DNA of 53,334 nt. Origin: a virus. How positions within the stretch are numbered: position 1 is the first letter of the stretch; each line of letters begins with the position of its first letter. Below are positions 1 to 53,334 of the stretch, in pieces. Under the pieces are notes generated by a model. That model saw only the letters and a program-made list of their open reading frames with translations, was not told the DNA's origin and searched no databases. The stretch spans positions 1 to 53,334 of IMG/VR virus record IMGVR_UViG_3300010399_000010; one strand, written 5' to 3'. A program made the translations under genes and the position numbers.

Positions 1-123
1 AAGGAGCGGCTCGACGCGCTGGAAGAACGGGCGCGCACCGTCGGCGGCCCGTCGTGAGCAACGGCACCAACGCCTACGTTGACGATCTGCGCGGCGCCCT
101 CACGCGACGGATCGCGCGGCTGG
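1..123. repeat. Direct terminal repeat, left copy
   Basis: Bases 1-123 are identical to 53212-53334. The repeat cuts through the junction of two overlapping genes that read on without a break when the ends are joined. This is what a circular assembly, or a circularly permuted phage genome, gives. It is therefore more likely a closing overlap than a true short terminal repeat, although the sequence alone cannot separate the two. Confidence 0.9.
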
Positions 124-470
124 AAGTGCGAGCAGCGGAATACGGGATCGACGTGCCGCCGCATGTCCTGGAGGATCTGGAGCAGGCGCGGGCATCCCTG
201 GCCAAGATCGACACCATCCCGCCGTCCCACCACGAGCGACTGATCATGGTGGCGGTCCTGGACCTGATCAGCCAGGTGGCGGGGGTCAAGCGCGAGCTGG
301 AAGAGGGGCACAAGCGCGATGCATCCGATCGGGTGCTGCGGCAGCAGGAAACCGACGCCTACCGCGCGCATATCGAGTCCCGGCTGATGTACGTCTGGCC
401 GGCCGTAGCGGCGAACGCGAGCGCGCTGCTGCTGCTCATGTGGCTCGTCGGCCGGCGGACCCGGCTGTGA
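54..470 (+). CDS. Predicted membrane-anchored protein of the lysis region
   Basis: A 138-residue protein that starts with GTG. The GTGA overlaps the stop of the gene that ends the circle (52942-53268), so the two are translationally coupled across the contig join. Residues 1-110 are charged and helical, with a possible coiled coil around the LEEGHKRDASDRV stretch. The C-terminus carries one hydrophobic segment (about residues 115-134) followed by Arg residues, so it is probably a C-terminal membrane anchor. It lies between the endolysin and two holin-like genes, so a role in lysis (pinholin- or spanin-like) is possible. No family is recognised and the function is unknown. Confidence 0.8.
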   Translation: MSNGTNAYVDDLRGALTRRIARLEVRAAEYGIDVPPHVLEDLEQARASLAKIDTIPPSHHERLIMVAVLDLISQVAGVKRELEEGHKRDASDRVLRQQETDAYRAHIESRLMYVWPAVAANASALLLLMWLVGRRTRL

Positions 471-556
471 GCCGAGAGCAGACCATCCTACTCTTCCTGG
501 TCGTCGGCCTGCTGCTTTTTAGTCTGGTGATCGTCGCCATCCGCCGGCGGAAGTGA
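467..556 (+). CDS. 29-residue membrane microprotein
   Basis: A very short gene starting with GTG inside a GTGA overlap with the stop of the gene before it. It encodes about 4 polar residues, a single hydrophobic segment of about 20 residues rich in Leu and Val, and a basic tail (IRRRK). This is the layout of a one-pass membrane peptide with a positive-inside C-terminus. The tight overlap, the absence of an alternative gene in this gap and the location in the lysis region support it as real. Function unknown; a small holin or anti-holin is a guess. Confidence 0.6.
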   Translation: MSREQTILLFLVVGLLLFSLVIVAIRRRK

Positions 557-563
557 GGATGCT

Positions 564-812
564 ATGACTGGCGTGCGGAAGGGAACCGAATCACCAGCGC
601 GCAGGCGGGTGCGGGCGGCCTTCGAGGCCCACGGCACACTGACCCAGAAGCAACTCCGCGCGGTCCTGGGCAACACGGACAAACCGGAGACGCTCGACTA
701 TCACGTGCGGCGACTGGTCCAGGCGGGCGCCCTGATCGTCACACGCGACGCCTGGAAGGTCAGGGACGGCTCGCAGTTGCGGTATACGCTGGCGCGAAAG
801 AGGGTTCGATGA
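564..812 (+). CDS. Small winged-helix-like protein
   Basis: An 82-residue basic protein. Residues 12-70 read as a winged helix: a first helix around RRRVRAAFEAHG, a turn-helix containing LTQKQLRAVLG, a recognition-type helix DYHVRRLVQAG, and a wing rich in aromatic and basic residues. It lies between two membrane protein genes and overlaps the next by ATGA. A DNA-binding role is inferred from the fold only; it could be a late regulator or may help packaging. I do not recognise a named family. Confidence 0.78.
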   Translation: MTGVRKGTESPARRRVRAAFEAHGTLTQKQLRAVLGNTDKPETLDYHVRRLVQAGALIVTRDAWKVRDGSQLRYTLARKRVR

Positions 813-1294
813 GGCTTACAAACTCCACGCCCCGCACCCCATTGCCGATCTCGGTCGTGCTGATCGGTGCGATTACGACCCTGGCAGTCGTGACGGTCGC
901 GGCGATGGTGGTGACCTCGGTCCTGCTGCCCGACAATCCCGCACTGGCCGAGCGGATCATTGTGTACGTCGGCGGGATTACCGCAGGACTCATGCTCCTG
1001 TTGCGTTCAGCCCAGAACGCCATCGGCCTCTATCAGGTCCATGTTGATCTCAACTCGCGCCTGACGGCCTTTATGGCTGCGCAGGCAGAGCAGGAGCGCG
1101 CGAAGGGTGTACTGGAGGGCACGGCGCTCTCCGCGCAAGGGCAGCAGGACGCGATCGTCGCAACCGCGGTTGAGGCGGCGCGCGTCGCCCGCCAGGCCGC
1201 TGAAACAGCAACAGCGGCAGCCAGCGCAGTTGCGCAGGTGGCGGCTGATGCCGCTGCCGCGTTGGCTGCCGCACATGAAAGAGCAAATCAATGA
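809..1294 (+). CDS. Two-TM membrane protein with Ala-rich coiled coil, holin-like
   Basis: A 161-residue protein with two hydrophobic segments (about residues 13-40 and 49-66) followed by a long Ala/Gln/Glu-rich helix that is probably a coiled coil (residues 85-160). It starts in an ATGA overlap and its stop overlaps the next gene by ATGA. Two N-terminal TM helices with a long soluble tail suit a holin-like or lysis accessory protein, and its neighbours (a smaller two-TM protein, the endolysin upstream) agree with this. Assignment to holins is by context, not by a recognised family. Confidence 0.78.
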   Translation: MRLTNSTPRTPLPISVVLIGAITTLAVVTVAAMVVTSVLLPDNPALAERIIVYVGGITAGLMLLLRSAQNAIGLYQVHVDLNSRLTAFMAAQAEQERAKGVLEGTALSAQGQQDAIVATAVEAARVARQAAETATAAASAVAQVAADAAAALAAAHERANQ

Positions 1295-1530
1295 CACCAG
1301 CTTCTGCATTTCCTTTGCGCAAAGTCAGCTTTTCAACGATCGCCGGCCTGCTGTCCGCTCTGGTTTTCTGGGCGCTCCGGCGCTATGCGGGCGTTGAGAT
1401 CGACCAGGAGGGCGCGGTGCTGATCACGGCGCTTATCTCTGGGCTGGTCGGGTACCTCACCCCTCTGGCGCCCGGCGAGGTCGTCACGAAGCTCACGAAG
1501 GCGGGGCGGGCGCATCATGGCGGGGGGTGA
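1291..1530 (+). CDS. Putative holin
   Basis: A 79-residue protein with two hydrophobic stretches (about residues 15-33 and 42-60) separated by a short acidic turn (VEIDQEG), and a basic C-terminus. Size, topology and position next to the endolysin group and directly before the terminase fit a small phage holin, which would open the inner membrane at the end of infection. It overlaps the small terminase start by 14 bp. The family is not certain; the larger gene before it is the alternative holin. Confidence 0.72.
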   Translation: MTPASAFPLRKVSFSTIAGLLSALVFWALRRYAGVEIDQEGAVLITALISGLVGYLTPLAPGEVVTKLTKAGRAHHGGG

Positions 1531-2170
1531 GCCTGAAAAGAAGCTCACCAATCGCGAGCGCGCCTTTGTCGAGCACTACCTGACCGGCAGAGCGCGCTGG
1601 AACGGCGCGGCGGCGGCGCGGGCGGCGGGCTACTCCACGAAGACCGCGAAGGAGCAGGCCTCTCGGCTGTTAACAAAAGTTAACGTTCAGGCGGCGATCG
1701 AGGCCCGCCTGGCCGAACTGAAGATGGGCGCCGATCAGGTGCTCGTGCTGTTGAGTGAACAGGCTGGCGGCTCCCTGGAAGACTTTCTTCGGATCGAGCG
1801 CGTGAGCTACCACCCGCGCCAAGCGGTCCCGTGCCCAACACCGGAAGATCCCAAGGCAGTTGAGTGGGTGGAGGACCCACTCCCCGTTGAGCGCCTGATC
1901 GTTGCGCTCGATTGGGAGCAGGCCCGCGATCGGGGCAAGCTCCACCTGCTCAAGGAAGTCAAATGGAATCAGTGGGGCGAGCCAGAGATCAAGGCGTACA
2001 GTTCACAGGCCGCCTTAGCGCTCCTCGCCAAGCATCACGGGTTGCTCGTCGAGCGCCACGAACACACCGGCAAGGACGGCGCACCAATCGAGATAGCGGA
2101 TGCTCGCGACCGACTCCTTAACAAGCTTACGCGCCGTGCTGCCGACGCTGAAACAGGCGGAATTGACTGA
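1517..2170 (+). CDS. terS: Terminase small subunit
   Basis: A 217-residue protein that recognises phage DNA and hands it to the large subunit. Residues 10-65 hold the typical small-subunit helix-turn-helix: LTNRERAFVEHYL, then AAARAAGYS and KEQASRLL, followed by the NVQAAIEARL helix. This matches the Terminase_2 type. The C-terminal part (from about residue 75) is a mixed oligomerisation region. The 3' end overlaps the large subunit gene by 71 bp in another frame, a common terS/terL arrangement. Confidence 0.92.
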   Translation: MAGGEPEKKLTNRERAFVEHYLTGRARWNGAAAARAAGYSTKTAKEQASRLLTKVNVQAAIEARLAELKMGADQVLVLLSEQAGGSLEDFLRIERVSYHPRQAVPCPTPEDPKAVEWVEDPLPVERLIVALDWEQARDRGKLHLLKEVKWNQWGEPEIKAYSSQAALALLAKHHGLLVERHEHTGKDGAPIEIADARDRLLNKLTRRAADAETGGID

Positions 2171-3488
2171 CCTCCTGGCGGATCTGGATGAGCGAACGGC
2201 ACTTACACTGCTCTACGACTGGCCACTCTGGGCCAGGGAGGAGCAACTGCCACCGCCTGGCGCCTGGTACATCTGGCTGATACTCGCGGGGCGCGGCTGG
2301 GGCAAGACCAGGACCGGCGCGGAGTTTGTCCGCTGGCGAGTGGAGACGGGTCGGGCGCACCGGATCGCCCTCATCGGGCAGACCGCTGCCGATGTGCGCG
2401 ATGTCCTGGTCGAAGGCGATTCGGGACTGCTGGCCGTCTGCCCAGCCTGGAATCGGCCCAAGTACGAACCATCAAAGCGCCGCCTGACCTGGCCGGATGG
2501 ACAGATCGCTACCACGTTCAGCGGAGATGCACCGGATCAGCTGCGCGGGCCGCAGCACGATACGGTCTGGGCCGATGAGCTGGCGAAGTGGCGCTATCCG
2601 CAAGAGGCGTGGGATAACACGGAAATGGGGCTCCGCTCGAGCAACGACCCGCGCGCGGTCGTCACGACCACGCCTCGCCCGATCCCGCTCATTCTGGCGC
2701 TCAGAGACGATCCGCAAACGGTGCGACCGACCAAAAATCTATCAACACAGCTCAATCGGGCAAATGTCTCTGAGCGGTTTATTCAGCGGGTCATCCACAA
2801 GTACGCTGGCACGCGCCTGGGCCGCCAGGAGCTGGACGCGGAGATTCTCGACGATGTACCGGGCGCGCTCTGGACCCGGAGTCTGATCGAGGCGTCGCGG
2901 GTGCGGGTAGCACCGTTGCTTACGCGGATCGTCGTTGGAGTCGACCCGCCCGGATCGGCGGATGGCGCGGAGTGCGGGATCGTGGTGAGCGGCAAGGACG
3001 CGAGCGAGCATGGCTACATCCTGGCCGACTACTCGCTCCAGGGGTCGCCGGCGGAGTGGGCAGCACAGGTGATTACGGCCTACATCCGCGAGAAAGCCGA
3101 CAAGATCGTCGCGGAGAAGAATAACGGCGGAGATATGGTCGCGCATGTGATTCGCCAGGCGACGGCGGATGTGGGTGGCATCACGATCCGGGGCGCGAAC
3201 CTTCCGGTCGAACTGGTGTGGGCCAGCCGGGGGAAGCAGACTCGCGCGGAACCGATCGCGCTCCTGTGGGAGCAGAAGCCCCCACGTGCGCACTACGTCG
3301 GGGCGCACCCGGAACTGGAAGATCAATGTTGCACCTGGGTACCGGGGGAGGACAGCCCCGATCGGATGGATGCCAAAGTTTGGGCCATGACCGAGTTGTT
3401 CCCGAATGAGGAAGCAGTCAGCGGAGCGGCCGCCGTGGGCGGCCAACGCCCCGCGCTCGCACGGGCAACTCAGCAACGGAGGCGGTGA
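2100..3488 (+). CDS. terL: Terminase large subunit (ATPase and nuclease)
   Basis: A 462-residue packaging motor. The ATPase domain shows a Walker A motif AGRGWGKT (residues 63-70), a Walker B strand with catalytic Glu, VWADE (156-160), and a coupling motif TTTPRP near 189-194. The C-terminal RNase H-like nuclease domain begins with VVGVDPPGS, with Asp282 as the first metal ligand, and ends with a conserved DRMDA segment. The type resembles Terminase_6/Terminase_6C. The start ATG at 2100 lies within terS and has only a weak ribosome site; a GTG at 2136 is the alternative. Its stop overlaps the next small gene. Confidence 0.96.
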   Translation: MLATDSLTSLRAVLPTLKQAELTDLLADLDERTALTLLYDWPLWAREEQLPPPGAWYIWLILAGRGWGKTRTGAEFVRWRVETGRAHRIALIGQTAADVRDVLVEGDSGLLAVCPAWNRPKYEPSKRRLTWPDGQIATTFSGDAPDQLRGPQHDTVWADELAKWRYPQEAWDNTEMGLRSSNDPRAVVTTTPRPIPLILALRDDPQTVRPTKNLSTQLNRANVSERFIQRVIHKYAGTRLGRQELDAEILDDVPGALWTRSLIEASRVRVAPLLTRIVVGVDPPGSADGAECGIVVSGKDASEHGYILADYSLQGSPAEWAAQVITAYIREKADKIVAEKNNGGDMVAHVIRQATADVGGITIRGANLPVELVWASRGKQTRAEPIALLWEQKPPRAHYVGAHPELEDQCCTWVPGEDSPDRMDAKVWAMTELFPNEEAVSGAAAVGGQRPALARATQQRRR

Positions 3489-3706
3489 TGATCGAGCAAC
3501 CCGAACAAACAACCATGTACGATCCCCAACTCCGTCGCACGCTCATGCAGGCGGCAACGTCGCTCAATCGGGCAATCGAGGCGCCAGGAATCGATATGCA
3601 ACTCCAGCGGGCGCTCATCCATGCGGCGGGCGCGCTCGATCGGCGGCTCGGTCGGGGAGTGGCACTGCCGAACCGCGTCATGCGCCGGCAGAAGCGCGGC
3701 CCCTAG
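3485..3706 (+). CDS. Small helical protein after terminase
   Basis: A 73-residue protein. It starts with GTG at 3485 in a GTGA overlap with the terminase stop, or with ATG at 3488. It is all-helical, with two related halves containing RRTLMQAATSLNRAIE and QRALIHAAGALDRRL, which suggests a small internal duplication. Function unknown. It is the last gene before the structured RNA locus. Confidence 0.7.
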   Translation: MMIEQPEQTTMYDPQLRRTLMQAATSLNRAIEAPGIDMQLQRALIHAAGALDRRLGRGVALPNRVMRRQKRGP

Positions 3707-3712
3707 CGGACG

Positions 3713-3732
3713 TTGACAGAACGTGCTAGAAT
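3713..3732 (+). promoter_or_regulatory. Candidate promoter of the RNA locus
   Basis: A TTGACA box (3713-3718) is followed by an extended -10, TGCTAGAAT (-10 hexamer TAGAAT at 3727-3732). The two boxes are only 8 bp apart, so the -10 would have to work mainly through the extended TG motif. A start about 7 bases later (near 3739) would fall exactly at the base of the first hairpin of the RNA, which supports the call. Confidence 0.4.
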
Positions 3733-3737
3733 AGGTG

Positions 3738-4000
3738 TGCTGATGTCGCGCAGAGCCGCGAGTGACGCGCGAGTAACGCATCAGCAGACAGGCGTGGGTG
3801 ACGCTGGCGCGGATGGTTTGAATAGTGTGAGCTATTCGCGCCGGCGCCGCAACCGATGCGCTCCTCCTGGGGAGATCGGGGGCTCATAACCCTTGATGGG
3901 CGGGTTCAATTCCTGCGAGCGCTACCAATGCCCACATTTTAACTCTTGGGTGGCGGCCCTAGTTTCCTGGCCGGTCAGGGTTGCGACGAAGCCGCCATCG
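3738..4000 (+). ncRNA. Structured noncoding RNA locus between terL and portal
   Basis: This gap between terL and portal has no convincing gene and folds densely. Hairpin A: TGCTGATG (3738-3745) pairs with CATCAGCA (3779-3786), and TCGCGC (3746-3751) pairs with GCGCGA (3767-3772) inside it. Hairpin B: GGCGC/GCGCC (3806-3810, 3838-3842) around GAATAG/CTATTC (3820-3825, 3832-3837). Then comes a tRNA-like module ending in CCA (3857-3927). Hairpin C: a 9-bp stem GGTGGCGGC/GCCGCCATC (3949-3957, 3991-3999). A terminator-like hairpin follows at 4040-4078. I recognise no known RNA family; a packaging RNA, a regulatory RNA or a degraded tRNA region are all open. Confidence 0.4.
3857..3927 (+). tRNA. 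tRNA-like element, anticodon CAU, atypical D arm
   Basis: The 3' two-thirds are canonical. The anticodon stem is GGGGG/CCCTT with loop CTCATAA (anticodon CAU at 3885-3887, U33, A37), the variable loop is GATGG, the T arm is GCGGG-TTCAATT-CCTGC, and the acceptor strand is GAGCGCT followed by A and an encoded CCA. The 5' acceptor strand would be TGCGCTC (6 of 7 pairs, first pair T-T). The D arm is too short: only a CTCC/GGAG hairpin with 3-6 loop bases and no GG for T-loop contact. It may be a reduced phage tRNA-Met/Ile, a decayed gene, or a tRNA mimic within the larger RNA. Confidence 0.42.
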
Positions 4001-4039
4001 AACAACTGAAGATCATCAGCGCCCCCGCTGAATAAGCTG

Positions 4040-4078
4040 CGGCGAGTTGCACCCCTCTGGGGTCGGCTCGCCGTTTTT
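4040..4078 (+). terminator. Terminator-like hairpin before the portal gene
   Basis: CGGCGAG (4040-4046) pairs with CTCGCCG (4067-4073), with an inner ACCCC/GGGGT stem, and TTTTT follows at 4074-4078. It looks like an intrinsic terminator for the RNA locus. It ends only 8 bases before the portal ATG, so any transcript for the portal must read through it, since no promoter fits in between. Confidence 0.65.
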
Positions 4079-4085
4079 GTATCCT

Positions 4086-5465
4086 ATGACCGATACGGCC
4101 ACAACCGAGAACGGCAAGGCCACGGCCCGCGACCGCGAGTATGTGGTTGGCGGCGGCTACTGGTGGTACCGCGGCCAGCAGTCGCGCGCCCTAGCCCTTC
4201 CCTGGGCGATCGACGACCTCACCCAGGACTTCGGCCCCGACCTCTACGAGCGGATGCTTGACGACAGCCAGGTGGCGGCGTGCGACATCCTGATGCGGGC
4301 TGCCATCCTTGAGGATGGGGTGACGCTCTCGCCGGCCGTGGACGAGGTGGGCGCGGACGGGTACGACCAGGCGGTGGAGTTGGTCGCGTTCTGCAATCCC
4401 GTGCTTGAGGACCTCGAAACCGCGCTTGACGATGTGTTGTGGGACATGCTGGGCAGCATGGCGCTGGGCAACCGAGTGGCGGAAATTACCTATCACCCCT
4501 TCGACCGCTCGCCGCTCCCTGGTCGGGCCGTGCTGCGCAGTCTCACCGTCAAGCCGCGCGAGTCGCTGGCCTTCGTCGTCGATAGCGCCATGCGCACGAT
4601 CGGCTTCCTCGGTCGCCAGCAGGGCGGGCCGATGGTCGCGACGGGCCAGCTCGTGGACGTGGCCACGGATACGCGGTTCATCGAGCGCCAGAAGTTCATG
4701 GTGGCGACGTGCCGCCCGGTCAACAACGACCCGCGCGGGTCATCCGACCTACGGCCCGCCTACTGGCCATGGTGGCTGAAGCAGCAGACCTGGCAAGAGT
4801 TCCTGAAGTACCTGGCGCAGTTCGCGAGCGCGATCGTCGTCGGCACGACCGCGCCGGGCGCGAGAGACGAGATCGACCCCGCGACCGGGCAGACCCTGAC
4901 CGCCCCCCAGGCCCTGCTCAAACAACTGATCGCGCTCGCGAACGGATCGGCAATCGCGGTACCACACGACACGCTGATCGATCTGCTCTTCAGTCAGGGC
5001 GAAGGCCAGGCGTTTATCAATGCGTTTGCGCTCTATGACGCGCAGATCAGGATGGCAATCACGACCCAGACGCTCGCGACGGGCGAAGGCGAGTACGCCA
5101 GCCGCGCGCAGGCGGGGGTCCACCAGGACGCACTGGACACGTTGCTCCGCCAGGCCAAGCGCGCGATCTGCCGGATGTTGCGGCGCGATGTGCTACGCAA
5201 CCTCGTGCGCTACAACTACGGCGACAAACTCGCGAGTCTCACCCCGCTGGTTAGTCTGGGCGATGTGCAGGCCGAAGACGCGGCGAAGCTGATCACCGCG
5301 TTCGCACTCGCGGGCTGGACCCTCCACCCCAGTCAACTGACGGCGGTTGACCGGCGAGTCAACGTGCCGCCGCGCGTGCTGACCGATGAGCCGGCGCCAG
5401 CGCCGGAGGATGGGCAGCAGCAAGGCGGGCAAGATCCACTCGTTGAGGAAGATGGCAATGGATGA
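4086..5465 (+). CDS. Portal protein
   Basis: A 459-residue protein expected to form the dodecameric ring through which DNA enters the head. The stretch DLYERMLDDSQVAACDILMRAAIL near the N-terminus, the central MLGSMALGNRVAEI segment and the C-terminal membrane-like helix bundle fit a DUF935 (Mu gp29-like) portal. The position between terminase and the S49 capsid protease agrees. ATG 4086 is chosen because an upstream in-frame TTG (4047) would start inside the terminator hairpin. There is no clear Shine-Dalgarno before ATG 4086, which is odd for a strongly expressed late gene. Confidence 0.9.
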   Translation: MTDTATTENGKATARDREYVVGGGYWWYRGQQSRALALPWAIDDLTQDFGPDLYERMLDDSQVAACDILMRAAILEDGVTLSPAVDEVGADGYDQAVELVAFCNPVLEDLETALDDVLWDMLGSMALGNRVAEITYHPFDRSPLPGRAVLRSLTVKPRESLAFVVDSAMRTIGFLGRQQGGPMVATGQLVDVATDTRFIERQKFMVATCRPVNNDPRGSSDLRPAYWPWWLKQQTWQEFLKYLAQFASAIVVGTTAPGARDEIDPATGQTLTAPQALLKQLIALANGSAIAVPHDTLIDLLFSQGEGQAFINAFALYDAQIRMAITTQTLATGEGEYASRAQAGVHQDALDTLLRQAKRAICRMLRRDVLRNLVRYNYGDKLASLTPLVSLGDVQAEDAAKLITAFALAGWTLHPSQLTAVDRRVNVPPRVLTDEPAPAPEDGQQQGGQDPLVEEDGNG

Positions 5466-5772
5466 GAAACAATGGGTTGTCAACCGAAACGGGCAACATC
5501 TCGTTGCTGTTCAGCACGGGTGCGGCGTGGGCGATGCGCCAGTCAACTGCTATGTGGACGAGCACCACAACTGGACGTGTCCAAATTGCGGCGCGACCTA
5601 CGGGGCGGCGTTCCCACTCCAGGAATGGCAGTCACTTCTGAATCTTGTGGGGGCAATTGAGCGAATGAACGCGGAGATATCTCATATGTCCCCCGATGAA
5701 CAACGTACATTTGAGCGTTCGTTATTTTACGAAATCCCTCGTCCGGGGGCTAAAGACGAACAAGGAGGGTGA
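5458..5772 (+). CDS. Small zinc-ribbon-like protein
   Basis: A 104-residue protein in another frame that overlaps the portal end by 8 bp. The start at 5458 is chosen because GAGG lies about 9 bases upstream; the in-frame ATG at 5452 is an alternative. It has Cys residues at HGCG and NCY followed by a CPNC knuckle, so a small zinc ribbon is plausible, and then a helical, acidic C-terminal half. Codon use is less GC-rich than its neighbours, as is the next gene, which hints at a late insertion into the head operon. Function unknown. Confidence 0.78.
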   Translation: MDEKQWVVNRNGQHLVAVQHGCGVGDAPVNCYVDEHHNWTCPNCGATYGAAFPLQEWQSLLNLVGAIERMNAEISHMSPDEQRTFERSLFYEIPRPGAKDEQGG

Positions 5773-5776
5773 GTCG

Positions 5777-5980
5777 ATGTTTCAGTGGGGTGACATGCCT
5801 GGAGTCCAGATAGATCCCGAACAAATTCGCCTCAATCTTGCGTTGTTTCGCGCTCAACTGACCGAGCGGGAACGAGTGGCATTTGATGAGGTGTTTGAGC
5901 GCGAGAAGACAAGGTTTCGTGAGTGGTTTGATGGCTTCCTTCAGTCGGAACTAGCGGCACTTGGTTCGATCGAACCATGA
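5777..5980 (+). CDS. Small acidic helical protein
   Basis: A 67-residue protein. The start ATG 5777 follows a near-perfect AAGGAGG ribosome site. It begins MFQWGDMPGVQIDPEQ and is then a charged helix (RAQLTERERVAFDEVFEREK), with a little aromatic content at the end. It overlaps the protease gene start by ATGA. It is small, acidic and between portal and protease, so a minor head or assembly factor is possible; no family is recognised. Confidence 0.78.
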   Translation: MFQWGDMPGVQIDPEQIRLNLALFRAQLTERERVAFDEVFEREKTRFREWFDGFLQSELAALGSIEP

Positions 5981-7431
5981 CAGGCGATCTGTACCATCTT
6001 GCGCTGTCTGTTCCCTGGTGCATCACATCCGAGGCGCTGGAGGCCATGCTCTCGATCGCCAGTCGTGAGCCGCTCCCAGACGATGAGATCGCGCGCCGGA
6101 TGCACGGCCCTACCGCGCTGGCAGCCAGGGGCGGCAAGCGCCGAGAGGACAGCGGGCGGATGACCATGCGGGGCTCCGTCGCGCACATCCCGATCGACGG
6201 GCCGATCTACCGCTACGCCGATATGTTCACCGCGGTATCGGGCGGCGTCACGACCGACAGTCTCATGCGCGATTTGAATCTGGCGCTTGACGATGCCGCC
6301 GTCGCCGCGCTCCTGTTCGCGATTGACAGCCCTGGCGGCGAGTCGACCGGCATTAACGAACTCAGCGACGCGATCTATGCCGCACGCGGGCGGAAGCCGA
6401 TCGCGGCCTACGTGGAGGGCTATGGCGCCAGCGCGGCCTATTGGATCGCCAGTGCGTGCGACTCGATCGTGGTGGACGATGGCGCCATGCTCGGCTCGAT
6501 CGGGACCGTGATCGGCGTGCCGGACCCGACCCGGCGCCCCAGTTACCGGATCGAGTTCGTGTCCTCACAATCACCCAAGAAACGCCCCGACCCGACCACC
6601 GACGCCGGGCGGGCGGAGTTCCAGCGGATTGCGGACGAGCTGACCGAGGTGTTTATCGCGAAGGTGGCCCGCAACCGCGCCCTTGACCCGCGCCAGATTC
6701 TCGCGGTCGAAGGCGGGCTGCTGATCGGTCAGGCGGCGGTTGCGGCGGGGCTGGCGGATACGGTCGGGGCGGAAGAGGGCGCGATCCGTATGTTGATGAG
6801 CGGAGCGCTCACCATGCCGAATCTGCGCACGACGCGCACGTTTGCTCTATCAGGCGCGCCCGTGCGCGCGACACAGGAGGGGTTTACTATGCCGCCAATT
6901 GATTCCAAGGGGTTTTGGTCTGGCTTCTGGGGCGGAGCGAAGGATGCGGGGATTGTTCCAGAGGCGACTGCTGAGGTCGTGCCGCCCGCGCAAGCTGTCA
7001 CCCCGTCCGTACCGACCACGCCCGATCCCCGCGCCGAGCAGATCGCCGCCGAGAACGCCGAGTTGCGTAAGCAACTGGCGCGGGTGAAAGCCGAACAGAT
7101 CCAGAAGGATGCGCAGACCTTCGCATCAGCCGAACTCGGTGCCGCCCGCGCCTACCCCGCTGAGCAGGCGGCGATCGTCGCCCTCTACAGCCGGCTCGCG
7201 GAAGTGGACGCGAGCCATCCGCGCGACGACGGGCAGCCGAGTTGCGTGGCGCTGCTGGAGGCCGCCTATCGCGCGCGACCCGCCAGCAGCATGCCGCGCG
7301 ATCTTTTGGGCGCCAGTCCGCAGGGGGTCGCGCTCACCAACGCCGCGCCGAAGGATGAGGAACTGGCGAAGGTACGGGCGGACGCGGAGGCGTTCGCCGC
7401 GCGGCAGAACGGCAGCAGCAAGAAGCGGTAG
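5977..7431 (+). CDS. S49 (SppA-like) capsid protease with scaffold domain
   Basis: A 484-residue protein like lambda gpC. The N-terminal S49 protease domain (about residues 60-280) has IPIDGPI, the oxyanion segment FAIDSPGG (residues 114-121), the nucleophile Ser152 in EGYGASAAYW, and a candidate catalytic Lys at 201/202 in SQSPKKRPD. From about residue 300 it becomes an Ala/Glu-rich coiled coil (AEQIAAENAELRKQLARVKA) typical of scaffolds. The full-length protein would be built into the prohead, cleave the scaffold and itself, and leave. A separate start inside the gene yields the scaffold alone (next entry). Confidence 0.93.
   Translation: MTGDLYHLALSVPWCITSEALEAMLSIASREPLPDDEIARRMHGPTALAARGGKRREDSGRMTMRGSVAHIPIDGPIYRYADMFTAVSGGVTTDSLMRDLNLALDDAAVAALLFAIDSPGGESTGINELSDAIYAARGRKPIAAYVEGYGASAAYWIASACDSIVVDDGAMLGSIGTVIGVPDPTRRPSYRIEFVSSQSPKKRPDPTTDAGRAEFQRIADELTEVFIAKVARNRALDPRQILAVEGGLLIGQAAVAAGLADTVGAEEGAIRMLMSGALTMPNLRTTRTFALSGAPVRATQEGFTMPPIDSKGFWSGFWGGAKDAGIVPEATAEVVPPAQAVTPSVPTTPDPRAEQIAAENAELRKQLARVKAEQIQKDAQTFASAELGAARAYPAEQAAIVALYSRLAEVDASHPRDDGQPSCVALLEAAYRARPASSMPRDLLGASPQGVALTNAAPKDEELAKVRADAEAFAARQNGSSKKR
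6889..7431 (+). CDS. Nested in-frame scaffold protein (lambda Nu3-like)
   Basis: Within the protease gene and in the same frame, ATG 6889 (codon 305) is preceded by a strong AGGAGGGG ribosome site at 6876-6883. That predicts a separate 180-residue product that starts MPPIDSKGFWSG, has a coiled coil (about residues 45-75) and ends in a basic KKR tail. This is the layout of lambda C/Nu3, where the scaffold is the C-terminal part of the protease read from its own start. The ribosome site and coiled coil are seen; expression is inferred. Confidence 0.75.
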   Translation: MPPIDSKGFWSGFWGGAKDAGIVPEATAEVVPPAQAVTPSVPTTPDPRAEQIAAENAELRKQLARVKAEQIQKDAQTFASAELGAARAYPAEQAAIVALYSRLAEVDASHPRDDGQPSCVALLEAAYRARPASSMPRDLLGASPQGVALTNAAPKDEELAKVRADAEAFAARQNGSSKKR

Positions 7432-7439
7432 CGCGCACA

Positions 7440-7456
7440 TCCGCCACAGTGGCGGA
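7440..7456. repeat. Dispersed palindrome, copy 1
   Basis: TCCGCCACAGTGGCGGA, a 17-base palindrome with arms of 8. It lies between the protease and decoration genes, and its right flank (AATGGGAGG) carries the ribosome site of the decoration gene. Other copies are at 31186, 31291 and 45798. Confidence 0.8.
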
Positions 7457-7474
7457 AATGGGAGGAACCTATCT

Positions 7475-8569
7475 ATGCCGAATACCTATGGACGGCGCGT
7501 ACTGGGCACGACCGGGATTCCCGTCTGGGTGTCTGCCGATGGCAGCCCCGAGTGGAAGGCCGGCGGCATCACGATCGACTGGGCCACGATCACCGCCGAA
7601 GTGACCGCGCGGACCCTGACCGATGGCACGATCATCGCGGCCGGAGCCAAGGGCCTGGAATTCGGGACCATCCTGTGTCAGAGGACGGTCCAGGAGGTCC
7701 AGTCTATTCAAGTGGATGCGACCGGCGGCGACTTCACGATGAGTGGCAACGCAGCGACCACCGCCGCACTGGCCTATAACGCGAGCGCGGCGACCGTGCA
7801 GGCCGCAATTCGGGCACTGGGCGGCGCCTATGCGGGCGTGGTTGTCACGAAGGTCAGGAACCGCTGGACCATCACCGAACAGGCCGGGACCGACGGCGGC
7901 ACCTTCAGCTTGCGCATCACACGCGGCGGGCAAAGCCGGCTCGTTGAGGGGATCGCCTGGGATGTCGCCTCCACCACCACGCTGGATGCGGCGATCGAGG
8001 CGCTCGACATCATCGGGACCGGCGGCGTCGCGGCGACGGGCAGCGCGGGCGGGCCGTACACACTGGTCTTCGCGCCCGCGCTGGGGGCGATCGAGGTGGA
8101 GATCGCGAACGATTTGACCAGTGACGGCGGCGTGCTGGAGGGCGGGCTGGTGCTGGCCAACCTCCAGGGCGGCGCGTATGTGATCACCTTCCCTGCGGGC
8201 GGGGGCGATGTCACGGCGCTCACGACCACCGTAACGGGACTGACCGGCGGCGCGAGTACCGCGACGGTCGCGACCCCGACCGCCGGCGCGGCCAGTGGAA
8301 CCTACGGGCCGTTCAGCAGCGCCGCGACCGATGGACGGCAGACGCTGGCGCGGGGCCGCTGCTATATCCTGAACGAGAGTTTGACCGAACTCGGCCCGGT
8401 CGGGCTCGCCACGCAAGCGACCGATCATCCGGGGGTGTTCGACGGCGGGCGGGTGTGGCGGGCGCGGCTGAACATCGGCGGCGCCAACCCAACCTCGATC
8501 GGCGGGAATGAGCCCACGGCAGCGGAATTTGAGGCGGCCTTTCCGCGCATCCAATTTGTAGACCTTTAG
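7475..8569 (+). CDS. Putative head decoration protein
   Basis: A 364-residue protein directly before the major capsid gene, starting at ATG 7475 after GGAGG. The N-terminal part (residues 1-65) and the C-terminal part (from about 260) look like one gpD-like decoration domain. The C-terminal part contains RGRCYILNESL, a Gly-rich GVFDGGRVWRARL and the ending FPRIQFVDL. Between them lies a long Thr/Ala/Gly-rich insertion of beta type with two similar stretches (AAIRALGGAYAGVVV and AAIEALDIIGTGGVAA), suggesting one or two Ig-like surface domains. Location and composition support decoration; it could also be a head fibre. Confidence 0.8.
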   Translation: MPNTYGRRVLGTTGIPVWVSADGSPEWKAGGITIDWATITAEVTARTLTDGTIIAAGAKGLEFGTILCQRTVQEVQSIQVDATGGDFTMSGNAATTAALAYNASAATVQAAIRALGGAYAGVVVTKVRNRWTITEQAGTDGGTFSLRITRGGQSRLVEGIAWDVASTTTLDAAIEALDIIGTGGVAATGSAGGPYTLVFAPALGAIEVEIANDLTSDGGVLEGGLVLANLQGGAYVITFPAGGGDVTALTTTVTGLTGGASTATVATPTAGAASGTYGPFSSAATDGRQTLARGRCYILNESLTELGPVGLATQATDHPGVFDGGRVWRARLNIGGANPTSIGGNEPTAAEFEAAFPRIQFVDL

Positions 8570-8614
8570 TCACCGCCTCGGGGCGGGTTGCTCGCGGTCA
8601 GGAGGGCCGTACCT

Positions 8615-9751
8615 ATGGCTGAAAATCTGCGCTATCTCCAGGCGGTGCGCGTCAATACGATCATGCAGGCGCTCTCCGACGCGCGCGAACTGCCCGGCAC
8701 CCTGCCCTGGTCGTCGCGCATCGGGGATGTACCGGCGGTGGACGGTGAGATCATGGCCCGTTTCATCGGGCGGGTCCAGATTGCCGATCTGATCGCGGAT
8801 GACGCGGCGGCGGTGGTCTATCAGGCCGGCAAGTTTAATTTCGAGTCGACCGCGGTGCCGAACCTCAAGCACGGCATTGCGATGAGTCAGGAGATGCTCA
8901 ATCAACTGGCATCGCTCCAGGGCACCGTCACGAACGATATGGGCATCTTCACCGGCTACGAGCAGCGCACGATCGATAACCTGCTGCTCGGCATCCGCTG
9001 GCGCCAGGAGGCGCTGCTGATCGCGATGCTGCTCGACGGCTTCAGCTACGATCGGCTGGGCATCAAGATGGTCAATGTGTCCTGGGGCATGCCCTCGGAC
9101 CTCAAGATCACCGTGTCACCGACCTGGGATACGGCCGGCAGCGCGACCCCGGTTGATAACATCCTGGCGGCGGTCCTGATCGGCCAGACGCGCTATGGGA
9201 TTACCTTCAATCGCGTCTCCATGACCACGACCGATTTTCGGTATATGGTCGCGACGGCGGAATACCAAGCCAAAGCGAAGCAGTTTCTGCCGCCGCAACT
9301 GACCTTCTCTGACCTCTCGCTCGCGAACCTGACTCAGCAACGCGCGCTCGCGGAAGCGACCCTGGGCATGACGATCGAACTGAACGACAGTCGCTACTGG
9401 AGCGCCGCCGCGAATGGCGTACAGACCAGCGCGCCCTTCCACCCGGTCGGACAGGTCATCCTGACCAGCAGCGCGAACGACAATCAGGACAGCGTGATGG
9501 ACTTCGCCAACGGCGTCGTCACCGAGTCGATCGTCGCCGATCTGGTCGACTCCGGGATGATCGGCAACCTAGGCGGGATGCAGCGCGGCCCGCTGGCCTA
9601 TGCGACCGCCGCAAACCCGAACCTCAACCCGCCCGGCGTCGTGTATTGGGGGGTCAAGCGCGGCTTCCCCCGTAAGCACCTGCTGCAAGCCAGCGCACGC
9701 TTGACGGTTGGAACCTATGGGGACCTGATCGCGGTCGGGGAGCCGTTCTAG
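8615..9751 (+). CDS. Major capsid protein (gpE type)
   Basis: A 378-residue HK97-fold coat protein of the lambda gpE family (Phage_cap_E). Typical features are the early EIMARFIGRVQIADLI segment, the long helix (AMSQEMLNQL), RWRQEALLIAMLLDG in the middle, and the AVLIGQTRYG/FNRVSMTTTDFRYM region. The start ATG 8615 follows GGAGG. The decoration gene before it and the neck genes after it agree. No separate prohead delta domain is seen, consistent with use of the nested scaffold. Confidence 0.93.
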   Translation: MAENLRYLQAVRVNTIMQALSDARELPGTLPWSSRIGDVPAVDGEIMARFIGRVQIADLIADDAAAVVYQAGKFNFESTAVPNLKHGIAMSQEMLNQLASLQGTVTNDMGIFTGYEQRTIDNLLLGIRWRQEALLIAMLLDGFSYDRLGIKMVNVSWGMPSDLKITVSPTWDTAGSATPVDNILAAVLIGQTRYGITFNRVSMTTTDFRYMVATAEYQAKAKQFLPPQLTFSDLSLANLTQQRALAEATLGMTIELNDSRYWSAAANGVQTSAPFHPVGQVILTSSANDNQDSVMDFANGVVTESIVADLVDSGMIGNLGGMQRGPLAYATAANPNLNPPGVVYWGVKRGFPRKHLLQASARLTVGTYGDLIAVGEPF

Positions 9752-9770
9752 GCTGATTGATGGAAGGGGC

Positions 9771-9796
9771 GCCGGGTGTGGGCAACCCCGCCCGGC
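9771..9796 (+). promoter_or_regulatory. Hairpin after the major capsid gene
   Basis: GCCGGG (9771-9776) pairs with CCCGGC (9791-9796), with a further inner GGG/CCC pairing. There is no T run after it, so it is more likely an mRNA stabiliser or partial attenuator that sets capsid levels above the downstream neck genes than a full terminator. Confidence 0.5.
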
Positions 9797-9815
9797 TACG
9801 TGAAACGAGGGAGTA

Positions 9816-10109
9816 ATGGCAGTACTCACACGCGAACAGATGGCCGCCGTAATCGAGGGCGGCGGCAGTGTCCTCCATAACGGCGCGCTGATCACGCGGC
9901 TTGCCGATCTGCCCAGTGCGGCGGAGCTTGCGGCGGGCGATCCAGCCAAAGAGGCGGCAGCACAAGCCGCGCTCCAGGCCCAGATCGCAGCACTCCAATC
10001 CCAGGTGGATCAGCTGCAAGTCAGCCAGGTCAAGGCGCTGGCAACCGGCACCGGCACCGGCACTGAGGAACCCCCGAAAGGCCCAGCGCCCAAGGGCAGC
10101 AAGGGGTAG
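9816..10109 (+). CDS. Small protein with coiled coil and Gly/Pro tail
   Basis: A 97-residue protein. The first 40 residues form a compact helical region (LTREQMAAVIEGGG), residues 45-70 are an Ala/Gln coiled coil (AALQAQIAALQSQVDQLQ), and the end is a Gly/Thr/Pro/Lys linker (GTGTGTEEPPKGPAPKG). It lies after the capsid gene in the neck region. Role unknown; a head-tail joining accessory or capsid-internal protein is possible. Confidence 0.75.
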   Translation: MAVLTREQMAAVIEGGGSVLHNGALITRLADLPSAAELAAGDPAKEAAAQAALQAQIAALQSQVDQLQVSQVKALATGTGTGTEEPPKGPAPKGSKG

Positions 10110-10112
10110 GCT

Positions 10113-10556
10113 ATGCCCCTCGACGCGAGCGCTTATCAGCAACTGATTATCGGCCAGGTCGGGGATGACGCGGCCGGCACGCTGGCGAGCCAAATCACGA
10201 CCCTCTGGACCGCGAACGATAATCAGACCAGCGTGCCGGTCCAGGCGCTCTACGTTCGGCGCGACGCGATCGATCTCATGCTCGCGCGGGCACGCCAGGG
10301 AGCGGACTTCACGGACCCCAACGGTACAGAGGTGAAGCTCGATCAACTGTTTGAACACCTGCTGAAGATGCGGCAAGCGGTTCAGGCCGATATCGATCGG
10401 GCGGTCGCGGCGGGCCTCGTCACGGCGGCCGGCAGCGGCGCGGTGGGTGAGCTGACCAAAACCACCCCGATCGCGGTGGACTATCCCGGACAAAGCGATC
10501 CATCGGGCCGGGTCTACCGGGGTGATCCGCTGCGACCGAGGCGGCGACGGCCATGA
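10113..10556 (+). CDS. Probable head-tail connector (adaptor) protein
   Basis: A 147-residue, mostly helical protein located where siphoviruses encode the first neck adaptor. It has an early helix YQQLIIGQVGDD, a TLWTANDNQ segment and the long helices MLARARQG and QLFEHLLKMRQAVQADIDRAV, then a flexible basic tail (RRRRP). Position (two genes after capsid, before two further neck genes) gives the call; sequence alone does not name a family. Confidence 0.72.
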   Translation: MPLDASAYQQLIIGQVGDDAAGTLASQITTLWTANDNQTSVPVQALYVRRDAIDLMLARARQGADFTDPNGTEVKLDQLFEHLLKMRQAVQADIDRAVAAGLVTAAGSGAVGELTKTTPIAVDYPGQSDPSGRVYRGDPLRPRRRRP

Positions 10557-10969
10557 CCAATCCGTTTGCGATCCCTGCTGACACCGAAGCGCTGATGCGC
10601 CAGGCGACGATCGACGTGGATCTGGCGGGTCCCAAAGCCTTCGGCGTGGGTGGGGCACTCTGGACCGTGACGGGCGCACCGAGTGGCGGTGGTGGGGTCA
10701 GCGGCCCACGAACAGTGAGCGCGGGCGGAACTGTCACCGCCTACATCGTGCGTGAGGAAGCGGACAAACTGGCCGCTGCGCTCGCGGGGCAGCAGGCGCC
10801 GAGTGGCGTGTGGAAGCTCTACGCGCCGCTCACCGTAAACAATGTTGCGCAGGCCCTGACCGCCGGGATGCTCCTGACCAGTCAGGCGACACCCAGCTAC
10901 AAATTCGCGATCATGGATCTGGACACGGATGCGGGGCTCTACATTGGAACCCTGGAGGCCAGGCGATGA
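10553..10969 (+). CDS. Probable head closure (stopper) protein
   Basis: A 138-residue protein starting in an ATGA overlap. The N-terminal 20 residues are helical (ALMRQATIDVDL); the rest is beta-rich with a Gly loop (GGGGVSGPRTVSAGGTV) and ends in short strands (YKFAIMDLDTDAGLYIGTLEARR). Such small beta-barrel proteins sit at this place in siphovirus neck operons and close the portal channel. The role is inferred from gene order. Confidence 0.68.
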   Translation: MTNPFAIPADTEALMRQATIDVDLAGPKAFGVGGALWTVTGAPSGGGGVSGPRTVSAGGTVTAYIVREEADKLAAALAGQQAPSGVWKLYAPLTVNNVAQALTAGMLLTSQATPSYKFAIMDLDTDAGLYIGTLEARR

Positions 10970-11409
10970 CCACCGATCTCTCGGACATCACACGCGGGCT
11001 GCAACGGATGCGCGAGCTGGTCATGCAGGGCGGCGCGGAGGGGCTTACCGAGGGCGCTCAGGCGATGCAAGCGGATGCGCAAGTGACCGCGCTCTACCAG
11101 GGCGTGACGGGCGCCACACGGGCCGGCACAGTCGCGTATGTGGCGGGCGCGGGGGCACCAGGGAGCGGCGCGCTGGATGCGGCAGCGGCGGCGGTACGCG
11201 AGTTGAACCCCGATCATGTGCTGGTCCAGGTGGTTGAGGCCATTGGCCCAGATGAAACAGCCGTCGTGCTGACCGTCCCGACCGACTACATCGCGGATCT
11301 CGTCACGAAAAATGCCGGCGCGCAAGACTTCCTGGGACCGACGCTCACCGCGCACGCGATGCGACTCACGGCGGCAGCGGCCAAGGGGATCGCGGGGAAG
11401 CTGCGATGA
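10966..11409 (+). CDS. HK97 gp10-like neck/tail completion protein
   Basis: A 147-residue protein, start ATG 10966 overlapping the previous stop. It opens with the amphipathic helix DITRGLQRMRELVMQGGAEG and continues with a second helix and a beta half (VLVQVVEAIGPDETAVVLTVP, then YIADLVTKNAG), ending with LTAHAMRLTAAAAKGIAGKLR. This is the helix-beta-helix plan of HK97 gp10-like proteins, which join tail to head. Gene order agrees. Confidence 0.75.
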   Translation: MTTDLSDITRGLQRMRELVMQGGAEGLTEGAQAMQADAQVTALYQGVTGATRAGTVAYVAGAGAPGSGALDAAAAAVRELNPDHVLVQVVEAIGPDETAVVLTVPTDYIADLVTKNAGAQDFLGPTLTAHAMRLTAAAAKGIAGKLR

Positions 11410-11466
11410 ACACTGACGATTGATCAGGTCAAGCGCGGGCGCTCCAACCGCTAGGAAGGGATATCC

Positions 11467-11631
11467 ATGGCAAGCACCTACTGCACCTATGAAACAAAAG
11501 CCGGAAAACTACAGATCACAAGCGAAACGCTGGAATTGCTCGCATGGCTATTGACCTACAGGCGATCCAAAAAGCAGGCTTTGATCGACTCTATGACCAC
11601 GCCGCCGGCGCGAGCGTGCGGGCCGCGTTAG
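11467..11631 (+). CDS. Short overlapping ORF before the tail terminator
   Basis: A 54-residue frame starting at ATG 11467 with a good AGGAAGG ribosome site. It overlaps the next gene by 88 bp, and that gene has no clear ribosome site of its own, so this frame may be a leader peptide that feeds ribosomes to it. Composition (MASTYCTYETKAGKLQITSE) is plausible up to about residue 35, then it is read in the frame of the next gene's shadow. It could instead be a regulatory leader with no functional product. Confidence 0.42.
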   Translation: MASTYCTYETKAGKLQITSETLELLAWLLTYRRSKKQALIDSMTTPPARACGPR

Positions 11632-11963
11632 GCGCCGGCGCCAGCAGCATCGTGCATGCCGATCAACTCACCCTCAACACGCTGCCCGCCCGGCCGCTCT
11701 TAGCGTTCCGAGGTGGCGCGGTCGCGGGCGCGAGTATGGAGATGCGGCTGCCGACCTGGCGCTGGTGGATCTATGACGATCTCGAACAGTTGTACTGGCG
11801 GATTAACGGCGTGCTGCCGCTGATCGAGGCGGCCTATCCGCAATTCTTGAATGCGGTCTACGGCCGCGTCTTCGTCACCGATATTGGACCCGAACGACCC
11901 GATCCGGGACTCGGCAACATGCCGTGCCGCTGGGTGGCGTTCGCCTTTTCAACACGGGGGTAG
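11544..11963 (+). CDS. Tail terminator protein
   Basis: A 139-residue protein. It has an alpha-beta plan with an N-terminal helix (LQAIQKAGFDRLYD), a middle with LRLPTWRWWIYDDL-like content and a helix before the PQFLNAVYGRV strand. It sits directly before the tail tube gene, the usual place of the tail terminator (lambda gpU-like) that caps the tube. No strong ribosome site is seen; coupling to the 54-residue ORF is likely. Confidence 0.72.
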   Translation: MAIDLQAIQKAGFDRLYDHAAGASVRAALGAGASSIVHADQLTLNTLPARPLLAFRGGAVAGASMEMRLPTWRWWIYDDLEQLYWRINGVLPLIEAAYPQFLNAVYGRVFVTDIGPERPDPGLGNMPCRWVAFAFSTRG

Positions 11964-11966
11964 CAC

Positions 11967-12764
11967 ATGGCACCAGGGGACTTGTTTACCTACGAACTCA
12001 CCGATGGCAAGGTCCAGATCGCCGAGAGCGACGCGGTGACGTTCACCGACGCGGGTGATCTGGTCGGGCTGGTCGCGCACGGCCTCATCGCCGGAACGGC
12101 GGTCGCGTTCTCGTCGATCACGACCACGACCGGCATTACGACCTCCACGAAATACTATGTGATCGGGACACCCGGCGCCGACAGCTTCCAGATCGGTGCC
12201 ACCCCCGGCGGCAGCGCGGTGGTGCTGACGGGCAACGGGAGTGGCGTCATGAAGACCCTGGCCGAAATTGATTTGCTCTACGCCAATAAAATCGAGATCG
12301 AAGCGGAGGAGCAGACGATCACCTGGGCGGGCGACGGGCAGCAGCGATCGGTGTATGTCACGCGCGGCATGACCGCAACCCTTCCAACCGACTGCCTCAG
12401 TGTCGCGGCGGCGGCGCGCATTTTTAACAAAACGCCCGTCACCGCCAACCTTCCCGCCGGGCTAACCACCATGACCTACTTTGGGGAGCCGGCGGAAACG
12501 GGCGGCGTGAGTGCGGGCCTGTGGGCCGAAGGGTACGCTATCCGCCGCAATGCCATCAGTGGCGCTGAAGACCGGATCGACATGCGCCTCTGGATTATGC
12601 TGGGCACCTTGACGCTGGGCGGCGCGCCGGGGCTCGCGACTGGCGAGAAGAGCGGGCAGATGGTCTATAAGCTCGGCGCCGTCCGCTCGACCGTTGATGT
12701 CACCGGCACGGCGCTGCCGGGTGTGCCGAGTGGCGGGGCCTTTTATGCGATCGGGGAGAAGTAG
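11967..12764 (+). CDS. Major tail (tube) protein
   Basis: A 265-residue protein followed by the tail chaperones and tape measure, so it is the tube subunit. It has an insertion near the N-terminus (about residues 12-85) rich in Thr/Gly (SSITTTTGITTSTKYYVIG), which looks like a beta-prism or Ig-like surface module, and the tube fold from about 90 on (EQTITWAGDGQQRSVYVTRGM, MRLWIMLGTLTLGG). The next gene starts one base after its stop. Confidence 0.85.
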   Translation: MAPGDLFTYELTDGKVQIAESDAVTFTDAGDLVGLVAHGLIAGTAVAFSSITTTTGITTSTKYYVIGTPGADSFQIGATPGGSAVVLTGNGSGVMKTLAEIDLLYANKIEIEAEEQTITWAGDGQQRSVYVTRGMTATLPTDCLSVAAAARIFNKTPVTANLPAGLTTMTYFGEPAETGGVSAGLWAEGYAIRRNAISGAEDRIDMRLWIMLGTLTLGGAPGLATGEKSGQMVYKLGAVRSTVDVTGTALPGVPSGGAFYAIGEK

Positions 12765-13238
12765 ATGCCACTCACGAACACTTTAACGCTCTCCGGCGGG
12801 CGCGTGGTCCAGGTCCGCATGCCCGATATGTACGAATTGCTCTCCCAGGTCGGCGTCATCCCCAGTGCCCAGCAGGCAGCGCTTATCCGCCTGCTGGAAG
12901 GGGCGGGGGCAATCGCCGCACAGGGTCTTCAGCAGCACTTCAGCGCGATGAAGGACTATTTGCTCGGCGTCTATGAGATTGCCGCGCTCTGCCTGGTTGA
13001 GCCGAGATTGAGGCTGAAAGGCGAGCCGGGACCTGGCGAGATCGGCCCGGCGGATCTCTCCCAGCAGGACCTCTGGGACATCTATAACCGCTTTTTTTGG
13101 GCCGGGCCGCCAAAGCCGGCCATTCCCGAAGGTAACAGCACCGCTCCCCCAGCCGAAAACCCTGAAGGGACTCAGGATGCTCCACCTGCTGGCAAAGGAG
13201 TACCAGACGCGGCCATCCGCCCTGCTCGGCGTGGATGA
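12765..13238 (+). CDS. Tail assembly chaperone, upstream product (gpG-like)
   Basis: A 157-residue protein between the tube and tape measure genes. The folded part is residues 1-112 (LSGGRVVQVRMPDMYELLSQVG through LWDIYNRFFW). It then becomes a Pro/Ala/Gly-rich tail with no fold. Exactly at that change the gene has a run of seven T (13092-13098, codons 110-111 TTT TTT). A second frame (13177-13335) continues with a chaperone-like segment, so a frameshift product (gpGT-like) is likely. Chaperones of this kind coat the tape measure before the tube polymerises. Confidence 0.82.
   Translation: MPLTNTLTLSGGRVVQVRMPDMYELLSQVGVIPSAQQAALIRLLEGAGAIAAQGLQQHFSAMKDYLLGVYEIAALCLVEPRLRLKGEPGPGEIGPADLSQQDLWDIYNRFFWAGPPKPAIPEGNSTAPPAENPEGTQDAPPAGKGVPDAAIRPARRG
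13092..13098 (+). promoter_or_regulatory. Possible slippery site (T7) in the tail chaperone gene
   Basis: Seven T in a row read as CGC TTT TTT TGG. The downstream chaperone frame is +1 relative to the upstream frame, so a +1 or -2 shift is needed rather than the usual -1; a -2 shift is known in phage Mu. The downstream frame is open from before this site through to 13335. The site is the best candidate, but slippage elsewhere before 13177 cannot be excluded. Confidence 0.45.
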
Positions 13239-13335
13239 TCCGCTGCTCGCCTTCGAGATTGACCAGGCGGTGCTGCTGGTCGGGCTGCATCCCGACCCGG
13301 AAAAGAAGAGGAAGCCCAAGACCTTGCGAGGCTAG
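13177..13335 (+). CDS. Tail assembly chaperone, downstream frame (gpT-like)
   Basis: A 52-residue stretch in the +1 frame relative to the upstream chaperone, ending 3 bases before the tape measure ATG. It reads LAKEYQTRPSALLGVDDPLLAFEIDQ, a typical second-frame chaperone motif with RPS and a short FEIDQAV helix, then a basic tail. An ATG exists at 13177, but in most siphoviruses this part is made as a fusion by frameshift. The frame is open back past the T7 run. Confidence 0.7.
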   Translation: MLHLLAKEYQTRPSALLGVDDPLLAFEIDQAVLLVGLHPDPEKKRKPKTLRG

Positions 13336-13338
13336 GCG

Positions 13339-16230
13339 ATGAGCGAGGGCCTGCGCGCCGGGAGCGCTTTTTCTGTCTACCGCATCAACTATAGCGCCTT
13401 CGACCAGGACGCGGCGCATATTGAGCATCGCTATGCCGAACTGGCGCGGATGGCGGACAAGCCCTTGCCCGCGCCGCGTCTCCCGTCGTCGCTCCCTGGC
13501 GGCCCTGCTGCCCCGTCCAGCCCCGATAGCGCACCACAGCTCCAGCGTGAAGCGGACGCTGCGCTGCGCCTGGCCCAATCACGGGCCAATCTCGCACGGG
13601 CGGAGGGCGATGAGACGCGGGCGCTCGCGATCCTGAATTCCGCACTTGGGCAGAATGCCCATGCGAGCGAGCGGGTGAGCCTGGCGGTGCAGACCCAGGC
13701 GGCGCGCATTGAGCATGGCACGGGTGGCTTGCAGCGGTTCGGCCAGGTTGCGGGGCAACTCGGCGGGCAGATCGGGGGGTTGGCCGGGCAGATCGGCAAT
13801 CTGGCTGGCTCACTCGGCACGATCGGTGCGGTGGGGGCGGTGGTCGGGCTCGGCCGTACGGCGCTGGAGCTGGCCCAGACGGGCGCGCAGGCACAGCGGA
13901 CGCGCGGCGCCTTTGATGACCTGGCCACCCAGGCGCATACGACCGGGAGCGCGCTGATTACTGCGCTCCGATCGGCCAGCCATGGCGAGATCAACGATCT
14001 CAATTTAGAGCTTGCCGCGAACCGCGCGAACCTGCTCGGTGTGGCGGACTCCGCAACGGAGTTCTCGCTCATGATGGAGATCGCGCGGGACCGCGCGCAG
14101 AAGATGGGGTTATCGACCGGCCAGGCGTTCGACAACCTCGTTACCGGGCTCGGTCGGGCCAGCCCGCTGATCCTGGATAACCTCGGTATTACGGTCAGCG
14201 CCGAAACCGCCAACGAAAACTACGCGCGGAGCATCGGAAAAACCGCCGCAGCGCTGACCGAGGCCGAGAAAAAGCAGGCCCTCATCAACGAGGTGCTTGC
14301 GCAAGGACGGGCGAGTTTAGCGGCGACCGGCGGCGCGGCGGATGACGCGGCGGGGAAGTTCGACCGGGCGCAAGCCTCGATCGACAATGCAAAGGCCGCA
14401 GTCGGGGGCCTGCTCGCGCTGAAGATCGCACCGTGGGCCGAAGACATCAGCCGCGTCACGAATGCCCTGATCGGCCTGGGCGACGCAGGGGCGGGCTTCC
14501 AGGGCTTTGCGCACATGAACGCGCAGGTCAACCCGCTCCTGAACAATTTGCAACTCCTGGGCAGCGGGATCGAGAGCGCCACACGCGGCCTTACAGGCAT
14601 CCCGCTCGATCTGGCCGCGCCCGTCAACGCGGCGGTCGAGTCGTACCAGAATCTGGGGAGCCTTGCCACCCAGGCGGCAGGGGGGATCGACGCGGCGGCC
14701 CAGGCCGCGCGGGGCCAGGCGGATGCGGCGCTGGCTGCTGCGTCCGGCATGGCCTACCAGAGTCGGGCGATGATCGACGCGGCCAACGCCGCTGACCTCC
14801 ACCGGGCGATTATGCTCGACGATCGCCAGGAGAACATCCAGGCCTATGAGGCCGCGCTCGGCTTTGCGTCCGCCGCCGGGCAATCCGCTGTACAAAGCCT
14901 GATTGATGCGGACGCCAAACAGGCCCAGGCCGAGCAGATCCGCATCCTTCAAGAGCAAGCCAACGAGGCGACCAACAGCTTCCTCACCCTGAACCCAACG
15001 ATCGATGCGGCGGGTATTGCCGCACTCATCGCCGCCGGCAAGCTGGACCCACTCATCGGCCAACTTGCGGCGGTTCGGATCGAGGCGGCTAAGACCGCCA
15101 ACCAGATGATTCAGTTGAATAGCACGCTGGGTGGCGGGATCGGTGCGGGCGCGAAACCCCTGGGCCGGCTGGATCATGGCGGTGGCGGGGCGCTCAGTGC
15201 CGACGCGATCGGTGAGCGCATCCGCAATATGGATCAGACCGAGCGGATCTATGCCCACTTCAGCGGTGTGGAGACGGGCGCCCGCACGCGCAGCCGTGCA
15301 ACCGGCGCGGGGCACCTCTCGGATATGCAGCAGCTCAACAATAGTTTGCTCGCCAACCAGTCAAGCTATGAGCAGAAGGCCCAGGACCTGGAGCGCCAGC
15401 ATGGCGAGAACCTGCTCCGCATCGAGCGCGACTTTCAGACCAAGAGCCTGGCGCAGCAGAGCCAGAACGAAGAAAAAAAGCGCGAAGGTCGCTACCAGTT
15501 CTACAAGTCCCTGGCCGACGCGGGCAAGGACCTGGGCGACGCTGAGGCGCAAGGGTACAGTGCGGCCTATGAGCAGGCGTTCGCGGAGAGCCAAAAGTTA
15601 GCCCAGGATGGGCAGCACAAGCTGGCCGCCGATCGGCTGGCGCTCCGGCAGCAGCAGATCCAGCAGGATATTGAGGCGGCCAAAGCCATCGCAGCGGCTG
15701 AAGCGGAAGGCGACACTAAACGGGCTGACAGTCTCAAGGCGCTGGAGGCACTGCGCAAGGACAGCCAGGCCGAAGAACTCAAGCAACTGGAAGGGCGGGG
15801 CGATGCGCTCGTCCAAGACCGCCAAAGGGCGATTGACGACGAGGCGACCCGCTATCAGGGCGCGCAGGACAGTAACGCGATTGCTGCCGAGCGCAAGGCC
15901 GATCGGGCCGTCACGGCGGCCGAGCGTGAGCAGAAGGCGATCGGGGATACCAACGCCCTGCTGGCTGAACAGCAGCGGCTCTACGGCCAGACGAGCCCAC
16001 GCGGAAGTGGCGCGGCGACCGCCACACCCGCCGCAAGCATCCCGGCGACTGGGCTGCCAGCAGGGGCTGCCGCCGCTGCTGGTGCCTTCGCCGTCTTCGA
16101 TGCGGCGGTCGTCAGTGCGATCGAGTCCCAGACGACCACACTGGGTGGCAAGCTCGACCTCCTGATCGGGCGCGTCGATGCGGTGGAGCGGGCGGTGCGC
16201 GCGAGCAAGGCGCCGGGGAGTGTCCAGTAA
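13339..16230 (+). CDS. Tail tape measure protein
   Basis: A 963-residue, Ala/Gln-rich, largely helical protein. Features include a Gly-rich hydrophobic stretch (about residues 130-180, LGGQIGGLAGQIGNLAG), the tape-measure core ASPLILDNLGITVSAETANE with KKQALINEVL and AVGGLLALKIAPWAEDI, and long coiled coils (about residues 670-860). At about 1.5 angstrom per residue it predicts a tail near 140 nm, which supports siphovirus form. It is the longest gene in the window and follows the chaperones. Confidence 0.95.
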   Translation: MSEGLRAGSAFSVYRINYSAFDQDAAHIEHRYAELARMADKPLPAPRLPSSLPGGPAAPSSPDSAPQLQREADAALRLAQSRANLARAEGDETRALAILNSALGQNAHASERVSLAVQTQAARIEHGTGGLQRFGQVAGQLGGQIGGLAGQIGNLAGSLGTIGAVGAVVGLGRTALELAQTGAQAQRTRGAFDDLATQAHTTGSALITALRSASHGEINDLNLELAANRANLLGVADSATEFSLMMEIARDRAQKMGLSTGQAFDNLVTGLGRASPLILDNLGITVSAETANENYARSIGKTAAALTEAEKKQALINEVLAQGRASLAATGGAADDAAGKFDRAQASIDNAKAAVGGLLALKIAPWAEDISRVTNALIGLGDAGAGFQGFAHMNAQVNPLLNNLQLLGSGIESATRGLTGIPLDLAAPVNAAVESYQNLGSLATQAAGGIDAAAQAARGQADAALAAASGMAYQSRAMIDAANAADLHRAIMLDDRQENIQAYEAALGFASAAGQSAVQSLIDADAKQAQAEQIRILQEQANEATNSFLTLNPTIDAAGIAALIAAGKLDPLIGQLAAVRIEAAKTANQMIQLNSTLGGGIGAGAKPLGRLDHGGGGALSADAIGERIRNMDQTERIYAHFSGVETGARTRSRATGAGHLSDMQQLNNSLLANQSSYEQKAQDLERQHGENLLRIERDFQTKSLAQQSQNEEKKREGRYQFYKSLADAGKDLGDAEAQGYSAAYEQAFAESQKLAQDGQHKLAADRLALRQQQIQQDIEAAKAIAAAEAEGDTKRADSLKALEALRKDSQAEELKQLEGRGDALVQDRQRAIDDEATRYQGAQDSNAIAAERKADRAVTAAEREQKAIGDTNALLAEQQRLYGQTSPRGSGAATATPAASIPATGLPAGAAAAAGAFAVFDAAVVSAIESQTTTLGGKLDLLIGRVDAVERAVRASKAPGSVQ

Positions 16231-16610
16231 TGCCCGCCGTCACCCTCAACAGTGTCTCCTTCGCCGGCTCGGTCTTCAGCGATGAAGCAACGGTGCGCTG
16301 GGCGCCCACGAAGGTGGAGCCGCAACCGCGCAAGATCGGGGAAGTCGTCGAGGGACCAGCGGGGCAGCGCACCTGGGTGGATCGCGGGAGTAAAACCGAT
16401 TACCTGCTGACCTGGGATCAGCCCTGTCCAACCTACACGCGCGATCAGGTGCGGGCGATCTTCGATCTGACCAGCACCTTCACCGCGGTGCTGCCAGCCG
16501 GGACCCTCACCGTGCAGTGTGAGGAAACCGACTACAGCGCCGCCTATGCGTTCACGCTGCCCGATGGTCGGGAATACTGGGCCGTGACGTTGCTCGTGAG
16601 GCAGCCATGA
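16230..16610 (+). CDS. Minor tail protein (distal-tail-like)
   Basis: A 126-residue beta-rich protein, starting at ATG 16230 in a TAATG overlap with the tape measure stop. It has short strands (VSFAGSVFSDEATVRWAP, TDYLLTWDQ, VQCEETDYSAAYAFTLPDG). Immediately after the tape measure one expects the distal tail protein that joins tube and tip; this is small for that role and may supply only its core domain. Confidence 0.7.
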   Translation: MPAVTLNSVSFAGSVFSDEATVRWAPTKVEPQPRKIGEVVEGPAGQRTWVDRGSKTDYLLTWDQPCPTYTRDQVRAIFDLTSTFTAVLPAGTLTVQCEETDYSAAYAFTLPDGREYWAVTLLVRQP

Positions 16611-18136
16611 GTATCCTCGCTGTCACCGCGCAAATTGAGGTCAAGCCGGCCGGTGCGTGGGTAGACATCACGAACGCCACGGTGCGGGGCAGCGTGCGGA
16701 TCAGCGGGGCGACCACCACCAACAGCGACAACCCGCTCGCGAGCGGTGCATCGGGCGATCTGACCGCCGATCTGGATGTCATGGTCGCGACGGGGATCAC
16801 GATCGCGTCTAGCACCCCGATTCGCATCACGTACACGACCGCGGGCAGCGCCGCGACGCGCACCTTTTTGGGCAGCGTGCGGGACAACCAGGGCAATCTC
16901 ACCACCGCGCACCTGTCGTGCGTCTCGGCCCGCGAGACGATCGCGACCACGCGCGGGTATAGTGTGGCGTTCTACCGCCGACGTGCGTTCACCCAGACGA
17001 CCACGACCAGCCAGGAAGACCCCACGGGCGTGGGCTATCAGGCGGGCCTGGGCAACTGGGGCTTCTGGCAGTCGGGCGGGCGGCCCTTGGAGCAATCGGG
17101 TAGCTACCCGGATGCGGCGTTCTACTACTCGGTCCCCCAGCACAGCCTGATCGCGCCCGAATGGTCCTGGCTCGCAGGCGAATCCTTCTGGGAGCAACTG
17201 GGGCTGCTGGCGGAAGCCTGTGGCGGTCAGGTGTATGTCGCGCGGGATGGCGTCGTGCGCTACATCCAGCCGCTCACCTATCCCAGCGGGTCAGCGCTGT
17301 TTACGTTCAGTCGGAGTGCCGCGACCTACGACCAGACCAGCAGCGGCTATTTCGGACCCGGCTCCAGCTACCGCTTCACGAGTGGGCAGAAGGCCGATCT
17401 GGTCGTCTGCCCATATGAACCGCGTGTGGCCCGCCCGCTCCAGGAGGTCGTGAGCGATGACACGGTACGCCAGGTGCCGGCGGGTGAAACGATCGAGATT
17501 ATCCTGGAGCCGAAATGGCCCTTAAAAAGCCTGCAATACGCGAGCGGTTCGGCCACTCAGCTTGACCCCAAAGCAATCGTCGCGCGCTTCTACGACGGAC
17601 AGAGCGCGCCGCAAGGAGCCAGCGGCTACACCCACACCGTGACACTGGCCGCGCAGCGCGTGACGCTCACCGTCACCAACGCGAGTAGCCGCCCGATTCA
17701 GATCACCAAGATCAAATTGAGCGGCGAGCCGATTGTCGCGGGCGAGCCGTCGAGCGTCACGGTCGGGGAGACTCCACCCGACCGCCCGCCGATCAAGCGC
17801 ACGGTCTGTGATGGCAACCCGTTCGTGCAGAGCCGGTCGCATGCGTTGTTCCTGGCCGAACTGACCCTGGCACTCCACAAGGACGAGCGGATGATTCTTA
17901 ATTTGACCGACTGCCCGCCCGATGTACTGCGGATCGAGGGCGAGACGGTCAATGTCACCTGCGCGGAGTGGGGCCTGTCTGCCGCGCCGTTCCTGATCAC
18001 GGGCCTCGATCGCGACCAGACGAACGGCCGCAACCACTATGAGGCAGTCAGCGTGGCGGGGCTGCCGGCGGATGGGGACTTTTTTATTGTCGGGTCAACG
18101 AATTACACCGGGCTGACCAAGCAGCTGATCTGGTAG
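16607..18136 (+). CDS. Tail-tip / baseplate hub protein
   Basis: A 509-residue protein starting in an ATGA overlap. It opens with a hub-like beta region (VTAQIEVKPAGAWVDITNATVRGSVRI), has an aromatic-rich middle (GNWGFWQSGGRP, WSWLAGESFWEQLGLLAEA) and a segment DGVVRYIQPLTY typical of hub/tail-lysin N-domains in which a short helix is followed by two strands. Gene order (after tape measure and distal-tail-like gene) suggests the hub. No enzymatic motif is seen. Confidence 0.75.
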   Translation: MSILAVTAQIEVKPAGAWVDITNATVRGSVRISGATTTNSDNPLASGASGDLTADLDVMVATGITIASSTPIRITYTTAGSAATRTFLGSVRDNQGNLTTAHLSCVSARETIATTRGYSVAFYRRRAFTQTTTTSQEDPTGVGYQAGLGNWGFWQSGGRPLEQSGSYPDAAFYYSVPQHSLIAPEWSWLAGESFWEQLGLLAEACGGQVYVARDGVVRYIQPLTYPSGSALFTFSRSAATYDQTSSGYFGPGSSYRFTSGQKADLVVCPYEPRVARPLQEVVSDDTVRQVPAGETIEIILEPKWPLKSLQYASGSATQLDPKAIVARFYDGQSAPQGASGYTHTVTLAAQRVTLTVTNASSRPIQITKIKLSGEPIVAGEPSSVTVGETPPDRPPIKRTVCDGNPFVQSRSHALFLAELTLALHKDERMILNLTDCPPDVLRIEGETVNVTCAEWGLSAAPFLITGLDRDQTNGRNHYEAVSVAGLPADGDFFIVGSTNYTGLTKQLIW

Positions 18137-18143
18137 GAGTCGC

Positions 18144-19565
18144 ATGCCGTTTGCCGTTGAAACTCTCATGCCGCTGGTTGCCGGCGTTCCGCTCTCCGTC
18201 TCGCAGGTGGTGGAACTGCTCCGCCAGAACGCGATTGCGCTCGACGGCCTGGCCTACCGCGACATGCCGCTCTTTGACAGTATGGCGAGCAACCCCAGCT
18301 ACGACGCGCATCCAAGCGGGGATTTTCTGCTCGGCCGCTGGTCACTCAAGTACATCAGCGGCCTCACGAGCCTGATCGTCACCGGCACGGCCAGCGGCTC
18401 TACGGGCGGCCTCAGTATTTCCATCAATAGCGTGCTGGTGGCCAGTGTCACGCTCGCGGGTATCTGGACCGAGACGATCAGCATCGCGAGCGGCTACGGC
18501 GCGGGCGATCTGCTGCTGATCGATGTATACACCAGCGGGAACACCAACAAGACCAGTAAGATCGTGGTCCACGACATCTACGCCACGCCGCTCTCACTCA
18601 GCGGCTGGACCGCGCCGCCGACGTTCACCGGGGGGTACGCGCCGGATAAGCTCCAGATCCTCGCTGATGATTGTGACTGGCTGCACCGCCGGATGAATAT
18701 GGTGCCGATGCTGCCGACGCTCGCGCACTATTTTCGGAACGGGCGGAACGATCTGGGCAACAGCGGATCGGGCGCCGGCATCATCACGCAGTACACCGGG
18801 AGTGTGCTGCGGCCAGCCGCCAACAGCATCCTGCGGATCGCGGGCTGGGCCAATATCTTGACCAATTTGACCGAGCGGATCAAGGTCTACCTGGGTGGAA
18901 GCCTGGCCTATACGGGCACGACCTGGACCCCCGGCGGGTATGAGATCAATGTGCCTATCGATATTTCGTCGATCGCCGTGGGCACCCGCGCGGAACTGCG
19001 CATCCAGAGTGAGGTGCTCTCGGTCGCCAACAACCTGGGCGAAGACAGCCGCTATTCGTTTATCACCCTCCAGACCGAGGCGGGCGGCGCGGGCTACCCG
19101 GCCCAGACCCCGCCCGCGCCGATCCTCCCACGGCCCGCCAACACCAGCGCCACGACCCTGAACGCGGCGCTGAACGCGATCGGGGCGATGCTCACCGCGA
19201 CCAAGACCACGATCGAGGCGTCCACCGCCTTCACCCGCATCCGGGCCTGTCGGCGTGTCTACGGGTATGACCAGCATGACTGGTCGAAGTTCACCCGCGC
19301 TCACCCGCACCGCTTCAAGCGGCGGGGCGATGTGCTGGATGTGACCGGCAAGGGGCCGCTGATCCTGGGCTACGGCAATCAAATCATGGAAACGGATGAC
19401 GATGGGCATCGGACCTATGCCTACACCTTCGAGCATGAAGAGAGCCTGACCGACTCGAACCTCGTGGAGACCAAGACGATCTATCTCGACAACTTCGCGG
19501 GGCTGGAGGTCGGGATGCCCTACCACATTTTTGGCGCCGACTACGCGGCGGAAAGGCTGTTCTGA
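18144..19565 (+). CDS. Minor tail protein
   Basis: A 473-residue protein with Shine-Dalgarno GGAG before ATG 18144. It has a helical start (VVELLRQNAIALDGLAYRDM), then a long beta-rich region with two jelly-roll-like modules (SGLTSLIVTGTASGSTGG; RIAGWANILTNLTERIKVYLGG), and a C-terminal region with many Tyr/His. It lies between the hub and the fibre, so a tip or upper fibre structural role is likely. No named family is recognised. Confidence 0.78.
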   Translation: MPFAVETLMPLVAGVPLSVSQVVELLRQNAIALDGLAYRDMPLFDSMASNPSYDAHPSGDFLLGRWSLKYISGLTSLIVTGTASGSTGGLSISINSVLVASVTLAGIWTETISIASGYGAGDLLLIDVYTSGNTNKTSKIVVHDIYATPLSLSGWTAPPTFTGGYAPDKLQILADDCDWLHRRMNMVPMLPTLAHYFRNGRNDLGNSGSGAGIITQYTGSVLRPAANSILRIAGWANILTNLTERIKVYLGGSLAYTGTTWTPGGYEINVPIDISSIAVGTRAELRIQSEVLSVANNLGEDSRYSFITLQTEAGGAGYPAQTPPAPILPRPANTSATTLNAALNAIGAMLTATKTTIEASTAFTRIRACRRVYGYDQHDWSKFTRAHPHRFKRRGDVLDVTGKGPLILGYGNQIMETDDDGHRTYAYTFEHEESLTDSNLVETKTIYLDNFAGLEVGMPYHIFGADYAAERLF

Positions 19566-22339
19566 TGCCGGGCAAGAACCGCATCGTCAAGCAAATCAGT
19601 CTCCCCGCCCCCGTCACGGTCGGGTCGGTCGTCACCGCGCAGGCGCCCGACTTCGCCAGTCCCGCGCGCCCGCTGCCCCCCGCGCCGGAGAACCTCGTCT
19701 TAGCAACGACGGTGGAACAGAGCGCCGCGACCCCGACCGCGCGGATCAGCGCCACGTGGTCAAAGCCCACGGGCGTGCAACCGGAACGCTACACGATCCA
19801 GTGGTCGCAGGACTCCAGTTTCCCCGATAACGCGACCAACGGACAGAGCGCGGCGGGGCCAAGTAGCACAATCCCCGGCCTTCCGACCATAACACCCTAC
19901 TATGTCCATGTCGCGGCGTGGGTCAACAATGTGCAGGGCACGTGGTCAGAGACGGTCAGCATCACGACCGCGAACGACACGGTACCGGCCAGCCAGCCGA
20001 CGAGCCTTACCGGGACCTGGATCGGCACGGGCGACCTGCAACTCACGTGGGTCAACCCGCCCGAAACCAACTTTAAGGTTGTCGAGATCAAAATCTACGC
20101 CTCCAGCGGCGGGACGCTGCTCCGCACGATCGAGAGCGCGGCCGGGCGCTTCGTGTACACGGTGGCGATGAATTTGCAAGATACGGCGGGCGTGGGAGAC
20201 GCGAGTCTGTTTATTGAGGCCCGATCGCGCACGTTTAGCAACATCACGAATAACGTGAGTGTGCCGACGCTCACGACCACAAAAGGCAACCCCAACGCGC
20301 CGACGCTTACCCACTCGTGGACGAGTGACCCCGGCACGGCCGGCGCCGATCTTACCCTCACCTGGACCGCGATCAGCGATGCGCGGATCTACCGCCTGGC
20401 GCTGAATGGCGGGACCGCGCGCGAGATCGGCGGCACGACCTACACCTACCCGCTCGACCGTAATATCGCGGATAACACGACCGCTGATCCGACCATCAGC
20501 TACAGCCTGACCGCGGTAGACGGGCTGGGCCAGTCGAGTACCGCCGTCACTGGGACCGCGACCAACGCCGCCCCGCTCGCGCCTACGACCGTCACCATGA
20601 CCACCGGCGGCGTCTCGACGGTTGCGATCACGATTGCCGGCACGCCCCCCGCCGACTTTGCCAGCTACACCGTGCGCGTCCTGCTGAACGGCAGTCCGAT
20701 CGACACGCTGACCAAGAAAGAGGCGTTTTTCGTCTACCAGGCGACGGTGCCAGGGACCTACCAGATCGGTGTGAAAACGGTTGACGTGTTCGGGCAGAGC
20801 AGCAGCAGCGAGACACTCAGTAGCGCCACGCTGCTGGACTTCCTGACCACCGAGAAGCTCCGCGAAGACTCAACCTACTCCGACTCGATCGGGACCAACT
20901 TCACTCTGAGCGCAAATAAGGTGGTCCTGAAGGACGACTCGGTTGGGGGTGGGATTACCTATGCCGCATCAGCGACCGCGTATCGCTGGACCCAGATCGA
21001 GCACCCCCTCACTGAGCGCATCCGGCGTGCCTCAAATAGGTACGGCGCGGTTGGTGGGGGCGGCGCGTCATTCTACCTGGCGCTCTCACTGGACGGAAGT
21101 ACCTGGCGCTGGTTCGCCGGCACGGGCGCGGACGGCTACACGATGGTAGAGCGCGTGGACGAAGCCACAGCGCAGGCAAACGTCAGCCTGAGTACCGCGC
21201 TCGTCAACGGCTGGGTTGAGTTGCCGATCACGATTGAGGCGCGGTACGTCAAACTCTACCACCGCAATACCGGGGCGAGCTACCGGCTCGACGAGTTCTA
21301 CGCCTACACCCTCGTGGTTGCGGACATGATCCGCGCAGGCGACATTCAGACCTTGCACCTGGGCGCGGGCGCGGTGACGGCGACGAAGATCGCTGCCGGC
21401 ACCATCACAGCTACACAACTGAGCGCGACCGCGATCGACAGCATGACGATCACCGGCGCGACGATTCGCAGTGCGGCGAGCGGGGCGCGCTGGGAGGGCA
21501 ACAGCACGCGCCTGTTTGGGACTGATGGCACCACGACGCAGTGGGAGGTGCTGAATAGCACGGGGAAGCTGACGAGCGGCGGCGGAGTCGTTATACAGGA
21601 TGCTGGCGGCATTAGTATTGTTGCCACATCGTCACTGTCCGATATCCGCTCCTATAAATTCTACAAATCCGATGGGACAACCCTTCTGGGCCGGCTATCG
21701 GCGCTCGAATCGGCGTCGCCATCACACAACGTGACTCTTAATGCCGAGCCTGTCGCGGGCGACGATAGCTCACTCTCACTCAACTCATACGCCCCCAGCG
21801 GCGGAAAGACGAGCAACGTTTTCCTTCGCGCGCAAGCTGGAACCCCTTCCGCACTGATAACACTGACGAGCGATGGGACGACGCCGACTATCACCGTGAC
21901 GGCTAGCGGCGGCACGGCAATCAGTAGCGGCGGGCTCAATATGGGCTCTGCGACTGGAGCCGCGACGGGTGAGATCAAGACCAGCGGGGATGTGGTTGTC
22001 GGTACGGGCTCGGTCGCGGTCGCGGCCCTGAACGGAGTGCGCATCGCCCGCGCCGCCGACTGCTACCTCACCGCGAGCGACGGGACGCGCAGTCTGATCG
22101 CGGGCGTTGCCAGTAGCGTGGGCGGGATCGCGGGGACGCTCTCTAATCACGACTTCGCGCTTCGATCCAATAATATCGACCGAATCATACTCAAGGCCAA
22201 CGGAAACGAGGGCTTTTTCGGCAGCGGCGGCGCGGCGAAGCCGACTGTCACGGGAAGCCGGGGCGGGAATGCGGCGCTCGCGAGCTTCCTGACTGGAATC
22301 GCGAGCCTGGGGCTAATCACAGACAGCACCACAGCATAG
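19565..22339 (+). CDS. Tail fibre / receptor-binding protein with FN3-like repeats
   Basis: A 924-residue protein. Residues 35-420 contain about four fibronectin type III-like domains (PPAPENLVLATTVEQ... RISATWSKPTG; the others around 140, 240 and 340). A carbohydrate-binding-like (F5/8-like) module follows near 440-590. A Thr/Ala-rich trimeric fibre region with GAVTATKIAAGTITATQLS repeats follows, then a beta-spiral, and the C-terminal tip KPTVTGSRGGNAALASFLTG, a common phage fibre ending. It is expected to contact the host surface. Confidence 0.87.
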   Translation: MPGKNRIVKQISLPAPVTVGSVVTAQAPDFASPARPLPPAPENLVLATTVEQSAATPTARISATWSKPTGVQPERYTIQWSQDSSFPDNATNGQSAAGPSSTIPGLPTITPYYVHVAAWVNNVQGTWSETVSITTANDTVPASQPTSLTGTWIGTGDLQLTWVNPPETNFKVVEIKIYASSGGTLLRTIESAAGRFVYTVAMNLQDTAGVGDASLFIEARSRTFSNITNNVSVPTLTTTKGNPNAPTLTHSWTSDPGTAGADLTLTWTAISDARIYRLALNGGTAREIGGTTYTYPLDRNIADNTTADPTISYSLTAVDGLGQSSTAVTGTATNAAPLAPTTVTMTTGGVSTVAITIAGTPPADFASYTVRVLLNGSPIDTLTKKEAFFVYQATVPGTYQIGVKTVDVFGQSSSSETLSSATLLDFLTTEKLREDSTYSDSIGTNFTLSANKVVLKDDSVGGGITYAASATAYRWTQIEHPLTERIRRASNRYGAVGGGGASFYLALSLDGSTWRWFAGTGADGYTMVERVDEATAQANVSLSTALVNGWVELPITIEARYVKLYHRNTGASYRLDEFYAYTLVVADMIRAGDIQTLHLGAGAVTATKIAAGTITATQLSATAIDSMTITGATIRSAASGARWEGNSTRLFGTDGTTTQWEVLNSTGKLTSGGGVVIQDAGGISIVATSSLSDIRSYKFYKSDGTTLLGRLSALESASPSHNVTLNAEPVAGDDSSLSLNSYAPSGGKTSNVFLRAQAGTPSALITLTSDGTTPTITVTASGGTAISSGGLNMGSATGAATGEIKTSGDVVVGTGSVAVAALNGVRIARAADCYLTASDGTRSLIAGVASSVGGIAGTLSNHDFALRSNNIDRIILKANGNEGFFGSGGAAKPTVTGSRGGNAALASFLTGIASLGLITDSTTA

Positions 22340-22347
22340 GAGGAACC

Positions 22348-22617
22348 ATGGCGAACTTTGATACGACCCGCGCAAAAATTACCAGCGTCACGAATGCCGC
22401 GATCCTCGTCCAAACGATTCAGGCTACATACCGTGACGCAAAAACTGCGCAAGGCTTATTGAATCTCTACACCGCCGGATCGGACACAGTATTCAACTCG
22501 GCGGTGAATGCACTTTTCACATCGGGGGAACGATCGGAACTGGGGCAGATGCTCACACAGCTAAACAGCCTGATCAGCGATTGGGAGGCCAACCACGCCG
22601 CCGTGCTGGGGGTATAG
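22348..22617 (+). CDS. Small helical protein after the fibre gene
   Basis: An 89-residue protein with AGGAGG just upstream. It is all-helical (NAAILVQTIQATYRDAKTAQGLLNLY, then ERSELGQMLTQLNSLISDWEA). Directly after a fibre gene, a fibre chaperone or a small tail component is possible. Base composition is less GC-rich than the late operon. No family recognised. Confidence 0.78.
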   Translation: MANFDTTRAKITSVTNAAILVQTIQATYRDAKTAQGLLNLYTAGSDTVFNSAVNALFTSGERSELGQMLTQLNSLISDWEANHAAVLGV

Positions 22618-22833
22618 ATGGAACACCGGATCTATACCCGCCTGGCCGAACTGGAGCAGGCCGAACGCCAGGCTGAACTGGAACTGATCGTGATCCGCAC
22701 GGTGATCAAGGAACTCCGCGCACTCGTTCAGCCAGAGGCGCCGGTCGTGCCGGTTGAAGAACTAGTTACTGAAGTGCCAACGGAAGTAGCAAACGGAAGG
22801 GGCGCGCCCCCGGTGGACATGAATACAGGATGA
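22618..22833 (+). CDS. Small coiled-coil protein
   Basis: A 71-residue protein that starts right after the previous stop. Residues 5-40 form a strong coiled coil (RLAELEQAERQAELELIVIRTVIKEL read in part), followed by a Pro/Val/Glu tail. Its last 68 bp overlap the end of a convergent minus-strand gene. It is the last gene of the late operon. Function unknown. Confidence 0.7.
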   Translation: MEHRIYTRLAELEQAERQAELELIVIRTVIKELRALVQPEAPVVPVEELVTEVPTEVANGRGAPPVDMNTG

Positions 22834-23206
22834 ACGGCGCATCCGACTGCGCACGCGACGGCGGGGCGTAGGAGATGGTGAACGGACGATCGAGCGAGAT
22901 GTCACCCGCATAACCGTTCGTGATGTAGAGATCCGCCGTGGGATGTGCGTAGGCGCGCCAGCGACGATCGGGCGTCGGGGTCGCGGTCGGGGTTGTATCA
23001 GCGAGTGCCGCCGCCCCACTGGTCGGGAGCGGACTCGGTGTTGGTGTTACCTGGGGGAGCGCGCTCCGGCCGGCCACGATGATCACGATGTGCATGCCAG
23101 GATAGTATTCCCAGGACGATCGTGCATGGCACGGCTCAGGCATAGCAGCCAGCACCGATAGAGGCATCGCCGACAGGGCAAACAAAAGCACAAGCATGAA
23201 TCGCAT
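22766..23206 (-). CDS. Secreted protein with Thr/Pro linker
   Basis: A 146-residue protein with a clear signal peptide (basic MRF, hydrophobic core LVLLFALSAMPLSVLA, likely cut after VLA). Two TPTPSP and TPTATPTP linkers flank a short domain, and the C-terminus ends in RLLLPLALQ, which resembles the YLPL motif seen in secreted proteins of Chloroflexota. Start 23206 is chosen because AAGGA lies upstream and the earlier in-frame start has no ribosome site. It is convergent with the late operon, so it is probably a moron expressed in the lysogen. Confidence 0.78.
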   Translation of the reverse strand: MRFMLVLLFALSAMPLSVLAAMPEPCHARSSWEYYPGMHIVIIVAGRSALPQVTPTPSPLPTSGAAALADTTPTATPTPDRRWRAYAHPTADLYITNGYAGDISLDRPFTISYAPPSRAQSDAPFILYSCPPGARPFRLLLPLALQ

Positions 23207-23235
23207 AGAGGTATCCTTTCTCAAGGAGTATAACA

Positions 23236-23664
23236 ATGGACATCATTACCCGCAAGGGCTGGCTGAACTCAATCAGCCAAACCAATGAGGACATCCAATG
23301 CGGGACCGCCTACGCGGTCGTCAAGGGCTACACGAAAACGCGCGACGGCGCGAAACAGGACACAACCAATCTGGAGATCGTCGTGCAGCGGCCCGGCGCC
23401 TCAACGGTACTCGTCCAGGTGTTCGCAGATAACGACGGCTATCCCTACGCGGCGGGCGTGCCCGTCCATGTCTTCGACATCGATCCGGCCGCGCTCGGCT
23501 ATCAGATCGACGGCAAGGCCGGGCCAAGTGGGATCGGCTGGCGGTACAATGGCGATCTCGAGATCTCGGCCAATCTGCGCATCTTCAAGGAAGGCGTGGA
23601 GCGCCAGTCCTGGGTGCGCATTGTGCTGCGGGAAGGTGAGGGCGGGGTGTGGGGTGAGGTGTGA
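23236..23664 (+). CDS. Hypothetical beta-rich protein
   Basis: A 142-residue protein with AAGGAG before ATG 23236, only 29 bp from the divergent secreted-protein gene. Strand-rich (TNLEIVVQRPGASTVLVQVFADN, VPVHVFDIDPA, DLEISANLRIFKEG), with no signal peptide. It sits alone between the late operon and the minus-strand accessory genes and is followed by a hairpin. Function not recognised. Confidence 0.78.
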   Translation: MDIITRKGWLNSISQTNEDIQCGTAYAVVKGYTKTRDGAKQDTTNLEIVVQRPGASTVLVQVFADNDGYPYAAGVPVHVFDIDPAALGYQIDGKAGPSGIGWRYNGDLEISANLRIFKEGVERQSWVRIVLREGEGGVWGEV

Positions 23665-23677
23665 GGGGAGAATCATA

Positions 23678-23702
23678 CAGCCCCGCCTCTTTCGCGGGGC
23701 TG
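23678..23702. terminator. Hairpin between convergent genes
   Basis: CAGCCCCGC (23678-23686) pairs perfectly with GCGGGGCTG (23694-23702) around a 7-base loop. It lies between a plus-strand and a minus-strand gene that converge here, the usual place for a two-way terminator. There is no long T run on either side, so it may act with Rho or as a weak terminator. Confidence 0.55.
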
Positions 23703-23707
23703 TGCTA

Positions 23708-23980
23708 CTACGACACGATCAGGATGCGAATTTCCGATCCATCCGCTTGGAGCAGCTTGATCAGCCGGTCGCGCCCGATCGATGTAATCTCCGCGCGACC
23801 CCGACCCAGATCAGCGGTCCCATCGGGGTAAACCTGGGTGACGAAGATTCCCGCGCCCGCCTTGATCGTGGCCTTTGCGACGGGACGTCCACGCCTGTCA
23901 TCCGCGCGTACCTTAGGCCGCGCCCCGCCGTTGTTGGGGCGGCTGCCGGGTTTGGAGCCGCCCCGCTTTCCTGGTGGCAT
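23708..23980 (-). CDS. Small basic protein with GGSxPGSRPNNGG leader
   Basis: A 90-residue protein. The first 35 residues are disordered and basic (MPPGKRGGSKPGSRPNNGG); the rest is a small beta domain with ATIKAGAGIFVTQVYPDG and RLIKLLQADGSEIRILIVS. The same leader pattern opens the gene at 48282. It overlaps the stop of the gene before it (TGATG) and is driven by the promoter at 24265-24292. A nucleic-acid-binding role is plausible from charge but not shown. Confidence 0.75.
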   Translation of the reverse strand: MPPGKRGGSKPGSRPNNGGARPKVRADDRRGRPVAKATIKAGAGIFVTQVYPDGTADLGRGRAEITSIGRDRLIKLLQADGSEIRILIVS

Positions 23981-24225
23981 CAGTAGACCTCAACGCCATC
24001 TGGCGGCGTGGGGACGATCGATTCAGGAGCAACAAGTTCGCCAACCCAGCCGTTCCAGTTGGCGCGAATACTGCCCGCATCCAGAAGATGCGCGCCTTGC
24101 ATACCCGAATCCTCGACACGGAAAATCGCGCCACTATTGCGGAACTCGTAAATGGGAAGGATGACATACTCGGTTGTCTCTTGGCCGCTGTCGTCTACGA
24201 AAACCATTTCGATCGCGCCGTGCAT
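23980..24225 (-). CDS. Small hypothetical protein under a strong operator-promoter
   Basis: An 81-residue acidic protein (MHGAIEMVFVDDSGQETTEYV). Start 24225 is chosen because a start at 24282 would lie over the -10 box of the promoter. It is first in a two-gene operon with the small basic protein. It has beta strands and Trp-rich NWNGWVGELV. Function unknown. Confidence 0.72.
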   Translation of the reverse strand: MHGAIEMVFVDDSGQETTEYVILPIYEFRNSGAIFRVEDSGMQGAHLLDAGSIRANWNGWVGELVAPESIVPTPPDGVEVY

Positions 24226-24264
24226 TGCTTTTGTCTTTCTGCTATCCGCTGTTCCATTGATTGA

Positions 24265-24292
24265 ATTATAGCAGATAACCAATCAATGTCAA
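24265..24292 (-). promoter_or_regulatory. Strong sigma70-type promoter with palindromic operator
   Basis: Reading on the minus strand, TTGACA (24292-24287), a 16-bp spacer and TATAAT (24270-24265). The -10 is flanked by ATTGATTG and CAATCAAT (24280-24287 and 24256-24263 on the plus strand), an 8-bp inverted repeat that a repressor dimer could hold. The TATAATTCAATCA end and the TGATTG arm also occur at the promoter at 47667-47702. Confidence 0.8.
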
Positions 24293-24346
24293 GCGCATAT
24301 CGTCGTTTCACGATGCTGCGCTTCTCCGCATCCCCAGTACCTCAGC

Positions 24347-24409
24347 GAGCCCCTGGTCAGGCCCTCGTCAGACCCTCACCAGGGACTCGGCAGACCCTCA
24401 CGAGCCCCT
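24347..24409. repeat. Cluster of short direct repeats
   Basis: CAGACCCTCAC occurs at 24369-24379 and 24391-24401 (22 bp apart), and GAGCCCCT at 24347-24354 and 24402-24409. The cluster lies in the 188-bp gap between the operator-promoter and the end of the membrane cassette. It could bind a protein or be a remnant of a transcription end; no hairpin with a T run is seen. Confidence 0.5.
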
Positions 24410-24413
24410 CACC

Positions 24414-25142
24414 TTACCCGTTCAGCAGCCGCTCCCGTCCCTCCTGGACCGCCTTCTGCACGATCGCCCGCTTGTCATCTGGTGAGCGCGGATCGGCAGC
24501 CGCGTCGGGGCAGCGCCCGTAATGCCCCCAGAGTTTGGCCGGCGTATCCGTCGCGTGGGGGCAGAACGGACAGGCGAAGGGCTTCATCTCGCGCCGGGCC
24601 TGCTGCTGGCGGGCCGCGTCGTCCGCATCGATCAGGCGGTGCGAAACGGAGGAGTGCAGGAAGACGGAGAGCAAGAGCGCCGCGACCGCTGGCACCAGTC
24701 CCTCGACCAGGGCGGGCGTACCGAAGACGATCCACTGATCGAGCGTGGGCCATACCACCTGACCCGTCTCTACGCCTCCGACAATCCCGAACATGCCCGG
24801 TAAGGCATCGCGCAAGCTGACCATGACCCCAAAGTAGGCGCTCCCCAACGAGCCGATCAGCATGAGGCTGTAGGCTAGCCAGCGCAGCGACGGGTGTTTG
24901 ACCGCCACGCCGGCGGCGCCGATGTAGAGTAGCTCGATCCCCGTCGCGCCAGCGGAACCGATGATCGGGCCGCGCGATGGTCGGTAGAACAGATAGGTCC
25001 CATAGGCCCCGACCGCCCCAAAACAGAGCGTGGCGAGCAGCAGCAGGCGTTCACCCTGGGTCATGAGTTTGGCCCACGCGATCAGGGGCCGAAGCTGCAC
25101 CAGGAACGCGGTGAGACGCTGGAAACTGAATGCCTGGATCAC
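24414..25142 (-). CDS. Multi-pass membrane protein with C-terminal zinc-finger-like motif
   Basis: A 242-residue protein. Hydrophobic segments at about residues 30-50, 62-80, 86-107, 113-122 and 139-163 suggest 4-5 TM helices. After them comes a cytosolic tail with CPFCPHATDTPAKLWGHYGRCP, a C-x2-C ... H ... C pattern like a single zinc finger, then a basic helix. It ends a three-gene cassette (overlap ATGA with the SH3 gene). A membrane protein with a possible nucleic-acid- or protein-binding finger is unusual in phages. Function unknown. Confidence 0.8.
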   Translation of the reverse strand: MIQAFSFQRLTAFLVQLRPLIAWAKLMTQGERLLLLATLCFGAVGAYGTYLFYRPSRGPIIGSAGATGIELLYIGAAGVAVKHPSLRWLAYSLMLIGSLGSAYFGVMVSLRDALPGMFGIVGGVETGQVVWPTLDQWIVFGTPALVEGLVPAVAALLLSVFLHSSVSHRLIDADDAARQQQARREMKPFACPFCPHATDTPAKLWGHYGRCPDAAADPRSPDDKRAIVQKAVQEGRERLLNG

Positions 25143-25921
25143 GGCGTCCCCCTTTTCGGCGTTCTGGTCCAGGGCGTCACCCCGCCCGGCACGCCCAGCG
25201 CGGCCGCCGTCGCGTACACGCTGGTTGAGGTCGCGTCCAGCCGGGCCTGGATCGCCTGAACGGTCGCCGTGCCGTTGGCGGTCGGTAGCGGCGTCGCGGT
25301 CGCGGGCGCGGCGGTGGGTTGCTCCGGCGCCACGATTGGGGCCGGCACTGCGGGTGGCGGGACGGGCGCGGGCGTGGGCGGGGGCGCCAGATCCGGGAGC
25401 CCCGCTGTCTGGGCCTCCGGCACATCAGCGGCCCGCACCCACAGGCGCCCACTCCCCGCGATGTCAAGCTGGACCCAGGAGGCGCCATACACCGCCGTTG
25501 CCGTGTAGGCCCGCCCGGCCTCGATCGCCCCGATCGGCTCCCCCGCTGGCGCGGAGAAGGCCACGAGCGCGCGGGGCAAGCGGGGCAGCCCGGCGGGGGT
25601 AGGCGTGGCGGGCAGAGCCGTGGGGACCGGCAAGGGCGTCGCGGCCGGCCGGACGGGCTGGACCGGGGCAGCCGTGGCGAGCAGGGCAACGAGGAGCGCG
25701 ACCAGGACCACACCAGCGGCGGCCAGGGCGAGTTGGCGGCGCGGGCGGGACGCGACGGGGGCGGGCGGCGTCTCCACCGCTGGCGCGGGCGTGGCACCAA
25801 CGGCAGCGAGCGAGTCGGAGAGCGCGGCGGCAAAAGCCGTGCCTTCCTCCTGATCAAAACCCGGCGCGCGGATGTGGCCAGCCCCGTTGCGATCGGCGTT
25901 CGTAGGAATCCAGGATGCCAT
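25139..25921 (-). CDS. Membrane-anchored protein with SH3b-like domain and Pro-rich linkers
   Basis: A 260-residue protein. The cytosolic N-terminus (1-62, Ala/Pro-rich) is followed by one TM helix (LALAAAGVVLVALLVALLATA), then a Pro/Thr linker, a short beta domain near residues 115-168 with SH3b character (GEPIGAIEAGRAYTATAVYG; WVQLDIAGSGRLWVRAADV), and a second long Pro/Ala/Thr linker. SH3b domains commonly bind cell wall. It is the second gene of the membrane cassette. The linkers again have the TPTPAG style of Chloroflexota. Confidence 0.8.
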   Translation of the reverse strand: MASWIPTNADRNGAGHIRAPGFDQEEGTAFAAALSDSLAAVGATPAPAVETPPAPVASRPRRQLALAAAGVVLVALLVALLATAAPVQPVRPAATPLPVPTALPATPTPAGLPRLPRALVAFSAPAGEPIGAIEAGRAYTATAVYGASWVQLDIAGSGRLWVRAADVPEAQTAGLPDLAPPPTPAPVPPPAVPAPIVAPEQPTAAPATATPLPTANGTATVQAIQARLDATSTSVYATAAALGVPGGVTPWTRTPKRGTP

Positions 25922-25923
25922 GA

Positions 25924-27174
25924 TTATGCCTCCTCACATTCTGTAAAGTAAAAGCTCCCCTTCGCGTCTTGTTCACGCCCAACCAATCCCGCCCCCTCCC
26001 ACGCCGCGATCCGATCACGTGCGGTGCGTTCCGGCTTGCCCAGAACGCCGGCTAATCTGCCCGCGCTCCACGTCCCCGGTAGTTGAGCGAGTGCCGCCTG
26101 ATACTCCGCCGCGTAGCGCGGCGCATCGCGGCGCATCGCGGCGCATCGCGGCGGGGGCGGTTCGGTGGCGACTGGTGGCGGGGTGGCGGGGATGACGGGG
26201 GCGGCGTCCTGATGCGATCTTTGCGAGTCGTTGTACAATCGCTCGCGCAATTCCCGCAACTCCTCCCGCAGTCCCGCCGCCTCTTCCTCCGACCGTCGCG
26301 CCCGCCGCATCAGCTGCTCGTCAGGCGTGACATAATCTGCCGCATCATCATCCGCAATATCCTCGACATAATCAAGGACCGGCTGGAGTTTGTCGACTCC
26401 GCTCGTCAAGAGGTTCGCGACCTGGCGGTAGCCCGCGATCAATTCCTGATCCGGCACGACCGCCAGATGCGCCTCCACGCCATACATATCCTTCCAGCTC
26501 GCCGCGATGCTGCGTAGCGCGTCCTGCTGGACCCGCGCGAAGCCTCCCAGGATGCCCGCTAGCTCGCGCCGCTGGCTGATCGTGAGGCTTGTCAGATCGG
26601 CATTGAGCAGCGTCACCGCGCGGGCGTAGGCGGCGTGCATGGCCGCCTCTTCCATCCGCATCGCCTGCTCGATCCGCCTGACATGCCGGGCCTGCTCGAT
26701 CTGCGCGATCCATTGCTCCGGCGTCACCACGGTCCAGGACAAGGCCGGCACGAACACGCCGGCAATCAGGCTGGTGATGGTCAGCCAGAGCGCCGATCCC
26801 GTGTCCTTGATATTTGACTGCACACCCCACCAGCCGAGTAGTATCTGCCCAGCATAGTAGGTCAGAAAGAAGGCCAGCCCAACGACCGCAATGTAGCCCG
26901 GTGTGGCAAACGCGGTCTTTTGCAGCAGCCGGCCGGCCGGGCTGCTGGGCAAGAGCATCGACCAGAACAGCGGCAGTACCAGGGCGTAGGCCACGACCAT
27001 CAAAAACGCTTGCAGCGCTTGCGGACTCCAGGGTGTGGCCGGCGCGAGCAGATCGACAAACAGCGAGAGCCAGAAGACCCCCGACCCAATCAGACAGAGC
27101 AGGGCAATCCAGCCCAAGGCCGATCGCCCGACCGTGGCGCGCCGTGCGCGCCCGACAGAGGACTCCGTTTCCAT
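25924..27174 (-). CDS. Membrane protein with coiled coil and C-terminal winged-helix domain
   Basis: A 416-residue protein. The N-terminal part has four TM segments (about 20-44, 54-72, 90-110 and 127-148). A long helical cytosolic region follows (155-310), with coiled coil EEEAAGLREELRELRERLY. The C-terminus (about 350-416) reads as a winged helix (WSAGRLAGVLGKPERTARDRIAAWEGAGLVGRE). So it could hold DNA at the membrane. A 10-bp tandem repeat (26121-26150) lies just before this last domain. First gene of the membrane cassette, with its own promoter upstream. Confidence 0.82.
   Translation of the reverse strand: METESSVGRARRATVGRSALGWIALLCLIGSGVFWLSLFVDLLAPATPWSPQALQAFLMVVAYALVLPLFWSMLLPSSPAGRLLQKTAFATPGYIAVVGLAFFLTYYAGQILLGWWGVQSNIKDTGSALWLTITSLIAGVFVPALSWTVVTPEQWIAQIEQARHVRRIEQAMRMEEAAMHAAYARAVTLLNADLTSLTISQRRELAGILGGFARVQQDALRSIAASWKDMYGVEAHLAVVPDQELIAGYRQVANLLTSGVDKLQPVLDYVEDIADDDAADYVTPDEQLMRRARRSEEEAAGLREELRELRERLYNDSQRSHQDAAPVIPATPPPVATEPPPPRCAAMRRDAPRYAAEYQAALAQLPGTWSAGRLAGVLGKPERTARDRIAAWEGAGLVGREQDAKGSFYFTECEEA
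26121..26150. repeat. Tandem 10-bp repeat in a coding region (three units)
   Basis: GCGCATCGCG is repeated three times exactly, with partial units on both sides. It lies in the membrane/winged-helix gene, encoding the Ala/Met/Arg stretch around AAMRRDAPR just before the winged-helix domain. Ten is not a multiple of three, so gain or loss of one unit would shift the frame and remove the DNA-binding domain. Confidence 0.85.
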
Positions 27175-27203
27175 GTCTAGCCTCCACTTCCTTGCGCGGG
27201 CGT

Positions 27204-27231
27204 GCTATACTCGCACTGCCCGCATTGTCAG
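27204..27231 (-). promoter_or_regulatory. Promoter of the membrane cassette
   Basis: On the minus strand, CTGACA (27231-27226), a 16-bp spacer and TATAGC (27209-27204), 30 bp before the start of the 416-residue membrane protein. This gives the cassette its own transcription apart from the replication operon upstream. Confidence 0.55.
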
Positions 27232-27256
27232 GATCAATGCTGGGCCGTTGCCCCCG

Positions 27257-27288
27257 GCGCTAGGACAAACGCGCGCGGGGGCGTTGTC
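27257..27288 (-). terminator. Weak terminator-like hairpin at the end of the replication operon
   Basis: On the minus strand, AACGC pairs with GCGTT around a C/G-rich loop and a short TTTGT follows. It stands just after the last gene of the replication operon (27290) and before the cassette promoter. The U tract is short, so the call is tentative. Confidence 0.4.
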
Positions 27289-27289
27289 G

Positions 27290-27484
27290 TTACTCTTCCT
27301 GTAGTTCCTCCGTCGTCGGCGCCGTCTCAACTCCGCTGTCCGATCGCCAGAGCCAGAGGCCGCTGTCAATCTCCTCGATCAGCACGCCGACTTGGCCACG
27401 CGCCGCAACGTCGCATGGCTCATCTGAGCCGGGAAAGGCGCTCTCGCTGATGCGGGCACGGTCGCCGGACCTCCATTCTTTCAC
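27290..27484 (-). CDS. Small acidic protein
   Basis: A 64-residue protein starting with GTG in a GTGA overlap with the J-domain gene. It reads like a small SH3-type barrel (GDRARISESAFPG, then RGQVGVLIEEIDSGLWLWRSD) and ends TTEELQEE; the 28918 gene ends with the related TIEQLQEE, which suggests a common short C-terminal element. Last gene of the long minus-strand operon. Function unknown. Confidence 0.72.
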   Translation of the reverse strand: MKEWRSGDRARISESAFPGSDEPCDVAARGQVGVLIEEIDSGLWLWRSDSGVETAPTTEELQEE

Positions 27485-28038
27485 TTGCTCTTCTCCTTCC
27501 TGATATAGTCGATCGCCTCATTGAGCGCCTGCTGTGTCCCCGTTGCGCCTGTCCGATCGGGATGAAAGAGCTTCGACAGTGCGCGATACGCGGCCTCAAT
27601 GACCTCGATCGGCGCATTGTTGCGCACGTGTAAGAGCGCATATGGTCCGACGCTCACACCCGGCGGCGTCCCGCTCGGCGCGCTGGCCTGGCCTGGCGCG
27701 GGCAGTGCCGGGAATTCCTGGCGGTAGACTGCCGCGATCTCTGCCGCAAACCCGCGCGCTTCATTCAGTCGTAGCGCCTCCAAAATGAGCCAAATGACCA
27801 GCAGATTATCGACCGCGCGGGCCTGGCGCTGCATGGCGATTTGATACGCCTTGCCACGCCGGGTGTAATGCAACACGACCTTTCGCTCGTCGGGCGTCTG
27901 GTTCTGCTTCGTGCTGCTGCGCGGTGCGAGGATAGCGTCGACTCGCCAGTGCGTGACGCCGCCCCAGCGGGCGAGCTGTTCCTCAATATCGTCGAGGATG
28001 CGCGCCCAGGTCTTTTTGGTGGTGACACTGTAGGGCAT
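27481..28038 (-). CDS. J-domain (DnaJ-like) protein
   Basis: A 185-residue protein. Residues 1-105 are a novel alpha-beta region (RRGKAYQIAMQRQ...). Residues 132-183 form a J-domain: PYALLHVRNNAPIEVIEAAYRAL followed by HPD at 159-161 and the NEAIDYIRKEK helix. J-domains stimulate Hsp70 (DnaK) ATPase; in lambda, host DnaJ/DnaK free the helicase at the origin. The gene lies downstream of prim-pol in the replication operon, so a role in recruiting host DnaK to phage replication is a reasonable inference. Confidence 0.88.
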   Translation of the reverse strand: MPYSVTTKKTWARILDDIEEQLARWGGVTHWRVDAILAPRSSTKQNQTPDERKVVLHYTRRGKAYQIAMQRQARAVDNLLVIWLILEALRLNEARGFAAEIAAVYRQEFPALPAPGQASAPSGTPPGVSVGPYALLHVRNNAPIEVIEAAYRALSKLFHPDRTGATGTQQALNEAIDYIRKEKSK

Positions 28039-28925
28039 TATTCATCCTCCCACGTCTCATCATCTCCGTCATCCTCCCGCGAGTCGTCATAGCTCGGCGG
28101 CGGGGGTGGCGCCGTCTCCACCGCCACGAGCAGCGCGCCGTAGCGATCGAGGTAGGCGTGGAGGTCCTTCAAATGCTCCCAACCGAACCAGTAATCATGC
28201 GGGCCTGCCACGTCGCGCGTATCGCGCACGGCCAGGCCGCTCCGGTGGAGCGAGGCCGCGTAGGTGCCCCAGTCCGCCACGAACTCTGGCGCCCAGAACC
28301 CACGGAACCGCGCGGCGTCCAGCAACCTAACCGCGGTATCCCGATCGAGCGTCGGGGTCGCGAGTATATCGCCTACGACCCATTCGTACTGGAATGGCGT
28401 GTAGTCGCTCCGATAACCCTGGCTCGGCGGCGCCACGCAGTAGCAGCCTTCGCCCTGCGTCTCACTCAGCACCAGCAGGTTGCTGCCCGTGCCCTGGCTG
28501 CTCAGAATCTCGTGCCCTGGCGGATTGGGCATCCGCAGATAAACGTGATGCCCCTTGCCGGTCTTCGCGATCGGCAAGTTCGCGGCGGCCCGCGCGAGCG
28601 CGCTGTCCAGGTGCTCAAGATCGCGGAGCCAGGCCGGCAGACAGGCCTGACATTCAAAGTCGATCATGACGAGGCCGCCGCTGACCTGACCGCCGACGAT
28701 GCCGATCCCGGCGTCACTGTCAGCGAACCAGGCGACCAGTTCCCGATCGGTCGGGAAGCGGCGGGTGTAGACGCGCCAGGGAGAGCGCTCGTCACTCGCT
28801 ATCCAAGGAAGTTGCGCCATTGGATCAAGCCGGGGATTGTACGGCAGTTTCCCGCCGCGCTCGATCGGGATGACCGAGAGGCCCGCCCGAACGTAGGCCC
28901 GCGCGATGTCAAGTAGCTCACTCAT
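28038..28925 (-). CDS. Prim-pol type primase (bifunctional primase/polymerase N-domain)
   Basis: A 295-residue protein; ATG 28925 follows AGGAGG. It opens LDIARAYVRAGLSVIPI, the usual start of the archaeo-eukaryotic-primase family in phages (PF09250). Catalytic candidates are Asp89 and Glu91 in LVMIDFE and the sugar/phosphate motif GKGHHVY (124-129). The rest of the fold (VGGQVSGGLV, SETQGEGCYCVAPPS) fits. No helicase domain is fused, so it would make primers with host or separately supplied helicase. The C-terminus is a Pro run and an acidic tail. Confidence 0.88.
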   Translation of the reverse strand: MSELLDIARAYVRAGLSVIPIERGGKLPYNPRLDPMAQLPWIASDERSPWRVYTRRFPTDRELVAWFADSDAGIGIVGGQVSGGLVMIDFECQACLPAWLRDLEHLDSALARAAANLPIAKTGKGHHVYLRMPNPPGHEILSSQGTGSNLLVLSETQGEGCYCVAPPSQGYRSDYTPFQYEWVVGDILATPTLDRDTAVRLLDAARFRGFWAPEFVADWGTYAASLHRSGLAVRDTRDVAGPHDYWFGWEHLKDLHAYLDRYGALLVAVETAPPPPPSYDDSREDDGDDETWEDE

Positions 28926-29136
28926 GGTTCGTTTCCTCCTGTAGCTGTTCAATCGTCGGGCGTGTCGCCCAACGCATCCGATCGTAATCCCGCGCTGCGA
29001 TCATCCGTGCGGCGCCTTCGGCCCAATGCGCGCTCGACCCCGGCACGATCAGATCGAGCGTGATAACATCCGGCTCGCCGTCATGCGGCGCGTAGGAGGC
29101 CAAGAGTGTCCCACGCACGCGGTAGAAGGTCGTCAC
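28918..29136 (-). CDS. Small hypothetical protein
   Basis: A 72-residue protein, its stop overlapping the prim-pol start. Beta-rich start (FYRVRGTLLASYAPHD; DVITLDLIVPG), then a helix AHWAEGAARMIAARDYDRM and the TIEQLQEE ending shared with the gene at 27290. Function unknown. Confidence 0.72.
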   Translation of the reverse strand: MTTFYRVRGTLLASYAPHDGEPDVITLDLIVPGSSAHWAEGAARMIAARDYDRMRWATRPTIEQLQEETNHE

Positions 29137-29594
29137 GTGCCCCTCGTTTTCACGGCGTCGTCGTAGGCAGCCAGCGCTTCCTCAAGCGGCTTACGATGTT
29201 CAAAGAGCGGCGCGCCGAGTGCTGCCCGCGCCGCCTGGACCACCACCCGCGCGGCCGCTCGTTCGGTCAGGAGCGTCTCCCGTTCGTGTGTCAGATCAAC
29301 CGCATGCATCCAAAGCGATTGGGCACGTTCGCGCAACCCCGCAACGTAGTCGTCCAGCTCACCGCCCGCCAGTGGCCGCCTGTCGTCCTTTTCGTCGAGC
29401 GCGCGCTGGAGAGTGCGAGTGTCCTCTTGCGCCATCCGTAGCCCAACCATCGTATTGATTGCCCGGTCCCGATAGATGTGGGCCGCCGCCCTCCATACCC
29501 GCGCCCAACTCCCTCCCACCTGATCGGGTGGAAGGCCACGCAACCGCACCAACACCCAGGCTCTAAAGCGACCGGGATGGGTTAACGCCCTCAT
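29133..29594 (-). CDS. Helical hypothetical protein, paralogue-like C-terminus
   Basis: A 153-residue, mostly helical and basic protein (RVWRAAAHIYRDRAINTMVGLRM; RERAQSLWMHAVDLTHERETLL). Its C-terminus PLEEALAAYDDAVKTRG resembles the C-terminus NIDQAMDDYDAAVKARE of the gene before it, suggesting a duplication. Starts in ATGA overlap with that gene. Role in replication unknown. Confidence 0.75.
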   Translation of the reverse strand: MRALTHPGRFRAWVLVRLRGLPPDQVGGSWARVWRAAAHIYRDRAINTMVGLRMAQEDTRTLQRALDEKDDRRPLAGGELDDYVAGLRERAQSLWMHAVDLTHERETLLTERAAARVVVQAARAALGAPLFEHRKPLEEALAAYDDAVKTRGT

Positions 29595-29998
29595 GCCTCC
29601 CTCGCTTTCACGGCGGCGTCGTAGTCATCCATTGCCTGATCGATGTTTCCCCGATCCCGCGAGCGCACTGCGACAACCACCGCCCGCGCGGCCTCCAGTT
29701 CAGCCAGCACGAGCCGCCCGCTGTCCGTCGCGAGCGCAACATCGATGTTGCGCAGAAGCTGGACGATCCAGCCGCCCGCCACGACCGCCTCACGCACCTT
29801 CTGAAGCGCCCCCCGGATCGCCAGCCGCTCGGCGTCCACCTCGGTCAGGCGCGCGGCGAGCAGCGCCAGGCCGTCCTGTTGCGCCTGGGCCTCTAGAAGC
29901 AGCTCCAGCACCTTCTCCGGCGCGATCTCCATGATGCGCCCGCCCGCCCGCGCGCTCTCCGCTTCCTCGTGGATCGCCCGTCGCGTTTCGTCGTTCAT
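29591..29998 (-). CDS. Helical hypothetical protein
   Basis: A 135-residue protein. ATG 29998 is chosen because GGAGG lies just upstream; an upstream in-frame extension has no ribosome site and overlaps another gene. It is a long helical protein (ILELLLEAQAQQDGLALLAARL-like) ending in the YDAAVKA motif shared with the next gene. Function unknown. Confidence 0.76.
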   Translation of the reverse strand: MNDETRRAIHEEAESARAGGRIMEIAPEKVLELLLEAQAQQDGLALLAARLTEVDAERLAIRGALQKVREAVVAGGWIVQLLRNIDVALATDSGRLVLAELEAARAVVVAVRSRDRGNIDQAMDDYDAAVKAREA

Positions 29999-30000
29999 CC

Positions 30001-30294
30001 TTACTGTCCTCCTTGCTTCCACCGCCGCTGAACCCGCTCCAAAAGCGACGGAAACGCATACGGCCAGAGTGGGCCGCCCGCTACTGCCATCGCGAGAATG
30101 ACCGCCCGGTTGATCGGGTCGGTCCCGGCAGTCAGTCCGCACGTGAAGCCGCCATTGCGAAAGACGAGCTGTTGCTCATCCTCCTGAACTTCCAGCCCCC
30201 ACCGGCGCGCCCGCCGGGCGATCTCCGGCAGTGACACAAAGACGGTATCAGCGAGGCGCTCGGTCAACGTCTCCACGAATACGTTGGCGCTCAC
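30001..30294 (-). CDS. Small hypothetical protein
   Basis: A 97-residue protein that starts with GTG in a GTGA overlap with the 471-residue gene. It has a helical N-terminus (VETLTERLADTVFVSLPEIARRARRWG), a short beta pair (QQLVFRNGGFTCGLTAG) and a hydrophobic middle (NRAVILAMAVAGG). No family is recognised. Confidence 0.74.
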   Translation of the reverse strand: MSANVFVETLTERLADTVFVSLPEIARRARRWGLEVQEDEQQLVFRNGGFTCGLTAGTDPINRAVILAMAVAGGPLWPYAFPSLLERVQRRWKQGGQ

Positions 30295-31706
30295 GCTGCC
30301 GCCTCCTTGATCTGTCGCTCCACCGCACTCAACCGATCCGCCAGCCGCGTATAGGTCGTGTCATCCAGGCCCGGCGCCAGGTCGTCGAGCAGTCGCCGCG
30401 CCGCCTGGATGTTCGCCGCACTCGCTGCCGCGCCAGCCGCCTCCAGCGCCGCGATCTGATCGAGGAGGTCAGGCGCGACAGATGGCGTGCGCGTGGGCGG
30501 GGACTCTACCGCGCCCGCGACCGCTTCGCGCAAGCCGAGCCAATCGAACGGGCCAGCGATCAGCTGCATGCCGATCGCGAGCCAGCAGTCGAGCGCGCGG
30601 GCCTGGTCGCGCAGTGGCGTGAGCGCGCTGAGGCTCTCGGCCAGTTGGCCAACCCTCAGCCAGTCGATCGCGCCCGCCGCCCGTGCTCTCGTCTCCCACA
30701 GCTCACACAGCCGCTCCAGCTCGTCCGCATCGCACCACGAAACACCATGCCCAGTCGGCGGCACGATGGGCAGCCGGCCGTCTGATCGCTGCTTCATATA
30801 GTTGATCGTCGCGCCGAGCCCTTCCGCGCGCTCACACACCGCCCGGAGCCGCGCCATGTCGGGATAGCTCGCGCGGGCTTCGTCTTCCTGCTGCTCCTGA
30901 AGCGCCTGGTCCCGATGCGCCAGGCAGCGCTGCTCTGCCCAGCCGGCGATGTTCTCCTTGCCGATCGATTCCTGATCGCACCCTTCGACCGCGCACATGC
31001 GCGGGGCGGTCGCTGCGCAAATGAGGCAGCGCCGGGCGGCCGTTGGCGGGGCCGGCTTGCCTTGGGTGGTCTTCTCGCACCGCGACTCCCAGTAGCCGCC
31101 GCTCTCCGCGCGTCGCCACTGATGCGACTCCAGCGCGTCGGGGTGGGTTTGACCCCAGGTCCAGGCGCCAGCAGTCGCGTCCATTTCCGCCACAGTGGCG
31201 GATTCCAGCCAGAAGGGCGGCGGCAACCCCGCCATAGGGTGTGGGTGCGGCACGCCGTTGATTGTCAGCGCGGGGGCGGGACTGTCCATTTCCGCCACTG
31301 TGGCGGATTTGCCAGTCCCCTTCGCCCGACTCACATCCGCCTTTGTGGGCGGCGTCTCCTGCTCCAAAAGCCGCTGCCGAACCTCTGGCGCGATACTCGG
31401 CTGGGCCAGTTCCCCGGCGACCGTCGCACCGATCCAGTCCGACCTGATCGCCTCAGCGAACTGCGGATCGGCCTCTGCGCGTGCGTGAATGTCGAGTAGG
31501 CGTTTCGCGGTCGACTCGCTCGTCCGGGTCGCCACAAGGAAGATCCCCCACTCGCCATGCTGCGCTTCCGCCCGCGCTTTCGCGAGCCAGGAGGCCGCCT
31601 CCAGAAGCGCGTCGCCGCTGCGCTTCTGCGCGGCAAGGTAGGACCGCGCGATGTCTTGGAGCGACCGGGAGAGGGTCGCGGGGGCTTCCAGAATGATAGC
31701 TGTCAT
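30291..31706 (-). CDS. DUF3102-like protein with zinc-binding centre
   Basis: A 471-residue protein. Residues 14-120 resemble DUF3102: long helices with AASWLAKARAEAQHGEWGIFL and TAKRLLDIHARAEADPQ. The middle (about 215-275) has CLICAATAPRMCAVEGC, a Cys-rich knuckle, then a HRDQALQEQQEDEA helix. The C-terminal half is helical. Two copies of the 17-bp palindrome lie inside the gene and encode ESATVAEMD-like octapeptides twice (near residues 134 and 168), so the reading frame has absorbed the repeats. DUF3102 proteins are often in phage replication or plasmid regions; function is not established. Confidence 0.78.
   Translation of the reverse strand: MTAIILEAPATLSRSLQDIARSYLAAQKRSGDALLEAASWLAKARAEAQHGEWGIFLVATRTSESTAKRLLDIHARAEADPQFAEAIRSDWIGATVAGELAQPSIAPEVRQRLLEQETPPTKADVSRAKGTGKSATVAEMDSPAPALTINGVPHPHPMAGLPPPFWLESATVAEMDATAGAWTWGQTHPDALESHQWRRAESGGYWESRCEKTTQGKPAPPTAARRCLICAATAPRMCAVEGCDQESIGKENIAGWAEQRCLAHRDQALQEQQEDEARASYPDMARLRAVCERAEGLGATINYMKQRSDGRLPIVPPTGHGVSWCDADELERLCELWETRARAAGAIDWLRVGQLAESLSALTPLRDQARALDCWLAIGMQLIAGPFDWLGLREAVAGAVESPPTRTPSVAPDLLDQIAALEAAGAAASAANIQAARRLLDDLAPGLDDTTYTRLADRLSAVERQIKEAAA
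31186..31202. repeat. Dispersed palindrome, copy 2
   Basis: TCCGCCACAGTGGCGGA within the DUF3102-like gene, preceded by CCATT as in copy 3. It is read in frame as part of an SATVAEMD segment. Confidence 0.8.
31291..31307. repeat. Dispersed palindrome, copy 3
   Basis: TCCGCCACTGTGGCGGA, 105 bp from copy 2 in the same gene and in the same frame, again encoding SATVAEMD. Its flanks CCATT and TTTG match those of other copies. Confidence 0.8.
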
Positions 31707-32905
31707 TGATCGTTCTCCAGTGCGAAATGTGATAAAAGTGGCTGGATTGTGCCGTCGTGGTAGGTTTGTGGGATCAACTCGGTCGCGTCTGGATCGGCAT
31801 CGCTCCAGCGTTGCGGGTAGGTGCGGAGCGCGATCAACTCCCGGATGCGTGCCTCTTCTTCAGCGTTGATCAGATCGATCGGTGGTTGCTCACATGCAGC
31901 CGCGCCGTTCACCTCGGCTTGGATTGCCAGGACCTGGCCCAAAGCCCACTCGCGCGCCGCCAGGGTGAGCGGACCTTTCCGCGATGGATTCGCGCTGTGC
32001 TGGCCGTCCTTGTTTCGCTCGCCGTTCTTTTGCTTGCGATGCTTAAACAGCCGCAACTCCTCGTAGAGTGGACGCAGGCGCTTGAGTGGCGCGAGATACG
32101 ACCAGTGCGGCAGCGAGATCACATGATCAAGTGCCGTGTCCCTGGTCGCGAGCGGACAGCCGATACAGCCGGTGCGGGCGTTCATCTCCAGTGCCTCATC
32201 GCCACCGTACACGTCCGCAACCATCGCCGTAGGCAATCCCCACTGCGGCGCGTAGAACGTCAGCAGATCCCATACGTGACAGACCCGCCAGTGCAGCAGC
32301 GGCGCGAGCGTGTCAGCCACCGCCGCCGGGGTCGCCTCTTGGAACCAACCTTGCCCACACTCCGCGCCATTCTTGCCGCACGAGAGCGCGATCCGCGCAT
32401 CCCTGACCGCGCTTTCCCCCAGGCGCACGCCCGTAAGCATGAGGATTTTTTCGCCCGCCCGCTCGCGCAGTGCCTTGAGCGCGGCAACCATCGGCTCAAC
32501 CTTGAGTTGCGGCGTACACCAGCGCAACGTATTGTTGTTCGGCGGCGGCACCCCGCGACCGAGCATATAGACAAAGTAGCGATCGTCAAGCGCTGGGAGG
32601 ACCACTTGTGTGCGGATGCCGCGCTGAGAGAGTGTACCGAGCATCTGCATGGCACCGAAATGGAGCGGCGGGATCTCCTGGCGGGTATCGGCGTAGAGGG
32701 CTGTGAGCGTCTCCGGTCGCGGGATTTGCCCGCTCTCGATCAGACGCACAACGATAGCGACCTCTGCTGTGCTGTCCTTGCCGCCGCTATAGGCCATGGC
32801 CCAGTGGCGATACTCCGAACCGTAGGACAGGAGACTCTGGCGCGTGAGATCGATCGAGTCCTCAAGCGTCATCCGCTGGTCGTCGAAGAAACCGATCGTC
32901 TTCAT
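31703..32905 (-). CDS. PAPS reductase / DndC-like PP-loop protein
   Basis: A 400-residue protein; ATG 32905 follows AGGAG. The PP-loop SGGKDS is at residues 40-45, followed by LTALYADTRQEIPPL. C130 lies in LRWCTPQLK, GVRLGESAVRD at 159-169, and paired Cys at CGKNGAEC (176-183) and CIGC (247-250) that could hold an iron-sulfur cluster. This is the PAPS reductase / DndC superfamily. In Dnd systems DndC activates DNA for sulfur insertion; in phages the exact reaction is unknown. It is coupled by overlap to a Mom-like acyltransferase and a methyltransferase gene, which points to DNA modification. Confidence 0.9.
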   Translation of the reverse strand: MKTIGFFDDQRMTLEDSIDLTRQSLLSYGSEYRHWAMAYSGGKDSTAEVAIVVRLIESGQIPRPETLTALYADTRQEIPPLHFGAMQMLGTLSQRGIRTQVVLPALDDRYFVYMLGRGVPPPNNNTLRWCTPQLKVEPMVAALKALRERAGEKILMLTGVRLGESAVRDARIALSCGKNGAECGQGWFQEATPAAVADTLAPLLHWRVCHVWDLLTFYAPQWGLPTAMVADVYGGDEALEMNARTGCIGCPLATRDTALDHVISLPHWSYLAPLKRLRPLYEELRLFKHRKQKNGERNKDGQHSANPSRKGPLTLAAREWALGQVLAIQAEVNGAAACEQPPIDLINAEEEARIRELIALRTYPQRWSDADPDATELIPQTYHDGTIQPLLSHFALENDQ

Positions 32906-33606
32906 ACAAATCGCTCCTGTACTTCTTGATCGGCCCGCCTGGCGCGGTAGCGGCGCGACCGCCACGCCTGGCTGGCGAGCTTGCGGATCATGTCGTCTTC
33001 GTAGTTTGAAAGCGGCGCGACCGCCGGCGAGCACCATGTCTGAATGCCGCCCGCGTTCGTGCGTGCGAGTTCCCACCCCGCCGCGCGGTAGATCGTCCCC
33101 TTGTGCAGCCGCGTGTCGCAGTAGGAGAGCAGCACCTTGATTTGATATGGCTCATCGGGATAGACCGGCGGGCGCGCTCGCAAGTAGTCGTAATTCACCC
33201 GCTCCAGCAGCAGCCGGATCGCGTCCGAGGCCAGGGTCGATCGCGCGACGTTCCGCCGATCGACGAACAGCGGCACGTAGCCCGTCGCAAAAAGATCGCC
33301 GCCGCGTTGCACGCGCGGGGAGAGCCACACCCGCGCGAGATTGAGCACCTCCCAGCGGTCGTACTCAGCACGGCCAGAGCGCACGTCTCTCAGCGACCCG
33401 TAGGTCAGCCGCCCGTCGTAGCACCTGGTTGCTTCGGGCCGGCCGACGATCAGGCACCCGACCGGGAAGTCGATCCCGTCCAACTCCACGAGGTAGGCCA
33501 GCGGGCTACAGCGCGAGTCGACCGGCGCGCGGAGGTAGTGGTGCTGCGCGACCTGGCGCTGCGCCCAGGCAAAGCCCTGCCTATCGGCGATGCGGAGATG
33601 GATCAT
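32902..33606 (-). CDS. Mom-like GNAT acyltransferase (probable DNA modification)
   Basis: A 234-residue protein. It has the pattern of the phage GNAT-like family that travels with PAPS-reductase-like genes: HHYLRAPVDSRCSPLAYLVE, GCLIVGRPEATRCYDG, RWEVLNLARVWLSP, and DEPYQIKVLLSYCDTRLHKGT. Mom of phage Mu, a related GNAT, puts a carbamoylmethyl group on adenine; what this protein adds is unknown. It overlaps both neighbours by 4 bp, so the three genes are translated together. I am confident of the family pattern, less so of the substrate. Confidence 0.78.
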   Translation of the reverse strand: MIHLRIADRQGFAWAQRQVAQHHYLRAPVDSRCSPLAYLVELDGIDFPVGCLIVGRPEATRCYDGRLTYGSLRDVRSGRAEYDRWEVLNLARVWLSPRVQRGGDLFATGYVPLFVDRRNVARSTLASDAIRLLLERVNYDYLRARPPVYPDEPYQIKVLLSYCDTRLHKGTIYRAAGWELARTNAGGIQTWCSPAVAPLSNYEDDMIRKLASQAWRSRRYRARRADQEVQERFV

Positions 33607-34715
33607 AGGAGAGCCTCCATGTCGATCTGCACGCCGTTCGTGCGTGTCTCCGCGAGTGCGAGGTACGCGCCGTTCGCCTCGATCCCCAGAAAATCACGCC
33701 CGTAGCGCTCGGCGACTTTCCCAACAGTCGCAGTGCCGCTGAATGGATCGAGGATCGTGTCACCGGGTCGCGTGGAAGCCAGCACGCACGGCTCGACGAG
33801 CGCCTCTGGGAAGGTGGCGAAGTGCGCGCCGGCGTAGGGCGCGGATGGGATGCGCCAGACGGAGCGGCGGTTGCGCGTGCCGCTCCCGATGAACTCACGA
33901 TAGTAGCCGCTGAGCGCGGTCTTGGCCTCGGCGGCCAGTTTGAGCACCTCGGCGGTGTTACCGCCATGTTGGGTCGCGCGCGCCTTGTCAGTATCCGTGA
34001 TACCGGCGGACCGAATGGCAGCCATGTGTGCATCGGTGAGACCAGCCTGATCGGCCAGTTCCTCAGCGCGGCGGCGTTGCGGGCGATCGGCTTGCGCGGA
34101 TGGCTCCCCGATCGCAGCCGCATCGTAGTAGTAGCGCTCGCCAAGAGCGAGCAAAAACAAATACTCGTGTGATCGGGTTGGGCGGTCGTCGACTCGCTCC
34201 GGCATGCAGCTTGGCTTCTCCCAAATACAATCGCAGCGCAAGTACCATCCATCGGCCTGAAGCGCGAGCGCGGCCCGCCAGGGCACCCCATACAAATCCT
34301 TGTCTTTCAGCCCGGCACTGGCGCGCGGTCGTCGGGGGTAGCGCCCCGCTTCGCTCGTGTGATTTTTGTTGCCCGATCGAGCGCCCCACTTGCTCGGCTG
34401 CGCATACGAGTCGCCCAGGTTGAGCCAGAGGACCCCATCAGGTCGTAGCACGGCGCGCACGAGCCGAAAGACATGCACGAGGTGCCCGATGTAGGACAGC
34501 GGATCATCCTCCAGGCCCAGGCAGCACTCGGAGGGCGGAACCGCGACGGGCGGCACACCCGCGAGCGGGGCATAGCTGATCGCTGGCCAGCGCGTGGGCG
34601 GAATGTGATAGTCGCGAAGGCCAAAGTAAGGAGGCGAGCTAATCACGCATTGAACGCTCGCGACGGGGAGCGTGGGCAGCACATCCGTGCAGTCGCCGTG
34701 AATCAGGGTGATCAT
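33603..34715 (-). CDS. DNA methyltransferase, beta class (SPPY, probably N4-cytosine)
   Basis: A 370-residue enzyme. The catalytic motif SPPY is at residues 27-30, followed by a target-recognition region, and motif I DPFSGTATVG with LGIEANGAYLALAE near the C-terminus, so the order is IV-TRD-I (beta class). SPPY is more typical of N4-cytosine enzymes than of N6-adenine ones (DPPY), but some SPPY enzymes differ. ATG 34715 is chosen over the longer upstream start because the latter lies inside another gene. No restriction gene is beside it, so it is likely protective or part of a larger modification. Confidence 0.92.
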   Translation of the reverse strand: MITLIHGDCTDVLPTLPVASVQCVISSPPYFGLRDYHIPPTRWPAISYAPLAGVPPVAVPPSECCLGLEDDPLSYIGHLVHVFRLVRAVLRPDGVLWLNLGDSYAQPSKWGARSGNKNHTSEAGRYPRRPRASAGLKDKDLYGVPWRAALALQADGWYLRCDCIWEKPSCMPERVDDRPTRSHEYLFLLALGERYYYDAAAIGEPSAQADRPQRRRAEELADQAGLTDAHMAAIRSAGITDTDKARATQHGGNTAEVLKLAAEAKTALSGYYREFIGSGTRNRRSVWRIPSAPYAGAHFATFPEALVEPCVLASTRPGDTILDPFSGTATVGKVAERYGRDFLGIEANGAYLALAETRTNGVQIDMEALL

Positions 34716-34894
34716 CGCGGCACCTCGCCAGGCGCGTAGGCGTGCGACTCCGTTTCGGAGTGCTTGACCAGCACGCTCCATCTGAGTGCCGCGCTCACCC
34801 GCTCGACAATCCCCCAGCGCTCGGACTGCGGATGGTAGACAAGTTCGCTGCCCTGGAGGAGGCGCGGCTGGTCGCGGTTGATGTAGCCGATCAT
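34712..34894 (-). CDS. Small SH3-like hypothetical protein
   Basis: A 60-residue protein overlapping both neighbours (HNH gene before, methyltransferase after). It is beta-rich: SELVYHPQSERWGIVERV, ALRWSVLVKHSE, a pattern of small barrel proteins seen in phage operons. Role unknown. Confidence 0.72.
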   Translation of the reverse strand: MIGYINRDQPRLLQGSELVYHPQSERWGIVERVSAALRWSVLVKHSETESHAYAPGEVPR

Positions 34895-35235
34895 AAGCTC
34901 ATCTCCTGTTGCCCCGCCGCGACCTTCTTCGCCCGCCGGGTCCGGGCCGCGTTCGCGATGTGGAGCGGCAGATCGCGCGCGAGATGACAGCGACTACAGA
35001 GCGCGAGCAAATTCTCGCGCCGCACGTCTAGCTTGTCGTGCGGGTCGCCGGGGGAGCCATCCGGCTTCGCGACGCCGATGTGATGCACGCTCATCGTGCG
35101 GCGGTGCGTGTCAAAGGGCTCATCCGGCGTGCGGCACTGCATGCCGCAGTCCTCGCAGATGTAGCGGGCTTCCGCCTTGATGCGGGCGGCGATCTCGCGC
35201 CAGTCAGGGGGGTATTTCGATGGGTCCATCGGCAT
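34891..35235 (-). CDS. HNH endonuclease-like protein
   Basis: A 114-residue protein. It has two zinc knuckles (CEDCGMQC around 27-34 and CSRCH around 80-84) and the HNH core: MSVHHIGVAKPDG with the catalytic His pair, then LDVRRENLLALCSRCHLARD with the Asn. Small HNH proteins act as nicking endonucleases or packaging helpers. Here it lies inside the modification and replication cluster, not by the terminase, so a homing or restriction role is as likely. Confidence 0.85.
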   Translation of the reverse strand: MPMDPSKYPPDWREIAARIKAEARYICEDCGMQCRTPDEPFDTHRRTMSVHHIGVAKPDGSPGDPHDKLDVRRENLLALCSRCHLARDLPLHIANAARTRRAKKVAAGQQEMSL

Positions 35236-35241
35236 GATCGT

Positions 35242-35601
35242 CTAACTCCTATCGCCACAAGGGTCGCGAAGCGTGGTCAACTCCGCCTCCAGCCGCGCCG
35301 CCTTCACCGCCGGTGATTCGCCGTTCGCCCACTGGACCGTGATCCGCACGGGGCGCAATCCGCGATCAGGGCGCGGCAGCAGATCGAACTCAAGATAGTT
35401 TTTCGCATCGTGCGCATCTAGGAGGCTTGCGGCCTGATCGGCGAAAATCGCCACCGCCGGTGCGACGGCCAAGAGCGTGATTCCCTCCGGTGTGGCATGC
35501 GCCTCTTTCAGGCCAAACTGTCGTAGCTCGTCACTTACGGCAGCGCGGCCCGCGCGCCAGTCGAGCCACCACCCTGCGAGCTTGTCTATCAAATGCAGCA
35601 T
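35242..35601 (-). CDS. Hypothetical alpha-beta protein
   Basis: A 119-residue protein with AAAGGA before ATG 35601. N-terminal amphipathic helix (LIDKLAGWWLDWRAG), then a beta sheet (GITLLAVAPAVAIFAD; YLEFDLLPRPD; RPVRITVQW) and a helix AVKAARLEAELTTL. Function not recognised. Confidence 0.74.
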   Translation of the reverse strand: MLHLIDKLAGWWLDWRAGRAAVSDELRQFGLKEAHATPEGITLLAVAPAVAIFADQAASLLDAHDAKNYLEFDLLPRPDRGLRPVRITVQWANGESPAVKAARLEAELTTLRDPCGDRS

Positions 35602-35616
35602 TGTCTTTTGTCCTTT

Positions 35617-35931
35617 TCATTGAGGTGTTCTTGTCCACTCAGTATGGCTGGCTCCAGCCTCTGGCGGGGCCGCACTTCGGGAATCTTCGGCTGCCTCGCT
35701 CTGCTGCTCGGCAGTCCAGGCTGACGCCCAGAATTTCGCCCACCAGAGCGCGGTCCCAAGAATCTCTTCCGCCTCTCCCTGCGTCATGTCGGGCCATTCC
35801 GCGATCAGGAACAGCAGCAGGCGCGCGGCGCGAGCGTCAACGTGGTCAGCGATGACTCGGAGCGGCTGGAGCGTGAGGCACTCCGGCTGCTCAATACTCT
35901 GGATCTGTTCGTAAAACTCGCGTGGTTTCAT
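35617..35931 (-). CDS. Small hypothetical protein
   Basis: A 104-residue protein starting at ATG 35931 in an ATGA overlap with the C5 methyltransferase stop. It is helical in the first 75 residues (LRVIADHVDARAARLLLFLIAEWP, EILGTALWWAKFWASAW) and has an Ala/Pro/Thr tail. Function unknown. Confidence 0.74.
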   Translation of the reverse strand: MKPREFYEQIQSIEQPECLTLQPLRVIADHVDARAARLLLFLIAEWPDMTQGEAEEILGTALWWAKFWASAWTAEQQSEAAEDSRSAAPPEAGASHTEWTRTPQ

Positions 35932-37070
35932 GGGAGACTCTCCATAATCCTTTGGGCCAGCAGGCATGGGACACCATTCCCATTGATCTCGCTGGTCAGG
36001 CCCCGGTAGCTATCCGGGACGGTCTGGAATCGGGAGAGCGCCTGCACGGTCATCCTGACCCAGCGGCCCGCAATGGAGGCGCGTGGAGGCGCGCCTCCAT
36101 TCTGTCCAGCCCGTACACTCACCGCCGGCTCGTCTTCGTACCGAATCTGCACGCCCGATCCGGCGCTGGCCGACTGGTCACTGATCAGGAAGGCCCTGGT
36201 ACATCCTTTATTGCTGCTCGTCACGGTGAAGGATGGCGCGACGGGAACGCGCCATCCTTCACCGTTCCCGCCCGCGTTCTCGCCAGAAAGGATGTAGGCG
36301 CGCATCCCCGTCTGATTGCCGTTGCTCGTGATCGTGTAGGCTGGCTCGTGGCCGTCGCGGCCATGCTGCTGATACTCATTGCCCTTATGGTCCCGGCTAA
36401 TCCCCTGGTGGAATAGGAGACTCGCGCGGAGTTCGGCGGGCAACCGCGCGAGTTGCCAGGGCGCCGGCTCGGTCGCCGGGAGCGAGTCGACCAGATCGGC
36501 GATCGCCGACAACCACCCCGCCCACGGCGCCACGCCGAGGCCACCGCCCCGCCGATGCGTTTGCATCGGCCAGCGCGGCCTCACTCGCCAGTCGCGCTGG
36601 ACGGCCAGCAGAATGAGGCGCTTGCGCGTTTGGGGCACCCCATAGTCGGCGCTGTTGAGGTGCCGATACTCGTGCGCGAAGCCCGCCCGATCGAGCGCGG
36701 CCAGGATGCGCTGGAACGACTCGAAGGTGCGATAGCCCCAGACGTTTTCTAATGAAAAACTCCGCCCCTGATGTGCTTCTATCGCCCATCCGATCGCATC
36801 CGCGACAGAGCGATCCTCCAGCGTCTCCACGCCCTGACTGGCCTGGCTGGCGTTCTTGCACGACGGACTCGCGTGCAGGTGATCGACCGGGATAAGCGAG
36901 TCGAAGTCGATCGCGCAAATGTCAGCGGTCCTGACATCCAGTCCGTTCAGGCGCGCGACCGAGGCGATCCGATCCTCGATTTCGTAGCCGTCCACATGGC
37001 GCCAGCCGGCATGACACGCACCGAGGCCGAAGAGTTCACCGCCGGAGCAGAGTGTACGAAATGTCGGCAT
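35928..37070 (-). CDS. C5-cytosine DNA methyltransferase
   Basis: A 380-residue enzyme; ATG 37070 follows AGGAAA. Motif I is TLCSGGELFGLG; the catalytic Cys71 is in HASPSCKNAS, a variant of the usual PPCQ; motif VI is LENVWGY (108-114); motif VIII is QTRKRLI; and motif X is NGNGVPCLLAQRI near the end. The target region (about 230-330) contains two similar strands, AYTITSNG and APSFTVTSSNKG, which look duplicated. Two long perfect inverted repeats lie in the same part of the gene (36072-36101 and 36223-36265). It would protect phage DNA or mimic host methylation. Confidence 0.92.
   Translation of the reverse strand: MPTFRTLCSGGELFGLGACHAGWRHVDGYEIEDRIASVARLNGLDVRTADICAIDFDSLIPVDHLHASPSCKNASQASQGVETLEDRSVADAIGWAIEAHQGRSFSLENVWGYRTFESFQRILAALDRAGFAHEYRHLNSADYGVPQTRKRLILLAVQRDWRVRPRWPMQTHRRGGGLGVAPWAGWLSAIADLVDSLPATEPAPWQLARLPAELRASLLFHQGISRDHKGNEYQQHGRDGHEPAYTITSNGNQTGMRAYILSGENAGGNGEGWRVPVAPSFTVTSSNKGCTRAFLISDQSASAGSGVQIRYEDEPAVSVRAGQNGGAPPRASIAGRWVRMTVQALSRFQTVPDSYRGLTSEINGNGVPCLLAQRIMESLP
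36072..36101. repeat. Perfect inverted repeat in the C5 methyltransferase gene (12 bp arms)
   Basis: AATGGAGGCGCG (36072-36083) and CGCGCCTCCATT (36090-36101) are perfect complements around a 6-base loop. It lies in the coding part for the target-recognition/C-terminal border (QNGGAPPRASIAGR). Confidence 0.85.
36223..36265. repeat. Perfect inverted repeat in the C5 methyltransferase gene (18 bp arms)
   Basis: Arms at 36223-36240 and 36248-36265 are perfect complements around a 7-base loop. An alternative pairing CGGGAACG/CGTTCCCG overlaps it. Such a long hairpin inside a coding region is rare by chance. Confidence 0.88.
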
Positions 37071-37146
37071 GGTGTTTCCTATGGCAACAGGACCCGCCCC
37101 GCCCACGGCGCTTGAAGTGGGGTCAGGGTCTGCATCGCTTGCTGCA

Positions 37147-37350
37147 TTATCGTTCCCTCTGTCGATACAATCGCGCGCGCTCGCGTTCGCCTTGATAGGC
37201 CGCCTGGCGGTGCGTGCGCTCGGCCTCCACCGCGGTCAGCGCTTGCCGCAGATCGCTGGCGAGTTGCGCGAGCAGCCGATCGGGCAGATCGGGGAGCGCG
37301 GCGGTGAGGCGGTCACGCCAGGCGACGAGTGCGGTCAGGATGTGGTGCAT
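37147..37350 (-). CDS. Small helical protein
   Basis: A 67-residue protein; ATG 37350 follows AGGAGG. It is one amphipathic helix bundle (LTALVAWRDRLTAALPDLPDR, then LASDLRQALTAVEAERTHR) with a basic end. Function unknown; it may be a small adapter in replication. Confidence 0.74.
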   Translation of the reverse strand: MHHILTALVAWRDRLTAALPDLPDRLLAQLASDLRQALTAVEAERTHRQAAYQGERERARLYRQRER

Positions 37351-37544
37351 GGTTCCTCCTTTGTTTCTTCGCCCGTATGCGCCCGCACGGCCCGCACCAG
37401 CGCCCCATATTCCGCAGCCGTAAAGAAGCGCTTCTTCGTCGTGCGCTCCTTCTCGTCCCCTAGCCAACGACCGAGGCCGGCAGAACCGAGGATCTCCCAG
37501 GCGTGCGCGGCACGGGTGAGCTGCTCATCGGAAAAGAGCGCCAT
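37335..37544 (-). CDS. Small helical protein
   Basis: A 69-residue protein starting right after the DnaA-like gene (ATG 37544). It has two helices (FSDEQLTRAAHAWEILGSAGLGRWLG, then TAAEYGALVRAVRAHTG) and many charged residues. It overlaps the next gene by 16 bp. Function unknown. Confidence 0.72.
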   Translation of the reverse strand: MALFSDEQLTRAAHAWEILGSAGLGRWLGDEKERTTKKRFFTAAEYGALVRAVRAHTGEETKEEPCTTS

Positions 37545-37545
37545 G

Positions 37546-37899
37546 TCAGGCCGCCAGCGCCAGGGGATACCCCGGCACCTGCACCGCTGGCATCCGCCTC
37601 GGTGGTGCTTCCTCAACCTCTGAGAGTCCAGCAACCTGAAGCAGCAGCCGCGCGTAGGCCAGGTCGCGTTCGGCCCGTTCAGCGGCCCGCTCGCTGCCGT
37701 ACATGATCGTCGTGTGATCGCGCCCAGACATATAGCGCCCGATCTCCACGGTCCCATAACTGTGTTCGCGTGCGGCCCACATCAAAGCCTGGCGGGCCAT
37801 GGTCAGGCGTGCTGATCTGCCGCGTTTGCCGAGTAACTCCTCTTCGCTGTAGCCGAAGACGAGCGCGGCGCGGGCAAGGAGCGTGTCAAAGCTGGTCAT
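37546..37899 (-). CDS. Stand-alone DnaA domain IV (DNA-binding domain) protein
   Basis: A 117-residue protein that matches only the C-terminal domain of DnaA: VFGYSEEELLGKRGRSARLTMARQ, then the signature GRDHTTIMYG (residues 59-68). There is no AAA+ domain. The next gene in the operon is a DnaC-like loader, so it could mark a phage origin and place the loader there, taking over from host DnaA. It could also bind host DnaA boxes and regulate host initiation. Its binding sites are not identified. Confidence 0.9.
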   Translation of the reverse strand: MTSFDTLLARAALVFGYSEEELLGKRGRSARLTMARQALMWAAREHSYGTVEIGRYMSGRDHTTIMYGSERAAERAERDLAYARLLLQVAGLSEVEEAPPRRMPAVQVPGYPLALAA

Positions 37900-38989
37900 C
37901 GGTATCCTCTTCTCTGCCGCGCAATTTGCGCATTTCGGCCCGGTAGCTGGTCGCGACGATCGAAACGATCCGCGCCAGCTCGTCTATCCGATCCGCGACT
38001 CGGAACTCGATCCGCTCACGCGCGACGTTACTCGTGAAGATGGTCGCGAGTTGCTGGTCATAGCGGTGCTGGACCAGTTCCAGCAGCATGGACGTGTTGT
38101 AATCGGTGCGCTGCTCCGTGCCCAGATCGTCCAGCACGAGGACCGGCACCTCCATCAGCGCCCGCACGCGCGCGGCAGCCGTGCCGTCGTCGAAGCCGTC
38201 CTTGATGAAGCGGAGTTGCGCCGGCACCCGCGCATAGATCACCTTGATGTGCCGGCGCGCCAGCGCGCCGGCGATCGCCGCCGTTAGATGGCTTTTCCCC
38301 GTCCCTGGCGTGCCGAAAAACGCCAGCCAGCGACGCGGCGCCTCAGCATACTCACACGCCGCCACATAGGCGCGCCGGATCTGGGCGCGCTGCTCTGGGA
38401 TCGCACAGCCGTGGGCTATCTCGCTGATGGGCCTATCCAGATCGAAATTGTCAAATGTACAGCGCACGAGTTGCGGTCCCAACTCCGCCTCCAGTCCTGC
38501 GAGCAACGCCGATCGGTGCGACTCGGTTCGCCCGGCTTGCTCCTCCAACTTGCACCGGCACGGGAAGAGCTTGCCAAAGTGCGGATGGCCGTAGGACACC
38601 GCCTCTTTGTAGTACCCCGCGCCACCACAGAGACAGCACCTCGGTAGCGCTGGCGGCGCGTCTTCCTCTTGCCCAAACTCCGCCATCCGCCGGAGGATCG
38701 CATCCCGAAACACATTACCAACCGCCCCATCGCCCATCTGGCCCGACCATGGCGGCAACGTCTGGGTGGTTGTGGGCAGCAGAGCTATCCCATCCGCCAG
38801 CGGCGTAGTATTCGGCGCCAGCAACGGGCGCCACCCCGCCGGACCTTCGCGGCCGGCCTGTGCCCGCAGTTCGGCCAGTTCCCGATCGCGCGCTGTATCC
38901 GCCTCGGCTGCCGCCTGCGCTCGCAGCAGTTCGGCCTGCTGGCGATTCATCCCCGCTTCCTCGATATATTCCTGAAGATCGTGTTCCAT
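37886..38989 (-). CDS. DnaC/IstB-like replicative helicase loader
   Basis: A 367-residue AAA+ protein. The N-terminal 115 residues are helical, then come zinc ligands CCLCGG (118-123) and FPCRC (143-147). The ATPase core has Walker A GTPGTGKS (226-233), Walker B VLVLDDLG (283-290) and sensor 1 FTSN. This combination, a zinc domain plus AAA+, resembles DnaI/DnaC. It starts with AGGAG and ATG 38989, which puts its first 275 bp inside the end of the wHTH gene before it. Confidence 0.92.
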   Translation of the reverse strand: MEHDLQEYIEEAGMNRQQAELLRAQAAAEADTARDRELAELRAQAGREGPAGWRPLLAPNTTPLADGIALLPTTTQTLPPWSGQMGDGAVGNVFRDAILRRMAEFGQEEDAPPALPRCCLCGGAGYYKEAVSYGHPHFGKLFPCRCKLEEQAGRTESHRSALLAGLEAELGPQLVRCTFDNFDLDRPISEIAHGCAIPEQRAQIRRAYVAACEYAEAPRRWLAFFGTPGTGKSHLTAAIAGALARRHIKVIYARVPAQLRFIKDGFDDGTAAARVRALMEVPVLVLDDLGTEQRTDYNTSMLLELVQHRYDQQLATIFTSNVARERIEFRVADRIDELARIVSIVATSYRAEMRKLRGREEDTDDQL

Positions 38990-39644
38990 CTTCTAGCTCC
39001 TCAATCAAACGTCCCCCGTGACGCCAGATCCCAAACACCAGGGCGTTGCCATGGGCAGCCCGACCATCCGCTACCCGCCGCTGGCCAAACTCCAATGCCC
39101 GCGCCAGTTCGGCGGGCGTTCGGTCGGGGCAGATCCGCACGATGTCCTGGGCCAGGGGGGGGTGGGCATGGGCTGCAATCAGCGCCCGGTAGAGGTCGTT
39201 TTCCGTTTCAGCTTCAGCATACGAATCGCGCGCGCGCGCATGCTGCTCTTGCTGCTGCTTATATAAATAATCATGTACCATAGCGGGGGTGTCAGGGATC
39301 ATCTGCTGATCCTTGTTTGGAGCCTCAACAGTGCTCGTGATCGGATCATCTGCTGATCCGATCACTGAGGGATGGGCGATATCCTCTTGATCGGGCAGCG
39401 GTAGCAGCGTGAGGAGATACCCGCCCTTGCCGCCGTTCAGTGCGTCGTCCCAGGTGCGCTCCAAAAACCCATGCTCAACCAGGATCGGCATGGCCCGGCT
39501 GACCGCGCCCTCGCTGAGATTGCCCGCCTTTGCGATCTCGGCGTGGCTCATAATGCCTAGCTCACCGATCTGGAGCGTGGCATGCAAGACATCCAATACC
39601 CGGCCGGCGGCCAGCGGCAGCACAAAGGTTGCGGGGTGATTCAT
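38715..39644 (-). CDS. Winged-helix replication protein (DnaD/RepO-like)
   Basis: A 309-residue protein. The N-terminal 75 residues are a winged helix (IMSHAEIAKAGNLSEGAVSRAMPIL with EHGFLERTW). Residues 150-205 form a DnaD-like helical region (RALIAAHAHPPLAQDIVRI). The last 90 residues are Gly/Ser/Arg-rich and overlap the loader gene by 275 bp in another frame. That tail may be just read-through of the loader frame. A role in origin recognition or loading is inferred from neighbours. Confidence 0.8.
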   Translation of the reverse strand: MNHPATFVLPLAAGRVLDVLHATLQIGELGIMSHAEIAKAGNLSEGAVSRAMPILVEHGFLERTWDDALNGGKGGYLLTLLPLPDQEDIAHPSVIGSADDPITSTVEAPNKDQQMIPDTPAMVHDYLYKQQQEQHARARDSYAEAETENDLYRALIAAHAHPPLAQDIVRICPDRTPAELARALEFGQRRVADGRAAHGNALVFGIWRHGGRLIEELEDGTRSSGIYRGSGDESPAGRTAASAGGSRGGYSARSGTGRTAGTGRPRRSGGVAPVAGAEYYAAGGWDSSAAHNHPDVAAMVGPDGRWGGW

Positions 39645-39907
39645 CGCGTCCCCCCGTTTTTCCTATTCACGATCACCCGTAACACCCGGATCGTGTACCC
39701 CCGCCCGATCGGCTCGCGCTCAATCTCGCGCCGCTCCTCGAGCTGCTGCATGAGCGTCGGGATGCGGCCAGGCGAGCAGCCGATCGCGGCGGCCAGCGCG
39801 CGGTGACTGACCTGGATGGAGTGCGCGCCGTCGCTGGAGCGGGCATACAATTCCGTCCTGAGACGGAAGATCGCGGCTGGGACTGTGGTATACTGTGCTT
39901 CCACCAT
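39641..39907 (-). CDS. Small winged-helix DNA-binding protein
   Basis: An 88-residue protein; ATG 39907 follows GGAGG. Residues 10-75 form a wHTH: PAAIFRLRTELYARSSDG, SHRALAAAIGCSPGRIPTLMQQL, and a wing REPIGRGYTIRVLRVI. It overlaps the next wHTH gene start by 4 bp. Likely an early regulator or accessory of replication. Confidence 0.8.
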   Translation of the reverse strand: MVEAQYTTVPAAIFRLRTELYARSSDGAHSIQVSHRALAAAIGCSPGRIPTLMQQLEERREIEREPIGRGYTIRVLRVIVNRKNGGTR

Positions 39908-39969
39908 TGTTATCCTCCAATGTGTGTACAGGCGGTTGCGGTCGGGCGGTAAGGCCCCGACCGCGCCAT

Positions 39970-40215
39970 TTATTTTATGATGGTCAAATCGTCCTGGTGA
40001 TAGATCACATCGATGGACGGTAGCCACCGCCCACCTGCGACGAACGGCTGGAGCTGCACAGCCACGCGCTTCTCCGGTTCGTGGTGGCCGTTTGGCGCGT
40101 GGGGAGAGAGCCGCAGCACCACGCCGTGCTTGCCGGTCATCGTAAGAACATGCGTTCCTGGTTTCGGCGTGGGGCTATCCTCGGTCAGGCTGCCCCATGT
40201 AACGTCGCTTGACAT
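39970..40215 (-). CDS. Small hypothetical protein, first in the replication operon
   Basis: An 81-residue protein with GGAGGGA before ATG 40215. It is beta-rich (THVLTMTGKHGVVLRLSPHAP, EKRVAVQLQPFVAGGRW, IDVIYHQDDLTIIK), a barrel-like plan. First gene of the minus-strand replication operon; a transcription start must lie in the 520-bp gap to its right. Confidence 0.74.
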   Translation of the reverse strand: MSSDVTWGSLTEDSPTPKPGTHVLTMTGKHGVVLRLSPHAPNGHHEPEKRVAVQLQPFVAGGRWLPSIDVIYHQDDLTIIK

Positions 40216-40735
40216 GATTGGTGTTCCCTCCTATACTGTCAGGAGAAGCGCTGCCGCGTTTGGACCCCGACCAGCGCCCCGTTCCGTGAAGTCCCCGGCT
40301 TGTCGCTGGGGGCTTCGTTTTGCGCGATCACGTCGTGGAAGATCAACCCCCTCTTTTCGCACCTCCTTCTCGCGGGTGCCTCGCCCCCGGCCCGCGCGGT
40401 TGAACCCCCTCGGAAAAGAGGATGCAACCGCCCATGCCGGCTCTTGCGAGCAGCCGTCTGAGACGTGGTATCGTTTTGGTTCGGGGGAAGGGGCCAGGCC
40501 TCAACCGTTGCCGCGACCGTTGCCACGGGAAACGACAACAAGCGAAGGGGAACGACGAGCGGCGGCGCGGAGATCGTGCTATACTGCGGTGCGCGTCCCC
40601 TGACGATGGGGAACGAAACGCAGTCCGTTATAATGACAATAGCGCACTCCGCGTTGTTTTCCCCATTCTGTTGCGGCCCCCTTCCCCGATCGTTGCCGAA
40701 AACGTTGCCGCCCGATTCAAAACCGTGTAAAACCC
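40216..40735. other. 520-bp intergenic region: probable attP and operon control
   Basis: No gene here is convincing: frames in it are Arg-rich shadows. It holds paired direct repeats (ACCGTTGCC at 40504-40512 and 40516-40524; CGTTGCC at 40691-40697 and 40703-40709), GGGGAACGA at 40547-40555 and 40608-40616, a long inverted repeat CCTCTTTTC/GAAAAGAGG (40350-40358 and 40413-40421), and a TATAAT-like spot near 40628. It borders the integrase end, so I read it as the attachment site plus the leader of the replication operon. Confidence 0.55.
40504..40709. other. Candidate attP with paired arm-type sites
   Basis: Two pairs of CGTTGCC sites, each pair spaced 12 bp start to start, lie 185 bp apart (40506/40518 and 40691/40703), directly downstream of the integrase gene. 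Tyrosine integrases bind such paired arm sites flanking the crossover core, so the core should lie at about 40525-40690. The GGGGAACGA repeats in between may be core-type sites. Confidence 0.55.
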
Positions 40736-41845
40736 CTACCCCTGGCGGCGCTTTTGATAGATCCCCTCCAGCTCGCTACTCGCTTCCGCCACCCGATCCG
40801 GTAGCGCATGCGCGTAGATCGTCGCGGTCGTCTGGGGGCTGGCATGCCGAAGGACCCCGGCGACGGTCCCGATGTCACGCCCACTCGCCAGAAGCGTTGT
40901 GGCGGCCGTGTGGCGGCAGTCGTGGAGCCGCGCCGCATTGATCCCGGCAGCCTGCGCGATCTGGCGGAAGGCCCGATAGATCGTGCTGGCGGGGCAAACC
41001 CCGCCGGTCCTGACCGAGACGAAGATATACGGGCTCTCCGCCCAACCCATCGCGCGCCGCTCGACCGCCTGGGTGCGCTTGAGTAATTCCAGGCCAGCGA
41101 TCAGGCCAGGGCCAAGGGTCAGGACGCCTGTGCTGCCGGCCTTGGGCGTAATCTCCACCCAGCGGCCCTCAATCCGCTGGAGTTGCCTTTTGATCGCCAG
41201 GGTGCCCGCAACCGGGTCAAAATCCTCCCAGTGGAGCGCCGGGATCTCACCCCGCCGGAGCCCCAAGAGCGCCAGGTGGATGGCCAGCCCGTAGCGGTGG
41301 CCAGCGGCGGCGGCGGTGAGCGCTTGGACCTCATCCGGCGTGAGCGACCGGCCCGGCGTGCGTCCCACGGTCGGGATGCGCACCTTTGCGGCCGGGTTGA
41401 GGGCAATCTCGCGCTGTTCAACGGCCAGGTCCAGCGCCTGCACCAGGATCGATTTGAGTTGCCGCACGTGGGTGGGCGCGAGCTGGCGGGCGAACTCATC
41501 AAAGACGCGCTGGATCTGCCGGGCCTGGAGGCGGGAAACGCTCGTCCCGCCCAGGCGTGGCGCGAGCTGGTTTCTACAGGCGCCCCGGTAGGACCGCAAG
41601 GTGTTCGCCGCCCGGCCCTGCTGCGCGACGACCGCCAGCCAGTCGTCAAGCAGCTCACTGAGCAAGCGCGGCCGGCTGATGACATCCTCACCGCGGTCAT
41701 GCCGTGCCCGAATTTCCGCCGCCTTGCGCTCCACATCGCGCTTCTTCTGGCCCTCGACCCGCCGCCGGATGCGCTTCCCCGCCGGATCGACTCCCAGGTC
41801 GATCCACTCGCACCACCGCCCGTCCTTCGTCGGATGTGCCGCCAT
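40736..41845 (-). CDS. int: Tyrosine recombinase / integrase
   Basis: A 369-residue integrase. Arm-binding N-domain (1-58) and SAM-like core-binding domain (60-155). The catalytic domain has Arg197 in LLGLRRGE, Lys235 in TPKAGST, HDCR with His308 and Arg311, His334 in LRHAS and the nucleophile Tyr344 in TIYAHA. All catalytic residues are present, so it should be active. It lies just before the candidate attP and is transcribed after the excisionase-like gene from the promoter at 42440-42469. Confidence 0.95.
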   Translation of the reverse strand: MAAHPTKDGRWCEWIDLGVDPAGKRIRRRVEGQKKRDVERKAAEIRARHDRGEDVISRPRLLSELLDDWLAVVAQQGRAANTLRSYRGACRNQLAPRLGGTSVSRLQARQIQRVFDEFARQLAPTHVRQLKSILVQALDLAVEQREIALNPAAKVRIPTVGRTPGRSLTPDEVQALTAAAAGHRYGLAIHLALLGLRRGEIPALHWEDFDPVAGTLAIKRQLQRIEGRWVEITPKAGSTGVLTLGPGLIAGLELLKRTQAVERRAMGWAESPYIFVSVRTGGVCPASTIYRAFRQIAQAAGINAARLHDCRHTAATTLLASGRDIGTVAGVLRHASPQTTATIYAHALPDRVAEASSELEGIYQKRRQG

Positions 41846-41847
41846 TG

Positions 41848-42081
41848 TTATCGCCTCTCATTTGTGCGCGCCTGCACGTCGCGGCGCGTCTGGGCCTCAA
41901 TATAGGCCAAGAGGCTGATCCACTCAATACGAACGGCTGTGCCGATCCGCAGCACCTTGATCTCGCCGCGGAGCATCGCGGCATAGTAGTGCTTGTAGAG
42001 CGTCGCCGGGTGGATACCCAGGCGCGACGCCGCGTCACGTGGGGAGAGGTAGGGCGGATCGGCTTGTGTGGGGGGTTCCAC
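41848..42081 (-). CDS. Excisionase-like MerR/HTH_17 protein
   Basis: A 77-residue protein that stops two bases before the integrase start. It has the MerR-type helix-turn-helix of Xis proteins: YLSPRDAASRLGIHPATLYKHY, then VLRIGTAVRIEWISLLAYIEAQ. Such proteins bend attachment-site DNA and steer the integrase towards excision. Location right before int supports this. Confidence 0.85.
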   Translation of the reverse strand: MEPPTQADPPYLSPRDAASRLGIHPATLYKHYYAAMLRGEIKVLRIGTAVRIEWISLLAYIEAQTRRDVQARTNERR

Positions 42082-42096
42082 AGCAGCGCTTCCTAT

Positions 42097-42115
42097 TTAC
42101 GGTATAATGTCGTAA
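42097..42115. promoter_or_regulatory. Small inverted repeat before the excisionase-like gene
   Basis: TTACG and CGTAA flank GTATAATGT (a TATAAT on the plus strand). It lies 16 bp upstream of the excisionase-like start and may be an operator of that gene or of a plus-strand start. Confidence 0.4.
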
Positions 42116-42200
42116 TCACCGGAGTTTAGGCGAAAACGGGACGACCAGGGTACATGTCACCGCACCGTGCTGCGAGGCACGGCATGCATGCGGTCGTGTG

Positions 42201-42413
42201 TTAGGCGGCGATCTCAGCGGGAGCTTCGATGGTCGCGGGCGGGCGCGATGGGAGCGGTGTCATGTTCACTATCCCAAAATGCTTGCGGAAGATCCGGCGG
42301 GCAACCACCGACATGCTTTCGCCTTCAGCTTCGGCGGCCTGTCGCAGTTGCTCAATGATCTCCTCGTCAAGCACGAGTTGGATGGGCGGGCGTCTACCAG
42401 TTCGGACTTTCAT
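42201..42413 (-). CDS. Ribbon-helix-helix-like regulator
   Basis: A 70-residue protein; ATG 42413 follows AAGGAG. It has a short beta strand (PPIQLVLD) and two helices (EEIIEQLRQAAEAEG, SMSVVARRIFRKHFG), the Arc/CopG plan. It is first in the minus-strand operon with excisionase and integrase and is divergent from the XRE repressor, so it is a good candidate for a Cro- or Arc-like partner in the switch. The C-terminal Pro/Ala tail is flexible. Confidence 0.8.
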   Translation of the reverse strand: MKVRTGRRPPIQLVLDEEIIEQLRQAAEAEGESMSVVARRIFRKHFGIVNMTPLPSRPPATIEAPAEIAA

Positions 42414-42439
42414 AGAGTGATACTCCTTTCGTGTATGGA

Positions 42440-42469
42440 ATAATACCACGTATGACAAACTTTCGTCAA
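42440..42469 (-). promoter_or_regulatory. Promoter of the RHH-xis-int operon
   Basis: On the minus strand, TTGACG (42469-42464), an 18-bp spacer and TATTAT (42445-42440), 27 bp before the RHH start. The box pair is close to consensus. The 169-bp divergent gap is the likely seat of repressor control. Confidence 0.72.
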
Positions 42470-42529
42470 TAGGGTACGAACCATCTTGTTACTACACCGA
42501 GTGATTGTTGAAAGGTTATGCAATGGTTG

Positions 42530-42558
42530 TTGACAACGATCGCGAGATACACTACCAT
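42530..42558 (+). promoter_or_regulatory. Promoter of the XRE repressor
   Basis: TTGACA (42530-42535), a 17-bp spacer and TACCAT (42553-42558). A GTTG-A-CAAC near-palindrome covers the -35, and similar TTGTTG half-sites lie just before it, so self-control by the repressor is plausible. Confidence 0.55.
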
Positions 42559-42582
42559 GCGCCCAGGAGAGAAGGAGCGCGT

Positions 42583-43011
42583 ATGGCCGTGCCTCCGCAA
42601 GGGGATCTGCAATGGCAGGCCCTCGCGAATTTTATTAGCGCCAAATTAGCTGAAAAGGGCTGGAGCGACTCGCGCTTGGCGAAGGAATCCGGCGTGGGCG
42701 GCGCGACGGTTTCGCGCTTACTCAAGGCGCGCCCGCAACAGATCCAACTCCAGACCTTTGTGGCGTTGGCTGGAGCGCTGGAGGTCGAACTGTGGCGGCT
42801 CTTAGAGGTCGCCGGCTACCCGATCGAACAGCCTAGTCCGCCGGCGGAAACAGATCTGCGCTTTGCCCAGCAGCTCGCTCGGCAGCTCGATTCGTTTCCT
42901 GAGTTGCGTCCGATCGTGCGCCTGCTCTTTGATCTGGATGAGGCCGATCGCCGTGCGGTGACGGCGTTTCTGAATGCCCTGGCGACTCTGCGTGACGAGG
43001 ACCGGCAATAA
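42583..43011 (+). CDS. XRE-family (CI/Cro-like) repressor
   Basis: A 142-residue protein; ATG 42583 follows AAGGAG. Residues 12-72 form the XRE helix-turn-helix (LAEKGWSDSRLAKESGVGGATV, SRLLKARPQQIQLQTFVALAGAL). The C-terminal half is helical and Asp/Leu-rich (LRPIVRLLFDLDEADRRAVTAFL), a likely dimerisation region. There is no LexA-type peptidase part, so induction is not by self-cleavage. Divergent from the RHH-xis-int operon; probable lysogeny repressor. Confidence 0.85.
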   Translation: MAVPPQGDLQWQALANFISAKLAEKGWSDSRLAKESGVGGATVSRLLKARPQQIQLQTFVALAGALEVELWRLLEVAGYPIEQPSPPAETDLRFAQQLARQLDSFPELRPIVRLLFDLDEADRRAVTAFLNALATLRDEDRQ

Positions 43012-43335
43012 AGGTGTCGATCCACCAGGCGACCGTGAAGAGTCGCCCAAAGCGACTGCGATCCATTGCGCACCTCTGGCTTGGCGGCGAACTCGTTTTC
43101 GCCGCGAGCGGGGCGGCGATGCGTCACGGCCTGGCGACGGCGGGGTCAGGTCGCATCGATCGAAGGATCGAGAGCATAGCATATCCGCCGCGTCGGAGTC
43201 AAGATCGTGATAAAAGGCGCGTGCCACTCCGATCGACCGTAGCATAGCACATCCGAGCGAAAACGGAAGGGGCGGATGTCGCCATTTTGTCGCCGCTTTG
43301 TCGCCAACAAGCGGTGACGATCCAAGGGGGCCGGA
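43012..43335. other. 324-bp gap with repeats between repressor and secreted protein gene
   Basis: Frames here are shadows. It holds two near-identical 15-mers AGCATAGCA(T/C)ATCCG at 43173-43187 and 43241-43255, and a trio of GTCGCC near 43275-43305 spaced about 11 bp. On the minus strand the 15-mers read as TATGCT -10-like boxes, one with TTGACT 18 bp before it, which would transcribe towards the repressor gene. A plus-strand promoter for the secreted protein is not obvious. Confidence 0.4.
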
Positions 43336-44091
43336 ATGCAACGAGCGGCAGCGACAATCGGGGTCCTGGTCGTACTGGTGTTGGCGGGCCGTGTGCTGGC
43401 TCAGGCGCCCGATTGCACGGTGAGCCGGTGCATCTATTTGCCACATATTCAGGCCAATGGCCCAACTGCAACTCCCACGGCGACACCAACCGTGACAAGC
43501 ACGGCAACGCGGACGGCAACCCCGACGCGGACGGCAACACCAACCGCAACGAATACCCCGATCCCAACGTTGCCAGCGGTCAAGAACGGCGACTTCGAGT
43601 TGGGCAGCAACGGCGATTGGAGTGGGTTTGGCAACACGGCGGTAATCGCGAACACTGGATTGGGGGTGACGCCCCGATCGGGCCAGTGGGTCGCGCGGTT
43701 GGGAGCACCGAATACGCTCAGTTCGCTTGGTCAATCGTTTGTATTGCCCGCTGGTCTGTCTGCATACATGCATTTTTACTATCAGATCCGCTCAAGTGAA
43801 CCGTGTGATTTCCTACCTGACTTCGTGCGGATCAGCGTGAATAGCACAGACGTGTACACCGGCTCGCTCTGCATTGCTTTCAACACGGCCAATTGGGGGT
43901 TGTTTACCCTTGATCTGAGCAGCTACGCGGGCCAAACGGTAGATATACAATTTGTTTCCCTGAACTACTCGTCACCAGCCGCGAGTAGCTTCTATATCGA
44001 CGATGTGTCACTTGATCCAACGCCGAGTTTCTCACGCCGCACGGGCGTTCCTGGCCGGCACGGCGCGAGATCGATAGATCCGAGTTGTTAA
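43336..44091 (+). CDS. Secreted protein with Thr/Pro linker and CBM-like domain
   Basis: A 251-residue protein with signal peptide (IGVLVVLVLAGRVLAQ, cut after LAQ or VLA). Then a CIYLPHIQANG motif and a PTATPTATPT linker (about 43-78) lead to a beta-sandwich domain (about 80-230) with NGDFELGSNGDW, WVARLGAPN, FVRISVNSTDVYTGS, DLSSYAGQTVDIQFV and FYIDDVSL, the plan of carbohydrate-binding or jelly-roll modules. It lies next to the repressor, an area expressed in lysogens, so it likely changes the surface or surroundings of the lysogen. Confidence 0.85.
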   Translation: MQRAAATIGVLVVLVLAGRVLAQAPDCTVSRCIYLPHIQANGPTATPTATPTVTSTATRTATPTRTATPTATNTPIPTLPAVKNGDFELGSNGDWSGFGNTAVIANTGLGVTPRSGQWVARLGAPNTLSSLGQSFVLPAGLSAYMHFYYQIRSSEPCDFLPDFVRISVNSTDVYTGSLCIAFNTANWGLFTLDLSSYAGQTVDIQFVSLNYSSPAASSFYIDDVSLDPTPSFSRRTGVPGRHGARSIDPSC

Positions 44092-44250
44092 GGTCCTGAA
44101 AGAACAGCAACCAGCGGTCAGGGACCGCGCGTAGATTCAGAGATTACATCCTGGCTTGCGCCGGTTCCTCGAAGGATAGCAACGAAGAGGGATCGGTCAG
44201 GTCACGTGGGCGCTGGCGTTCTTGGTCGGATGGACAGCGCGCCACACACA

Positions 44251-44310
44251 TAGACATCCCCAATCACACAGGAGCCAGTTCACCAATGGCTGTGTGATTG
44301 GGGATGTCTA
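44251..44310. repeat. Perfect 20-bp inverted repeat with 20-base loop
   Basis: Bases 44251-44270 and 44291-44310 are perfect complements. An inner AGCCA/TGGCT pairing could extend the stem. It overlaps the last codons and stop of the minus-strand HTH gene and follows the secreted-protein gene. It may be a terminator (TATTTCGCTTTC follows on the plus strand) or a relic of a mobile element. Confidence 0.85.
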
Positions 44311-44524
44311 TTTCGCTTTCAATTGTACCACCATCACCAACCTGGCGATCCGTGCTTGCCTTGATAAACGCCTCGATCGCGCTTCGCGTGATCCGGCGCT
44401 CGCCCCCGACATAGGTGTAACTTAGCTTGACCCCCCCAACGCCCCGCCCCATGTACTTATAGAGAGTCTGCCGGGCGACTCTCAAATACTCCGCAGCCTC
44501 TTCAACAGTGAACAGTTGTTCCAC
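44264..44524 (-). CDS. Second MerR/excisionase-like HTH protein
   Basis: An 86-residue protein. The start GTG 44524 is chosen because GAGGAGG lies upstream; a longer ATG start (44569) would lie at or before the transcription start of the promoter at 44557-44585. It has LFTVEEAAEYLRVARQTLYKYM, an HTH_17 fold, followed by VKLSYTYVGGERRITRSAIEAFIKA. The tail overlaps a 20-bp palindrome. Divergent from the plus-strand early operon, it could repress it or act as a recombination directionality factor. Confidence 0.84.
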   Translation of the reverse strand: MEQLFTVEEAAEYLRVARQTLYKYMGRGVGGVKLSYTYVGGERRITRSAIEAFIKASTDRQVGDGGTIESEIDIPNHTAIGELAPV

Positions 44525-44556
44525 GTTCGTGTACCTCCTCGTTAGCCAGTGACGCA

Positions 44557-44585
44557 AGTATACACACATATAGGAAAGTTGTCAA
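44557..44585 (-). promoter_or_regulatory. Promoter of the second HTH gene
   Basis: On the minus strand, TTGACA (44585-44580), a 17-bp spacer and TATACT (44562-44557). Near consensus. It faces the plus-strand promoter at 44616-44644. Confidence 0.78.
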
Positions 44586-44590
44586 GTGTA

Positions 44591-44610
44591 TTATCGTCTT
44601 TTTACGATAA
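44591..44610. promoter_or_regulatory. Operator-like inverted repeat between divergent promoters
   Basis: TTATCGT and ACGATAA flank CTTTTT. It lies exactly between the two -35 boxes of the divergent promoters (44580-44585 and 44616-44621), so a bound dimer would block both. Confidence 0.65.
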
Positions 44611-44615
44611 AGCCC

Positions 44616-44644
44616 TTGACGACAAGAGTAGACAGATGTATAAT
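44616..44644 (+). promoter_or_regulatory. Strong promoter of the plus-strand small-gene operon
   Basis: TTGACG (44616-44621), a 17-bp spacer and TATAAT (44639-44644). It leads to the genes from 44689 on. Confidence 0.82.
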
Positions 44645-44688
44645 ACATTCAACAGATAGAGACAGATAGAAAGAAACAGGCACCCGCA

Positions 44689-44904
44689 ATGACCCGCACA
44701 CCGCACTTCACCGGCAAGCACGGCACCCGCAACTACCGCCAATGGCTGATCGACGAGCCAAAGCGCGCCATCGCCCAGGCTCGGGCCGAAGCGAACGCGA
44801 GCCAGACGCTACTAGAGAACGCGCTGGAGCGGGCGGGTGAGCTGTTCGTGGCCGGGCGGTGGAGCGAGGCCAGGGCGATGCTGGCGCTGGCGATGGAAGG
44901 GTAG
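44689..44904 (+). CDS. Small basic helical protein, first early gene
   Basis: A 71-residue protein with a basic start (MTRTPHFTGKHGTRNYRQW) and a long helix (AQARAEANASQTLLENALERAGELF). First gene after the strong promoter. There is little ribosome site (GGCACCCGCA). Function unknown. Confidence 0.74.
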   Translation: MTRTPHFTGKHGTRNYRQWLIDEPKRAIAQARAEANASQTLLENALERAGELFVAGRWSEARAMLALAMEG

Positions 44905-44914
44905 ACACGAAGGC

Positions 44915-45244
44915 ATGGCAACACCGAAGATCGACACCTATTTCGCGTCGCTCCATGGGACCGACACCCGCGCCGAAGAGAAGGCGCGGCATATCGGGAA
45001 TACACCGGAACTGCTGCATGAGTTATTCCTTGATACTTTGACGCTCTGCAAGGACAACATTCGAGCGGAGTTCAAAAAGGCGCGCTTCGACTTCGAGCGA
45101 CGGGCGCTGATCAGTAAGAACATGGCGATGTACTGGCGGTTGCGTGAGGACCCGGACAAACCGGAGAGCCTGCACAACCAGCAGACATCGCTCGGATTGA
45201 TTGTTTTCTACCGCGTCGCTGATGCGTGGAGTCGACACCGATAA
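44915..45244 (+). CDS. Hypothetical helical protein
   Basis: A 109-residue protein starting at ATG 44915. It is charged and helical (EEKARHIGNTPELLHELFLD, NIRAEFKKARFDFERRALI) and ends VFYRVADAWSRHR. Base composition is lower in GC than its neighbours, hinting at a different origin. Function unknown. Confidence 0.74.
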   Translation: MATPKIDTYFASLHGTDTRAEEKARHIGNTPELLHELFLDTLTLCKDNIRAEFKKARFDFERRALISKNMAMYWRLREDPDKPESLHNQQTSLGLIVFYRVADAWSRHR

Positions 45245-45257
45245 AGGAGCCACCCCG

Positions 45258-45791
45258 ATGCAGACCACCCTCACGATCAACGAGCCGCGACTCCAGGCCA
45301 CGGTTATCACCGTCACCGCCGAGAGCCGCGCCGAGATCCTGCTCTACACCCCGCCGGGCGAACTGGCCAACACCTGGTACGCGCTCCTCGTGGACGGTCG
45401 GTATTACCACCTCATCATGTGGAAGCACACGATCGGGAGAGCGGAGACGATCGACTCGCTCGATCGGGTGCTGGTCCAGGTCCAGCGGGCCATCGCGGCA
45501 CTCCAGCCGCCGCCCATCCCGACGCTCCTACCGCAGCGTGACATCGTGCGCGACGCCGAAAGCGGCGACTACGCGATGTACCTGGATGGCGAGCTGGTCG
45601 GGTTCGCCCGCACCGCCCACGAGGGAGAGACGACGTTGGATGAGCTGATCTACAGCCGGCTGGCGCATCGCCCGCTCACCAAAGCGGAGACGCTCGCCGC
45701 CGATATGGTGGCACGCGACCCCGATCTGCACTTTGCCCAGGCGCTCGATCTGGCGCGGGCGAAGCTCGACACGACGATGGATGCGGCGTAA
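45258..45791 (+). CDS. Hypothetical protein
   Basis: A 177-residue protein; AAAGGAG lies before ATG 45258. It has a beta-rich first half (LQATVITVTAESRAEILLYTP, YALLVDGRYYHLIMWKH) and a helical second half (TLDELIYSRLAHRPLTKAE, HFAQALDLARAKLD). The middle DYAMYLDGELVGFARTAHEGE resembles a small barrel. Function unknown. Confidence 0.76.
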   Translation: MQTTLTINEPRLQATVITVTAESRAEILLYTPPGELANTWYALLVDGRYYHLIMWKHTIGRAETIDSLDRVLVQVQRAIAALQPPPIPTLLPQRDIVRDAESGDYAMYLDGELVGFARTAHEGETTLDELIYSRLAHRPLTKAETLAADMVARDPDLHFAQALDLARAKLDTTMDAA

Positions 45792-45797
45792 GTCAAA

Positions 45798-45814
45798 TCC
45801 GCCACTGTGGCGGA
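45798..45814. repeat. Dispersed palindrome, copy 4
   Basis: TCCGCCACTGTGGCGGA between two plus-strand genes. Its right flank ATTGGAGGGA carries the ribosome site of the next gene, the same arrangement as copy 1. Confidence 0.8.
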
Positions 45815-45830
45815 ATTGGAGGGACGAGCT

Positions 45831-46130
45831 ATGATTATCATTGAACTCACCGGCGGCAGCATTGTGCTGCGGAGCGAGGCCGGCCAGGTGATTCGCGTTC
45901 CCCTGGCCGAGGCCCCGCGCCTGATCGCCAAAGCCCTGGAGGCGCTCGGTGTCTCCGGCACGCGCTATCAGCAGGGATGGCGGGCGGGTCGGGCCGTGGG
46001 CTATCAGGACGGGCTGGCGCAAGGATACGCCCAGCGCGACAGGGAATATGTCATCAGTGCCGATCGGGCGCGGCAGCAGGCGCTTGACGAGGCGCTAGAG
46101 CTGCTCGCGGAGAAGGCCAAGGCGGCGTAG
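45831..46130 (+). CDS. Hypothetical protein
   Basis: A 99-residue protein with TTGGAGGGA at the edge of the palindrome as its ribosome site. It starts with strands (IIIELTGGSIVLRSEAGQVIRV), then helices (RLIAKALEALGVSG, ISADRARQQALDEALELLAEKAK). Function unknown. Confidence 0.75.
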   Translation: MIIIELTGGSIVLRSEAGQVIRVPLAEAPRLIAKALEALGVSGTRYQQGWRAGRAVGYQDGLAQGYAQRDREYVISADRARQQALDEALELLAEKAKAA

Positions 46131-46149
46131 AACAGCAAAGGAGACGATC

Positions 46150-46359
46150 ATGGACATTCCAACAATGTACGAAAAAGCGCGGAAACTACTTCTAGAGGAA
46201 CAGCCCGCGATCTACGCTCTGGGACCACAGCACCCAGACTACCAGAAGGCACTTATCGCGATCGTCGATCGCCTGACGCGCACCAACCAGGAGGCATGGG
46301 AAGCGGCGGACAGGCGACGCCTGGCCAGGAACCAGGAATCGGGAAACCAGGAAGTGTAA
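46150..46359 (+). CDS. Small helical protein
   Basis: A 69-residue protein with AAAGGAG before ATG 46150. It is fully helical (MYEKARKLLLEEQPAIYALG, ALIAIVDRLTRTNQEAWEAA). Function unknown. Confidence 0.74.
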   Translation: MDIPTMYEKARKLLLEEQPAIYALGPQHPDYQKALIAIVDRLTRTNQEAWEAADRRRLARNQESGNQEV

Positions 46360-46400
46360 GATATCCCGGCCAACCGATCCTTATGAAAGTGAGCCCCACC

Positions 46401-46847
46401 ATGACCGATCGACCCATCCCCTCCCGTAAGAACATGAGCGCCCCCGGTGCCGCCGTTCGTCCCGGCACGCGCGCGAGCGGCCCTGTCACGGCAGACGATG
46501 CGCCGGCCGACAGTGACCCGATGCAGTTTGACCAGCCGCCGGACGAGCCGCCCAGTCCACCCCGCCCGGCCCCAACCTTCACCATCCATGCACTCCTTGA
46601 CGATTTCCCGCTCGACGTGTCCTTCAGCGGCACCGCCGAGCAGCTCGCCGCCACGATCAGGCGACTCCGAGAGATCGGCGCGGTGCCACCCACACCAGCG
46701 GCGCGCCAGGCAGTTGAGGAAGAGAAACAGCGCACGGCCCCGATCTGCGAGTTCCACGGGCCGATGAAGGAAAGCACGAAGGCACCGGGGACCTGGTTCT
46801 GCACGAAGAAAATGGGCGATGGCAGCTACTGCAAGAGCAAGGCGTAA
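46401..46847 (+). CDS. Hypothetical protein with C-terminal zinc ribbon
   Basis: A 148-residue protein. Residues 1-60 are disordered and Pro-rich; 60-95 contain TFTIHALLDDFPLDVSFSG and a helix; the C-terminus (about 117-148) has CEFHGPMKESTKAPGTWFC and GDGSYCKSKA, a C-x2-H ... C ... C zinc-ribbon-like pattern found at the end of several phage nucleic-acid-binding proteins. ATG 46401 is favoured by GTGAG upstream; 46383 is the alternative. Confidence 0.76.
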   Translation: MTDRPIPSRKNMSAPGAAVRPGTRASGPVTADDAPADSDPMQFDQPPDEPPSPPRPAPTFTIHALLDDFPLDVSFSGTAEQLAATIRRLREIGAVPPTPAARQAVEEEKQRTAPICEFHGPMKESTKAPGTWFCTKKMGDGSYCKSKA

Positions 46848-46851
46848 CGCT

Positions 46852-47178
46852 ATGACCGATTGCGCATCTATCCGCGCCTCCGTCGCCGCCCTGCTCACCC
46901 GGCCCGGCGCGACCATCAGCGCCAGTGTGGCCTCGCATATCGCGGGCTGCGCGGTGTGTCGCGGCGCGCTCGCCCTCCTGGCGGCAGAACTGGTGCCGAT
47001 GCCGCCGGTCGTGCCGATTCTGTGTGATGACGCGGATCTGGCCGGCTTCCTGGACCTGGAGGGGGAAGCCGGCACGCTCGCGGCTGTCCAGGAGCAGCCA
47101 GGGACGTGGTGGCATCTGTGGTTGTGTGACGACTGCGCGACGGCCTACGCGCGGTTTCAGACATTGAGGGAGGCGTGA
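46852..47178 (+). CDS. Small zinc-binding protein, anti-sigma-like N-terminus
   Basis: A 108-residue protein. SHIAGCAVCRGA (H-x3-C-x2-C) resembles the zinc anti-sigma (zf-HC2) motif, and a second CDDC pair appears near the end. In between is an acidic region (CDDADLAGFLDLEGEAG). It might bind host sigma or other factors; this is inference from a short motif. Confidence 0.72.
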   Translation: MTDCASIRASVAALLTRPGATISASVASHIAGCAVCRGALALLAAELVPMPPVVPILCDDADLAGFLDLEGEAGTLAAVQEQPGTWWHLWLCDDCATAYARFQTLREA

Positions 47179-47180
47179 GC

Positions 47181-47564
47181 ATGGAACTTGGAACGATCGC
47201 CGATGCGCTCGGTATCGCCGGCGCACTCTTCGCCTTGCTCGCCTGGATTCAGGCGCGCGGGACCCGGCGGGACGCAGCGAAGGAGCGGGCACGCCAGCAG
47301 GAACGGATCGACCTGGCGCTACTCCTGACGAGCGCGCAAGAGCAGCGGCTACTCCCCCTGGCGCTTTCTCGGCAAGAGCTGACCCGCGCGGAAGTGCTGG
47401 GCCGGCTCGGCATGTTGCCGATGAAGGAGCTTGGGCGGCGCTTCAGTCTCTCGTATCTCGCCCGCCCAGCCTTCCTAGAGCAACTCCGCGCGGCGCAAGC
47501 GGGCGACGGCCCCGCCACGATCGTGATTCCGTGTTCGCGGCAAGAGTTCGATCAGTTCATGTGA
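47181..47564 (+). CDS. Membrane-anchored helical protein
   Basis: A 127-residue protein. One N-terminal TM helix (ADALGIAGALFALLAWIQA), then a basic coiled-coil stretch and a helical domain. ATG 47181 is chosen for its GGGAGG at 7 bp; a GTG at 47175 overlaps the stop before it. Last gene before a new promoter. Confidence 0.72.
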   Translation: MELGTIADALGIAGALFALLAWIQARGTRRDAAKERARQQERIDLALLLTSAQEQRLLPLALSRQELTRAEVLGRLGMLPMKELGRRFSLSYLARPAFLEQLRAAQAGDGPATIVIPCSRQEFDQFM

Positions 47565-47666
47565 GGCGACGAAGCAGCCGCGCGGGCGGCGGGGGCGCGG
47601 TTTCAGTGGGCGGGGGAGTGGTTGAAAGGTGGGCTGTCCTGACCTGTCGGGAGTGGGAAGTGGGGG

Positions 47667-47702
47667 TTGCAATCTGTGATTGAACAGTGTATAATTCAAT
47701 CA
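47667..47702 (+). promoter_or_regulatory. Promoter with operator similar to that at 24.3 kb
   Basis: TTGCAA (47667-47672), a 17-bp spacer and TATAAT (47690-47695). TGATTGA (47677-47683) and TCAATCA (47696-47702) form an inverted repeat around the -10. The TATAATTCAATCA end is shared with the minus-strand promoter at 24265-24292. Confidence 0.8.
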
Positions 47703-47732
47703 GTTAGGAAAGCAAGTGCGAAAGGCAAGAAA

Positions 47733-48005
47733 ATGGCAATCGAAGTAAAGATCCCCACCAGTGGATGGGTTCAGGAGCCGATCCCTGGCGCGCGTGACAT
47801 CCTCCGTGATCTCGGCTGCCCGCGCGCAGTTACAGAGATTGAAATCACGCCGAAAAACGGCCAGCGACGCTGGCTCTCCGTCTCGCTGGTCCAGGTCGGT
47901 AAGGAGGTCGAGATCGAAGACGCGGTGGTGTACGCCTATGCGCCCGAAGGCGGCAAGATCGAACTTGGCGGCGCGATCCACTGGGACATCCGGTTGGTGC
48001 GCTAG
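47733..48005 (+). CDS. Hypothetical beta-rich protein
   Basis: A 90-residue protein starting at ATG 47733 after AAAGG. It reads as a beta sandwich (VTEIEITPKNGQRRWLSVSLV, EIEDAVVYAYAPEGG, WDIRLVR). First gene of the operon under the 47.7 kb promoter. Function unknown. Confidence 0.77.
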   Translation: MAIEVKIPTSGWVQEPIPGARDILRDLGCPRAVTEIEITPKNGQRRWLSVSLVQVGKEVEIEDAVVYAYAPEGGKIELGGAIHWDIRLVR

Positions 48006-48051
48006 TGCCTGAGAGGCGACGGTTGAGTGAGTAGTAAAAAGGAGTCCAGCT

Positions 48052-48285
48052 ATGCCAGTCACTTTCAACGGGGTCACAAACGAGACAGTGGATCATATCC
48101 GAGGTCGGAACGGCGAGATCGTCATTCCCGCTGGGACGCGGGTAGAGGTAGACGACACCGCGCTGCCCTGTTGGGCGCGCTATCAGGGCAAGGTCTATCG
48201 GGTTTCACTCTCTGATATGAGCAGCCACGAGGTCATGATCGATGGGGTCTATATCCCCGGTTGTGGCCCGCAGGACGAGGAATGA
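48052..48285 (+). CDS. Small hypothetical protein
   Basis: A 77-residue protein with AAAAGGAG before ATG 48052. It is a small beta protein (GEIVIPAGTRVEVDDTALP, YRVSLSDMSSHEVMIDGVYI). The stop overlaps the next gene by ATGA. Function unknown. Confidence 0.75.
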   Translation: MPVTFNGVTNETVDHIRGRNGEIVIPAGTRVEVDDTALPCWARYQGKVYRVSLSDMSSHEVMIDGVYIPGCGPQDEE

Positions 48286-48629
48286 CAGGTAACAGGCGGG
48301 GCGGCTCAACGCCAGGTAGCCGCCCCAACAACGGCGGAAAACGCGAGCCAGGGCCAGGCAAGAAGCTCGGCCCGCCGCGCCAGCGCTTCCGCCTGGCAAC
48401 CCCGGAAGAAGCGGAAGCCTTCGCCCAGCTCGCCGCCGATCTCGGTTTCCCAGACGGCCAGGCGCTCCTTGACGCCCTCACCCGCCGCTACGACGCCCAG
48501 CCCGGCCTGGTCAGGCTCGGCCTCAGAGACGCACTGCTGCCGGCGGACGAGCGCAGAGTCGCGGCGGCGATCGTTGACGAGATGCTGGCGGAGCGGGGCG
48601 CGGGGCCGCCGGGGGAGTTTGTGTTGTAG
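48282..48629 (+). CDS. Hypothetical protein with GGSxPGSRPNNGG leader
   Basis: A 115-residue protein. A basic, disordered start (RGGSTPGSRPNNGGKREPGPG) that matches the leader of the gene at 23708-23980 is followed by a helical part (TPEEAEAFAQLAADLGFPDG, ADERRVAAAIVDEMLAE). The ATGA overlap sets the start. The leader may bind nucleic acid or be a shared targeting element. Confidence 0.75.
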   Translation: MTGNRRGGSTPGSRPNNGGKREPGPGKKLGPPRQRFRLATPEEAEAFAQLAADLGFPDGQALLDALTRRYDAQPGLVRLGLRDALLPADERRVAAAIVDEMLAERGAGPPGEFVL

Positions 48630-48658
48630 TGCCGCCTGAGTGCGGCAAGGAGCATGAG

Positions 48659-48946
48659 ATGAACGAGATGTTGCAGCAGGCGAAGAGCGCGCTACAGCCC
48701 GTAGCGCACTTGTTTACGCCAGACCAGGCCGAGATTTACGAGAAGGTACTAGTCGTGACTGGTCGCGATCGGCGGTGCTACGATGCCTGGCGGCTCCGCC
48801 TCAACGGAAACGAGGCCGCCGGCATGGCGTTGTTTTATGCCATGCGCATGTTCTCACCCGCCGCGATCGGCGGGATATATCAGGGCTCGACGGACGAGGC
48901 GCGCGATCTGCTGGCGAGCGCGCGAGAGTGGGCGCAACGCGGATGA
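48659..48946 (+). CDS. Small hypothetical protein
   Basis: A 95-residue protein; ATG 48659 follows AAGGAG, though a GTG at 48629 overlaps the previous stop. It is helical (LQQAKSALQPVAHLF, ALFYAMRMFSPAAIGGIYQG, EARDLLASAREWAQR). Function unknown. Confidence 0.74.
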   Translation: MNEMLQQAKSALQPVAHLFTPDQAEIYEKVLVVTGRDRRCYDAWRLRLNGNEAAGMALFYAMRMFSPAAIGGIYQGSTDEARDLLASAREWAQRG

Positions 48947-48982
48947 TGACGAGTGCCGCGCGATGCGGCGAGGGGAATTGGG

Positions 48983-49309
48983 ATGAACATCAATATCTAT
49001 CAGGAGTGTCGGACAGCGGCGGAGAAACTGGAAGCGCTGGAGACGGCTCTGGGAGAGCTTCGGCGGGCTTGGGACGTGGCCCAGTCCTCGCTTGATCGCT
49101 ACGCCGTGTCGGACATGGCGGGCCGTGTCGTGCGGTGGGCGCAGCGAACGCGGGTCCCCACCGATCCGAGCGTTGATGTGACCCAGGCCGTTGCTGCTAT
49201 CCAGGCGGCGACGCGATGGCATCAGGACTGGGTTTGGGCGACGGCCTCGCCTGCTGGAAAGCAGGCGATCAATCAAACGGCTGATGAGTGGCGGTTGTCG
49301 CGCCGGTGA
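48983..49309 (+). CDS. Hypothetical helical protein
   Basis: A 108-residue protein starting ATG 48983. It begins with a coiled coil (RTAAEKLEALETALGELRRAWD) and continues helical (VTQAVAAIQAATRWHQDWVWA). Function unknown. Confidence 0.74.
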   Translation: MNINIYQECRTAAEKLEALETALGELRRAWDVAQSSLDRYAVSDMAGRVVRWAQRTRVPTDPSVDVTQAVAAIQAATRWHQDWVWATASPAGKQAINQTADEWRLSRR

Positions 49310-49334
49310 GTCCAGCTACGGGGGAGTTTGTGCT

Positions 49335-49431
49335 GTGAGCGCACCTGTCGGTATCCTCCGCTGGGACGCGCGGAGTCGCCAACTGACCATCTCCGAGCTT
49401 ACTGGCGGGGCTCGGCTACCCCCACCAACTC
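49335..49431 (+). pseudogene. 5' part of a gene broken at a G run
   Basis: From GTG 49335 with GGAG upstream the frame reads SAPVGILRWDARSRQLTISE, a protein-like start, then loses sense after TGG. Removing one G from the G4 run at 49407-49410 joins it to the next frame to read TGGLGYPHQLVIERVG without a stop. So this is the N-terminal part of the gene at 49432-49662. Either the assembly has one G too many or the gene is truly frameshifted. Confidence 0.6.
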
Positions 49432-49662
49432 GTGATCGAGCGCGTGGGGGATGGCGGCCTGATCCTCTATCAGGTGGGCGATCCGCGCATCTCGCCAGGC
49501 GCAAAGATCCGCAAGGTCAACTATCCGCAGCGGGCCAAGCCGCGCCTGTCGATCGGGGAAGAGGCGGCAGTCGCGCTGGGACTGATGGGCGGGCGCTACC
49601 AGGCGCGCGTTGAGCGCGGCGCGATCGTCGCGGTGGTGTGGCGGGAAAATGAGCCGTCCTGA
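49432..49662 (+). CDS. Hypothetical protein, C-terminal part of a frameshifted gene
   Basis: A 76-residue frame from GTG 49432, which has no ribosome site. It reads IERVGDGGLILYQVGDPR, YPQRAKPRLSIGEEAAVALG and RYQARVERGAIVAVVWREN, a compact alpha-beta protein. With one G removed at 49407-49410 the gene would start at 49335 and give about 108 residues. Function unknown. Confidence 0.65.
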   Translation: MIERVGDGGLILYQVGDPRISPGAKIRKVNYPQRAKPRLSIGEEAAVALGLMGGRYQARVERGAIVAVVWRENEPS

Positions 49663-49697
49663 CCTGTTATGGACGGGCGAGCGGGCCAGTTTTGGTA

Positions 49698-49726
49698 TTG
49701 ACAAAACCTAACATTGCCTGTATAAT
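49698..49726 (+). promoter_or_regulatory. Strong sigma70-type promoter
   Basis: TTGACA (49698-49703), a 17-bp spacer and TATAAT (49721-49726), a consensus promoter 43 bp before the gene at 49769. Confidence 0.86.
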
Positions 49727-49768
49727 GCTCAGTATAGGAATTGATAAAAGCAAACAAGGAGCAAGGCA

Positions 49769-50467
49769 ATGAAACCAGCAGTTGAGATGAGCATTGAGGA
49801 ATGGATCGCCTTTGCTGCCGAGCGGTACGGCGTTTCGGCAGAACTGGTGCGCCAGTTTGAGGTGCATGAGAACGTCCCGCAACTGGTCAAGGATCTGCGG
49901 GCGCAGGGCGTGGCCTATGACCACAATTTCGAGAGCATTGCCTGGAATCGCTGGGGCAATCGCCAACGCGCGGTAAAGCACGCGGCGCGCAATGCCCAGC
50001 AGCAACAGGCCCAGCAGATCAGTGATGCGGAACTGACACCGTACCTGCGCGAGAACGGCTACTACAGTGAGGCGGCAATCATGCAGGCTGCCGGTCTGGA
50101 CAGTAATACCTCGCTCTTCTTCGCCATCTTTGGCGACGGCGACCACGCCGACAACCCCGACGCACCTCCAGCGCCCTACCGCGTGCTGCTGGATGCGGCC
50201 CGCCAGCGAAACGCTGCCCGCGACGCGGCGAAAGAGCAGGAGGCAGAGGAGGAGGCCCGCGCGTTGGTGCAACAGGCGGAACCGTGGAGTCGCGCGGTGT
50301 GGGACCGCCTGGTCGAACTCCGCTTCGCGACGCGCCACACCGAGGATGGCGGTGAGCGCGGATACCGATCCGCATCCTACGCCCTGACCGAACGGGGTGA
50401 GCAACTCCTTGATCCAAACTATCGCGCCCCTGGCTTGTATAGCGATCAGGCGGGTATCGATGGCTAA
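49769..50467 (+). CDS. Hypothetical protein, first in the 49.7-51.7 kb operon
   Basis: A 232-residue protein with AAGGAG before ATG 49769. It has a helical N-terminus (SIEEWIAFAAERYGVSAELVRQ), a coiled coil near 150-170 (AARDAAKEQEAEEEARAL) and a final wHTH-like portion (SRAVWDRLVELRFATRHTED, YALTERGEQLL). The last feature may mean a DNA-binding end. Strong promoter and ribosome site suggest high early expression. Function unknown. Confidence 0.78.
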   Translation: MKPAVEMSIEEWIAFAAERYGVSAELVRQFEVHENVPQLVKDLRAQGVAYDHNFESIAWNRWGNRQRAVKHAARNAQQQQAQQISDAELTPYLRENGYYSEAAIMQAAGLDSNTSLFFAIFGDGDHADNPDAPPAPYRVLLDAARQRNAARDAAKEQEAEEEARALVQQAEPWSRAVWDRLVELRFATRHTEDGGERGYRSASYALTERGEQLLDPNYRAPGLYSDQAGIDG

Positions 50468-50699
50468 AGAGAAATCGAAGCGAGGCGGCCTCCGCATCAA
50501 GAACCCTGGAGGCCGCCCGCCCAAGTCGCTGACGGATCGCAAGGCGTGGAAGGACAAGATCGCGATCCGCATCTCGATCAAGGCGGCGGCGCAACTCCAG
50601 CAATTGATGCTGCGGCAAATCGATGGGGTACACTCTCCAGATGAAATGATTGAGCATCTGATCGGAGAGGAAATCAAACGTGGCCCTCAAAAAGACTGA
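50460..50699 (+). CDS. Ribbon-helix-helix-like small protein
   Basis: A 79-residue protein that overlaps the previous gene by 8 bp. The start is basic (KEKSKRGGLRIKNPGGRPPK), then a strand and two helices (KIAIRISIKAAAQLQQLMLRQ, HSPDEMIEHLIGEEI), an RHH-like plan. Probably DNA-binding; could regulate this operon. Confidence 0.74.
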   Translation: MAKEKSKRGGLRIKNPGGRPPKSLTDRKAWKDKIAIRISIKAAAQLQQLMLRQIDGVHSPDEMIEHLIGEEIKRGPQKD

Positions 50700-50940
50700 C
50701 CCCTGGTACGTTCCGCTCCCTGACAGCCGCTCCGACCTGGAGGCGAATCGCCGCTATGCCCGCGCGGTGCGACTCTCTGAGATGCGCGAGTACATCGCTC
50801 GCGTGGAGCGGATGGATGGTCGGACACAGGCACACTATGCCGATGGGGTCGCTTACCGGCGGGGGTGTCTGGAGCGGTGGCAAGACTACCTGGATGGAAA
50901 GATCGAGAGTCCGACCGGACGACGGATGAAGGCTGAATGA
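50680..50940 (+). CDS. Small hypothetical protein
   Basis: An 86-residue protein starting with GTG 50680 and overlapping the previous gene by 20 bp. Charged and helical (RRYARAVRLSEMREYIARVERM, YRRGCLERWQDYLDGKIE). It ends in an ATGA overlap with the next gene. Function unknown. Confidence 0.74.
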   Translation: MALKKTDPWYVPLPDSRSDLEANRRYARAVRLSEMREYIARVERMDGRTQAHYADGVAYRRGCLERWQDYLDGKIESPTGRRMKAE

Positions 50941-51254
50941 ACCTCCTGATTGACTCGCCCGCCCTCTCCGCCCTACGCCTCAACCGCCTGGCGCGCGGCC
51001 GGGTCTACTACCTCGCTGAACCGCCGATCCTCGGTATCCTGGTCGTGCGCTGGGAGGCGCGGCTCCAAGACATCGCCGGCCTGGTCGTGGATGCCAGCCT
51101 GGGCTACGAGCCCGGTGTCGAGGGCTGGTGCGCGACGGGGTACGCGGGACACAATCACGGGAAAGCCACGCTCTACCGGGTGGTCGATGGGGCAGCCGAG
51201 ACGACCTTGAGCGCGGTGCTGGCGGTGTGGCGTGGGCGCTACCCGATGCGGTAG
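50937..51254 (+). CDS. Hypothetical protein
   Basis: A 105-residue protein that starts in an ATGA overlap. Alternating strands (GRVYYLAEPPILGILVVRWEA, LQDIAGLVVDASLGYE) and a final helix (ETTLSAVLAVWRGRYPMR). Function unknown. Confidence 0.75.
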   Translation: MNLLIDSPALSALRLNRLARGRVYYLAEPPILGILVVRWEARLQDIAGLVVDASLGYEPGVEGWCATGYAGHNHGKATLYRVVDGAAETTLSAVLAVWRGRYPMR

Positions 51255-51273
51255 CTTTGAAAGGAGACATGGG

Positions 51274-51434
51274 ATGAGCGTTCAGTGGGGGCAGCAGCGG
51301 ACTATCACGCCCGCGCCCACATCGCGCGGCTGCACGAGAAATACAGAATCGGGCGGCAGTTTGGGGGGTCCTGGCTACTCAGACAGGGGGACATCGAGCG
51401 GTACCCCCCAGATCAGAAGTATCGTCAAAAGGAG
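51274..51434 (+). pseudogene. HTH (MerR-like) gene apparently frameshifted at a G run
   Basis: ATG 51274 has a strong AAAGGAG site and begins MSVQWG, then the frame turns to nonsense. In the next frame (from 51285) it reads ADYHARAHIARLHEKYRIGR, then QFGGSWLLRQGDIERY, a clear HTH_17 pattern. The two join at the G5 run (51287-51291) if one G is added or two are removed. So the gene is likely MSVQW-AADYHARAHIARL and so on. It may be an assembly error. The frame then continues without stop into the next gene. Confidence 0.58.
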
Positions 51435-51737
51435 ATGGCTATGGATAGATCAGCGCTACATCAGCAACTTTTGCAGGTGACGACAGAGGTTATCCCGATG
51501 CGTCTGGCGATCAAGCTCGCCCCGGTAGAACTGGTAGCGCACGTGATCCGCGTGCGCTGGCCGATGACCATGGACGAGGCCCGCGCGCAGAACCGCCAGG
51601 GCTGGACGCTCGCGCACTATGCTGAGGAGAACGGCAAGGTCTTCTCCTCCAGCGATGCCGTCTACAGCGAGAGTTCGTTGCGCCAGGCATACGATCTGGC
51701 GCAACAGTGGGTAGGTTCCCTCAACCCTCATCCCTAA
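51435..51737 (+). CDS. Hypothetical protein
   Basis: A 100-residue protein from ATG 51435 (or 51441), preceded by AAAAGGAG. The frame is open upstream through the HTH segment to 51285, so a fusion is possible (150 residues). The own ribosome site favours a separate product. It has HQQLLQVTTEVIPMRLAIKLAP, a LVAHVIRVRWPMTMDEA core and a helical end (RQAYDLAQQWVG). Function unknown. Confidence 0.7.
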   Translation: MAMDRSALHQQLLQVTTEVIPMRLAIKLAPVELVAHVIRVRWPMTMDEARAQNRQGWTLAHYAEENGKVFSSSDAVYSESSLRQAYDLAQQWVGSLNPHP

Positions 51738-51739
51738 CC

Positions 51740-51794
51740 CCCAGGCCCCGCCAGCGCGAACGTGTGCGGCTCTTCGCCGGCGGGGCCTGGGTTT
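51740..51794 (+). terminator. Intrinsic terminator before the lysis operon
   Basis: CCCAGGCCCCGCC (51740-51752) pairs perfectly with GGCGGGGCCTGGG (51779-51791), followed by TTTCTGCT. It closes the 49.7-51.7 kb operon. The 13-bp GC-rich stem is strong although the T run is short. Confidence 0.8.
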
Positions 51795-51834
51795 CTGCTA
51801 TGATACCATAGGCTCCTACGATAGTCCTGCGTGG

Positions 51835-51863
51835 TTGACATAGCGAACATCTATCGCTATACT
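51835..51863 (+). promoter_or_regulatory. Promoter of the lysis and late operon
   Basis: TTGACA (51835-51840), a 17-bp spacer and TATACT (51858-51863). It leads into the endolysin and, through the circle join, the terminase genes. Transcription should start near 51870. Confidence 0.8.
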
Positions 51864-51874
51864 GAGAACGTGCG

Positions 51875-51918
51875 GCCCGGCGGGTTGAAAGACCCGACAG
51901 CGACCTATGGAGCCGGGC
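51875..51918 (+). promoter_or_regulatory. Structured 5' leader of the endolysin gene
   Basis: GCCCGGC (51875-51881) pairs with GCCGGGC (51912-51918), and GGGT/ACCC (51882-51885, 51892-51895) forms an inner hairpin. The outer stem lies between the ribosome site GGAG (51909-51912) and the ATG at 51922, so it could block or delay endolysin translation. Confidence 0.45.
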
Positions 51919-51921
51919 GCC

Positions 51922-52608
51922 ATGACCCTCACGATCGACACCACGAGTCACCGCAGCCCCAACCACAGCGATCGATTAGGCGCCGATATCGATATGCTGA
52001 TCCTCCACACGGGAGAGGGCACGAAGGCGTCGGACCTCGCAACCCTCCTCAATAATCGCGTTCCGATCGAGGATCGTGTTTCCTCACACTACTATGTCGA
52101 TCGTGCGGGCAACGTCTACGAACTAGTCGATCCTCGGTTTGCCGCCTGGCACGCGGGGGCATCCTCCTGGTTGGGCCGGGGGAGCGCGAGTATCCGCGAT
52201 CACAGCATTGGGATCGAAACTGAGCATAAGCGCGGTCAGACGTGGCCCGCCGTGCAGCGTGAGGCGCTGCGGCAACTCTGCCTGCTGCTGATCGAACGCT
52301 ACGACATCCCGCAACGGATGGTGGCCGCGCACCGCTGGATTGCACCTGGCCGCAAGCCTGATCCGACCGATTGGTTGGATGAGGAGTTGCACGCCTGGAT
52401 CGCGGCACTCTACTCCGGCCGCAACCGGCTTGGGCCGCGCAAGGTGCTGGGCTTGCCGATTTATCAGCGCCAGAGTGGGAATGGACCGATCGCGGGCTAC
52501 CTTGGCCCGAACGATCCCATTGAGATCGATATGATCTATCCGGCGGATGGGACCGCGCACTTGAGGGATTCGCGCGGCTTCGTGCATCTGGATGGTTTGG
52601 AGGGGTAA
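51922..52608 (+). CDS. Endolysin: N-acetylmuramoyl-L-alanine amidase
   Basis: A 228-residue amidase of the Amidase_2 / PGRP fold. Zinc ligands are His in MLILHTGEG (near residue 29) and the later His and Asp in HRWIAPGRKPDPTDW; the segment SSHYYVDRAGNVYELVD is typical. It cuts the amide between muramic acid and the stem peptide. No signal peptide is seen, so a holin must let it out. The C-terminal part (about 165-228) resembles a small SH3-like wall-binding domain (LGLPIYQRQSGNGPIAGYLG). ATG 51922 is favoured by GGAG at 9 bp; 51907 is the alternative. Confidence 0.92.
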   Translation: MTLTIDTTSHRSPNHSDRLGADIDMLILHTGEGTKASDLATLLNNRVPIEDRVSSHYYVDRAGNVYELVDPRFAAWHAGASSWLGRGSASIRDHSIGIETEHKRGQTWPAVQREALRQLCLLLIERYDIPQRMVAAHRWIAPGRKPDPTDWLDEELHAWIAALYSGRNRLGPRKVLGLPIYQRQSGNGPIAGYLGPNDPIEIDMIYPADGTAHLRDSRGFVHLDGLEG

Positions 52609-52610
52609 TC

Positions 52611-52871
52611 ATGGAAGGACTTACGGAAGGTCGCATCGTCCATTATGTGCTGCCCGATGGTCCACACGCCGGCGAACACCGGCCGGCGATGGTAGTCAAG
52701 GTGTGGCGGCAAGGGGACGGCTCGCCGCCCGCGAACGGGTATGCCAACCTTCAGGTGTTCGTGGACGGGACAAACGACTACCCCAAGTACAATGGTTCGG
52801 TGTGGGTCACATCGGTCGAATACTCCGAGGTGCCAGTGGCGCGCACCTGGCACTGGATCGAAAAGGCATAG
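52611..52871 (+). CDS. Hypothetical protein of the lysis region
   Basis: An 86-residue protein starting 3 bp after the endolysin stop. Barrel-like: GRIVHYVLPDGPHAG, HRPAMVVKVWRQGDG, NLQVFVDGTNDY and VWVTSVEYSE, ending ARTWHWIEKA. Such small proteins are frequent beside phage tail and lysis genes; function is unknown. Confidence 0.76.
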   Translation: MEGLTEGRIVHYVLPDGPHAGEHRPAMVVKVWRQGDGSPPANGYANLQVFVDGTNDYPKYNGSVWVTSVEYSEVPVARTWHWIEKA

Positions 52872-52941
52872 CGGGGAGCCGAGCCGCGACGGGCCGCGCC
52901 AACGACCCGCCGCGTACACACCGCGTGGAGGCGCGGCATGC

Positions 52942-53268
52942 ATGGACATTCTACCGGATGATCAGGGTAGCACATCTGCGCTAGGTGTTGACGCGATTAC
53001 CGCACTCACGACCGAGATCGGGGCGCGGATCGCGGGGCTTTTGCACCTCGTCATTCGGCGGGCCGCATCAAGCGCGGCGGATGATGCGATTACGGAACTC
53101 ACGACCGAGATCGCGCAGCTCATCGCGGATCTGCTGGCGCTCATCATTGGCCGTGCAGCCTCACAGTCCGCATCCGCCGTGGTCTTTGTTGCTGACGACC
53201 TGACCGAAGTCAAGGAGCGGCTCGACGCGCTGGAAGAACGGGCGCGCACCGTCGGCGGCCCGTCGTGA
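52942..53268 (+). CDS. Protein with two tandem 31-residue hydrophobic repeats
   Basis: A 108-residue protein. ATG 52942 is chosen (a longer upstream frame overlaps another gene and is Arg-rich nonsense). Two repeats follow each other: DAITALTTEIGARIAGLLHL with VIRRAAS, then DAITELTTEIAQLIADLLAL with IIGRAAS. Each is a strongly amphipathic to hydrophobic helix. The end is a coiled coil (DDLTEVKERLDALEERA). It is followed, across the contig join, by the membrane-anchored protein at 54. A membrane-active or assembly role in lysis is plausible. Confidence 0.78.
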   Translation: MDILPDDQGSTSALGVDAITALTTEIGARIAGLLHLVIRRAASSAADDAITELTTEIAQLIADLLALIIGRAASQSASAVVFVADDLTEVKERLDALEERARTVGGPS

Positions 53269-53334
53269 GCAACGGCACCAACGCCTACGTTGACGATCTG
53301 CGCGGCGCCCTCACGCGACGGATCGCGCGGCTGG
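53212..53334. repeat. Direct terminal repeat, right copy
   Basis: Identical to bases 1-123. It includes the end of the repeat protein gene and the first 70 bases (from 53265) of the gene at 54-470. It shows that the contig closes as a circle. Confidence 0.9.
53265..53334 (+). CDS. Partial copy of the gene at 54-470
   Basis: The first 23 codons (GTG start, SNGTNAYVDDLRGALTRR) of the membrane-anchored lysis-region protein, cut by the contig end. It is the same gene as 54-470 once the circle is closed, not a second gene. Confidence 0.85.
   Translation, partial: MSNGTNAYVDDLRGALTRRIARL

Follow-up and report, generated by a model that had tools for sequence, protein, structure and literature searches.

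Does a phage that carries a DndC-like gene, a Mom-like GNAT gene and a DNA methyltransferase gene side by side use them in one pathway, or as separate modifiers? The question is raised by IMG/VR virus record IMGVR_UViG_3300010399_000010, a tailed phage from a metagenome, whose whole 53,334-bp stretch we analyzed and call the window. An original prediction had treated the three genes as coupled and proposed that they could together make a sulfur-bearing or otherwise unusual base. Family scans assigned terminase, portal, protease and major head functions to plus-strand genes, and the minus strand was found to carry the integrase along with genes for replication and modification; with an integrase and structural genes, this is probably a temperate tailed phage.

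Layout of the modification operon

All three predicted genes are present as open reading frames on the minus strand, in the following setting:

30291 to 31706, minus strand: 471-aa protein with a very weak DUF3102 match, encoded directly downstream of the DndC-like gene
31703 to 32905, minus strand: DndC-like PP-loop ATP pyrophosphatase and putative sulfurtransferase, 400 aa, ATG at 32905
32902 to 33606, minus strand: Mom-superfamily GNAT, 234 aa (PF25680, phrog_1384, motifs and AlphaFold model)
33603 to 34715, minus strand: N4/N6 DNA methyltransferase, 370 aa (PF01555, 4.2e-38; phrog_67, 3.9e-65)
34891 to 35235, minus strand: small HNH endonuclease of the same operon, upstream (phrog_1571, 3.1e-13; PADLOC ZorE-type HNH, 6e-13)
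35928 to 37106, minus strand: cytosine-5 DNA methyltransferase, upstream and in the same direction (PF00145, 5e-19; phrog_116, 3e-38)

The methyltransferase and GNAT genes overlap by 4 bp, as do the GNAT and DndC-like genes. These overlaps had been taken to tie the three genes together, but a 4-bp overlap with a neighbor is shared by most genes from 28.9 to 34.9 kb (28918–29136 with 29133–29594, then at 29591, 30291/30294, 31703/31706 and 34891/34894), including the next gene downstream, and thus the overlaps mark one operon and not a special trio. The predicted gene set was also too narrow, since the cytosine-5 methyltransferase belongs to the same stretch and had been left out. The assignment of the SPPY methyltransferase was borne out by a match to N6_N4_Mtase (131.9 bits against a cut-off of 26.7) and by motif IV preceding motif I (SSPPY ... 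DPFSGTATVG). Like the family matches of the other two proteins given below, this score lies well outside what chance would yield. Only two recognizable close relatives of this enzyme were found in IMG/VR, and it does not necessarily share a function with the GNAT and the DndC-like protein. No relatives of DndD/DndE or SspB/SspC were detected by PADLOC or Pfam among the larger ORFs scanned, in agreement with the predicted lack of dndD/E-like genes beside the trio, and Aminotran_5 (cysteine desulfurase) had no match in the whole record.

A rare subfamily of Mom-like GNATs

The GNAT matched the Mom family PF25680 with an E-value of 6.7e-6 and 26.3 bits, 0.8 bit below the gathering cut-off of 27.1, and the Mom-like phrog_1384 at 1.8e-7. 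A wider Mom profile, built from 18 Mom-type proteins of bacterial genomes and Mu Mom with the window protein excluded, scored it at 48.8 bits (E 5e-13), and this was the sole clear match in 168 loci with a DndC-like gene. Single-sequence searches returned no relatives; these were reached through a stepping-stone alignment by way of distant Chloroflexota Mom proteins, which uncovered 16 IMG/VR loci, or about 12 distinct contigs besides the window (13 with it). Identity within this group is roughly 43–59%, the nearest relatives outside it share only 26–28%, and 14 of 15 aligned members match PF25680 at E <= 0.01 (best 1.5e-8). On sequence grounds, the GNAT is assigned to a new and rare subfamily of the Mom superfamily.

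Residues H23, Y24, D164 and Y173 of the window protein align with the Mu Mom motifs KHYSR, SFADE and GVVYQ and are conserved in at least 90% of 15 subfamily members. Karambelkar and colleagues reportedly established in 2020 the importance of H48, Y49, D139 and Y149 of Mu Mom, which we take to be residues 58, 59, 149 and 159 of the 241-aa Mu record. Structure prediction, which had been suggested as a check, gave a confident model (pLDDT 91.2, pTM 0.87) with a GNAT fold; GNATs were among its PDB matches at about 1e-4, and the best match in a viral library was the Mom-like protein Orf128 of phage LP65 (1.8e-7). Taken together, the retained key residues, the profile matches and the confident model sustain the view that this is a GNAT of the Mom-like phage family. 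With Mu Mom and the PF25680/phrog_1384 proteins, such as LP65 Orf128 and Mom of Salmonella phage FSL SP-031, it shares the fold, the H-Y/D/Y motifs and the phage context. It differs in an extra segment after LARVWLxPxVQ, in that no com-like gene was recognized with it, and in the neighbors of its subfamily, which are methyltransferases and sometimes a DndC-like gene.

A DNA methyltransferase lies within about 6.5 kb of the GNAT in 6 of the 12 other contigs, and its type varies: C5 in L204 and in L207, where it overlaps the GNAT by 4 bp; N6/N4 in L205, L215 and L209, the last being a helicase-methyltransferase; and D12 in L210. Two loci with relatives of the L207 C5 enzyme (L229 and L230) held no subfamily GNAT in the stretch examined.

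The DndC-like protein and its family

The remaining gene of the trio had been described as encoding a PP-loop protein of the DndC/PAPS reductase type with paired cysteines, and this description held. The protein matches the NCBIfam DndC model TIGR03183 at 8e-35 over residues 28–383 and is a full-length member of phrog_12882 (5.6e-158). Its motifs are SGGKDS, RWC130T, C176, C183 and GC247xxC250, and SGGKDS and all five cysteines are invariant in 32 aligned phage members. The SGGKDS PP-loop, the RWCT and GCxxC cysteines and the long co-linear similarity are held in common with DndC/DptC; in Salmonella DndC, RWCT and GCWTC are the counterparts of C130 and C247/C250, while C176/C183 have no aligned counterpart. 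DndC is reported to have a 4Fe-4S center bound by three cysteines and, apart from these, a cysteine dyad (PMC10853773), and we infer that C130, C247 and C250 serve as [4Fe-4S] ligands in the phage protein. The best PDB match of its structural model (pLDDT 86.6) was the [4Fe-4S] U34-tRNA thiolase NcsA, followed by other ATP pyrophosphatases, LarE and TtuA. Given the DndC-like homology, the conserved cysteines and these fold matches, the best reading is a sulfurtransferase for which adenylation activates the target.

The family is found in at least 365 IMG/VR contigs, in 146 stretches of GTDB genomes and in 16 phage records; the 11 nearest among these (52–56% identity) come from Pseudomonas, Rhizobium and Microcystis phages. 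The phrog_12882 proteins of phiC725A, Dobby, vB_PaeM-D14A, RR1-A, RHph_N28_2 and Mae-JY29 belong to the same family at 52–56% identity over nearly their full length; unlike the window, the isolate phages with phrog_12882 carried no Mom gene in any of the seven genomes tested. Across 168 DndC-like loci, the window included, the commonest recurring neighbors were C5 methyltransferases (about 42 and 13 loci) and N6-type or helicase-methyltransferases (43 loci), figures that are counts and not enrichment over early phage regions. With such neighbors, these loci look as if they were parts of modification regions.

The fold matches to NcsA, TtuA and LarE, together with the lack of a DndD/E scanning partner among the ORFs scanned, would also suit a protein that, during infection, adds sulfur to tRNA of host or phage or works on RNA in another way, so that only the GNAT and the methyltransferases would modify DNA. 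NcsA and TtuA share only 15–16% identity with it at low TM-scores (0.33–0.46) and belong to different families. By sequence, however, the protein is much closer to DndC, the Pfam and NCBIfam scans matched no thiolase family, and its recurring neighbors are DNA methyltransferases. We consider this reading doubtful, and the target of a stand-alone DndC-like protein could be a tRNA or a metabolite.

Co-occurrence and the readings of the operon

A DndC-like gene lies within 3 kb of the GNAT in 3 of the 12 other subfamily contigs (741 bp away in L209, 2.6 kb in L214 and 1.2 kb in L204) and was found nowhere nearby in the other nine, which may be incomplete; in one more contig, L219, a distant DndC-like gene lies in another part of the contig. 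The DndC-like gene of L204 is a truncated one of 178 aa that lacks C176/C183 and GCxxC, and gene order differs among contigs. In the DndC tree the window, L209 with L214, and L204 fall in different clades, the placement of L204 being weakly supported, and in the GNAT tree the window stands apart from the three other contigs with both genes. The chance of at least 3 in 12 is about 5e-10 at a background of 1.3e-4 (365 of 2.9 million contigs) and 2e-4 at 1%, where the background is only an estimate and similar phages contribute contigs that do not count as independent. Controls with the methyltransferase, a DnaC-like gene, the L207 C5-methyltransferase and a sister Mom family yielded fewer contigs than a matched background would require.

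When the search was reversed, the flanks of the 167 further DndC-like loci contained no subfamily GNAT, and neither did 50 whole contigs with a DndC-like gene; PF25680 had no match above cut-off in 80 virus records with such a gene, with one weak match elsewhere in one record. Two of 40 bacterial genomes with a DndC-like gene had a Mom match above cut-off; these matches, in Microvirga and Variovorax, were rejected as co-occurrence, as they lie on contigs other than the DndC-like loci. The DndC-centered search for Mom with PF25680 was negative, correctly so for DndC-centered contigs, yet it missed real co-occurrences that only the GNAT-centered search found.

The honest reading of these data is an association that is recurrent but facultative. 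The predicted coupling of the Mom-like and DndC-like genes is thus upheld as far as its recurrence in three further contigs goes, and is not supported as an obligate joint pathway, given the nine contigs without a DndC-like gene, the absence from all 167 reverse loci and the varying methyltransferase type. Sequential action of the two proteins on one base, with or without the methyltransferase, would have the DndC-like enzyme sulfurate a DNA base and, with the GNAT, yield a sulfur-bearing hypermodified nucleotide that differs from every phage base described so far. The adjacency of the genes in the window and their recurrence, well in excess of background, across separate branches of the DndC tree are what one would expect of such a route, but the negative reverse counts, the contigs without the gene, the truncation in L204 and the shifting gene order make it quite improbable.

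The usual database label, 'PAPS reductase' (phrog_12882 and phage annotations), and a PF01507 PAPS_reduct match above cut-off (3.4e-5; 24.4 bits against 22.5) would fit an auxiliary metabolic enzyme of sulfate assimilation. Within NCBIfam, however, the protein matched DndC and hypothetical PRK families and gave no match to the CysH family, and its surroundings are those of DNA modification and not of sulfur assimilation, which leaves this function very unlikely. Canonical phosphorothioation with host DndD/E or SspB/C is the least credible reading: despite the similarity to DndC over most of its length, the protein scores 120.5 bits against an equivalog cut-off of 290.4, lacks the extra cysteine region of DndC (GECP...PSCGNS) and has its own pair C176/C183 in SCGKxGAECGQG, and neither DndB/D/E nor a desulfurase was found with the window gene among the ORFs scanned, nor DndD/E annotated alongside in seven phage regions examined.

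The operon is likely a modification island, and we favor, at a probability of roughly 0.55, an anti-restriction DNA-modification island whose enzymes act as separate, interchangeable protective layers and not as one pathway. The GNAT contigs without a DndC-like gene and the empty reverse search suggest interchangeable modifiers, and the varying methyltransferase type beside the GNAT, together with the methyltransferases recurring near DndC-like loci, points to interchangeable anti-restriction modules. What was observed here comprises the genes present, their homology and conserved residues, the predicted folds and a recurrent but facultative co-occurrence, and from these we infer the chemistry, targets and protective role that follow. 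The methyltransferases would methylate bases. The Mom-like GNAT, like Mu Mom, would modify an exocyclic amine, most likely N6 of adenine, with a small group. The DndC-like PP-loop protein would probably adenylate a nucleic-acid target and then place sulfur there, with its putative [4Fe-4S] cluster and with sulfur drawn from a host desulfurase. Without DndD/E or SspB/C, neither of which was detected in the larger ORFs scanned, its products are unlikely to be canonical phosphorothioates, a thiolated base or tRNA being the likelier outcome. These modifications would probably hide the phage DNA chemically from the restriction enzymes of the host.

Our literature search found no biochemistry for the GNAT subfamily or the DndC-like subfamily, and no paper describing a stand-alone phage DndC with Mom. 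The DndC-like phage family is already widespread, while the GNAT subfamily is new and rare, a small branch of a family with chemistry that is itself incompletely understood. More robust than the proposal of a joint base is the point that the 'PAPS reductase' so common in phages probably transfers sulfur to nucleic acid as a stand-alone enzyme. Hundreds of phages carry this gene labeled as a PAPS reductase or auxiliary metabolic gene, and the evidence points to a DNA- or RNA-modifying sulfurtransferase that works without the usual phosphorothioation partners. If so, a widespread phage gene has been misread, and phage nucleic acid would carry a sulfur mark of which our literature search found no report. 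Cultured carriers, namely Pseudomonas phages Dobby and phiC725A and Rhizobium phages RR1-A and RHph_N28_2, make this open to direct test.

Two further features of the window

Two features of the window lie outside the three modification genes themselves:

34891-35235, in the modification operon: small HNH protein with similarity to ZorE-type HNH domains
15951-16041, minus strand: tRNA-Lys called by ARAGORN, within the tape-measure ORF (13339-16230, plus strand)

The tRNA-Lys call is probably spurious.

DndC-like and 'PAPS reductase' genes elsewhere

The DndC-like gene of L204, another virus contig with a Mom-subfamily GNAT, is cut off at about 178 aa (7597-8133), its product retaining the PP-loop and RWCT and lacking the second Cys pair and GCxxC. 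When the other frames of L204 were checked for the rest of the gene, none was found. At about five loci, a small winged-helix-like gene lies 3' of the DndC-like gene (e.g. L107, 2704-2964); these loci are cyanobacterial where inspected. Psychrobacter phage vB_PmaS_Y8A carries a 'PAPS reductase' (ORF4) and Mom (ORF69) in one genome, at opposite ends of its linear map (PMC10434257).

Mom paralogues, larger proteins and DruA

One phage contig, L210, encodes two Mom-subfamily paralogues (8001-8702 and 12156-12872), separated by about 3.5 kb. On Stanieria cyanosphaera plasmid pSTA7437.02 (L227, 4671-6452), a 593-aa protein matches the Mom domain (2.6e-13); it is near the window's Mom subfamily and has long N- and C-terminal extensions. 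At two further loci, L173 and L189, the proteins retrieved by the Mom profile carry HYLG..., NNSRFL, ETFVD and GTCYRAANW, motifs in which they resemble DruA/DUF4338. This likeness suggests that Druantia DruA and Mom are relatives.
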